From NCBI GenBank assembly GCA_947628655.1, contig CANRAS010000022.1, positions 1 to 34,874 on the forward strand: a DNA stretch of 34,874 bases, written 5' to 3'. The stretch is from an uncultured Clostridia bacterium (GTDB lineage: Bacteria; Bacillota; Clostridia; Oscillospirales; Ruminococcaceae). Positions 1 to 34,874 of this stretch are shown here, piece after piece (within the stretch, counting starts at the first letter, position 1; every line of letters starts with the position of its first letter). A model generated the notes under the pieces. That model was not told the origin of the DNA. It saw only the letters and a program-made list of their open reading frames with translations, and searched no databases. The position numbers were made by a program, and so were the translations under genes.

Positions 1-150
1 GTAAGACCTGCGGGTCATTACGCTGACGCGCTATGTCAACGCATTTCCCCGCCGTCGGCGGGACGTATTGACTTAAAGACAATCTAAATTGTGCGCGGAG
101 CGCACACAAAAACTAATCTCTATTCTCTAATAACTTAAAATTAAATTAAC
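1..150. repeat. Intergenic repeat mosaic upstream of spoIIIAH
   Basis: No coding potential is visible. The stretch holds a GACCTGCGGGTCATTACG string (also present, reversed, near 11350), a CCCGCCGTCGGCGGG hairpin at about 44-62, the AGACAATCT core at about 79-87, a GTGCGC/GCGCAC tip hairpin at about 93-107 and a TATTCTCTAATAACT string. These are the same modules found in most other gaps of the window. It occupies the place where spoIIIAG would normally abut spoIIIAH. Confidence 0.75.
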
Positions 151-169
151 CGGAGGAGGTTATATTTAC

Positions 170-721
170 ATGAAAAGACTAAATCTTATCATCGGCAAAA
201 AGCAGATTGCGATAGCGTCGCTGACCGTGTTGCTGGGCGCGGCGGTCGCGGTGAATTTCGCGTTGGGTTCGGGAAAGAACAAGGGCGAACTGAAGTCCGA
301 TACTTCAAAAGCCGTGACAGCGGGCGCGAATTACGGCGATACTTCGTTCGTATCCTCGGATTTGTCGAACGGCGAGGCGTACTTTGTCAAAGCGCGTTAT
401 GACAAACAGCAGAGCCGTGACGAGGCGGCGCAGGTTCTCGCGGGAATGTATCAAGGCGGCGATATGACCACCGATGAACTGTCTGTAGTGGAAAAGAACG
501 CAAAAGAACTTTCCGACCGTATGAACAGCGAACAGAAAATCGAAACGATGATAAAAGCGCAGGGCTTTGACGACGCGTTGTGCTATTTAAGCGACAGCGG
601 CGCGAACATCATAGTCAAGACCAACGGTTTAGACGCGGCAGGCGCGGCGAAGATTAAGAACGCGTTATTGTCAGAAGTTGAAGTTGCTAGTGATAATATT
701 ACGATTGTTGAGGTGAAATAA
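170..721 (+). CDS. spoIIIAH: Stage III sporulation protein AH (SpoIIIAH-like)
   Basis: This is a 183-residue protein with a short cytoplasmic N-terminus, one membrane segment at about residues 12-32 and an extracytoplasmic domain. The domain has the family pattern: a FVKARYDKQQSRDEAAQVL helix near residues 72-90, then a YscJ/FliF-like ring-building fold ending in a short beta strand. In spore formers SpoIIIAH sits in the mother-cell engulfment membrane and binds forespore SpoIIQ, forming the feeding-tube channel needed for late forespore gene expression. A strong ribosome site, GGAGGAGGT at about 152-160, precedes the ATG. spoIIIAG, normally directly upstream and co-transcribed, is absent; the 169 bases before the gene are repeats. 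Either the operon continues beyond the repeats to the left or spoIIIAH has been separated. No own promoter was recognised. Confidence 0.9.
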   Translation: MKRLNLIIGKKQIAIASLTVLLGAAVAVNFALGSGKNKGELKSDTSKAVTAGANYGDTSFVSSDLSNGEAYFVKARYDKQQSRDEAAQVLAGMYQGGDMTTDELSVVEKNAKELSDRMNSEQKIETMIKAQGFDDALCYLSDSGANIIVKTNGLDAAGAAKIKNALLSEVEVASDNITIVEVK

Positions 722-763
722 AAGACGTTCCCCCGCCGCCTGCGGGGTTCGCTTTTCCCGCGA

Positions 764-800
764 TTTCCCCCGCCGCAGGCGGGGGAAACGCTTTTATTTT
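764..800 (+). terminator. Intrinsic terminator after spoIIIAH
   Basis: An 11-bp stem (TTTCCCCCGCC at 764-774, GGCGGGGGAAA at 778-788) with a 3-nt loop is followed by CGCTTTTATTTT. A weaker GC hairpin lies just upstream at about 730-747. The string GGGGGAAACGCTTTTATTT recurs after the next gene at 1599-1617, so the same terminator unit is used twice. Confidence 0.75.
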
Positions 801-809
801 AAAAACTAC

Positions 810-838
810 TTGCTTTTTATCCCGCGATATGCTATAAT
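810..838 (+). promoter_or_regulatory. Promoter and possible operator of the FNT gene
   Basis: TTGCTT (810-815) and TATAAT (833-838) are separated by exactly 17 bp. Immediately downstream a palindrome, ATTTCC and GGAAAT around TTTA (837-852), covers the expected start of transcription and could be an operator. The ribosome site AGAGGTG lies at about 863-869. Confidence 0.65.
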
Positions 839-874
839 TTCCTTTAGGAAATAATTTACACAAGAGGTGTTTTT

Positions 875-1513
875 ATGGAAAAGGCAAAAACGGCGGTATC
901 GCAGTTTGTGAAAGCGGTAATCGGCGGTATGATGATAGGAATAGGCGGGTGTGTATTTTTATCGTGCGATAACAAGTACATAGGCGCGGCGCTGTTTTCG
1001 CTCGGATTGTTTTCGATAATCCAGTTCGGGTATGGACTGTATACGGGGAAAATCGGCTACGTTCCCGAAAGAAAGCCCGCGTACTTGCTCGAATGTTTGT
1101 TTACACTTCTCGGAAACACTCTGGGAACTTTTATTGACGCTGTTCTTCTTCGGCAAACGCGCATTTCCTCGGCAATAATCGAGAAAGCCTCCGCAAGCGT
1201 CAGCACGAAAACAGGCGACAGCCTTGTAAGCGCGTTTATTTTGGCGATATTCTGCGGGATATTGATGTACACCGCCGTTGAGAATGGCAGGCTTGCGAAT
1301 ACGCAGGACGGTCACGTTGAAAAGACAATAGGCACAATTTTGTGCATTATGGTGTTTATTTTGTGCGGATTTAACCACTGCATAGCCGATATGTTCTACA
1401 TATTCGTTTCGGGAACGCTAACGCAGGCGGGCGCATATCTTCCTATAGTAATTCTCGGAAATTCTTTAGGGGGAATGATTATACCGCTGCTTAAAAAGCT
1501 GACGGTAAAATAA
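875..1513 (+). CDS. Formate/nitrite transporter (FNT) family membrane protein
   Basis: This 212-residue protein has about six hydrophobic segments. It carries FNT landmarks: a glycine-rich first helix, an N-x-x-G motif in helix 3 (GNTLGTFIDA, about 80-89), GFNHCIADMFYIF (about 165-177) with the conserved pore histidine at 168, and the final GNSLGG helix motif (about 195-200). FNT proteins are pentameric channels moving small monovalent anions such as formate, nitrite or hydrosulfide. The protein is shorter than the usual 250-280 residues, mainly because of short termini and loops. It is monocistronic, with its own promoter at 810-838 and a terminator at 1584-1616. The transported anion cannot be read from the sequence; formate is plausible for a fermenter. 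Confidence 0.78.
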   Translation: MEKAKTAVSQFVKAVIGGMMIGIGGCVFLSCDNKYIGAALFSLGLFSIIQFGYGLYTGKIGYVPERKPAYLLECLFTLLGNTLGTFIDAVLLRQTRISSAIIEKASASVSTKTGDSLVSAFILAIFCGILMYTAVENGRLANTQDGHVEKTIGTILCIMVFILCGFNHCIADMFYIFVSGTLTQAGAYLPIVILGNSLGGMIIPLLKKLTVK

Positions 1514-1583
1514 AGCAATATAACAAGCCACGCCTGTTATCTGTTTACAGGGTATAGTGTTAAGTGTAAAGTATTATAAAACG

Positions 1584-1616
1584 CCCCCGCCGTTCGGCGG
1601 GGGAAACGCTTTTATT
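1584..1616 (+). terminator. Intrinsic terminator after the FNT gene
   Basis: CCCCCGCC (1584-1591) and GGCGGGGG (1596-1603) form a stem with a GTTC loop, followed by AAACGCTTTTATTT. The tail is the same as in the terminator at 764-800. Confidence 0.7.
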
Positions 1617-1735
1617 TAGTGTGTCAACGCCTTGACCCGCAGACAATCTTTCCGCGCGTAGCGCGCACATTAACTAGCTACTAACAACTATTCTCTAACA
1701 ACTGCGCGTCCACGCGCTCTTACCTCTTACTTCTT
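1617..1735. repeat. Intergenic repeat mosaic
   Basis: The modules in order are GTCAACGCCTTGACCCGC, AGACAATCT (about 1638-1646), a GCGCG/CGCGC tip hairpin, an ACTAGCTACTAACAACTATTC string and a TTACCTCTTACTTCTT string. It lies between convergently read genes. No gene is visible. Confidence 0.7.
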
Positions 1736-1740
1736 GTAGC

Positions 1741-2193
1741 TTACCTCTCCTCCACTATTTCCTCTATAGTAAACGTCTTATTGGATAATCCAAAGTAATA
1801 ATTTACTGTTTCGGCGGTGAATTTGTATACGCAGTAATCGTCGTCGTCAACGCCTTTTGGATAGTAAATCTCACAGCCGTTTCGCCAGAGCATTGCTTTC
1901 GTGTCGTGGTCGGTGCATACCTCGATAGTACCCGTAAAAAGCGCGCCTTTGTACTTGTCCTTTGTATCATCGACGTAATAAACGCACGCTTTCGGGTTCG
2001 CAAGGAACTGTTTGACGCGCTTTGAACTGTAATTCGTGGAAAAGAAATGCGTTACAAGCGAGCGCTTGTCCTCGTCCTCAAGCACGAGCATTCCCTTTAT
2101 TTGAGGAAAGCCGTTTTCGTTTACAGAACCCACATACGCAACGTTTGCGGTTTCGCGCAGGGCGCGTATTTCCTTTTTAATTTTTCCGTCCAT
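1741..2193 (-). CDS. Pyridoxamine 5'-phosphate oxidase-fold (PNPOx-like) flavoprotein
   Basis: This 150-residue protein has a split-barrel FMN-binding fold: a short N-terminal helix, the strand pair NVAYVGSVNENGFPQIKGML, then HFFSTNYSSKRVKQFLANPKACVYY, which is typical of general-stress-protein-26-like members. Such proteins bind FMN, heme or F420, and most have no proven substrate. Upstream in-frame codons exist, but AAGGAG at about 2201-2206 sits 7 bases from ATG 2193 and only 1 base from ATG 2199, so 2193 is the likely start. The gene overlaps the end of the MarR gene by 17 bp and is co-transcribed with it, so it is probably the target of that regulator. A role in redox or xenobiotic response is inferred from this pairing. 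Confidence 0.82.
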   Translation of the reverse strand: MDGKIKKEIRALRETANVAYVGSVNENGFPQIKGMLVLEDEDKRSLVTHFFSTNYSSKRVKQFLANPKACVYYVDDTKDKYKGALFTGTIEVCTDHDTKAMLWRNGCEIYYPKGVDDDDYCVYKFTAETVNYYFGLSNKTFTIEEIVEER

Positions 2194-2632
2194 TTTCATT
2201 CTCCTTTTCGAGTAGATTTTCAAGAATTTTCCCAAGAGCCGATTCAAGGGCGAGTATTTCATCTTCGCTGAACCCCCTGTAAAAGATTTCGTTCATTTTC
2301 GCGGAAACCTCGTCGTACTCTTTTTTCAGAGAACGCGCGCCCGCCGTAAGTCTTATCCGTACAGTTCTTCGGTCGGAACGATCGCTTTCGCGCGTAATAT
2401 GCCCCGACTTCTCCAGTCTGTCAAGCATACTTGTAAGTGTGGTTTTGGCAAGCCCCGTTTTCTCCGACAGTTCCCGTATAGGAATGTCGTCCTTTTCCCA
2501 CAATACGAACAGTATTCGTCCCTGAGCGCCGTTAAACTCGTTTATCCCGTATTCGCAGAGCAGTTTTTCAAACACACGACCCTGTATCTGCTTGATTTTC
2601 GTAATTAGAAACCCGCCGTTTGTCGTTTGCAT
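2177..2632 (-). CDS. MarR-family transcriptional regulator
   Basis: This 151-residue winged-helix dimer follows the MarR layout: dimerisation helix 1, then LWEKDDIPIRELSEKTGLAKTT (helix-turn-helix, about 45-66), recognition helix TTLTSMLDRLEKSG, and a wing RESDRSDRRTVRIRLT with the signature D-x-R-D-x-R. It is followed by C-terminal dimer helices. MarR proteins usually repress their own operon and release DNA on binding a small ligand or on thiol oxidation. AGGAGGTG precedes the ATG. The promoter (2653-2681) is overlaid by a palindromic operator, so autoregulation together with the downstream flavoprotein gene is likely. The ligand is unknown. Confidence 0.92.
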   Translation of the reverse strand: MQTTNGGFLITKIKQIQGRVFEKLLCEYGINEFNGAQGRILFVLWEKDDIPIRELSEKTGLAKTTLTSMLDRLEKSGHITRESDRSDRRTVRIRLTAGARSLKKEYDEVSAKMNEIFYRGFSEDEILALESALGKILENLLEKENENGRKN

Positions 2633-2645
2633 TTTTTCACCTCCT

Positions 2646-2681
2646 ACTATATAGTATAGTACTATATAGAACTTTTGTCAA
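2646..2681 (-). promoter_or_regulatory. marR promoter with overlapping operator
   Basis: On the minus strand TTGACA (2681-2676) and TATACT (2658-2653) are 17 bp apart, close to the sigma-A consensus. ACTATATAGT (2646-2655) and ACTATATAG (2661-2669) are two self-palindromic blocks 15 bp apart, together an imperfect palindrome across the -10 element and spacer. This is a natural place for MarR dimers to block polymerase. Confidence 0.75.
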
Positions 2682-2689
2682 GGGGTTTT

Positions 2690-2966
2690 TGAAAATTATT
2701 TTAATATAGAAAATTCCCGCCGAACGGCGGGGAAATCGCGGTAAAAAGCGAACCCCGCCGACGGCGGGGAACAGGCTCACTTAAACCAATTCCCCCGCCA
2801 ACAGGCGGAGGAACGGTCTTTTGTTGTTTTTTGTTTATCTAGTCTATGTCTCCTAATGACTTTAAGTAATTCCGGCCTCTAGCCTCTAAATATCTAGCCC
2901 GCAGTATCTTATTTCTTACAGGGTAATCCGCTTGCGGATTACTCGCTAACTTCTTGCTTCTTCGCA
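2690..2966. repeat. Hairpin array and repeats downstream of the glutamine synthetase gene
   Basis: Three GC hairpins stand in a row at about 2716-2731, 2753-2769 and 2791-2812. They are followed by a T-rich stretch and a GTAATCCGC/GCGGATTAC hairpin at 2923-2942. Read leftward, the middle hairpin is followed by TTCGCTTTTT. There is no coding potential. Confidence 0.65.
2743..2769 (-). terminator. Probable terminator of the glutamine synthetase gene
   Basis: On the minus strand CCCCGCC/GGCGGGG forms a hairpin (2769-2753) followed by TTCGCTTTTT. The hairpin, spacer and next hairpin match, reversed, the arrangement at 728-788, so this double-hairpin unit is repeated in the window. Confidence 0.55.
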
Positions 2967-5087
2967 TTAGACATTGAACAAAAGCTCGTCATACGTCGGG
3001 TACGGCCAGTATTCTTCGCCTACTATCGTTTCAAGTTCGTCGGCTACCGCGCGCAAGGACTGCATTTTCTCGAATACATCATCGTGATAGAAACGCGCTT
3101 TCTTTTCCGCGTCGTCAATGCTCTGCGCCTGAACAATGCTGTCGGACAGAATGTACGCTTTCTCGCTTAAAGCAATCGTAAGTTCGTTTACTTTCTTGCA
3201 AATCGCAAGTTCCACATCGGGCTTTACGCCTACGGCTTTCTTGGAAGACGCTATGTCCGCTACGTCCTTGCCGAACTTCATAACGGCGGGGAGAATTTCG
3301 GTCTTTGCCATATCCGCGGCAGTCAGCGCCTCGATGTTGATAACTTTAGAGTAGTTTTCAAGCAGGATTTCTTGACGTGCGTGGAGTTCAACCTCGCTGT
3401 AAACGCCGAACTTCTTGAACAGGTCAACGTTCTTTTTCGCGGTAAGGCACGGAATTGCGTCCACCGTGGATTTTAAGTTCAAAAGTCCGCGTTTCTTTGC
3501 CTCAACGGGCCATTCGTCGCCGTAACCGTTGCCGTTGAAGATAACGCGCTTGTGTTTCTTTATCGTCTTTACAAGCAGGTCGTGCAATGCCTTGTTAAAG
3601 TCTTTCGCGCCTTCCAGCTTGTCGGCAAATTCCGTGAGGGAATTAGCAACGATAGTGTTCAAAATCGTGTTAGGTCCGCCGATATTCAGGTTAGAACCTA
3701 CCATTCTGAACTCGAATTTGTTACCCGTGAACGCAAACGGACTTGTTCTGTTTCTGTCCGTGCTGTCTTTCGGAAATTCGGGGAGCGATGAAACGCCTAC
3801 GTTGAACATCTGCTTGCCGTTGCCCGTGTACTCCTTGCCCTCAACAAGCGCGTCAACTACCGCCTGCAGTTCCTCGCCGAGGAAAATCGAGATGATAGCG
3901 GGGGGCGCTTCGTTCGCACCAAGACGGTGGTCGTTTCCGGGCGACGCTACGGAGAGCCTCAGCAGGTCGGAATACTCGTCAACAGCCTTGATAATCGCCG
4001 CTAAGAACGTCAAAAACTGCGCGTTCTGCATAGGCGAACGACCGGGGTCAAGCAGGTTCTGTCCGTCGTCCGTCGAAAGGCTCCAGTTGTCGTGCTTGCC
4101 CGAACCGTTTATACCCGCGAACGGCTTTTCGTGCAGTAAGCACACAAGACCGTGGTCAAGCGCCAGCTTCTTCATCATTTCCATAGTAAGCTGGTTCTGG
4201 TCGGTCGCGAGGTTTGCGGGCGCGTAGATAGGCGCGTTTTCGTGCTGTGACGGAGCGACTTCGTTGTGCTTTGTCTTTGACGTAATGCCGAGTTTCCACA
4301 AATGCTCGTCTAAGTCTTTCATGTAATCCGCGACGCGCTCTTTAATCGAGCCGAAGTAGTGGTCCTCAAGTTCCTGACCTTTCGGAGCGGGCGCGCCGAA
4401 AAGCGTTCTGCCCGTGAAAATCAAGTCTTTACGCTGGTCGTAGGTTTCTTTATTTACAAGGAAATATTCCTGCTCCGCGCCGACGGTCGCAACAACGCGC
4501 TTGCTTGTCGTGTTGCCAAATAAGCGGAGAATACGAAGTGCCGCGTCCGATACAACGTCCATTGAACGCAAAAGCGGGGTTTTCTTGTCAAGCGCCTCTC
4601 CCGAATAGGAATAAAACGCTGTCGGGATATACAGTGAACCCTCTTTTACAAACGCGTAGGAAGTAGGGTCCCACGCCGTGTAACCGCGAGCCTCGAATGT
4701 CGCTCTGATACCGCCCGACGGGAAACTTGACGCGTCGGGTTCGCCTTTGACAAGTTCCTTGCCCGAAAACTCCATTATAACAGTACCGTCGCCCATAGGG
4801 GAGATAAAGCTGTCGTGCTTTTCGGCGGTAATGCCCGTCATCGGCTGAAACCAGTGTGTGTAGTGGGTAGCGCCTTTTTCAATCGCCCAGTCTTTCATTG
4901 CCGAGGCAACTACGTCGGCTATCGACACATCGAGTTCCTTGCCCTCCGCGATAGTCTTTTTAAGCGTCTTGAACACGTTTTTCGGCAGGCGCTGTTTCAT
5001 TGTTTCCTCGTTGAACACGTCAATGCCGAACTCCTCAACAACGTTGAATTTCTCGTCAGAACGTTCCATTTTAGCTGTTATTTCCAT
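2967..5087 (-). CDS. glnN: Type III glutamine synthetase
   Basis: This 706-residue protein matches the usual GSIII length of about 700 and ligates ammonia to glutamate using ATP. Family signatures include a GAEQEYFLV active-site strand, [53 protein letters not shown] and the C-terminal [21 protein letters not shown] block. These are the metal- and glutamate-binding segments of the large GSIII form common in Bacteroidetes, cyanobacteria and rumen Firmicutes. The frame is open 47 codons further upstream, but AAAGGA (about 5097-5102) sits 8 bases from ATG 5087 and the sequence upstream of it is not family-like. It is monocistronic with its own promoter at 5217-5245 and a leader of about 120 nt. 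Control by nitrogen status is expected but the mechanism is not visible. Confidence 0.95.
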
Positions 5088-5212
5088 AAGTCTAATCCTT
5101 TCTTTAACGGAAAAACTCCGAAATAATAAAGGGGCAGCCCCCAAGACCGCGCGCCCCGCTTTTTCGACAGAACGCCCTCTGATCTCAGAAGAAACCCCAT
5201 TGTTCCTACATC
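5088..5212 (-). promoter_or_regulatory. GC-rich structured leader of glnN
   Basis: The expected transcript start is near 5210, leaving about 120 nt before the ATG. The leader RNA contains a TCTGA/TCAGA palindrome (about 5180-5191) and a GGGGC... stretch ending in GCTGCCCC followed by TTTATTATTT, which resembles an intrinsic terminator ahead of the gene. This could be an attenuator, but I did not match it to a known riboswitch or ANTAR target. Confidence 0.3.
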
Positions 5213-5216
5213 TATT

Positions 5217-5245
5217 ATTATAGCCCAAATCCCGCGTTTTGTCTA
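5217..5245 (-). promoter_or_regulatory. glnN promoter
   Basis: On the minus strand TAGACA (5245-5240) and TATAAT (5222-5217) are separated by 17 bp. The -10 is consensus and the -35 differs at one position. Confidence 0.65.
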
Positions 5246-5843
5246 TTGCTTAATTGCACAAAAAACCGTATAATTTGCGGGGCTTTTAAGAGAAAGTACA
5301 CAAAAATCCGCCCCGAAAATGCAATTTCACGACTGCGAAAAATTCTTTTTACCCCAGATAAGCACGGGATAAGCGGGAGATTTTGCAAGTTTAAAGCGAG
5401 GATAATGCAAAAAGCTCCCCGCCGTTCGGCGGGGGCGTTCTAATCAAAAGACAATCTTTCCGCGCCCGCAAGGGCGCAACTTTATTCATACTATACACTC
5501 AGCACTCTTAACTATAAACTGTTATGTAGCCCGCGTTTTGCGCGGAGCGCAAAACTGCACCGCGCCAGCGGTGCAAATTCGCCGTAGGCGAATGCGGGCG
5601 TACGGGCAAAGGCGCGTACACGGTCGGCGCAGGCGCGTTAATACGCGGGACGGTAAACTATTGCGGGATAAGGGAATGGGGCGCTTGAATTGAGCCACGC
5701 CAAACGCCCCGCCGACGGCGGGGCGTATTAATTAAAGGACAATCTTTATTGTGCGCGGAGCGCACACAAAAACTAACAGGGTAATCCGCAAAGCGGATTA
5801 TTCGCTAACAACTATTCTCTAATTACTACCCGTTTCTGCGAGC
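5229..5843. repeat. Repeat-filled gap between cellulase and glutamine synthetase genes
   Basis: No gene is visible beyond the promoter at the right-hand side of glnN. Modules are a CCCCGCC/GGCGGGG hairpin at about 5416-5434, AAAGACAATCT (about 5448-5458) with a GCGCCC/GGGCGC tip hairpin, an AACTATAAACTG string, the cloverleaf (5529-5599), a linker of about 110 bp, a CGCCCCGCC hairpin at about 5709-5727, GGACAATCT with a GTGCGC/GCGCAC tip hairpin (5736-5768), a TAATCCGC/GCGGATTA hairpin at 5782-5800 and the AACTATTCTCTAATTACT string. Confidence 0.75.
5529..5599 (+). repeat. Cloverleaf repeat, copy A
   Basis: An outer stem GCCCGC (5529-5534) pairs with GCGGGC (5594-5599) and encloses three hairpins: GTTTTGCGC/GCGCAAAAC, TGCACCGC/GCGGTGCA and ATTCGCC/GGCGAAT, with loops of 3-4 nt. 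The middle stem differs in sequence from the other five copies (AACGGCGC/GCGCCGTT) yet remains fully paired. Confidence 0.85.
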
Positions 5844-7913
5844 CTATAAACATATCCCATTATCGCCCAACGGTATTTCGTGGTCCAGCCCCACAAACTT
5901 CCCGTTTTCCTGCCAGAGTACTTCTTTGACGAAGTTGTACTTTTCCGTGTCCCATGTCGTGAAGTCGTCAAGCACCAGACCGCCGGTGTCGCCCGAATTG
6001 GCGTTGTAGCACCAGAACGTGTGGTTTATGCGGTATTCCTTGATAAGCTGCCGCATATACGTCATCCATTTAAGGTTCGGTTCGCGCATAAAACCGCCCC
6101 ATTCGCCGATAAGCAGGGGAGCGATGTTGTCCTGCTGAATGTAAAGCCAGTTGTCCTGCCAGCAGTCTTTTTTAAGGCTTTCGTAGGTGAAATCGCCCTT
6201 GAACCACGGCTGTTCGTAGACGGTAGGTCCGTAGTCGTGCGGGGAGTAGACGAGTTTGTTCTGATATTTGCCTAAGTTTACGGGGTAATCCCGCACACCG
6301 CGCAGGTTACCGCCCCACCAGTTGAAATAGTAGTCCTCGCTGTCTTGGGAAGAATAGTTGCCGTTGTTTTTAGAGTAAATCTCCGTTCCCTCAACCATAA
6401 TAAGCACGTTCGGATTTTTCGCGAGAATACGCGCCGCGGCTTGCTCTGCCGTGTATTTCCAGTTGTTTTTATCCGTGGAATTATTCCAGATAGCCGCCGC
6501 AGAACCCTCGTTCGGCTTGCCGTGCGGTTCGTTTTTAATATCTATCGCGATTATCGTGTCATTGTCCTTGTAGCGGTCTGCAAGCCATTCGAGCGCGTGA
6601 TAGTAGTCCTCAACGGACACTTTATCCGTGTACCACAAGTTTACGTTATGACCCATAGCGTTTGTTTCCGCGCAATGAATGTCGGGCATTACTTTCATAC
6701 CGTTCTCTTCGGCGAGTTTCAGAAAGTAATCGAATATCTGCAGGCTGTTCATATCGTTCAGTTCGGGGTTTGACGCGTTGTTGTAGTTCGCTTTCGGATA
6801 TTCGCCGCGCGACCATTGGTTTAAAAGTTCCGCGGAAATCGGCACTCTGATAAGGTTGAAACCGTGGTCGGCTATCGCTTTTACCGAACCGCGCAGTTGA
6901 CTGTTCCACAAGCCGTCAAACGTGTTTGTACCCGTGTTGTAGCCGAACCAGTTCACACCTGTTATCCAGACTTCCTTGCCGTTCTTGTCGAGTATTTTAT
7001 TGCCGTCCGTATGTAACCAGTCGTCGCCCTGAACCGCCTTGTCGGAGCGTTTTAAAAGCGCGGCAACGTCCTCCGACGGCGCGGGGTCGTTCTGATTTTT
7101 GTCGCTGTTGTTTTGAGAATTGTTTTGCGTATTATTTTGAGAAGTATTCTGCGAAGTGTTTTGCTGATTATTTTGCGAACCGCCGTTCGTTCCGCCGTTC
7201 GTTCCGCCGTTCGTTCCGCCGACATTCCCGCCGTTCGGTGTGAACGCCGTCGGACTTGCGTAGTTAAACCCTGCGGTTACGCTCCCGCCTGCGGGGATAT
7301 TGCCGTTGTAGTCGGCGTTCGTGACCTTGACGGTCGTTCCGCTGACGCTGAAATTCCCGTTCCAACTGCTTGTTATAGTAAAGCCGTTCGGCACGGTAAA
7401 CGAAACGTTCCACGAGGACACGGCGTTTCCGCTTGTATTAGAGATTTTAAGCTCCGCACTTCCGCAGGAGTTTCCGTTTTCTTCCCACGAGTTCCCCGCG
7501 CTCCATTCAACGGTCAACCCGCCGTTGCTTGACGTACCGCCGTTATTACTTCCGCCGTTTGAACTGCCGTTGCTTGTGCCTGCGCTGACCCCACCGCTTA
7601 TTGCGCCGTTGTTTCCCGCGGAACTGTCCGTACTGCTCCCGCTGTTCACATCGCCCGTACTGCCTGCGCTGTCGGTACTTTCCAAAGCGGAACTCTCGCT
7701 GATGTTATTACTTGACGAACTTGACGAAACAGCCGTACTGTCAGAACCTGTCGTACTTGACGAACTGACTGAACTGCTATAAACGCTTGACGAGGTGCTT
7801 TCGGCGCTTTCACTTGACGTTTCGCCGAGCGAAGTATTCTTGCTTGAACACCCCGAAAGCATTACCGCGCCAATCAGAGCGAACGAGCATATGTATTTAA
7901 TGTATTGTTTCAT
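5844..7913 (-). CDS. Surface-anchored cellulase: lipoprotein with CBM2 and GH5
   Basis: This 689-residue modular endoglucanase begins with a lipoprotein signal ending in the lipobox LSGC (Cys22). A Ser/Thr/Gly/Asn linker (about 25-130) follows, then a CBM2-like cellulose-binding domain (about 132-227, with exposed-Trp segments SSWNVSF and TSSWNGNF). A TNGG and QNN repeat linker (about 230-275) leads to a GH5 catalytic domain (about 297-667). GH5 landmarks are [18 protein letters not shown], the acid/base Glu in DIKNEPHG (about 462), SPHDYGP and the nucleophile Glu in LIGEWGG (about 604), most like subfamily 1. It should cleave internal beta-1,4-glucan bonds while tethered to the membrane. ATG 7913 is preferred because GGTGA lies 5 bases ahead; an upstream GTG at 7922 is less well placed. 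No dockerin is present. Confidence 0.92.
7180..7222. repeat. 12-bp tandem repeat in the cellulase linker
   Basis: The unit GTTCGTTCCGCC is repeated about three times and encodes the TNGG repeats of the linker on the minus strand. The adjoining 7090-7180 stretch is a looser repeat encoding QNTSQNN. Both are slippage-prone and would change linker length in multiples of four residues without a frameshift. Confidence 0.7.
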
Positions 7914-8354
7914 ATTAATCACCGTCCAAATTAAAATTAAACGTTTTAACTAAAAGACAATCTTTCCGCGCGGAGTAAGCGCGGGAAAAGGGCAGTTTTT
8001 TTTACCTAGGCAATCAACGCGTTGACCACAGGGCAACCTAGCCCGCGTTTTGCGCGGAGCGCAAAACAACGGCGCGTAAGCGCCGTTAATTCGCCGTCAG
8101 GCGAATTGCGGGCGGTCGGGCAACAGGCGCGTACACGGTCAGCGCAGGCGCGTTAATACGCCGTGTTCTAAGGGATTGTGCGGTATGTCGCGGGGCGTTT
8201 GAGTTTAGCCACCCAAACGCACGATAACGCGAACGACCTCGCGCCTTAAAGACAATCTAATCCGTCCGCCGTAGGCGGACACAATTGCTATGCACTCAGA
8301 ACTGTGCACTATAAACTGCGAAACGCGCTCTTCCTTATAGCTAGTTTCTAATAA
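7914..8354. repeat. Repeat-filled gap upstream of the cellulase gene
   Basis: AAAAGACAATCT (about 7953-7964) is followed by a GCGCG-rich tip, a CTAGGCAATCAACGCGTTGACC module (about 8006-8030), the cloverleaf (8041-8113), its linker and AAAGACAATCT (about 8246-8256). A TCCGCC/GGCGGA tip hairpin to about 8281 and an ACTATAAACTGCG string end the block. No gene and no convincing promoter for the cellulase were seen. Confidence 0.7.
8041..8113 (+). repeat. Cloverleaf repeat, copy B
   Basis: GCCCGC (8041-8046) pairs with GCGGGC (8108-8113) around three hairpins: GTTTTGCGC/GCGCAAAAC, AACGGCGC/GCGCCGTT with loop GTAA, and AATTCGCC/GGCGAATT with loop GTCA. Confidence 0.85.
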
Positions 8355-8700
8355 CTATTTAATTACACAATTTCTCCCCGACTGTTTCGCCTTGTACAGT
8401 TTTTCATCGGCAGCTTTAATATTATCCTCAGCGGATAACGAAAAATCTATCTCCGTACACCCGAAACTCATCGTCATTTTAATCTCCGTACCCTCAAAAA
8501 CGCAGACGGAGTTCATAATGCGCTGACGGATTTTTTCCGCAGCCGCCGCGTCGGAAAGCGCCGAGTTTGGTTATCAGCCTGAAAATCTCGAAGTGGTTAT
8601 CCTTTGCCGAACTCTCGGTAGTACACATCTCCTGATATAGCTTGTGCGTAATGTCAAGTATGTTGTCAAGCATTTGCACTTTGTGTTCGTTGGTTTCCAT
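8355..8700 (-). pseudogene. Remnant of a diguanylate cyclase (GGDEF) gene
   Basis: Two pieces of a GGDEF protein are joined out of frame. The 5' piece starts at ATG 8700 with GGAG 6 bases upstream (METNEHKVQMLDNILDITHK...) and runs on in a wrong frame after about residue 47. The 3' piece, in another frame and ending at stop 8355-8357, reads LSDAAAAEKIRQRIM, then KMTMSFGCTEID and AADEKLYKAKQSGRNCVI. That is the unmistakable C-terminal third of a GGDEF domain. The catalytic core, including the GGDEF motif itself, is missing, so an internal deletion plus frameshift has inactivated the gene. The neighbouring gene to the right (9293-10693) is an EAL protein, and repeats flank the remnant on both sides. 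Confidence 0.82.
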
Positions 8701-8814
8701 AATTGTCTCCTAGTTACATTATATTATTATCATAACATAAATTGGAAAGTAAATCAAGGGGGTTTTTACAATTTATAGTTAATAGTTAAGAGTGCATAGT
8801 ATGAATAAAGTCGC

Positions 8815-9142
8815 CCGCTCTCGCGGGCGATTAGATTGTCCTTCTAGTAGCTAGAGATTAGAGGCTAGTAGCTAGTTTAGGTGTCCGCCTACGGCGGACG
8901 GATTAGATTGTCCTTGGGTCGGAACGCCCTGACAACGTGGTGAGGTCTGGCGTTGCTCAATTCAAGCGCCCCGCGCTCTTATCCTGCGTTAGCCTGCCGT
9001 TCCGCGTATTAACGCGCCTGCGCCGCCATATACGTGCCTTTGCCCGTACGCCCGCAATTCGCCTGCGGCGAATTAACGGCGCTGTCGCGCCGTTGTTTTG
9101 CGCTCCGCGCAAAACGCGGGCTGCATAACACAACGCCCCGCC
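8815..9142. repeat. 328-bp perfect repeat, copy 1
   Basis: It is base-for-base identical to 17953-18280 by direct reading, in the same orientation, with an offset of 9138 bp. It includes a CGCTCTCGCGGGCG hairpin, AGATTGTCCTTCTAGTAGC, the left terminal repeat of the element (from 8881), the linker and the reverse-oriented cloverleaf (9050-9121). Similarity continues past a single A/G difference at 9143 to about 9152, then stops, so this copy lacks the right terminal repeat. Confidence 0.93.
9050..9121 (-). repeat. Cloverleaf repeat, copy C
   Basis: GCCCGC (9050-9055) pairs with GCGGGC (9116-9121). The enclosed hairpins, read on the plus strand, are AATTCGCC/GGCGAATT, AACGGCGC/GCGCCGTT and GTTTTGCGC/GCGCAAAAC. 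It lies inside the 328-bp duplicated block. Confidence 0.85.
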
Positions 9143-9292
9143 AACGGCGGGGAAAATGCTTATATTTTTGCCGTTCCCGCCAACGGCTGGGAACGGCATA
9201 TTACTATTCGCTTTACATTGTAAACTATAAACTGTTAACGGCGGGGCGGGGGATTAACTAATAACTAAAAACCATTCTCTGTAAACTATCTA

Positions 9293-10693
9293 TCAGCATG
9301 CTGAATTTTCTGCGTGGTCATCGACTTCGGCTCTGAGCATTTCTTCGATTTCATCGGCGGTGCGGGGTTTGCTGTAGTAGTAGCCTTGCGCCAGATCGCA
9401 CCCTAAGTCGGTCAGCAGCTTGCTCTGCTCGTCGGTTTCTACGCCCTCTGCCAGGACTACCATTTTCATTGCCTTGCACATCGCGACTATCGCGCTTGTT
9501 ATCCTGCGGGAAGTGTCGTTGTCGTTTACGTCACATACAAGACTTCTGTCGATTTTCAGCACGTCAAACGGTATAGCCTTCAGCGACGCGAGCGACGAAT
9601 ACCCCGTCCCGAAATCGTCCATTGAAATAGATACGCCGAGCGCGTGAACCTTGTTCAGCACGTTTACCGTGTGTTCAACGTCCGTCATCGCCATAGTTTC
9701 GGTCACTTCTATTTCAAGGCATTGCGGGTCAAGTTTCGTTTCATCAAGCGCCTTGACGATGGTCGCGTAGATGTCCGTCTTTACAAACTGCGCCTGCGAC
9801 ATATTCACGGAAATTTTAACGGGCGGCAAGCCTTTGTCCTGCCAAATCTTTCCTTGACGGCAAGCCGTGAACAGCCCCCATTCGTCTATCTTAGTGATTA
9901 TTCCGAACTGCTCCGCAAGCGGGATAAAATCGCACGGCGGGACAAGTCCCTTTATCGGGTGGTGCCAGCGGATAAGCGCCTCTACGCCGATTATTTTTCC
10001 AGTCTTAAATTCGACCTTTGGCTGGTAGTAAAGTTCAAACTGTCCGTTGTCGAGCGCGTTCAGCATTTCCGTGCGCATTATCTCGTTTTCGACCATACGC
10101 TGTTCCATATCTCCCGAAAACTCCGAAACGCGCTGATCATCGGCGTGCGTTAAAAGGCACAAATTCGCCTTGTTGAACAGCGTGTAGATGTCATCTTGAC
10201 CGTCGAAAATGCATACGCCCGCGTAATAATTCACCTGATCGCGAACAGACGCGTTTGCGATGTACTGCGGAAATGTTTCGGCGAACTGTTCCGCGAGTTC
10301 CTCGGAGGTACGCCCGCGCAGTCTTGTGAGAAACGCGAAGTCGTCCGTGTCAACTCTGCCGATAACATCGCCCTTTCCCGCGAGTGAACGCAGCGTTTTC
10401 GCGAACGCGCACACCACATCATCGCCGTCGGCAGTACCGTAAAGCGTGTTGATAAGCCGAAGTTTGTCAACGTCGAACACGACAAGCGCGACTTCGCCGT
10501 GCTTGCTTTTGTCGAGTTTGTCAAGCGCCGACTGCCCTTGCATGAAAAAGCTGGCGCGGTTCAAAAGCCCCGTCATTTCATCGAAATTTATGCGTACACG
10601 TTTTCCCGACATATATGCGTATTTTAACATCAAAATCAACGCGAAAATGCAAACCACCAAAAACGCGTTTACTATTATTAATGCGATTTCCAA
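9293..10693 (-). CDS. c-di-GMP phosphodiesterase with degenerate GGDEF and intact EAL domain
   Basis: This 466-residue protein has one N-terminal membrane segment (about 4-24), a GGDEF-fold domain (about 35-190) and an EAL domain (about 210-455). The GGDEF active-site loop reads RVDTDDF (113-119) in place of R-x-GGDEF, so cyclase activity is unlikely, although the domain may still bind GTP. The EAL domain keeps its metal and catalytic residues: VEALIRW (Glu238), SVNMS, EVTET, MDDFGTG, LKID, AEGVE and QGYYYSKP. It should hydrolyse c-di-GMP to pGpG at the membrane. The start is a TTG at 10693 with AAAGGGG about 9 bases upstream; no ATG fits as well. A promoter with 17-bp spacing lies at 10750-10778. 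A wrecked cyclase gene lies just downstream. Confidence 0.92.
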   Translation of the reverse strand: MEIALIIVNAFLVVCIFALILMLKYAYMSGKRVRINFDEMTGLLNRASFFMQGQSALDKLDKSKHGEVALVVFDVDKLRLINTLYGTADGDDVVCAFAKTLRSLAGKGDVIGRVDTDDFAFLTRLRGRTSEELAEQFAETFPQYIANASVRDQVNYYAGVCIFDGQDDIYTLFNKANLCLLTHADDQRVSEFSGDMEQRMVENEIMRTEMLNALDNGQFELYYQPKVEFKTGKIIGVEALIRWHHPIKGLVPPCDFIPLAEQFGIITKIDEWGLFTACRQGKIWQDKGLPPVKISVNMSQAQFVKTDIYATIVKALDETKLDPQCLEIEVTETMAMTDVEHTVNVLNKVHALGVSISMDDFGTGYSSLASLKAIPFDVLKIDRSLVCDVNDNDTSRRITSAIVAMCKAMKMVVLAEGVETDEQSKLLTDLGCDLAQGYYYSKPRTADEIEEMLRAEVDDHAENSAC

Positions 10694-10749
10694 ATTAAAA
10701 GACCCCTTTCAGGACCTTCCCCAATTTATTTTCTGTCTATCTAAATAAA

Positions 10750-10778
10750 AGTATATCACAATTCCGACAAAATTTCAA
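10750..10778 (-). promoter_or_regulatory. Promoter of the EAL gene
   Basis: On the minus strand TTGAAA (10778-10773) and TATACT (10755-10750) are 17 bp apart, about 57 bp upstream of the TTG start. Confidence 0.65.
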
Positions 10779-10996
10779 CACATTTTTGCTCGATTTTATC
10801 TATTTAGCATAATTTTGGCGGTTTTGCTATATTCTCTTGTGCAAAAGCGGGTATTGTGTTATATAATTTTAGGCATAATGCACAAAATTCCGCTTTGCGT
10901 TTTATGGAAAGTAAACGATTACATAGAGAGGTAGCGGTTAGAAGTAAGAGATAAGAGGTAAGGGGTAAGAGAGAGTAGTTAGAGAATAGCGCGGGT

Positions 10997-11047
10997 AGTA
11001 GCTAGAGAATAGTTATTAGTAGCTAGAGAATAGTTATTAGTAGCTAG
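10997..11047. repeat. 21-bp tandem repeat
   Basis: Two perfect copies (10997-11017, 11018-11038) of AGTAGCTAGAGAATAGTTAT plus T are followed by nine bases of a third. The unit is the same CTAGAGAATAG string seen singly in many other gaps of the window. Confidence 0.85.
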
Positions 11048-11153
11048 TTTATGTGTCCCCCTACGGGGGACAATAAAGATTGTCTTAGGGTCAAGACGTT
11101 GATTGTCTTGGGAAACCAACGCCCCGCCGTCGGCGGGGCGCTGCGGTAGTGCA

Positions 11154-11226
11154 GCCCGCGTTTTGCGCAGCGCGCAAAACAACGGCGCGACAGCGCCGTT
11201 AATTCGCCGATAGGCGAATTGCGGGC
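11154..11226 (+). repeat. Cloverleaf repeat, copy D
   Basis: GCCCGC (11154-11159) pairs with GCGGGC (11221-11226). The enclosed hairpins are GTTTTGCGC/GCGCAAAAC with loop AGC, AACGGCGC/GCGCCGTT with loop GACA, and AATTCGCC/GGCGAATT with loop GATA. The first and third loops differ from other copies while the stems are unchanged. Confidence 0.85.
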
Positions 11227-11468
11227 GTACGGGCAAAGGCGCGTACACGGTCGGCGCAGGCGCGTTAATACGCGGGGCGGTAAGCTAACGCTTGATAAGG
11301 GAATGGGTCGCTTGAATTGAGCAACGCCAAACGTCCCGCCGACGGCGGGGCGTAATGACCCGCAGGTCTTACCTCTTACCTCTAACATCTTACTTCTTTG
11401 CGAAAACGCTGTGACCCAATAACTAACTACTAACAACTATTCTCTAGCTACTGCGCCCCCGCGCTCTC

Positions 11469-13049
11469 TTACCGCTTAAACCTCTCCATAATATGCAACG
11501 CTGTCTTAATTCCATCAACCGCCGCGCTCATAATCCCGCCCGCGTAACCTGCGCCCTCTCCGCACGGGTAGAGGTTCGCGACGGACAGCGCCTCGCCGTT
11601 TGCTCCGCGCGGTATGCGAACAGGGGAGGAGGTTCTGCTTTCAACGGCGGTGAGTACGCTGTCGCTGTCCGCAAAGCCGTGTATCCTGCGGTCAAACTGC
11701 CGTATTCCCTTGCAAAGCAAATCCGCGATATAAGGCGGGAAAAGTTCCCTGAAATCACACGGCGAAACGCCCAGCGGGTACGTCGGAACTACCCGTCCGA
11801 GCGTGAACGCATTAGAGCCTGCGATAAATTCGCGCGTAAGCATTGCGGGCGCAGTACCGCTTTTCCCGCCGAGCGCGAACGCCTTTTCTTCGAGGGCGCG
11901 TATAAATTCCACACCCGAAAGCGGGGTTACTCCGAAATCTTCGGGGGAAACAGATACCAAGACCGCGCTGTTCGCGTTTTTTCCCGCGCGGTCAAAGTAA
12001 CTCATACCGTTTGTGACAACCGTGCCGTTCGCGCTCGCGGACGCGGTTACATAACCTCCCGGACACATACAGAACGTGTAAACGCCGCGCCCGTTCTCGC
12101 GGTAGGACAGCGCATATTCGGCGGGCGGGAGCGCTTTGTGACCCGCAAATTTCCCATAGAGCGCCCTGTCAATGTCCGCCTGAAGATGTTCTATCCTAGC
12201 GCCGACTGAAAACGCTTTCGGCACGAGTTCAACGCCGTTTTTCATCAGCATTTCAAACGTATCGTGCGCCGAATGTCCTATGCAAAGCGCGAGCGCACCG
12301 CACGGAATTTCCGCTCCGCGCACTTTAACGGCGCGGATTTTCCCGTTTTGAATGTGAATATCCTCGGCGCGTGACAAAAACCGCACCTCGCCGCCGAGTT
12401 CTATTATACGTTCGCGCAGATTTTTAACAACGCCGCGCAGTTTATCCGTGCCGATATGCGGTTTTGCGTTTGTCAGAATATCATCGGGCGCGCCAAATTC
12501 GCACAGCTTTTCAAGAACGCGTTCGCATAACGGGTCGTTAATGCGCGTCGTGAGTTTGCCGTCGGAGAACGTTCCCGCTCCGCCCTCGCCGAACTGCACG
12601 TTCGTTTCGGTATCGAGTATTCCGCGCGTTTGGTACTGTTCAACAACGGCAATTCGCTCGTCCATTTCCGCGCCGCGCTCAAGTACAATAGGCTTGTAGC
12701 CGAACTCGCACAACGTCAGCGCGCAGAACATTCCCGCAGGACCGAACCCCGCGACGATGATTTCGCCGTCAAGCGGTTCGGTTCCAAATTCCACGGTAAG
12801 CGGAGTTTTATCGACAAAGCGAACGCTGACCTGTTTTTCGGCAAGCGTGCGTTCCTTTTCGGGGTTTTCGAGTTCAAAATACACGGAGTTTACAAAGCAA
12901 ATCCCGTGCCGAGCGTCCACCGACGAGCGGTAAAGTTTCGCAGTTTTGATTTCGTTTTTTGAAAGCCCCAGCGCCCGCCGAGCGATTGAAACGGCGGCGG
13001 TTTTAGGCTCGTCGAGAGTTGTTTTGATTTGAGATACGATAATCGGCAT
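11469..13049 (-). CDS. FAD-dependent dehydrogenase/oxidoreductase (COG2509-like)
   Basis: This 526-residue flavoprotein starts with an N-terminal domain of about 90 residues (IARRALGLSKNEI..., with AKLYRSSVDARHG). A Rossmann FAD-binding motif follows, IIVAGFGPAGMFCAL (about 97-111), with VLERG at its end. NVQFGEGGAGTFSDGKL (about 150-166) is diagnostic for this family of predicted FAD-dependent dehydrogenases. The C-terminus YPCGEGAGYAGGIMSAAVDGIK is the second FAD contact. The substrate and partner are unknown; the protein is cytosolic, with no signal or membrane segment. ATG 13049 is chosen over GTG 13058 because AAGGTGG sits 5 bases before it. It stands alone between two repeat-filled gaps and no promoter was recognised in them. 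Confidence 0.88.
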   Translation of the reverse strand: MPIIVSQIKTTLDEPKTAAVSIARRALGLSKNEIKTAKLYRSSVDARHGICFVNSVYFELENPEKERTLAEKQVSVRFVDKTPLTVEFGTEPLDGEIIVAGFGPAGMFCALTLCEFGYKPIVLERGAEMDERIAVVEQYQTRGILDTETNVQFGEGGAGTFSDGKLTTRINDPLCERVLEKLCEFGAPDDILTNAKPHIGTDKLRGVVKNLRERIIELGGEVRFLSRAEDIHIQNGKIRAVKVRGAEIPCGALALCIGHSAHDTFEMLMKNGVELVPKAFSVGARIEHLQADIDRALYGKFAGHKALPPAEYALSYRENGRGVYTFCMCPGGYVTASASANGTVVTNGMSYFDRAGKNANSAVLVSVSPEDFGVTPLSGVEFIRALEEKAFALGGKSGTAPAMLTREFIAGSNAFTLGRVVPTYPLGVSPCDFRELFPPYIADLLCKGIRQFDRRIHGFADSDSVLTAVESRTSSPVRIPRGANGEALSVANLYPCGEGAGYAGGIMSAAVDGIKTALHIMERFKR

Positions 13050-13562
13050 ACTATCCACCTTGAAAGCAAGCTACTAGTAGCTAGAGAATAGTTGTTAGTA
13101 GTTAGCGAGTAATCCGCAAGCGGATTACCCTATTGTGCGCGCTCCGCGCGCGGAAAGATTGTCTGCGGACTAATACGCCCCTGCATTGCGGTGCAGGGGT
13201 TGCTTTTGCCTAGACAATCAACGCTTGGACCTTAAGACAACCTAGCCCGCGTTTTGCGCGGAGCGCAAAACAACGGCGCGACAGCGCCGTTAATTCGCCG
13301 TAAGGCGAATTGCGGGCGGTCGGCAACAAGCAAGTACACGGTCGGAGCAGGCGCGTTGATACGTTGGACGGTGAACTAATGCGGGATAAGGGCAAGGGGC
13401 GCTTGAATTGAGCCACCTAAACCGCACAGTAAAGTGAACAACGCATTGACCCAAAGACAATCTAATATGTCCGCCGTAGGCGGACACATTATACTGTGCC
13501 AGCGTTTTCCGCAAAGCGGATAATGCGTGCACTCTTAACTATAAACTGCGAACCAAATACTA
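13050..13562. repeat. Repeat-filled gap between cdaR and the FAD oxidoreductase gene
   Basis: The modules in order are CTAGTAGCTAGAGAATAGTTG, a GTAATCCGC/GCGGATTAC hairpin (13109-13128), a GCGCG tip hairpin with AGATTGTCTGCGG, a CCCCTGCA/TGCAGGGG hairpin (about 13180-13200) and TAGACAATCAACGC. The cloverleaf (13245-13317), linker, ACCCAAAGACAATCT, a TCCGCC/GGCGGA tip hairpin (about 13469-13487) and the AACTATAAACTGCG string follow. Core AGATTGTCT/AGACAATCT motifs on both sides make this look like a complete element. No gene is seen. Confidence 0.75.
13245..13317 (+). repeat. Cloverleaf repeat, copy E
   Basis: GCCCGC (13245-13250) pairs with GCGGGC (13312-13317). The hairpins are GTTTTGCGC/GCGCAAAAC, AACGGCGC/GCGCCGTT (loop GACA) and AATTCGCC/GGCGAATT (loop GTAA). 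Confidence 0.85.
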
Positions 13563-14849
13563 TTATTCATCTTCAAGCAACGCCGCCGAAATAGTAAGTT
13601 TATAATGCCCGCTCACCCAGCAGTCCTGTTTTGCGCCTTTTATCTGCACCGTGGCATTAACGTCAAGCGAACCCTCGTGTATCTGAACGCCTAAGAGGTT
13701 CACGTTTGCGGTAATGTCCGACGGCGCTATGGACGCCAGACTTTCGGCAGGACCGATTACAGTCACGTCAAGCGACTGCGTTATCAAGTTTACGTCAAAG
13801 TTGTCGGGCTTGTTGGAGATTGTGATATTTTCGGACGGAATTGAGAACGTCTGTTTGTCGTAGCCCTCAAAGTCCCATTCGATACGCGCGTTCGATATTC
13901 CCGAAAGGTTTTTGTAGCCTTCGGGTATCGGTATCGGAATGTAAGATACAGTTTCCTGCGCGGTATCGGTCGCCGTGTTCAGCGTGATGTCGGCGAGGTC
14001 GATACTGCCTATCTCGAACGCCGAGATGTTGTTTATCGACTCGTCGGGCGCGGCAACGGTTATCGTTTCGGGCGTTATCTTGAACTTCAAGCTGTCCGAA
14101 TTGAAGTTCGTCGGCGCGTTTATTATCGTGAATTTAAGCGGGAGTTCCTTTTGCTTGAATATCGGGATATTCACCGTGACATTATCCGTTGACAGTGTGA
14201 AACCGTCCGTGATTTGCCCGTTCGCGCCGTAAACGAGAATTTCACTTCCCGTCTGTTTCGATTCGGAAATATTCCCGTGAAGTGTGCTTTTTGCCTCTAC
14301 TTTCGTAATCTTGTTGATTATTCCCGCAGGACCTTTGACCGTGATGTTCGCGGGGGAGGCGGTTATCGTGTCGAGATAGTATTCCGCGGGCAGGCTGATG
14401 TCAGCCGTACCGACTACGGGGAACTCCTTGGAAACAATCTCGTCGAGCGTTACCGAAAGCTGTTCGGGCTGGATCTGCGTAATCGACAAGTCGCGGTTGG
14501 ATTTTGACGTTACTTTAAGCGGGAGAGTGTACGTTCCCGCCGAACGCACCGACGAAAGGTCAACCTCCGCCGTGAAATCATCAGCGGATAAGTCGCTTAT
14601 ATCGTAGCGCTTTCCCTCTATTCTCGCGGTCACCTTGTCCATTATCTCGCTTGTTATCTGGAGATTATTCTGCGACATATATTCGGTAGGCTGAGCCGTG
14701 ATGTCAATTCCGCTTATGTTGTTGGAAATCGTGTCGAAAGTAAGCACGGAAATGACTATCCACAAGGAGCAGGCGATAATAAACGCGACTATAACGGTTT
14801 TGTAGTTCTTTTTAAATCCGCTTATGAAATTCAGCAAAATTGTTTTCAC
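13563..14849 (-). CDS. cdaR: YbbR-domain protein, CdaA regulator CdaR
   Basis: This 428-residue protein has a short cytoplasmic N-terminus, one membrane helix (about 18-37, TVIVAFIIACSLWIVISVLT) and an extracytoplasmic region of four YbbR-type beta domains. Repeats are recognisable by phrases such as QPEQLSVTLDEIVSKEFPV, SPANITVKGPAGIINKI, TPETITVAAP and SLDVTVIGPAESLASI. CdaR binds and modulates the membrane diadenylate cyclase CdaA. It follows cdaA with 12 bases between stop and start, so they form one operon; the B. subtilis order cdaA-cdaR-glmM is conserved for the first two. glmM is not downstream here: the next sequence is a repeat-filled gap and then an unrelated gene. Confidence 0.92.
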   Translation of the reverse strand: MKTILLNFISGFKKNYKTVIVAFIIACSLWIVISVLTFDTISNNISGIDITAQPTEYMSQNNLQITSEIMDKVTARIEGKRYDISDLSADDFTAEVDLSSVRSAGTYTLPLKVTSKSNRDLSITQIQPEQLSVTLDEIVSKEFPVVGTADISLPAEYYLDTITASPANITVKGPAGIINKITKVEAKSTLHGNISESKQTGSEILVYGANGQITDGFTLSTDNVTVNIPIFKQKELPLKFTIINAPTNFNSDSLKFKITPETITVAAPDESINNISAFEIGSIDLADITLNTATDTAQETVSYIPIPIPEGYKNLSGISNARIEWDFEGYDKQTFSIPSENITISNKPDNFDVNLITQSLDVTVIGPAESLASIAPSDITANVNLLGVQIHEGSLDVNATVQIKGAKQDCWVSGHYKLTISAALLEDE

Positions 14850-14861
14850 TTAGCACCCTCC

Positions 14862-15719
14862 TTACTTTGCGGCTTTGCGCTGTCGTTTCTTCTTGCTTAT
14901 GACTGCGCCGGGCATATACTTGCGAAGTATCGTGATAAGGCTTTCGCGCGTCTGTTCGCGGGAGAGCTGTCCGTCAAGCGCAACGGAAATCGTTCCCGTT
15001 TCTTCGGATACTACAATGACAAGCGCGTCGGAGTTTTCGCTCATACCGACCGCCGCCCTGTGGCGGGAACCGAGGTCGGTTGTGAGATACTGGTCTTTCT
15101 GCGTATTCGGCAGAAAGCACCCCGCCGCGTAGATACGAAAGTTTCTGATAATCACCGCGCCGTCGTGGAGCGGGGCTTTGTTATAGAAAATATTGCAGAA
15201 CAATTCGGGTTCACATTCGGCGTTAATTACGCTTGTCGTTTCTTTTTCGATAATTTCGCCGAGCCTTGTGTTGCGTTCGATAACGATAAGCGCGCCCGTC
15301 TTGCTGTCGTGCAGGCGAGAGCAAGCCTCGGCGATACCGAAGATAGCCTTGTCGCGGTCTGATGTGGTTTTATCGGACGTTACCGCGAGTGTAGTCACCT
15401 TAGCGCGTCCGACCTTTTCGAGTATTCGTCGAAGTTCGGGCTGGAACACGATAATAAGCGCGATTATTCCCGCCTGCATAAAGTTATCGAAGAAATACCC
15501 CATAACTTTCAAGTCGAACGACTTTACCACAATAAACACGATAAGCAGCAGCAAAATACCCTTGAGCAGCTGCATAGCGCGCGTTTCGCGCATTAGTTTT
15601 ATAAACGAGTATATCAAAAACGTGAGGAGCAGTATGTCCAGCACGTCAAATATCGTTATCGAACGGACAATACGCAGAAAATTCCCGAAAATGTCCTCGA
15701 TGTATTTAAATGCACCCAT
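14862..15719 (-). CDS. cdaA: Diadenylate cyclase CdaA
   Basis: This 285-residue enzyme makes c-di-AMP from two ATP. Three membrane helices occupy about 20-100, then the DisA_N-type cyclase domain follows. Catalytic motifs are PLHDGAVII (the DGA motif) and GSRHRAAVGMSE (the RHR motif), plus ALIVIERNTRLGEI earlier in the domain. Length and layout match CdaA (DacA), the housekeeping cyclase controlling potassium and osmolyte uptake and cell-wall homeostasis in Firmicutes. AAAGGAG lies 9 bases before the ATG. A repeat block (15735-15875) sits directly upstream, so the promoter is not obvious; it may lie within or be altered by the repeat. Confidence 0.95.
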   Translation of the reverse strand: MGAFKYIEDIFGNFLRIVRSITIFDVLDILLLTFLIYSFIKLMRETRAMQLLKGILLLLIVFIVVKSFDLKVMGYFFDNFMQAGIIALIIVFQPELRRILEKVGRAKVTTLAVTSDKTTSDRDKAIFGIAEACSRLHDSKTGALIVIERNTRLGEIIEKETTSVINAECEPELFCNIFYNKAPLHDGAVIIRNFRIYAAGCFLPNTQKDQYLTTDLGSRHRAAVGMSENSDALVIVVSEETGTISVALDGQLSREQTRESLITILRKYMPGAVISKKKRQRKAAK

Positions 15720-15734
15720 ATGGAACTGCTCCTT

Positions 15735-15879
15735 TCAGATGTAAGATATAAGATGTAAGAGGTAAGAGCGCATAACCGCGCAGTAGCTAGAGAATAGCCG
15801 AGTTATCCGCTAGAGATTAGTTTAGATGCGCCCTATCGGGCGCATATTAGATTGTCTGCGGACTAATACGCGCCTGCGC
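15735..15879. repeat. Repeat block between the toxin-antitoxin module and cdaA
   Basis: GTAAGATATAAGATGTAAGAGG strings, TAGCTAGAGAATAG, a TTATCCGC half-module, a GCGCCC/GGGCGC tip hairpin (about 15826-15842) and AGATTGTCTGCGGACTAATACGC are present. The last string also occurs at about 13157. Confidence 0.7.
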
Positions 15880-16104
15880 TTATTCCTCGTCAAGCATTTT
15901 TAGAATTTCTTCATGTGTAACAAAATTGCCGTTTTTCAAATCTTCTTCTGCCTCTTTCATACTTTCGCGCTCGGCGGGCGTTACTTTAGTGAAGTCGGGA
16001 TCCCACGCCAAATATACGCGTCTTATCATTTCGTAAATCAAATTCCGCTCATTATCCGGCAATTGTTCAACCAATTCAATCATTTCTTTAGGGTCATATG
16101 ACAT
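15880..16104 (-). CDS. Probable antitoxin of a RelE-type module
   Basis: This 74-residue acidic protein reads MSYDPKEMIELVEQLPDNER at its start, then a DPDFTKVTPAERESM segment and EEDLKNGNFVTHEEIL at the C-terminus. The pattern of an N-terminal helical segment followed by an acidic tail is that of small antitoxins paired with RelE-type toxins. It lies 15 bp after the toxin gene on the same strand, an inverted (toxin-first) order. AAGGAG (16113-16118) gives it a strong ribosome site, unlike the toxin, which fits a need for antitoxin excess. Its exact family is uncertain; the assignment rests largely on the partner. Confidence 0.65.
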   Translation of the reverse strand: MSYDPKEMIELVEQLPDNERNLIYEMIRRVYLAWDPDFTKVTPAERESMKEAEEDLKNGNFVTHEEILKMLDEE

Positions 16105-16119
16105 AATAAACAGCTCCTT

Positions 16120-16377
16120 TCACTTGTAAACGTCTCCGCGCACGCCAATTTCAATTACCCAAACATACACACTTCCGTCGTCAAGGTATTGAAAAATAAC
16201 GCGGTATCTGCCTACTCTTAACCTTTTTCTGCCGTCAGAAAATCCATTTAAAGTTTTTATATCACCTCTGGGAGGATTTTCGGCTACTCCCTCTAAGGCT
16301 TTTGTGACAAGTCTCGCCACATCTTTTGGCAATCGTTTAAGGTCTTTTTGCGCTTTCTTTGAATACTCTATTCTCAT
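16120..16377 (-). CDS. RelE/ParE-superfamily toxin
   Basis: This 85-residue basic protein has the RelE fold signature: YSKKAQKDLKRLPKDVARLV near the N-terminus, LRVGRYRVIFQYLDDGSVYVWVIEIGVRGDVYK at the C-terminus (central R-x-G-x-Y-R-V-I-F and terminal RGDVYK). RelE toxins cleave mRNA in the ribosome; ParE relatives act on gyrase, and the RGDVYK ending favours RelE-like activity. It begins 6 bp after the degV stop codon and has no clear Shine-Dalgarno site, so translation probably depends on coupling to degV. It is followed by its antitoxin. Confidence 0.85.
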   Translation of the reverse strand: MRIEYSKKAQKDLKRLPKDVARLVTKALEGVAENPPRGDIKTLNGFSDGRKRLRVGRYRVIFQYLDDGSVYVWVIEIGVRGDVYK

Positions 16378-16383
16378 AGCGAA

Positions 16384-17256
16384 TTATTTTCTTTCTTCGC
16401 CGCGTATGAAAACAGCCAGCGTATTCGGACCCGCGTTACAACTAACCACAACGCCCATTTTCTCCACCATCGCGGGCGGGTAGCCGATTTTCTTGGTCAG
16501 TTTGTCGATGAACTCTTTGTCGAGTTCAGGGCGGGTCGTTGTGATTATAGAGTACGGGGTTTTCGGGGTCATACGCGCCGTAACATATTCTACTGCCGCG
16601 TCAATCGCCGCCTTTTCGCCGCGCGCTTTCTTTACGACTTCCGTTACTTCGTCATAAAGCGTGATAATCGGTTTCAGACCCATAAGTTCGCCTAAAAACG
16701 ACGCCGCCGCGGAAATTCTGCCCGATTTCTTCATATGGCGCAAATCAAAGCCGATAAGATACGCTTCAACGTGGCTTGCCCAATCTTCAAGATACTTGAC
16801 GACGCTTTCAACGCTCTGTCCCTCGGCTAACTTCTTGCACCCCTCAACGACCGCGTAGCCGTAACCTAAGGAGTAGTTTCTGCCGTCTACCACATACACT
16901 TTCAGTTCGGGGAGTTCGTCCTTGATGTTGTCGGCGGCTATTACTGCCTGCGCATACGTCTGCGAGCCGTGCGAGTCGATAACGTCAACGATTATCGAGC
17001 GCACTCCGTCCTCGTACAGTTCGCGGTACTTGTCCTCAAACTGTAACTGCGTTATCTGCGAATGTTTGGGTATTTCCTCGTTCTCTTTGAGGACTTTATA
17101 AAAATCCTCAATGTTGATTTCCTGTCTGTCAAGTTTTGTTTCGCCGTTATACGTCACGGCGAACGGCATAACAACGAGGTAATCTTTCCATTCGCTTTCC
17201 GCCTGCGCGGAAATGTCGCACCCGCTGTCCGTGATAATTCTTACGTCCTTGTTCAT
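16384..17256 (-). CDS. DegV-family fatty-acid-binding protein
   Basis: This 290-residue protein has the DegV fold. The fatty-acid-binding N-domain starts with RIITDSGCDISAQ and contains ITQLQFEDKYRELYEDG; the C-domain has LRHMKKSGRISAAASFLGELMGLKPII, the family signature in which R and S contact the lipid carboxylate. DegV/FakB proteins deliver fatty acids to the FakA kinase, making acyl-phosphate for phospholipid synthesis; fakA is not in the window. AAAGGA sits 8 bases before ATG 17256, making this the start although the frame is open upstream. It lies 25 bp after trmL and is probably co-transcribed. Confidence 0.9.
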   Translation of the reverse strand: MNKDVRIITDSGCDISAQAESEWKDYLVVMPFAVTYNGETKLDRQEINIEDFYKVLKENEEIPKHSQITQLQFEDKYRELYEDGVRSIIVDVIDSHGSQTYAQAVIAADNIKDELPELKVYVVDGRNYSLGYGYAVVEGCKKLAEGQSVESVVKYLEDWASHVEAYLIGFDLRHMKKSGRISAAASFLGELMGLKPIITLYDEVTEVVKKARGEKAAIDAAVEYVTARMTPKTPYSIITTTRPELDKEFIDKLTKKIGYPPAMVEKMGVVVSCNAGPNTLAVFIRGEERK

Positions 17257-17281
17257 AGTTTTTGTCCTTTCGTTTATATTA

Positions 17282-17788
17282 TTAATCTTCGGCTTTTGAC
17301 CAGTCAAATTGTGTGAGATTTCCGAAGTTTTGAAGTTCGGGGAAATTCCATTGCCTTAATACTTCATACGCCGCGATTGCAACGCTGTTCGAGAGGTTAA
17401 GACTGCGCCTGTTCGGTATCATCGGTATTCTTACGCACTCGCTCTTGTGTTCAAACAGCAGGCTTTCGGGCAGTCCCTTGTCCTCTCTGCCGAACACGAT
17501 AAAGCATTTGTCGGGGTATTCGGCTTGCGTATAAGTATTTTGCGCCTTTGTCGTGAAAAACCTGTAAACGCCGTCGGTTTTCTTAAAAAAGTCCTCAAAG
17601 CCGTCATAATAAGTGATGTCGAGATAACTCCAGTAATCCAGCCCCGCGCGTTTCAGGTGCTTGTCATCGGGAGTGAACCCCATAGGCTTTATTAAATGCA
17701 GCCGAGCGCCCGTCACGGCGCAAGTCCGCGCGACATTCCCCGTGTTCTGCGGAATTTGAGGCTCGGCGAGGACAATATTCAATTGCAC
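17282..17788 (-). CDS. trmL: tRNA (cytidine(34)-2'-O)-methyltransferase TrmL
   Basis: This 168-residue SPOUT-class methyltransferase modifies the wobble ribose of tRNA-Leu isoacceptors using SAM. It begins with the family pattern LNIVLAEPQIPQNTGNVART. The knot-forming SAM motifs are FGREDKGLP (about 98-106) and IPMIPNRRSLNLSNSVAIAAYE (about 121-142). Length matches the single-domain TrmL. GTG 17788 is the likely start, giving MQLNIVLAEP as in relatives, with GGGGTGG 5 bases upstream; an in-frame GTG at 17797 lies inside that ribosome site. Its promoter (17808-17836) probably serves trmL, degV and the toxin-antitoxin pair. Confidence 0.93.
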   Translation of the reverse strand: MQLNIVLAEPQIPQNTGNVARTCAVTGARLHLIKPMGFTPDDKHLKRAGLDYWSYLDITYYDGFEDFFKKTDGVYRFFTTKAQNTYTQAEYPDKCFIVFGREDKGLPESLLFEHKSECVRIPMIPNRRSLNLSNSVAIAAYEVLRQWNFPELQNFGNLTQFDWSKAED

Positions 17789-17807
17789 ATAAACCACCCC
17801 AACTTAT

Positions 17808-17836
17808 AGTATAGCACACTTTTATTGATTTGTAAA
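17808..17836 (-). promoter_or_regulatory. Promoter of the trmL-degV-toxin-antitoxin operon
   Basis: On the minus strand TTTACA (17836-17831) and TATACT (17813-17808) are separated by 17 bp, just upstream of the trmL ribosome site. Confidence 0.7.
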
Positions 17837-17952
17837 GCACTTTTCCCAAAAAAAGGTGGATTATTGGTTTAAGGCGGAACGGCTGGAGGATAGAGGTGGT
17901 TATTCCCGCTATACGGGAATAACCGGAGGACAGAGGCTGGATTTCAAAGTGT

Positions 17953-18280
17953 CCGCTCTCGCGGGCGATTAGATTGTCCTTCTAGTAGCTAGAGATTAGA
18001 GGCTAGTAGCTAGTTTAGGTGTCCGCCTACGGCGGACGGATTAGATTGTCCTTGGGTCGGAACGCCCTGACAACGTGGTGAGGTCTGGCGTTGCTCAATT
18101 CAAGCGCCCCGCGCTCTTATCCTGCGTTAGCCTGCCGTTCCGCGTATTAACGCGCCTGCGCCGCCATATACGTGCCTTTGCCCGTACGCCCGCAATTCGC
18201 CTGCGGCGAATTAACGGCGCTGTCGCGCCGTTGTTTTGCGCTCCGCGCAAAACGCGGGCTGCATAACACAACGCCCCGCC
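17953..18280. repeat. 328-bp perfect repeat, copy 2
   Basis: It is identical to 8815-9142. Here the block continues into an intact right end with a terminal inverted repeat, so this copy looks complete and the other one truncated or overwritten on its right side. Confidence 0.93.
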
Positions 18281-18336
18281 GACGGCGGGGCGTATTAAAC
18301 CAAAGACAATCTAATCCGTCCGCCGTAGGCGGACAC
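18019..18336. mobile_element. Candidate MITE-like element with 32-bp terminal inverted repeats
   Basis: Positions 18019-18050 and 18305-18336 are perfect inverted complements of 32 bp; each contains a GTCCGCC/GGCGGAC tip hairpin followed inward by GGATTAGATTGTC. Between them lie a linker, the cloverleaf (18188-18259) and a CCCCGCC/GGCGGGG hairpin. The unit is about 318 bp and has no transposase, which suggests a non-autonomous element. No convincing target-site duplication was seen, so mobility is inferred from copy number and terminal symmetry only. Confidence 0.55.
18188..18259 (-). repeat. Cloverleaf repeat, copy F
   Basis: It is identical to copy C: GCCCGC (18188-18193) pairs with GCGGGC (18254-18259) around three hairpins. 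Confidence 0.85.
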
Positions 18337-18381
18337 AATTACTATGCACTATTAACTATTAACTATAAACTGCGGAAAGCG

Positions 18382-18969
18382 CTACCCCTCGTTCGCAATT
18401 TCTTCTATAATTCCTCGTATATCATCAACTCCCTCTCCCGTTTCAGCGGAGAACTCAATTATCGTAATATCCTCGGCGCACGGCAGTTCTTTAAGCAATG
18501 CGGTACGGCGTTCGGCGCGCTGATTTTTCGTCAGCTTGTCAGCCTTTGTAAGCACCACGACAAACGGAAACCCGCCGTCTATGAAATAATTCACCATAGC
18601 GAGGTCGTCGGCGGTCGGCGGGTGACGGAAGTCTATTAGCTGAAATATCAGCGAAAGTTCCCGCTGTGACGCGAGATAACCGCCGATAAGCCTGTTCCAG
18701 CCCGCTTTTTCCGCTTTAGAAACCTTTGCGTAGCCGTAGCCGGGGAGGTCGACTATGTGGATATTTTCGAGTTCAAAGAAGTTTATTGTCGCGGTTTTCC
18801 CCGGAGTAGCCGACACCCGCGCGAGGTTTTTACGGTTGAATATCTTGTTGATAAGCGAACTTTTCCCGACGTTGGAGCGCCCCGAAAACGCAATTTCGGC
18901 GCAGGTACTTTGCGGGATTTGCTCGAATTTCCCGTAGGAAGTGAGGAATTTCGCGTTGTTGTAATTCAT
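18382..18969 (-). CDS. engB: Ribosome biogenesis GTPase EngB (YsxC/YihA)
   Basis: This 195-residue TRAFAC-class GTPase is needed for assembly of the 50S ribosomal subunit. The G motifs are complete: G1 GRSNVGKS (30-37), G2 threonine in ATPGKTATINFF, G3 DLPGYG (74-79), G4 TKAD (141-144) and G5 FSAETGEG. The length is typical. It lies downstream of lon on the same strand, the conserved lonA-ysxC arrangement of Firmicutes. The gap from lon (18970-19102) carries two hairpins, so partial termination between the genes is possible. Confidence 0.95.
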   Translation of the reverse strand: MNYNNAKFLTSYGKFEQIPQSTCAEIAFSGRSNVGKSSLINKIFNRKNLARVSATPGKTATINFFELENIHIVDLPGYGYAKVSKAEKAGWNRLIGGYLASQRELSLIFQLIDFRHPPTADDLAMVNYFIDGGFPFVVVLTKADKLTKNQRAERRTALLKELPCAEDITIIEFSAETGEGVDDIRGIIEEIANEG

Positions 18970-18984
18970 ATATAATACCTTTCA

Positions 18985-19102
18985 ATGGTTGAGAAACATT
19001 TCCCCGCCTACGGCGGGGAGATGCTAAAGGATAATTTTGCACTAATCGCAAGTGAGTTTTTTGGAGTATTTCCTCGTCTACGACGGGAAATACTTAGAAT
19101 TT
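18985..19102. repeat. Two GC hairpins between lon and engB
   Basis: CCCCGCC/GGCGGGG at about 19001-19018 and a CTCGTC/GACGGG-type hairpin at about 19072-19089 flank an AT-rich centre. They could act as partial terminators or processing sites between the two genes. No coding potential is seen. Confidence 0.5.
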
Positions 19103-21505
19103 TTACACCAAAATCGTCTTGCGCACTCTTTCCGTTTTCTTGCGTATTGCCTTGCCTTGCGGTTCGTCTGCTTTGTCTTTGGCTAGCGTGCAGTTATCGC
19201 GGACTAGCGCGGTTTCAAGCACCGTTTGAATGTTTTCGGCGGGTACAAAGCGGATATGCTCCTTTACCTTTTCGTCCACTTCCTCAAGGTCGGGAACGTT
19301 GTCCTGCGGTATACATACGGTTTTAATTCCCGCGCGGTACGCCGCCATGGATTTCTCTTTCAAACCGCCTATCGGGAGGACTTTCCCGCGCAGGGTAATT
19401 TCCCCCGTCATCGCCACATCACGGCGAACGGGCATACCCGAAAGCGCCGATACAAGCGCGGTCGTCAGCGTAACGCCCGCAGACGGTCCGTCTTTCGGAA
19501 CCGCTCCCTCAGGCGCGTTGATGTGAATGTCCTTGTCCTTGTAGAAATCGGGGTCGATGTTGTAGTCTTTCGCTAGTGAACGTGTAAGCGACACCGCGAT
19601 TTTCGCGGACTCTTTCATCACATCGCCGAGTTGTCCCGTAAACTCCGTCTTGCCCGTGCCGTCAAGCACGAGAACTTCGAGCGGAAGCATTGTCCCGCCG
19701 ACGGAAGTCCACGCAAGACCGTTTACAAGACCCACTTCGTCGCCCTTTTCGAGAACTTCGGGCTTGTATTTTCTAACGCCTAAGAACTTCTCGATGTTTT
19801 CATCGGTAACTTTAACTTCATTTTCCCCCGACACGAGCATTTTCGCGGCTTTTCGGCAGATTTCGCAAATGCGCCGTTCAAGTTTTCTAACGCCTGCCTC
19901 GCGGGTGTAGAAGTCGATTATCGAGTACAAAGCCTTGTCGTTGATTTTCAGAACCTTAGAGCTTTCGCCGTTTTTCTTCAGCTGTTTCGGCACTAAATGC
20001 TTTTTCGCAATGTTGAACTTCTCCTCGCGCGTATAGCTTGAAAGTTCAATAACTTCCATTCTGTCAAGCAGCGGCGCGGGAATGGTAGAAATATCGTTCG
20101 CGGTCGTGATAAACAGCACTTCGCTCAAATCAATCGGAACTTCGAGGTAGTTATCGACAAACGCGTTGTTTTGCTCCGCGTCAAGCACTTCGAGCATTGC
20201 AGACGACGGGTCGCCTTTGTAGTCGCTCCCCATTTTGTCGATTTCATCAAGCAGAATAACGGGGTTTATGCTCTTTGCCTGCGTAAGCGCTTTGACTATA
20301 CGCCCCGGCATTGCGCCGACATAGGTTTTTCTATGCCCGCGGATTTCAGCCTCGTCATGTACGCCGCCGAGCGAAATTCTCGCGTACTTTCTGCCGAGCG
20401 CGTCGGCAATCGAATGACCGATTGACGTTTTGCCGACTCCGGGAGGTCCGTAAAGGCAGATTATCTGCCCCTTGACGTCGGGAGCGAGCGCCCGCACGGA
20501 CAGCAATTCCAAAATACGTTCTTTTACTTTCTGCAAGCCGTAGTGGTCGCGGTCGAGTTTTTTCTCCGCCTGCTCTATGTTCAGCTTGTCTTTCGTGCGC
20601 TTGTTCCACGGCACGGCAAGCACGGTGTCAAGATAAGTGCGAAGTACCGCCGATTCCTGCGACGAACCCGACATACGGCGCAGTTTTTCCGCCTCTTTTA
20701 CCAGCCGTTCCTCTGTGCTTTCGGGGAGTTTCAGCGCTTTTATTTTCTCTATGTATTCGTCACATTCCTCCGTGGGGTCGTCGCCGTCGCCCAACTGTCT
20801 TGATATTGCCCGCATTTGTTCGCGCAGGTAATAATCGCGCTGGTTCTTGTCGATACTCTCGCGCACTTGGTCTTGTATCTCGATTTCCGTCATCATTATT
20901 TCTATTTCGTTTTCAATCATAGAAATAAGACGCTTAATTCTCTGTAAAATGCCGTTTGTTTCAAGGAGCGTTTGTTTATCCTCGACTTTCAGAGCAATAT
21001 TAAACACGACTTTATCAAAAAGTCTTGCGCAGTCCTCTTCGGTAATTATGCTTTCATATAAATCCTTCGGCATTTTCGGGGAAATCTGCGCATACGCCTC
21101 GAACGCCTCTTTCAGCGCGCGCTTAGCCGCCGTTTGAGTTGACGGTGCAAGCGCGGTATCGCGGTAATCGTAGCGTTTTAACTCGTATCTTATGTAACTT
21201 CCGCTGAAATAGCCTTTTATTGCTTTAGCGCGGTAACGTCCCTCTACAAGTACGCGCGTTGTGCCGTCGGGAGTGGTGAGCAGCTGTTTTATCACGCCCA
21301 CAACGCCGACGCTGTAAACGTCGTTTTCTGTCGGGGAATTTACCGCCGCGTCGCGCTGAGCGACAAGGAAAATCTCTCCGTTGTCCTTTGCCGCCGCTTT
21401 AAGCGCGCTGACAGAGCGTTCGCGTCCTACGTCGAAATGTAATACCATAGATGGGAAAACCACCAGCCCACGAAGTGAGATAGCGGGAAGAAACAAATTT
21501 TTCAT
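19103..21505 (-). CDS. lon: ATP-dependent protease Lon
   Basis: This 800-residue cytosolic hexamer degrades misfolded and regulatory proteins. It has an N-terminal substrate domain (LPAISLRGLVVFPSMVLHFDVGRERS), a coiled linker (about 170-330) and an AAA+ module with Walker A GPPGVGKT (353-360) and Walker B VILLDEID (416-423). The C-terminal protease domain has the catalytic serine in KDGPSAGVT (Ser675) and lysine in GGLKEKSMA (Lys718). Length matches bacterial LonA. ATG 21505, with AAAGGG 8 bases upstream, is preferred over the longer open frame. The promoter is at 21551-21579. It is followed by engB as in other Firmicutes. Confidence 0.96.
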   Translation of the reverse strand: MKNLFLPAISLRGLVVFPSMVLHFDVGRERSVSALKAAAKDNGEIFLVAQRDAAVNSPTENDVYSVGVVGVIKQLLTTPDGTTRVLVEGRYRAKAIKGYFSGSYIRYELKRYDYRDTALAPSTQTAAKRALKEAFEAYAQISPKMPKDLYESIITEEDCARLFDKVVFNIALKVEDKQTLLETNGILQRIKRLISMIENEIEIMMTEIEIQDQVRESIDKNQRDYYLREQMRAISRQLGDGDDPTEECDEYIEKIKALKLPESTEERLVKEAEKLRRMSGSSQESAVLRTYLDTVLAVPWNKRTKDKLNIEQAEKKLDRDHYGLQKVKERILELLSVRALAPDVKGQIICLYGPPGVGKTSIGHSIADALGRKYARISLGGVHDEAEIRGHRKTYVGAMPGRIVKALTQAKSINPVILLDEIDKMGSDYKGDPSSAMLEVLDAEQNNAFVDNYLEVPIDLSEVLFITTANDISTIPAPLLDRMEVIELSSYTREEKFNIAKKHLVPKQLKKNGESSKVLKINDKALYSIIDFYTREAGVRKLERRICEICRKAAKMLVSGENEVKVTDENIEKFLGVRKYKPEVLEKGDEVGLVNGLAWTSVGGTMLPLEVLVLDGTGKTEFTGQLGDVMKESAKIAVSLTRSLAKDYNIDPDFYKDKDIHINAPEGAVPKDGPSAGVTLTTALVSALSGMPVRRDVAMTGEITLRGKVLPIGGLKEKSMAAYRAGIKTVCIPQDNVPDLEEVDEKVKEHIRFVPAENIQTVLETALVRDNCTLAKDKADEPQGKAIRKKTERVRKTILV

Positions 21506-21550
21506 AAATAACACCCTTTCCTGGAGCCGTGTATTATAAACACTTATTCT

Positions 21551-21579
21551 ATTATACAACACTTTGCTGAAATTTTCAA
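21551..21579 (-). promoter_or_regulatory. lon promoter
   Basis: On the minus strand TTGAAA (21579-21574) and TATAAT (21556-21551) are separated by 17 bp, about 46 bp before the lon start. No CIRCE or CtsR-type heat-shock operator was recognised next to it. Confidence 0.7.
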
Positions 21580-21715
21580 GTACTAATTTTAGGCAGATGT
21601 TTAGAGAATAGTTGTTAAACGTCCCCTACGCGCACATATTGGATTTTCTTGAAGTTTTTTGCGTTGACACACTAGGATTACAATTTCCCCGCCTACGGCG
21701 GGGAAACAGCAACCC

Positions 21716-21997
21716 TTATTTCTTAAATACGTCTGAATGTGAACCCGTATTAACCAGCGTTAAAGTGATTGTGTCATTTTCAATCAAATAAACAAGAAGC
21801 CAGTCGGGTTTTATATGACATTCGCGATAGCCGGCGTAATTTCCCGACAAAACATGGTCTTTGTACTTCGCGTCGAGTTTTTTGCCTTGTCGGAGCATAT
21901 CAATCACTTTGTCTAATGCTGAAATATCATATCCGCGTTTCTGTATCAGTTTATAGCTTTTCTTAAACGAACTGGTGTATTTAACGTCATATATCAT
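21716..21997 (-). CDS. YafQ-family mRNA interferase toxin
   Basis: This 93-residue RelE-superfamily toxin is of the YafQ subtype: YTSSFKKSYKLIQKRGYD near the start, then HVLSGNYAGYRECHIKPDWLLVYLI, the segment bearing the catalytic and ribosome-contact histidines, and a C-terminal TGSHSDVFKK. YafQ cleaves mRNA on the ribosome during translation. Its start overlaps the antitoxin stop by 4 bp, and the antitoxin-first order is conventional. The segment immediately downstream (21660-21715) contains a CCCCGCC/GGCGGGG hairpin that may terminate the operon. Confidence 0.92.
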   Translation of the reverse strand: MIYDVKYTSSFKKSYKLIQKRGYDISALDKVIDMLRQGKKLDAKYKDHVLSGNYAGYRECHIKPDWLLVYLIENDTITLTLVNTGSHSDVFKK

Positions 21998-22266
21998 TCG
22001 TTCAGAGCCTTCTTTAAATCTTCCATGTTGTCGTATCCCTTGACATTAGGGTCGCGGGAAATTCGTTTTGCCTCACGCATCGCCTCCAAGGTTTCCTCGC
22101 CCAGCGGCGGGAGTTCGACTTTAAAGGGCAGTCCGCCGTGAATAACACATTGGTGCAAAAACAAATTTACTGCGGACGACATATCAAGTCCAAGGTCTGC
22201 GAAAAGCGCTGTAGCCTCAGCCTTAATATCCGTATCAATACGAACCTGCGTAGGTGTTGTTGCCAT
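21994..22266 (-). CDS. RelB/DinJ-family antitoxin
   Basis: This 90-residue protein has a ribbon-helix-helix DNA-binding N-terminus (TPTQVRIDTDIKAEATALFADLGLDMSSAVNLFL) and a flexible toxin-neutralising C-terminus ending EDLKKALNE. DinJ-like antitoxins bind YafQ and repress their own promoter. ATG 22266 is chosen because AAGGAG lies 8 bases upstream; eight further in-frame codons upstream lack a site. The promoter at 22295-22323 is fully consensus. Confidence 0.92.
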   Translation of the reverse strand: MATTPTQVRIDTDIKAEATALFADLGLDMSSAVNLFLHQCVIHGGLPFKVELPPLGEETLEAMREAKRISRDPNVKGYDNMEDLKKALNE

Positions 22267-22294
22267 AATATCATCTCCTTTCGGCTGCACTTAT

Positions 22295-22323
22295 ATTATA
22301 CACCATTTGGTTTACGTTGTCAA
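22295..22323 (-). promoter_or_regulatory. Consensus promoter of the second toxin-antitoxin operon
   Basis: On the minus strand TTGACA (22323-22318) and TATAAT (22300-22295) are 17 bp apart, a perfect sigma-A promoter. Such strength implies tight repression, presumably by the antitoxin-toxin complex. Confidence 0.8.
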
Positions 22324-22339
22324 GTAGTTGTTAGATATT

Positions 22340-22486
22340 AGTTTTAGTGTGCGTTGCAGGCGCGTAATGCCCCAAAGACAATCTTTCCTGTCCCCCGCAG
22401 GGGGACGCCAAAACTAACTACCAGAGGGTTATCCGCATAGCGGATAACCCGGCTATTCTCTAGCTACTACACGCGCTGCTCGCGCT
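22340..22486. repeat. Repeat block upstream of the second toxin-antitoxin module
   Basis: CCCAAAGACAATCTTTCC, a GTCCCCC/GGGGGAC tip hairpin (about 22390-22406), an 11-bp GGGTTATCCGC/GCGGATAACCC hairpin (22426-22450) and a CTATTCTCTAGCTACTAC string are present. The T/A changes in the second hairpin stem relative to GTAATCCGC copies are compensated on the other arm. Confidence 0.72.
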
Positions 22487-22488
22487 CT

Positions 22489-23241
22489 TTAATTTCTGAA
22501 TATCAAAGAGAACAGCCCGTAAATCAAAGGAACGTGCAGTATGTAAATCCACAGCGTAGCGCGTCCGACCGCGCCTAGCCACCTTGCGTGCGAATTGTAG
22601 AACATTTTCGGGGCGGAGCCGTTTTTGAACCAGTATCCTGCAAAACTCCCCGCGAGAAATACGAAAAACCACGGCATAAGCGGGAAATAGTCGGAATAAA
22701 AGTACTCGTAGGGAAGTATCCCCAGCGGATACAGAACTCCGACTTCGTGCGCCGCCGCAGGGAACTCCCACTTGAACGCGCCGCCAAATCCGAGAAACCC
22801 GTTCGGAGCGTTCCAGGTAAGCGCGGCAAACACCGCCGACAAAGCAAATCCGACAACGGCGGGTATTTTTTCCAATCCCCGTGAAAACAGTCCGTAAATC
22901 ATCATCGAAACGCCGAGCATATGCAGTATGCCGAACACTATCTGCGACGAGAAAAACGGCACTATAAACGTTATCACCATACCGAGCAGAAAGCATTTCG
23001 CGCCGCGCCTTACATTGTCGTGCGAATATCGGCACATTATCCCCGATATGAAAATAAACGCTCCCGCGAAAATATCGCGTATTATGTTAAACCAGTCGTC
23101 AAAGAATATCGGCACGTTTACGCCGAATTCGTATTTCAAGCTAAACATCGCGTGGTACACTACCATACACAAAATCGCGAAACCGCGTATTTCGTCGAGC
23201 ATATAAACGCGCCCGCTTTTTCCCGCGCTTTTCTCAGCCAT
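22489..23241 (-). CDS. Heparan-alpha-glucosaminide N-acetyltransferase-like membrane protein (DUF1624)
   Basis: This 250-residue protein has about seven membrane helices. It starts with the family signature RVYMLDEIRGFAILCMVVYHAMFS, followed by FIFISGIMCRYS and a C-terminal LGAVGRATLWIYILHVPLIYGL. Members resemble the membrane acetyltransferase domain of HGSNAT and the acyltransferase-3 proteins, which move acyl groups across the membrane to sugars. The bacterial substrate is unknown; a cell-envelope glycan is a reasonable guess. AGGGG lies upstream of ATG 23241 and a promoter at 23273-23301. It is monocistronic. Confidence 0.8.
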   Translation of the reverse strand: MAEKSAGKSGRVYMLDEIRGFAILCMVVYHAMFSLKYEFGVNVPIFFDDWFNIIRDIFAGAFIFISGIMCRYSHDNVRRGAKCFLLGMVITFIVPFFSSQIVFGILHMLGVSMMIYGLFSRGLEKIPAVVGFALSAVFAALTWNAPNGFLGFGGAFKWEFPAAAHEVGVLYPLGILPYEYFYSDYFPLMPWFFVFLAGSFAGYWFKNGSAPKMFYNSHARWLGAVGRATLWIYILHVPLIYGLFSLIFRN

Positions 23242-23272
23242 TTCCCAAAACCCCTTTCAGAACTTACTTTAC

Positions 23273-23301
23273 ATTATATCACAATTAAATAAAAAATACA
23301 A
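23273..23301 (-). promoter_or_regulatory. Promoter of the DUF1624 gene
   Basis: On the minus strand TTGTAT (23301-23296) and TATAAT (23278-23273) are separated by 17 bp. Confidence 0.5.
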
Positions 23302-23348
23302 CCGTTTTTTCAACAACACGATTTTTTGGAAAAATACACTTTTCCCAC

Positions 23349-23377
23349 TTGAAAAGTACAAATATTTGTGTTATACT
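23349..23377 (+). promoter_or_regulatory. dusB promoter
   Basis: TTGAAA (23349-23354) and TATACT (23372-23377) are separated by 17 bp, about 90 bp before the dusB start. A TTACTTCTTATCTCTAACC repeat string lies in the leader. Confidence 0.65.
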
Positions 23378-23468
23378 GTAAATTGGGGTTATAGGTAGCG
23401 TTTGCTTACTTCTTATCTCTAACCTCTTATTTCTAACAGCTTACTTCTTAAAAGAAAAGGCATAATTT

Positions 23469-24443
23469 ATGAATTACATTAAAATAGGCAACGTTTCTAT
23501 AGCGCAAACCGCCGCGCTTGCTCCAATGGCGGGTTCTGCTGATTACGCTTTCCGAACTATTGCCAAAGAGTTCGGCGCTTGTTATTGCGTTGGGGAAATG
23601 GCTAGCGCTAAAGGGCTTTGCTACTCCGACAGAAAGACTGCGGAACTTTTGACCGTCACCGATGGGGAGCGCCCTATGGCGGTTCAGCTTTTCGGCGCGG
23701 AGCCTGATTTTATGGCGCGTGCGGTGAAGATTGCCGAAGAATACAAGCCCGATATTATCGACATAAACGCGGGTTGCCCTATGCCGAAGATTACAGGAGG
23801 GGGCGCTGGGAGCGCGCTGATGAAAACGCCCGCGCTTTTCGGGGAGTTGGTGAAATCCGCCGTGCAGTCGGCGAGCGTTCCCGTTACCGTGAAAATCCGC
23901 GCGGGTTGGAGCGCCGACAGCATAAACGCCGTGGAAATAGCAAAAATCGCCGAGGAAAACGGCGCGGCGGCGGTTGCCGTGCATGGGCGAACGCGCGAAC
24001 AGCTATATTCGGGCAAGGCAGACCGCGGGATTATCAAAGCCGTAAAACAAGCCGTGAAAATCCCCGTTATCGGAAACGGCGATGTTTCTTCAGCCGAGGA
24101 CTGCGCAGAGATGTACGAGCAGACGGGGTGCGACCTTGTGATGATAGGGCGCGGGAGTTACGGCAGACCGTGGCTTTTCGGACAGATTGCCGATTACCTA
24201 AACGGAAGACAGCCCCGCCGAGAACCTGATTTAGACGAAAAACTCTCGATTATGCGAAAATATATCGCGCTTTTGGTTAAAGACAAGGGCGAGTTTATCG
24301 GAATGAAAGAGGCAAGACGGCAGGCGGCGTGGTACATAAAGGGCATTAACAACGCGGCGGCTCTGCGCAATAAGTTTTCGGGGATAAACACGTTTGCGGA
24401 TTTGGAGGAAATAATTCGCGAAATTACGCGGAATGCAGATTAG
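23469..24443 (+). CDS. dus: tRNA-dihydrouridine synthase (DusB-like)
   Basis: This 324-residue FMN-dependent TIM-barrel enzyme reduces uridines in the tRNA D-loop using NADPH. It shows the family order: LAPMAGSADYAFRTIAKEFGA (FMN/tRNA entry), QLFGAEP, DINAGCPMPKI with the catalytic Cys103, VPVTVKIRAGW, AVAVHGRTREQLYSGKAD, IPVIGNGDV and MIGRGSYGRPWLF. A C-terminal helical tRNA-binding domain follows from about residue 240. AAAGG lies 8 bases before the ATG. Probably co-transcribed with the DUF815 gene 54 bp downstream. Confidence 0.93.
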   Translation: MNYIKIGNVSIAQTAALAPMAGSADYAFRTIAKEFGACYCVGEMASAKGLCYSDRKTAELLTVTDGERPMAVQLFGAEPDFMARAVKIAEEYKPDIIDINAGCPMPKITGGGAGSALMKTPALFGELVKSAVQSASVPVTVKIRAGWSADSINAVEIAKIAEENGAAAVAVHGRTREQLYSGKADRGIIKAVKQAVKIPVIGNGDVSSAEDCAEMYEQTGCDLVMIGRGSYGRPWLFGQIADYLNGRQPRREPDLDEKLSIMRKYIALLVKDKGEFIGMKEARRQAAWYIKGINNAAALRNKFSGINTFADLEEIIREITRNAD

Positions 24444-24497
24444 AACACGTTTACATTTATGCAAACGTCAGATTATATCAGAAAGTGAGCGAATATA

Positions 24498-25679
24498 ATG
24501 CAGGAGTACAAAAACAAAATAGCGGGAATATGCTGTTTTAACGTCAAGGACGACCCCGTTTTAAACGGGTTTAAAATGCTGTTCGGGGGAAGTGCGGACG
24601 AAAGTTTCGAGGGCTACTCGCGGATAGTCGGAACGGTGCTTAAAAGCGGGAAAACTTTAGCCGAGTATTTCCATGATATGTTAGTGTTCTCAAATTCGCC
24701 TATTGTCACCGAGTTTGTTTTCGGCGATGTTTCGCAGGATATGGCGGCTTTGCGGACGGAGGCTATAAGCTACGACCTTGAGGTTCTGCGTTCTATCTGC
24801 GAGGAAACGGCGGCGCAAATTCAAATTCGGCTGAATACTTACTATGATACGCTTGATTTCGGTAAACTTCCGCTTTACGACAACGGCGTTTTCGATTATA
24901 CTACGGCGTATTTTGTCGATTATTTTGCACAAAACGGGAGCGGTATGTTCGCTAAGTATAAGGCGTTCACCTACGACGGCGAACTTCACCCCGTAGAACA
25001 CCCCGATACTGTAAAGCTGTCCGACCTCAAAAACTACGAGGAACAGCGCAAGCAGGTAATAGACAATACCGTGTGCTTTCTGTCGGGCAGACCCGCGCAG
25101 AATGTTCTGCTTTACGGCGACAGGGGAACGGGCAAGTCCTCGACCGTAAAGGCGGTTATGAACGAATCAAGACAGCTTAGAATGGTGGAAGTTGCTAAAA
25201 ATGACATCGCACTCCTGCCGAAACTCTTTGAACTATTGCGCGAAGTGCCATTGCACTTTATCATACTTATAGACGATTTATCATTCGCCGAAAACGACGA
25301 GCGGTTCAGCATACTGAAAGCCGTCCTTGAGGGTTCGCTTGCCGCGAAACCCGATAATATCCTGATTTACGCGACAACAAACCGCAGGAAGATAATCCGC
25401 GAAACGATTGCGGAACGCGAAATATCGGGCGGCGACGCCATCGACGAAAGTATGTCGCTGTCGGACAGGTTCGGCTTGTTTATCACGTTCACAAAGCCGG
25501 ATAAGAGCGTTTATCTAGATATAGTCAAGAAGTTAGTCGATGACAGGGGCATAGACGCTGACGAAGAAGAACTCTTCGCGGTGGCGGAGCGTTTCGCGCT
25601 GAAAAGAGGAGGACGTTCGCCGAGGACGGCGAAACAGTTCGTGGAGTGGATTGACGCAAAAATAGCTCTGGGCTTGTAG
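24498..25679 (+). CDS. DUF815-family AAA+-like ATPase
   Basis: This 393-residue protein has a poorly conserved helical N-terminal half, then a P-loop ATPase domain with Walker A LLYGDRGTGKSST (about 204-216), Walker B HFIILIDDLSF (about 254-264), sensor segment ILIYATTNRRKIIRE and sensor-2 region GGRSPRTAKQFVEW near the C-terminus. This is the DUF815 pattern of Firmicute ATPases whose role is not established. It follows dusB on the same strand. No transmembrane segment or nuclease domain is seen. Confidence 0.85.
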   Translation: MQEYKNKIAGICCFNVKDDPVLNGFKMLFGGSADESFEGYSRIVGTVLKSGKTLAEYFHDMLVFSNSPIVTEFVFGDVSQDMAALRTEAISYDLEVLRSICEETAAQIQIRLNTYYDTLDFGKLPLYDNGVFDYTTAYFVDYFAQNGSGMFAKYKAFTYDGELHPVEHPDTVKLSDLKNYEEQRKQVIDNTVCFLSGRPAQNVLLYGDRGTGKSSTVKAVMNESRQLRMVEVAKNDIALLPKLFELLREVPLHFIILIDDLSFAENDERFSILKAVLEGSLAAKPDNILIYATTNRRKIIRETIAEREISGGDAIDESMSLSDRFGLFITFTKPDKSVYLDIVKKLVDDRGIDADEEELFAVAERFALKRGGRSPRTAKQFVEWIDAKIALGL

Positions 25680-25830
25680 TTATATAGAGATATTGAGATT
25701 AGTAGTTAGTAGCTAGTTTATAGTGTGCGCCCTGCGGGCGCGGATTAGATTGTCTGCGGGTCATTACTCACCTGCGCCGACCGCGCGGGGTGTGGCTTTG
25801 AAATAATAGATAACAATATTATTGGGGGAA
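25680..25830. repeat. Repeat block between the DUF815 gene and the lipoprotein gene
   Basis: A TAGTAGTTAGTAGCTAG string, a GCGCCC/GGGCGC tip hairpin (about 25726-25741) and GGATTAGATTGTCTGCGGGTCATTAC are present, then a short AT-rich leader. Confidence 0.65.
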
Positions 25831-25835
25831 ATTGT

Positions 25836-26735
25836 ATGAACAAGATTTTGAAATCAGTTTTGTATTTAGTGGCAATTATGATTTTGCTTTCGGGGTGTTC
25901 TAAGAATGGGAGTTCCGCGCCGAGTGAGATAACGGTATCGGGCGGGGAAGTGTCGTCTGATACGTCGGCATTGCCGTTTCCCGCGAACGCCTGCGGGGTA
26001 AGGCTCGAAAAGGCGGTAGGCAAGGCGGTAAGCCTTTCTCCCGCCGCGACGGAGATAATCTGCGAGTTGGGATATAAGGACGTGCTTGTCGGAATAAGCG
26101 ACTACTGCGATTATCCGACAGATATAACCGCCCGCAAGGTCGGCAGTGCGGAAAACCCCGATATAGACGGAATAATCGAACTCGCGCCCGACGCGGTGTT
26201 TACATTATCTCCGCTGTCGGAGCGGGAAACGTATTCCCTCGAACAGGCGGGCATTGCGGTGCTGACGGCAAATTCCCCGAAAAATCTCGAAGAATATTCG
26301 GCTTTATATAAAGAAATAGCGACGGCGTTTGTCGGCAGGGAAACCACGGGCGATGAAAAAGGAACGGAAAAAGCCGTAAGTATCGGCGCGGACGCGCGTT
26401 CCAAACTCGAAAAATCCGCGAAAGACATAAGCGTCGGCGGGTTTATCTACGTTACGGGCAAACTCACTTTAGCGGGCAAAAACACGTTTGAAAGCGCGGT
26501 ACTCTCCCTTGCGGGAGAAAATCTCTGCACGGGCGAGGGCTACGTTTCGGCAGACCAAACAAGCGCAGTTCCAGATGTAATAATCGCGGACAATGCGCTT
26601 TCAGAGGAAGATTTACTGAACGATGAAACGCTTGCGAATTATATCTACAACGGCGCGGAAGTTAAGTACGTTCAATCCTCAGCGTTTGAAAGACCCACGG
26701 GGCGAACCGCGGGGGTATTTAGTGAACTTATCTGA
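25836..26735 (+). CDS. BtuF/FhuD-like substrate-binding lipoprotein
   Basis: This 299-residue protein has a lipoprotein signal with lipobox LSGC (Cys21). A class III (helical-backbone) binding-protein fold follows: AVSLSPAATEIICELGYKDVLVGISDYCDYP, KVGSAENPDIDGIIELAPDAVF, then the long linking helix and a second lobe with GGFIYVTGKLTLAGKNTFESAVLSLAGE. These proteins bring cobalamin, heme or ferric siderophores to an ABC importer. No permease or ATPase gene is adjacent in this window, so it is an orphan here or works with a distant importer. The ligand cannot be read from the sequence. GGGGG lies about 8 bases before the ATG. Confidence 0.82.
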   Translation: MNKILKSVLYLVAIMILLSGCSKNGSSAPSEITVSGGEVSSDTSALPFPANACGVRLEKAVGKAVSLSPAATEIICELGYKDVLVGISDYCDYPTDITARKVGSAENPDIDGIIELAPDAVFTLSPLSERETYSLEQAGIAVLTANSPKNLEEYSALYKEIATAFVGRETTGDEKGTEKAVSIGADARSKLEKSAKDISVGGFIYVTGKLTLAGKNTFESAVLSLAGENLCTGEGYVSADQTSAVPDVIIADNALSEEDLLNDETLANYIYNGAEVKYVQSSAFERPTGRTAGVFSELI

Positions 26736-26754
26736 TGTTGGGTAGTGCGGGCGC

Positions 26755-26985
26755 GGTTTATAGTTAAGAGTGCTGAGTGAATAGTATAATGTGCGCCCTG
26801 CGGGCGCGGATTAGATTGTCTTTGGGTTAATACGCCCCGCCGACGGCGGGGCGTATTGTATTCACTAGATAATCAACGTATTGACTTAAAGACAATCTAA
26901 ATTGTGCGCGGAGCGCACACAAAAACTAACTACTAACTACTATTCTCTAGCTACTGCGCCCCGCGCTCGCCTACCTCTTACTTCT
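26755..26985. repeat. Symmetric repeat element between convergent genes
   Basis: Two 22-bp near-inverted repeats (26813-26834 and 26877-26898, matching except for about three positions) hold the AGATTGTCT/AGACAATCT cores. Tip hairpins of different sequence lie outside them (GCGCCC/GGGCGC at about 26793-26807; GTGCGC/GCGCAC at about 26904-26918), and a CGCCCCGCC/GGCGGGGCG hairpin sits in the middle (about 26833-26853). It is a short version of the element without a cloverleaf. An ACTATTCTCTAGCTACTGCG string follows. The central hairpin could terminate both flanking genes. Confidence 0.72.
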
Positions 26986-26988
26986 ACC

Positions 26989-27723
26989 TCACATAGGGGT
27001 AATTACATAATCGTTATTTCGCCAATAATCGATAACTTGCCCTAAAATTTCCGCGTTTGTTTTGGAAACCGCGTGCAATAAGCAGACTTCTCCGGGGTGG
27101 GTCTTTGACGTTATCTTTTCAAATGCCGCGTCGGGGGCGGTTTGCGCGTTTACGTCCCAGTCGTAATAGGCGAAACTCCACAATACCGTCGTGTAGCCGA
27201 GGTCTTTCGCAATGTTCAGCACACGTTCGGAAAACTCCCCTTTGGGCGGGCGCATAACGTACATATCATAGCCGAAGTTCTGTTTTATATATTCGTGAAG
27301 TTCGGAAAGCTCCGCGCGGATTTCATCATCGGAAAGTTCAGGGAGCGACGGGTGCGACATCGTGTGGTTGCCGACCGTGTGACCCTCGTTTATCATACGC
27401 TCAATAAGCGCGGGATTGTCCTTTGCGTAATCGTAGGTTACAAAGAAAACCGCGCGGACGTTCTTTTCTTTCAGAACGTCAAGTATCTTTTCGGTGTAGC
27501 CGTTTTCGTAGCCCTCGTCAAACGTGAGCCAAACACGCTTGTGTTCGCTGTCGCCGACGAAAAGACCGCCTAAATCCCCATATTTGCTTTCGGCGTTTAC
27601 CGCGTCAAGCGGTCTGCCGAAACTGTCCGCCGACGCGCCCAAGCCCCACGCCGTTTTTGTATCGCCGTTTGCTGAAAGCGCTATTGTCAAAGCCGTAAGC
27701 GCGGCGCAAATTACAGTATTCAT
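26989..27723 (-). CDS. pdaA: Delta-lactam-biosynthetic polysaccharide deacetylase (PdaA-like)
   Basis: This 244-residue CE4 deacetylase has a signal peptide (about 1-19). Catalytic motifs are WLTFDEGYENGYT (motif 1; E in place of the second D of TFDDG, with the YENG typical of PdaA), GNHTMSHPSLPEL (motif 2, zinc histidines), MRPPKGEFSERVL (motif 3) and the late LLHAVSKTNAEIL (motif 5). PdaA deacetylates muramic acid so that the delta-lactam of spore cortex peptidoglycan can form, which is needed for germination. This is independent support, with spoIIIAH, for an endospore former. AAGGAA precedes the ATG at 27723. A forespore sigma-G promoter would be expected; none was convincingly identified. 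Confidence 0.9.
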   Translation of the reverse strand: MNTVICAALTALTIALSANGDTKTAWGLGASADSFGRPLDAVNAESKYGDLGGLFVGDSEHKRVWLTFDEGYENGYTEKILDVLKEKNVRAVFFVTYDYAKDNPALIERMINEGHTVGNHTMSHPSLPELSDDEIRAELSELHEYIKQNFGYDMYVMRPPKGEFSERVLNIAKDLGYTTVLWSFAYYDWDVNAQTAPDAAFEKITSKTHPGEVCLLHAVSKTNAEILGQVIDYWRNNDYVITPM

Positions 27724-28096
27724 ATATTATTCCTTTCTGAAGTTCAACTTTTTGTTAATATTATCTCTTAGTGTAACTTAAATATTAAAGTAAAATTGTG
27801 TAAAACTCCTGCCGACATCGGAAATTCACAAAAGAACTGTGTTGTGTGAAACAACGGCTTTATATGGGATTAAACAGCAGTTTTCAGCCGATTGTTTTTC
27901 GGTAATATAAATAATTTCATCGGCGATTACAAATTTTGTTGAAAATATTTGTAGATTATCACCAAATAAGTTTGTCGCAAATGTGGCTTGAATATCATAG
28001 AAAAATATGATAAAATGATATATAGCGAGTTGTTTTGACGCATTCAGTCACGGCGTTGAAAAGTTTGCTTTCAGTAACTAATAAGGAGCTGCTGAT
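27724..28096. other. Divergent AT-rich intergenic region between pdaA and the DHH gene
   Basis: This region is free of the repeat vocabulary found elsewhere. It holds the rightward promoter at 27988-28016 and must hold the leftward pdaA promoter. A TAATAAGGAGCTGCTGAT ribosome site lies before 28097. No small gene was seen. Confidence 0.6.
27988..28016 (+). promoter_or_regulatory. Promoter of the DHH phosphoesterase gene
   Basis: TTGAAT (27988-27993) and TAAAAT (28011-28016) are separated by 17 bp. Confidence 0.55.
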
Positions 28097-29089
28097 ATGG
28101 CAGAGAACATTCATAATCTGGTAGATCTTGTGCGCGGTCACCGCGTGTTCATACAAACGCATAATTTCCCCGACCAGGACGCTATTGCAAGCGCGTTTGG
28201 ACTGCAATACCTGTTACAACAGTTCGGCGTTCCGTCTACGATTTGTCACCACGGACCCGTGGAACGCGCCGTCACCGCGAATATGGTGTCGGAACTCGGC
28301 ATTGAAATGCTCTCCGACGAAAACGACAGCGCGAATACGCCGATGTGCAAGAACGACTACATTATCACGGTGGATTCCCAAAAGGGGAGCGGGAACATTG
28401 ACGACCTTATCGGGTGCGAAGTCGCGTGTATTGACCACCACCCGACGTTTGTCGAAGTGGACGATTATAAGTACAAGGACGTGCGCATTGTCGGGAGCTG
28501 TTCGACGATTATCGCGGATTACTACCGCGAATGCGGCGTTGAGATGTCCGAGGGCGTTGCGACGGCGCTGTTATACGGCTTGAAGTGCGATACGAGAAAC
28601 TTCACGCGCGGCGTAACGCGGCTTGACGTGGAGATGTACAACTACCTGTTCCCGAAGAGCAATAATCAGCTGATACGCAGGTATCAGGCGGCGGAGATAG
28701 AATACAGCGAACTGAACGCATTTTCGGACAGTTTGCGCAATATTGAGATATATGACGAGGTAGGGTTTGCGTTTTTGGATTTCCCGTGCAAGGAGGGGTT
28801 TATAGCTACCGTTTCGGACTTTATACTCGATATAGATTTAGTGAAATTCGTTGTGGTTTACACAAGGCGACCGCACGGGTTTAAGTTTTCCGTCAGAAGT
28901 GAACTTGACGAGTTTGACGCGGGCGCGATAGTTTCCGAGGCGCTGAAAGACGTCGGATTGGGCGGCGGTCACAAGGCAATGGCAGGCGGTTTTGCCGAGG
29001 AGGAAAAAGTCCTCGAAAAGAGCATTGACTTTAAGCAGGTGATACAGAACCTGTTTTTGGACGCTATCAGCAAGAAGAAAGCAAAGTAA
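28097..29089 (+). CDS. DHH/DHHA1 phosphoesterase (NrnA-like)
   Basis: This 330-residue protein has metal-binding motifs in DHH order: THNFPDQDAIASA (Asp26, Asp28), TVDSQ (about 91-95), CIDHHPT (DHH at 113-115) and LLYGLKCDTRNF. The C-terminal DHHA1 domain ends in GLGGGHKAMAGGF, the substrate-binding glycine loop. NrnA-type enzymes degrade nanoRNAs and pAp, and related ones hydrolyse c-di-AMP or pApA. Because cdaA lies in the same window, a role in c-di-AMP breakdown is possible but not indicated by gene linkage. AAGGAG precedes the ATG. Confidence 0.88.
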   Translation: MAENIHNLVDLVRGHRVFIQTHNFPDQDAIASAFGLQYLLQQFGVPSTICHHGPVERAVTANMVSELGIEMLSDENDSANTPMCKNDYIITVDSQKGSGNIDDLIGCEVACIDHHPTFVEVDDYKYKDVRIVGSCSTIIADYYRECGVEMSEGVATALLYGLKCDTRNFTRGVTRLDVEMYNYLFPKSNNQLIRRYQAAEIEYSELNAFSDSLRNIEIYDEVGFAFLDFPCKEGFIATVSDFILDIDLVKFVVVYTRRPHGFKFSVRSELDEFDAGAIVSEALKDVGLGGGHKAMAGGFAEEEKVLEKSIDFKQVIQNLFLDAISKKKAK

Positions 29090-29114
29090 AAGCGCGATTG
29101 CACTTTCAGAGGGG

Positions 29115-29290
29115 AGAGTTATTAGAGAATAGTTGCTGGTTATTAGTTAATGTGCCCGCCTTCGGCGGGTATATTAAGGTTATCTTTGAGTTATTACGCC
29201 CCGCCGACGGCGGGGCGGTTTGACTCGCAGACAATCTTTCCGCGCCCGCAAGGGCGCAACTTTATTCATACTATGCACTGTAAACTGATT
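29115..29290. repeat. Repeat block between the DHH and GNAT genes
   Basis: TTAGAGAATAGTTGCTGG, a CCCGCC/GGCGGG tip hairpin (about 29155-29170), a CGCCCCGCC/GGCGGGGCG hairpin (about 29198-29216), GCAGACAATCTTTCC and a GCGCCC/GGGCGC tip hairpin lead into an ACTATGCACTGTAAACTG string. The last 50 bases match 5447-5500 closely. Confidence 0.72.
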
Positions 29291-29301
29291 AGGAGGCAGA
29301 A

Positions 29302-29748
29302 ATGGAAAAAATCAGACAGGCACTGCCTGTAGATGTTTCTCGTATCGCGGAGATTATCATTACAAATTATCGCATAAACTTCTATCCTTTCTTTCAGAAT
29401 GATGTATATTATTATAAAGAATTAAATGTTTTGGATATGGCTTTGGAATATTCAAAAGGCGAAAAAACGCTGAAAAACACATATGTATTTGATGACGGCG
29501 CGGTAAAAGGGATTTTGAGATTAAACGGTAACGAAATTGAAAAATTATTTGTTGAACCTAATTTTCAAAATCAAGGTATCGGAGCGGAACTTTTAAGATT
29601 TGCAGTTGATGTCAAAAAAGCAAAATTCCTTTGGGTTTTGGAGTATAATAAGCGGGCAATTGCTTTTTATGAACGAAACGGCTTTAAACTTGACGTGGAG
29701 AAAAAGATTGAAGATGAATGTGTTCCTTTGCTGAAAATGACCGTGTAA
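29302..29748 (+). CDS. GNAT-family N-acetyltransferase
   Basis: This 148-residue protein has the acetyl-CoA-binding motif A, EKLFVEPNFQNQGIGAELLRFAV (about 88-110, with Q-x-x-G-I-G), and a C-terminal YNKRAIAFYERNGFK (motif B, about 118-132). GNAT enzymes acetylate amines of small molecules or proteins; the substrate is not predictable. AGGAGG lies about 6 bases before the ATG. The gene is visibly AT-richer than its neighbours and uses A/T-ending codons throughout, suggesting later acquisition. A terminator follows at 29772-29803. Confidence 0.88.
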   Translation: MEKIRQALPVDVSRIAEIIITNYRINFYPFFQNDVYYYKELNVLDMALEYSKGEKTLKNTYVFDDGAVKGILRLNGNEIEKLFVEPNFQNQGIGAELLRFAVDVKKAKFLWVLEYNKRAIAFYERNGFKLDVEKKIEDECVPLLKMTV

Positions 29749-29771
29749 ATGACAACGTAGTTAAGTAACAG

Positions 29772-29803
29772 CCCGCCTCACTTAAACGCGGTGAGCGGGT
29801 TTT
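29772..29803 (+). terminator. Terminator after the GNAT gene
   Basis: CCCGCCTCAC (29772-29781) and GTGAGCGGG (29791-29799) pair with one bulged base, followed by TTTT. Confidence 0.65.
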
Positions 29804-29825
29804 AAGTTCCCCGCCGTAAATCTGC

Positions 29826-29880
29826 TATAATTAAGGTGCTTATCACAAGATAAGCACCAATTTTTATTTACGGAGGGCAA
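29826..29880 (+). promoter_or_regulatory. -10 element and terminator-like leader hairpin before the recombinase
   Basis: A TATAAT at 29826-29831 has only weak -35 candidates. Five bases downstream a perfect 10-bp stem, GGTGCTTATC (29835-29844) with GATAAGCACC (29849-29858) around ACAA, is followed by AATTTTTATTTA. That is an intrinsic-terminator shape lying between promoter and start codon, or a palindromic operator. CGGAGGG (29871-29877) is the ribosome site. Confidence 0.5.
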
Positions 29881-29883
29881 ATT

Positions 29884-30723
29884 ATGCAGATACGAGAGAA
29901 CGACATAAGGAAATTCGAGCGTTATTTACGCGAGGAAGAGAAGTCCGAAATCACCATCAAGAAGTACGTCCGCGACGCGGAGAAGTTCCGCGAGTTTTGC
30001 GGGAAACGCGAACTTTCCAAAAATCTGGTGGTGGACTACAAAGTGTACTTAACAGAACGTTACAAGCCCGCAAGCGTTAATTCATTTCTTGCGGCGGCGA
30101 ACTGTTTTCTGGAATTTCTGAACGTCGGCGAGTTTAAAGTGAAACCTTTGAAACTCCAAAAACGGATGTTTTTATCCGTCGAAAAGGAACTGAAATTCAC
30201 CGAATACAAACGCCTGATTTCCAGAGCAGAAGTGGAAAACAAACAGCGCTTGAAACTTATTCTCGAAACGATAACGTCCACGGGAATACGCATTTCCGAA
30301 CTGAAATTCATCACGGTCAGCGCGGTAAGAAAAGGGTATGCCGAAGTGGATTGTAAAGGGAAATACAGGCTCGTATTCTTGCCGAAAACATTGTGCGAAG
30401 TTCTTAAAAGATACATAGCCGAGCAAAAAATAAAACGCGGCTCCGTTTTCGTTACACGAAACGGCAACCCCGTTGACCACGGCAATCTACTGCGCGAAAT
30501 GAAAAAACTCGCGGACGCGGCGAACGTAGACAAACGCAAAGTCTACCCGCATAACTTCCGTCACTTTTTCGCGAGAACGTTCTACTCAAAAACCAAGGAT
30601 TTATCGCGCCTTGCCGACATTTTGGGACACTCCAACGTGAACACCACAAAAATCTACACCGCCGAAAGCGGAAGTACGCATTTGCGGTTACTAAACAGTT
30701 TGGGATTGGTATTGACACGATAA
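29884..30723 (+). CDS. Tyrosine recombinase, probable invertase of the adjacent promoter switch
   Basis: This 279-residue XerC/D-like recombinase has an N-terminal SAM-like core-binding domain (about 5-85) and a C-terminal catalytic domain (about 100-265). All catalytic residues are present: Arg136 in STGIRISEL, a lysine in the beta hairpin CKGKYR (158-160), His223 and Arg226 in PHNFRHFFA, His249 in LGHSNVNTT and nucleophile Tyr258. Compact size, no phage genes nearby and the position next to an 18-bp inverted repeat pair argue for a promoter-inversion role rather than phage integration. Its last two codons and stop (30715-30723) lie inside the left inverted repeat. Because the repeats are perfect, inversion would leave the protein end unchanged. 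Confidence 0.9.
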   Translation: MQIRENDIRKFERYLREEEKSEITIKKYVRDAEKFREFCGKRELSKNLVVDYKVYLTERYKPASVNSFLAAANCFLEFLNVGEFKVKPLKLQKRMFLSVEKELKFTEYKRLISRAEVENKQRLKLILETITSTGIRISELKFITVSAVRKGYAEVDCKGKYRLVFLPKTLCEVLKRYIAEQKIKRGSVFVTRNGNPVDHGNLLREMKKLADAANVDKRKVYPHNFRHFFARTFYSKTKDLSRLADILGHSNVNTTKIYTAESGSTHLRLLNSLGLVLTR

Positions 30724-30732
30724 TCAGTATTA
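30715..30732 (+). repeat. Left inverted repeat of the putative promoter switch
   Basis: ACACGATAATCAGTATTA overlaps the end of the recombinase gene. It is the exact reverse complement of 30875-30892. Confidence 0.93.
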
Positions 30733-30874
30733 CGGTGTTATCGGTAACAAGGACAATCTGCTTTAAGATAAAAAATAATTCCAATTGTAAAAATGGGGTT
30801 GACAAAAATAAAAATATATGATATAATCTTAAAAGATGTGTAGTTATCGTGTTTTTGCGATTTTGCGCACAATA
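30733..30874 (+). promoter_or_regulatory. Putative invertible promoter segment
   Basis: The 142 bp between the two 18-bp inverted repeats contain a consensus promoter reading rightward. A 9-bp copy of the repeat end (TTATCGTGT) lies at 30844-30852, 40 bp before the same string in the right repeat, and a GTTA/TAAC palindrome with TTATCGG is at 30737-30748. These may be accessory recombinase-binding sites. In the orientation given the switch is ON for the downstream operon. Inversion itself is inferred from architecture. Confidence 0.8.
30799..30827 (+). promoter_or_regulatory. Consensus promoter inside the switch
   Basis: TTGACA (30799-30804) and TATAAT (30822-30827) with a 17-bp spacer make a perfect sigma-A promoter. 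Transcription should start near 30834, giving a leader of about 70 nt that crosses the right inverted repeat before ATG 30908. Confidence 0.88.
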
Positions 30875-30892
30875 TAATACTGATTATCGTGT
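30875..30892 (-). repeat. Right inverted repeat of the putative promoter switch
   Basis: TAATACTGATTATCGTGT is the perfect reverse complement of 30715-30732. It lies in the 5' leader of the next gene, ahead of GAGGG, so inversion would not disturb the ribosome site. Confidence 0.93.
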
Positions 30893-30907
30893 GAAAGAGG
30901 GCTGATT

Positions 30908-31624
30908 ATGGTGGAGTATGCTGACTTTCTGAAGTCTGAGGGATTGTCGGAGAACACGCGAAAGAAGTACCTGCGCGACGCGAATGCTCTGCTGAAATTC
31001 GCGGACGGGCGCGATTTGACGCCCGAACTGCTCGGCGAGTACAAGCAAAATTTGCTCGAAAATCACCCTGAAAACAGCGCGAAATCAATGATAATCGCGG
31101 TTAACAAGTACCTTGAATTTGCGGGTGTTTTGTACCGAATACCGCATAAGGACGTGAATTATTCAGCGGTGAAATCGCCCGAACGGAAACTTTCCGTTGA
31201 CGAGTATGAAAAGATTTTAAGCGCGGCGGGAGTTTTCGCGGACGACCGAATGTATATGCTGATAAAAACGCTTTGCGGAGCGGGTTTGCAGGTATCGGAA
31301 CTGAAATATGTGACAGTTCGCGCGGTGTGCGATGGAGAAATTTCTTTGCCGTGCGGAAAGCGTTTGCGCACGATTTTCCTGCCGAAAAAACTCTGCGAGG
31401 AGTTGAAAAACTACTGCTCCAAAAAGCGGATAGAAAGCGGACAAGTGTTTGTCACAAGGAGCGGCAAACCGCTTGACCGTGGGAATATTCTGCGGAATTT
31501 AAAAAAAATCTGCGGCGACGCGAAAGTAGACCCGACAAAGGTTTCCTCGCAGGAACTAAAAAACCTACACGTCCGCACCTACGACAGTATGCGGCGGGAA
31601 ATCGTGGATAGAATGGGGCTGTGA
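30908..31624 (+). CDS. Catalytically dead tyrosine-recombinase paralogue
   Basis: This 238-residue protein is collinear with the upstream recombinase: a core-binding domain (MVEYADFLKSEGLSENTRKK...) and a catalytic-domain fold with matching phrases (SELKYVTVRAV, IFLPKKLCEELK, FVTRSGKPLDRGN). The active site is gone. The first Arg is Gln128 (GAGLQVSEL), the H-x-x-R box reads Gln215-x-x-Lys218, and the chain ends before the His/Tyr segment. The reading frame is intact, so it is not simply a decaying gene. It may bind the same DNA sites without cutting, acting as a regulator or inhibitor of inversion; that role is inference. It is the first gene after the switch, and the glycan genes follow 24 bp later. 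Confidence 0.85.
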   Translation: MVEYADFLKSEGLSENTRKKYLRDANALLKFADGRDLTPELLGEYKQNLLENHPENSAKSMIIAVNKYLEFAGVLYRIPHKDVNYSAVKSPERKLSVDEYEKILSAAGVFADDRMYMLIKTLCGAGLQVSELKYVTVRAVCDGEISLPCGKRLRTIFLPKKLCEELKNYCSKKRIESGQVFVTRSGKPLDRGNILRNLKKICGDAKVDPTKVSSQELKNLHVRTYDSMRREIVDRMGL

Positions 31625-31648
31625 CGGATTTGTCGGTAAGGAGAAAAG

Positions 31649-32626
31649 ATGTCTTGTTTATATATAGTCAGCACATATTATCACGCGTTGATAACCTGTG
31701 TAAAACAGCTGACAGACAAGCGCCCCTCGGATATTCTTGTGACAGATTATATTCCCGAAGGAAAAAATCTTGTCGAACGTCTGGATGACAGCAGTTTGTT
31801 TGCGGAGTGCAGCTTTGTTGGGAAAATATCAGAGTATATACCGACAAGCCGTGTGGACAAGCTATTTTATCTTCACTCAAAAAATACGGCGTTAATTGAA
31901 AAACAGTTGACGTTTGATTTTGAGAAATATGACGAGATAAACCTGTTTCACGATGACATCTGGACGGCTCACTACCTCAAAAGCAAGCGTATAAAATATA
32001 GGCTTATTGAGGATTCCCTCGACTTTTTTAAAAGCGTAAACAAAACGCATTTCAGATATATGCTGCCTAAAAGCAGGATAAAACTGCTTATAAAGCGCGT
32101 TTTCAGAATTGGCTATGTATTTTTCGGCTACGACAGCTGTGTGACTGAAGTTGAAGTGAATGACAAATTCGGTCTAAACGCGGGAGTAGCTCCAAAAAGC
32201 AAGCTGAATGAAGTCCCGCGCAAAGCGCTTTTCGAGAAATTGACGCGAGAAGATACCGATGTTATTTTAAAGATATTCGCTCGTGAAGTTCCGAAGTTTG
32301 AGCCTAAAAAATCCGTACTTCTTCTTACTCAGCCGATGTTTGAGGACGGATATGTAGGTTCTCGCGAGGAGCAGATAAGGATATATAAACGTATGGCGTT
32401 TCAAGTGCAAAGCGGCGAAACGCTTGTTATAAAGCCCCACCCGCGGGATTTCACAGACTACACCGAGGCATTCCCCAAAGCAATTGTACTGGATAAAAAT
32501 ATGCCCGCAGAAGTACTCGCAATCAGCGGATTAGGGAATTTTAAAAGGGTGATTAGTGTGAGTTCCAGTGCGGAAAATGGGCTGCTTATGCTGAAAAGTT
32601 TATGTAAACGAAAAAACATTATTTGA
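31649..32626 (+). CDS. Putative sialyltransferase-like glycosyltransferase
   Basis: This 325-residue cytosolic GT-B-type protein begins with CLYIVSTYYHALITCVKQL, as in GT52-type and polysialyltransferase-like enzymes. It carries the two hallmark motifs of bacterial sialyltransferases of that clan: an HP motif in LVIKPHPRDFTDY (about 271-283) and a serine motif in VISVSSSAENGLL (about 302-314). It would transfer a CMP-activated nonulosonate to a glycan acceptor. The two genes after it make such a donor, which supports the call. AAGGAG precedes the ATG. The linkage and acceptor are unknown. Confidence 0.6.
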   Translation: MSCLYIVSTYYHALITCVKQLTDKRPSDILVTDYIPEGKNLVERLDDSSLFAECSFVGKISEYIPTSRVDKLFYLHSKNTALIEKQLTFDFEKYDEINLFHDDIWTAHYLKSKRIKYRLIEDSLDFFKSVNKTHFRYMLPKSRIKLLIKRVFRIGYVFFGYDSCVTEVEVNDKFGLNAGVAPKSKLNEVPRKALFEKLTREDTDVILKIFAREVPKFEPKKSVLLLTQPMFEDGYVGSREEQIRIYKRMAFQVQSGETLVIKPHPRDFTDYTEAFPKAIVLDKNMPAEVLAISGLGNFKRVISVSSSAENGLLMLKSLCKRKNII

Positions 32627-32680
32627 GGAAGATAATCTCCCATAAAAAGGGTTGAATTATAAAATTAGGAGGAAAAATCA

Positions 32681-33556
32681 ATGTCTATTGTTAAACCTTA
32701 TATTATCGCAGAGGCGGGCTGTAATCATATGGGGCAAATGAAGATTGCCCACGACCTTATTGAAACAGCGGCTCACTATTGTAAAGCCGACGCTATTAAA
32801 TTCCAAAAGCGCTGTCCAAAGGAATTGCTGACGAAGGAGCAATACAACGCTCCGCACCCAAATCCTGTTAATTCGTATGGGAAAACATATGGGGAACATC
32901 GCGAATTTTTGGAGTTTACTGTTGAACAGCATGCACAATTAAAAAAATGGTGCGAGGACGCCGGGATTACTTATTCGACTTCCGTATGGGATATGACCAG
33001 CGCAAAAGAAATTGCGTCGCTGAAACCTCAGTTTATTAAAATTCCCTCTGCATGCAACACTCACTTTGAAATGCTCAAATGGCTATGCAATAACTATGAG
33101 GGCGAAATTCAACTTTCTTTCGGTATGACTACTCGCGAAGAAGAGGAGAAAATAGTTGAGCTTTTTGAGGCAAACGGACGAGCTAAGGATTTGATTTTGT
33201 TTAGCTGTACATCGGGTTATCCCGTGCCTTATGAAGATGTTTGTCTTTTGGAAATTTCACGAATACGCGAGGCGTATGAGCATCGCGTAAAGGCTATAGG
33301 TTTTTCGGGACATCATCTCGGAACGGCAATAGATGTTGCTGCGTATGTACTGGGGGCTAGCGTTATTGAGCGCCACTATACCCTTGACCGTACATGGAAA
33401 GGTACAGACCATGCCGCTTCGCTTGAACCCGACGGTATGCATATGCTCGTGAAAGATTTAAATTCTGCTTATCTTGCGCTTACTTATAAAAAGGAAGAGA
33501 TTTTGCCGATTGAACAGGTTCAGCGCGACAAATTGAAATTTAGAGGAACTAAATAA
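32681..33556 (+). CDS. neuB: Sialic acid (nonulosonate) synthase NeuB, short form
   Basis: This 291-residue TIM-barrel enzyme condenses phosphoenolpyruvate with an N-acyl-mannosamine-type sugar or its 6-phosphate. Motifs are IAEAGCNHMGQMKIAHDLI, DAIKFQKR, STSVWDMTSA, FIKIPSACNTHFEML, LSFGMTTREE, FSCTSGYPVP and GFSGHHLGTAI, with IERHYTLDRTWKGTDHAASL. The usual C-terminal SAF (antifreeze-like) domain of about 60 residues is missing; the protein ends PIEQVQRDKLKFRGTK. In canonical NeuB the SAF domain caps the partner active site, so this is a variant form. AGGAGG precedes the ATG. Its stop codon shares one base with the next start. Confidence 0.9.
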   Translation: MSIVKPYIIAEAGCNHMGQMKIAHDLIETAAHYCKADAIKFQKRCPKELLTKEQYNAPHPNPVNSYGKTYGEHREFLEFTVEQHAQLKKWCEDAGITYSTSVWDMTSAKEIASLKPQFIKIPSACNTHFEMLKWLCNNYEGEIQLSFGMTTREEEEKIVELFEANGRAKDLILFSCTSGYPVPYEDVCLLEISRIREAYEHRVKAIGFSGHHLGTAIDVAAYVLGASVIERHYTLDRTWKGTDHAASLEPDGMHMLVKDLNSAYLALTYKKEEILPIEQVQRDKLKFRGTK

Positions 33557-34761
33557 TGGATAATTATATTGCATTTATCCCTGTTCGGGGAGGCAGTAAG
33601 TCTATCCCGCTGAAAAACATTCGCAAAATTCACGGTCGTCCTCTTGTTTACTGGGTGTTGGACGCTGCTGTTAAGTGCGCAAAAATTGACAGAGTTTATT
33701 TGTGTACCGACAGTAAAATTATTAGTGACAAGATAGAAGAATATATTTGTCAAAATAATTGCAAGGAAAAGCTGCGCTGCATTGATCGTCCGCCTGAAAC
33801 GGCAACGGACAACGCATCGACAGAATCTGCGCTTGTTTACTTTGGGCAGCAATATGCTGATTTTAACCATATAATTCTAATTCAAGCGACCAGTCCGCTT
33901 TTAACGGCAGATGATTTGACAAACGCCATTGCCAATTACGAATTAAACGGGTATGACAGCTTGCTGTCGGTCGTGCGTCAAAAGCGGTTTTGCTGGACAA
34001 AAGGCACGGACGGATTTTCGCCGATAAATTACAATGTAAACAGCCGCCCCCGCAGGCAGGAGTTTGACGGATATCTCGTTGAAAACGGTGCGTTTTATAT
34101 TAATACAAGAGAAAATCTTTTGCGGGATAAGTGTCGTTTGTCGGGGAAAATAGGCGTTTATGAAATGTCGGAAGACGCCTATTTTGAAATTGACGAACCG
34201 AGCGATTGGGTTATAATTGAACAATTGCTTAAAAACAGAACGGGACACAACGCCGATTTAGAGTCAAAGCTTAGTCGAATTAAAATGTTATTAACGGATT
34301 GCGACGGCGTTCTGACTGACGGCGGGATGTACTATTCCGAGAACGGTGACGAACTGAAAAAGTTCAACACCAAAGACGGCAACGGAATACAAATGCTGAG
34401 AAACCACGGGATATTTACAGGTATCATTACAGGCGAATCTGTAAAGTTAAACCTTAGGAGAGCCGAGAAACTGAAGATTGACGAAATACATATAGGTGTT
34501 CAAGACAAGGCAGAAGTTGTCGGGTCAATTTTGGAGAAGTACAATCTTTCATGGGACGAGGTTGCGTATATAGGCGATGATACGAACGACTTATCCGTAA
34601 TGAAGAAAGTCGGTCTTAGTTGCTGTCCAAACGACGCTGCTGAATGTGTCCGCCGCACAGCCGATTACATATCTCCATTCAACGGCGGCGCGGGCGTTGT
34701 GCGGGATGTGGCGGAGAAAATTTTGAGTAGAATTATACCAAATGCGGAGGTTCAGATATGA
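33556..34761 (+). CDS. neuA: CMP-sialate synthetase fused to a KdsC-like HAD phosphatase
   Basis: This 401-residue bifunctional protein has an N-terminal cytidylyltransferase (about 1-228): FIPVRGGSKSIPLKNI (CTP loop, 11-21), LIQATSPLLTADDL, and ENGAFYI with YEIDEP-like metal and acceptor residues. The C-terminal HAD domain (about 240-395) has the DxD motif LLTDCDGVLTDGG (Asp248, Asp250), motif II GIITGES, Lys318 and motif IV YIGDDTNDLSV (Asp341, Asp342, Asp345), like KDO-8-phosphate phosphatase. All HAD catalytic residues are intact. The fusion suggests that the synthase product is a 9-phosphate that is dephosphorylated and then CMP-activated. Vertebrate CMP-sialic acid synthetases have a comparable two-domain layout. 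It overlaps the next gene by ATGA. Confidence 0.92.
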   Translation: MDNYIAFIPVRGGSKSIPLKNIRKIHGRPLVYWVLDAAVKCAKIDRVYLCTDSKIISDKIEEYICQNNCKEKLRCIDRPPETATDNASTESALVYFGQQYADFNHIILIQATSPLLTADDLTNAIANYELNGYDSLLSVVRQKRFCWTKGTDGFSPINYNVNSRPRRQEFDGYLVENGAFYINTRENLLRDKCRLSGKIGVYEMSEDAYFEIDEPSDWVIIEQLLKNRTGHNADLESKLSRIKMLLTDCDGVLTDGGMYYSENGDELKKFNTKDGNGIQMLRNHGIFTGIITGESVKLNLRRAEKLKIDEIHIGVQDKAEVVGSILEKYNLSWDEVAYIGDDTNDLSVMKKVGLSCCPNDAAECVRRTADYISPFNGGAGVVRDVAEKILSRIIPNAEVQI

Positions 34762-34874
34762 TTGAAAAATACGGAAAGCCTTTTCAAAGAAAAGAAGTAG
34801 GCAGGACTTTAAATTCAATAAAACAATCGATTGAACAACATAGAGTTCGATCCGAAATGTGCTACTTACCCCCC
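34758..34874 (+). CDS. Partial CDS at window end, next gene of the glycan operon
   Basis: Thirty-nine codons are open to the window edge, starting MIEKYGKPFQRKEVGRTLNS. GGAGG at about 34746-34750 and a 4-bp ATGA overlap with the CMP-sialate synthetase gene support a real, translationally coupled start. I do not recognise the family from this fragment. Confidence 0.6.
   Translation, partial: MIEKYGKPFQRKEVGRTLNSIKQSIEQHRVRSEMCYLPP

Follow-up and report, generated by a model that had tools for sequence, protein, structure and literature searches.

A putative recombinase-controlled invertible promoter upstream of a sialic-acid-type operon in an uncultured Clostridia bacterium

Genes and features of the locus

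We analysed a stretch of 34,874 nucleotides from the assembly of an uncultured Clostridia bacterium (GCA_947628655.1, contig CANRAS010000022.1), referred to below as the window. Towards its end lie a tyrosine recombinase gene (P0001), a short segment bounded by inverted repeats, and an operon that starts with P0002. The coordinates of these features, and of related cassettes on two other contigs of the same genome (C9 and C3), are given in Table 1.

Table 1. Features of the putative switch in the window and of sister cassettes elsewhere in the genome. Positions without a contig name refer to the window.
Feature	Position	Strand	Remarks
Recombinase leader	29826-29858	+	candidate -10 box TATAAT (29826-29831), hairpin (29835-29858), T-run
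P0001, tyrosine recombinase, 279 aa, candidate invertase	29884-30723	+	open frame, six catalytic positions present
Left inverted repeat	30715-30732	+	predicted recombination site, centre CAGT
Predicted invertible segment	30733-30874		142 bp
Exact promoter TTGACA-17-TATAAT	30799-30827	+	aimed into the operon (ON)
Right inverted repeat	30875-30892	-	predicted recombination site, centre CAGT as in the left repeat
P0002, recombinase paralogue, 238 aa	30908-31624	+	first gene of the putatively switched operon
P0003, glycosyltransferase family 52 / polysialyltransferase-like	31649-32626	+
P0004, NeuB-family nonulosonate synthase	32681-33556	+
P0005, NeuA-type cytidylyltransferase fused to KdsC/KDN-9-phosphatase-like HAD domain	33556-34761	+
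Possible further operon ORF, start	34758-34874	+	cut by the contig end
C9 sister cassette, copy 1	C9:22282-22457		aimed at MaoC and SDR genes
C9 sister cassette, copy 2	C9:69830-70005	opposite to copy 1	near a GMP-synthase-like gene
C3 decayed cassette copy	C3:17054-17227		same orientation as the window

The inverted repeats match at 18 of 18 positions, and the match extends to 30712-30732 and 30875-30895 at 95% of 21 positions. The left repeat covers the stop codon of P0001 (30721-30723) and the right repeat lies upstream of the start of P0002 (30908). The promoter in the segment scored 12/12. These results bear out the initial annotation, which had placed perfect 18-bp inverted repeats around 142 bp, a perfect TTGACA-17-TATAAT promoter aimed into the operon, the left repeat over the stop of an intact tyrosine recombinase, and the right repeat in the leader of the next operon. 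The window hence contains a promoter bounded by inverted repeats, one of the features expected of a recombinase-controlled invertible promoter.

Resampling the window 40 times with a first-order Markov model never produced inverted 18-mers at most 500 bp apart, and when the 142-bp segment was shuffled 20,000 times, an exact consensus promoter on either strand arose in four cases. On the plus strand of the window, 30799-30827 is the only exact TTGACA/TATAAT pair with a spacer of 16-18 nt; the minus strand contains one. The inner half-sites of the two repeats are unequal (CGGTGT and TATTGT), and each repeat forms an imperfect palindrome with its inner neighbour, the two palindromes flanking the promoter. 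Other long inverted repeats occur in the window at 10937-11452 and 18004-18351, with arms of up to 40 and 64 nt, respectively. Among the neighbouring genes scanned beside them there was no recombinase, so that a repeat pair by itself is not proof of a switch.

The initial annotation had also described a sialic-acid-type glycan operon. This holds for the nonulosonate genes from 31649 onwards, but the operon opens with P0002, a degenerate recombinase that had been missed. The NeuB and NeuA domains that characterize a sialic-acid-type pathway are both present (PF03102, 231.2 bits; PF02348, 84.7 bits). TIGR03569 scored 191.8 against a cut-off of 399.65 and the KDN-9-phosphatase model 171.5 against 180, while the KdsC-type subfamily model alone exceeded its cut-off (153.3 against 106.95). 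Because the equivalog cut-offs were not reached, a Neu5Ac-, Kdn- or legionaminate-like sugar are all possible. One copy of NeuB was found in the genome, which is 95.6% complete, and the operon is apparently the only nonulosonate pathway of the cell.

The recombinase and its degenerate paralogue

P0001 belongs to the tyrosine recombinases (PF00589, 91.9 bits against a cut-off of 27.1). An alignment of 18 rows assigned its catalytic set to R136, K160, H223, R226, H249 and Y258, and all six residues were invariant in 17 of the 18 rows, P0002 being the exception. The protein is Xer-like: its best solved relatives are XerC-like, XerA and XerD proteins, and its best curated models are XerA, XerC and XerD, all below their cut-offs. 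It matched the fim-type invertase models PRK09870 and PRK09871 at 24.8 and 20.4 bits, where the curated cut-offs are 221 and 222. Named relatives in plasmid-collection records came from Monoglobus (52.9%) and from Pusillibacter and Subdoligranulum (about 44%), and a scan of genome contigs with P0001 gave two loci from Nostoc, 26-28% identical. In the leader of the gene, a hairpin and a T-run separate the candidate -10 box from the recombinase ribosome site. This arrangement is alike in the leaders of the window and of contigs C3 and C27 (loci L009 and L022), and is possibly an attenuator or an mRNA stabiliser.

P0002 shares 36% with P0001 over 231 positions and lacks the R-K-H-R-H-Y set of active tyrosine recombinases. 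Three catalytic positions are changed (R to Q, H to Q and R to K), a deletion has removed the segment of the last His and the nucleophilic Tyr, and the catalytic K is aligned to R, at a position that an adjacent K leaves uncertain. The N-terminal domain is retained by homology. A structure model of P0002, built from a two-row alignment, had a mean pLDDT of 58 and was confident in the N-terminal part alone.

The truncation and the loss of the catalytic positions tip the balance slightly towards P0002 being a decaying, functionless leftover of a second, tandem recombinase that lost its own switch by deletion. Its distribution agrees with such decay, since P0002 was present in the genome of the window alone, judged by the search of 100 relatives and by the matches listed from a 394-genome sample of the order. 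Neither set showed, among the matches listed, another truncated paralogue of this type, and the best of these matches reached at most 41% identity in the 100 relatives and at most 40% in the order sample. Other short P0002-type matches, among those examined, lay at contig ends or carried stops, and a scan of viral contigs yielded no relatives of P0002. Furthermore, the copy of P0002 on contig C3 has a frameshift and a stop.

Against a functionless remnant, the frame of P0002 in the window is open over 238 codons, and its comparison with the C3 copy points to constraint. Over 176 codons we counted 26 synonymous and 29 nonsynonymous changes, which corresponds to a dN/dS of 0.28; the nonsynonymous share (29 of 55) compares with 78% expected under neutrality (p 3e-5). 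Of the 25 differing residues, one of them a stop, 13 were assigned to C3, five to the window copy and seven to neither, by majority and with some thin votes. Most of the 18 assigned amino-acid changes hence fell in the C3 copy. The constraint may be older than the loss of catalysis. The C3 copy keeps the catalytic Arg, and therefore this residue was probably lost in the lineage of the window.

Layout and orientation in relatives

From the fetched loci of relatives we retained 84 distinct recombinase loci with the C-terminus present, after collapsing identical 300-nt 3' ends, and 70 of these had at least 570 bp of downstream sequence. With a score of at least 16, a repeat pair was detected downstream of the recombinase in 58 of the 70 loci, one of which is a palindromic contig of genome G054, compared with 0 of 49 upstream controls. 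In 12 of the 70 loci the downstream pair was absent. Raising the score to at least 20 left 46 of the 70.

In the pair-bearing loci, the 3' end of the recombinase gene faces the switch, so that a promoter in the OFF orientation would be convergent with this gene. Judged from this layout, such convergence fits the suggestion of the initial annotation that the OFF state might lock itself. Among the 57 loci that have the pair within 260 bp, the better promoter pointed toward the recombinase in 42 and toward the operon in 12, with three ties. When only loci with a strong promoter were considered (at least 11/12 in one direction versus at most 9), these numbers were 25 and three, and the three operon-directed loci were the window and two loci of genome G095. 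The direction counts are not independent, as they include several near-identical G095 copies.

In G095, two homologous cassettes have opposite orientations. The segment of L081 aligns to that of L082 in inverted orientation over 237 bp (71%) with the recombinase side fixed, and a 58-bp match in the same orientation lies within this alignment. The G054 contig (C19, 17949 bp) reads as flank, segment and reversed flank, centred on the switch, and its palindrome is perfect at the positions compared (4844/4844 and 4200/4200). It can reflect both orientations in the reads or an assembly artefact. Several of the recombinase copies in G095 have near-identical switches; of its 19 recombinase matches, the 15 listed had 36-39% identity, and of the 11 in genome G066, the seven listed had 36-42%.

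Comparison of the inner segments of 12 relatives with that of the window gave 5 of 24 scores above the 95% shuffle level (three in the same orientation, two inverted) and none above the best of 200 shuffles. With no clear alignment to these segments, their orientation relative to the window is read from the promoter only. Within the genus, 14 of 43 genomes matched the DNA of the switch plus P0002. Among the other 42, these matches spanned only about 29-59 bp and were mostly promoter-like, so that no sibling orientation was readable. A pattern scan of viral contigs gave no match to the inner segment.

Contig breaks after the recombinase gene were considered as a signature of mixed orientations and judged weak. 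Fourteen loci had too little downstream sequence, and 13 of them end 71-200 bp past the recombinase gene. Seven of the 14 belong to G066 and G095, both multi-copy genomes; of the remaining seven, only L130 and L174 end exactly at a site, as judged by eye. In L117, L130, L172 and L174, the site occurs twice in direct orientation on the recombinase side of the switch, with about 40-100 bp between the copies.

Sister cassettes in the same genome

Contig C9 carries two copies of a sister cassette (loci L184 and L208). The cassette resembles the recombinase 3' end and cassette of the window in the same orientation (70% over 137 columns), and the part of the window concerned is 30694-30827, which comprises the recombinase 3' end, the left repeat and the segment up to the promoter. 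The flanks of the two C9 copies are identical over 58 bp on the left, where the contig ends, and 1123 bp on the right. Between the repeats the segment is inverted with zero mismatches over 136 bases, counted after a one-base register shift due to the chosen boundaries. The promoter points toward the operon in one copy and away from it in the other, and the exchange falls inside a 15-bp core common to both sites. The half-sites of C9 are unequal, similar to those of the window.

The two C9 copies speak for inversion occurring naturally in this organism, at a sister site. The second copy lies at a contig end, and therefore strain mixture or misassembly are possible sources of it, but these too would need both orientations in the sample. 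Whereas the C9 segment is present in both orientations, its homologue in the window has one orientation in the assembly, and its inverted form was seen in no read, strain or sibling. The initial annotation had proposed to search related genomes for the opposite orientation. The genus offered only the short matches described above, and the inverted sister was found in the same assembly.

Beside the C9 cassette, only about 25 bp resemble the end of a recombinase gene. Without a recombinase gene of its own, its flipping needs an enzyme in trans, for which the candidates are P0001, a paralogue on contig C27 and three further recombinase genes with open frames. P0001 would be the best candidate, because its 3' end resembles the remnant at C9. 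The C27 gene is open, lies at the end of its contig and is 66% identical to P0001; the C27 end had no second place in the genome and no clear site was seen there.

The only other near-identical copy of the window cassette, on contig C3, is decayed. Its recombinase has a large internal deletion, its site centres read CGGT versus CAGT, and its promoter lacks 6 bp between -35 and -10. Downstream of its P0002 copy, a fragment matches an acyltransferase (MBOAT). A site pattern derived from the window, C3 and C9 sites matched 16 places in the genome, compared with none for the reversed pattern. Fourteen of the 16 lie at the source cassettes by construction, except for the second C9 copy, which the pattern revealed, and the remaining two are single places.

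Genes downstream of the switches

We scanned 30 downstream proteins of relatives. The first long gene encoded an AAA ATPase in four genomes of the same genus (G030, G014, G020 and G023; loci L103, L104, L106 and L108, respectively). In G030, the one genome in which the following genes were scanned, it was followed by eCIS-core and Pvc16 proteins. These loci may thus encode extracellular contractile injection systems that are subject to phase variation. In the assemblies, their stronger promoters are aimed away from the genes on the AAA ATPase side. In G095, all five downstream proteins scanned were prepilin-like (N_methyl), which suggests a family of surface proteins that may be switched independently.

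Other downstream genes encoded cohesin/dockerin, C-type lectin/M23, LRR and S-layer proteins, UDP-galactopyranose mutase and an epimerase. Less obviously surface-related were a helicase, a zinc-finger DUF4379 protein, a DUF2589 protein and a ParA-type ATPase, and seven of the 30 proteins had no match. Hence, the same switch module precedes very different genes in relatives, including injection-system-type genes in the genus. Judged by title and the opening of the abstract, none of the papers found on invertible promoters with contractile injection systems, or with sialic acid and recombinases, describes this system.

Discussion

Given the anatomy of the locus, the catalytic residues of P0001, the recurring layout and the inversion of the sister segment, all of which were observed, the 142-bp segment is very probably a site-specific, reversible promoter switch that controls the operon and is most likely flipped by P0001. 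A tyrosine recombinase, most likely P0001, would pair the two inverted sites and invert the segment. Each site would consist of a four-base centre between the arms ACANNATAAT and ATTAY, and the centres should match between the sites. In the assembled orientation, the promoter would drive P0002 first, followed by the polysialyltransferase-like gene, NeuB and the NeuA-phosphatase fusion, and so switch on what is apparently the only nonulosonate pathway of the cell. With the segment inverted, the operon would be without this promoter, whose transcripts would enter the recombinase gene in antisense at its 3' end. We infer in particular that the window segment itself flips, that P0001 is the enzyme, that matching centres are required and that the operon is then off. 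The recombinase-controlled invertible promoter proposed by the initial annotation is thus supported by the layout in 58 of 70 loci, by C9 in both orientations and by the opposite pair in G095.

A less probable reading, which we consider unlikely, is that the segment once flipped and is now fixed ON in this lineage, with its half-sites diverging or its recombinase inactive here. The C3 copy, visibly decayed and in the same orientation, could be an example of such a fate, and the unequal inner half-sites of the window and the degenerate recombinase at the head of the operon are in line with it. However, P0001 is open with all catalytic residues, the 18-bp repeats and their centres are identical, and the C9 sister occurs in both orientations with half-sites that are similarly unequal. 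It is highly improbable that P0001 and/or P0002 instead act as transcription factors on the repeats, which would then be operators of a segment that stays fixed. The imperfect palindromes around the promoter and the confidently predicted N-terminal domain of the catalytically deficient P0002 would suit such a function, but the homologous C9 segment is inverted, the G095 cassettes have opposite orientations and catalytic conservation in P0001 is complete.

Within the preferred reading of a reversible switch, P0002 and antisense transcription might both have a role. Antisense transcription in the OFF state could damp flipping, while the dead P0002 made in the ON state could bind the sites and block or bias the live enzyme. 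We regard this double latch as speculative and rather improbable. If true, each state would delay its own reversal, and catalytically dead recombinases would form a class of state-dependent regulators of inversion; if the dead paralogue is functional, it would offer an inversion switch a simple means to hold its ON state. More generally, our results put a sialic-acid-type pathway, apparently the only one of this Clostridia-related species, under the control of a promoter switch that is probably stochastic. Moreover, because the sister switch occurs in two orientations in one assembly, inversion can be tested from reads, without cultures.

In the fim switch of Escherichia coli, the tyrosine recombinases FimB and FimE act on an invertible promoter that controls a surface structure. 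The window shares this working principle, whereas P0001 falls far below the cut-offs of the fim-type invertase models. In Bacteroides, inverted promoters lie upstream of surface glycan operons of the capsule. Bacteroides belongs to another phylum, while the named relatives of P0001 are Clostridia, and the window differs in its sigma-70-type TTGACA/TATAAT promoter and adjacent Xer-like gene. These capsule promoter switches also form part of the background of an inverton survey of the hCom2 community (PMC11892184).

In that survey, inverton group 139, linked to invertase group 35, comprises 33 invertons, of which 32 are from Clostridia and nearly all lie near a tyrosine-type recombinase of one group (PMC11892184). 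Calling of the hCom2 invertons relied on reads that support both orientations, and the promoters within them were proposed to switch genes (PMC11892184). Like the window, this group joins Clostridia invertons to a tyrosine recombinase, a likeness by description rather than by repeat motif; the parts consulted mention neither a dead recombinase paralogue in the switched operon nor a sialic-acid operon (PMC11892184). In another study, Clostridia made up 14 of the 15 Firmicutes samples that were positive for inversion, and RecV of Clostridioides difficile inverts short segments at the cwpV and flagellar switches, thereby controlling surface structures (PMC5903667). RecV, again likened by description, serves several sites (PMC5903667), whereas in the window the recombinase gene lies immediately upstream of the putative switch. 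Recombinase-linked invertons of Clostridia are therefore already published, and the putative switch in the window adds a member to a known kind; its possibly new part is the dead paralogue that would be expressed in the ON state.
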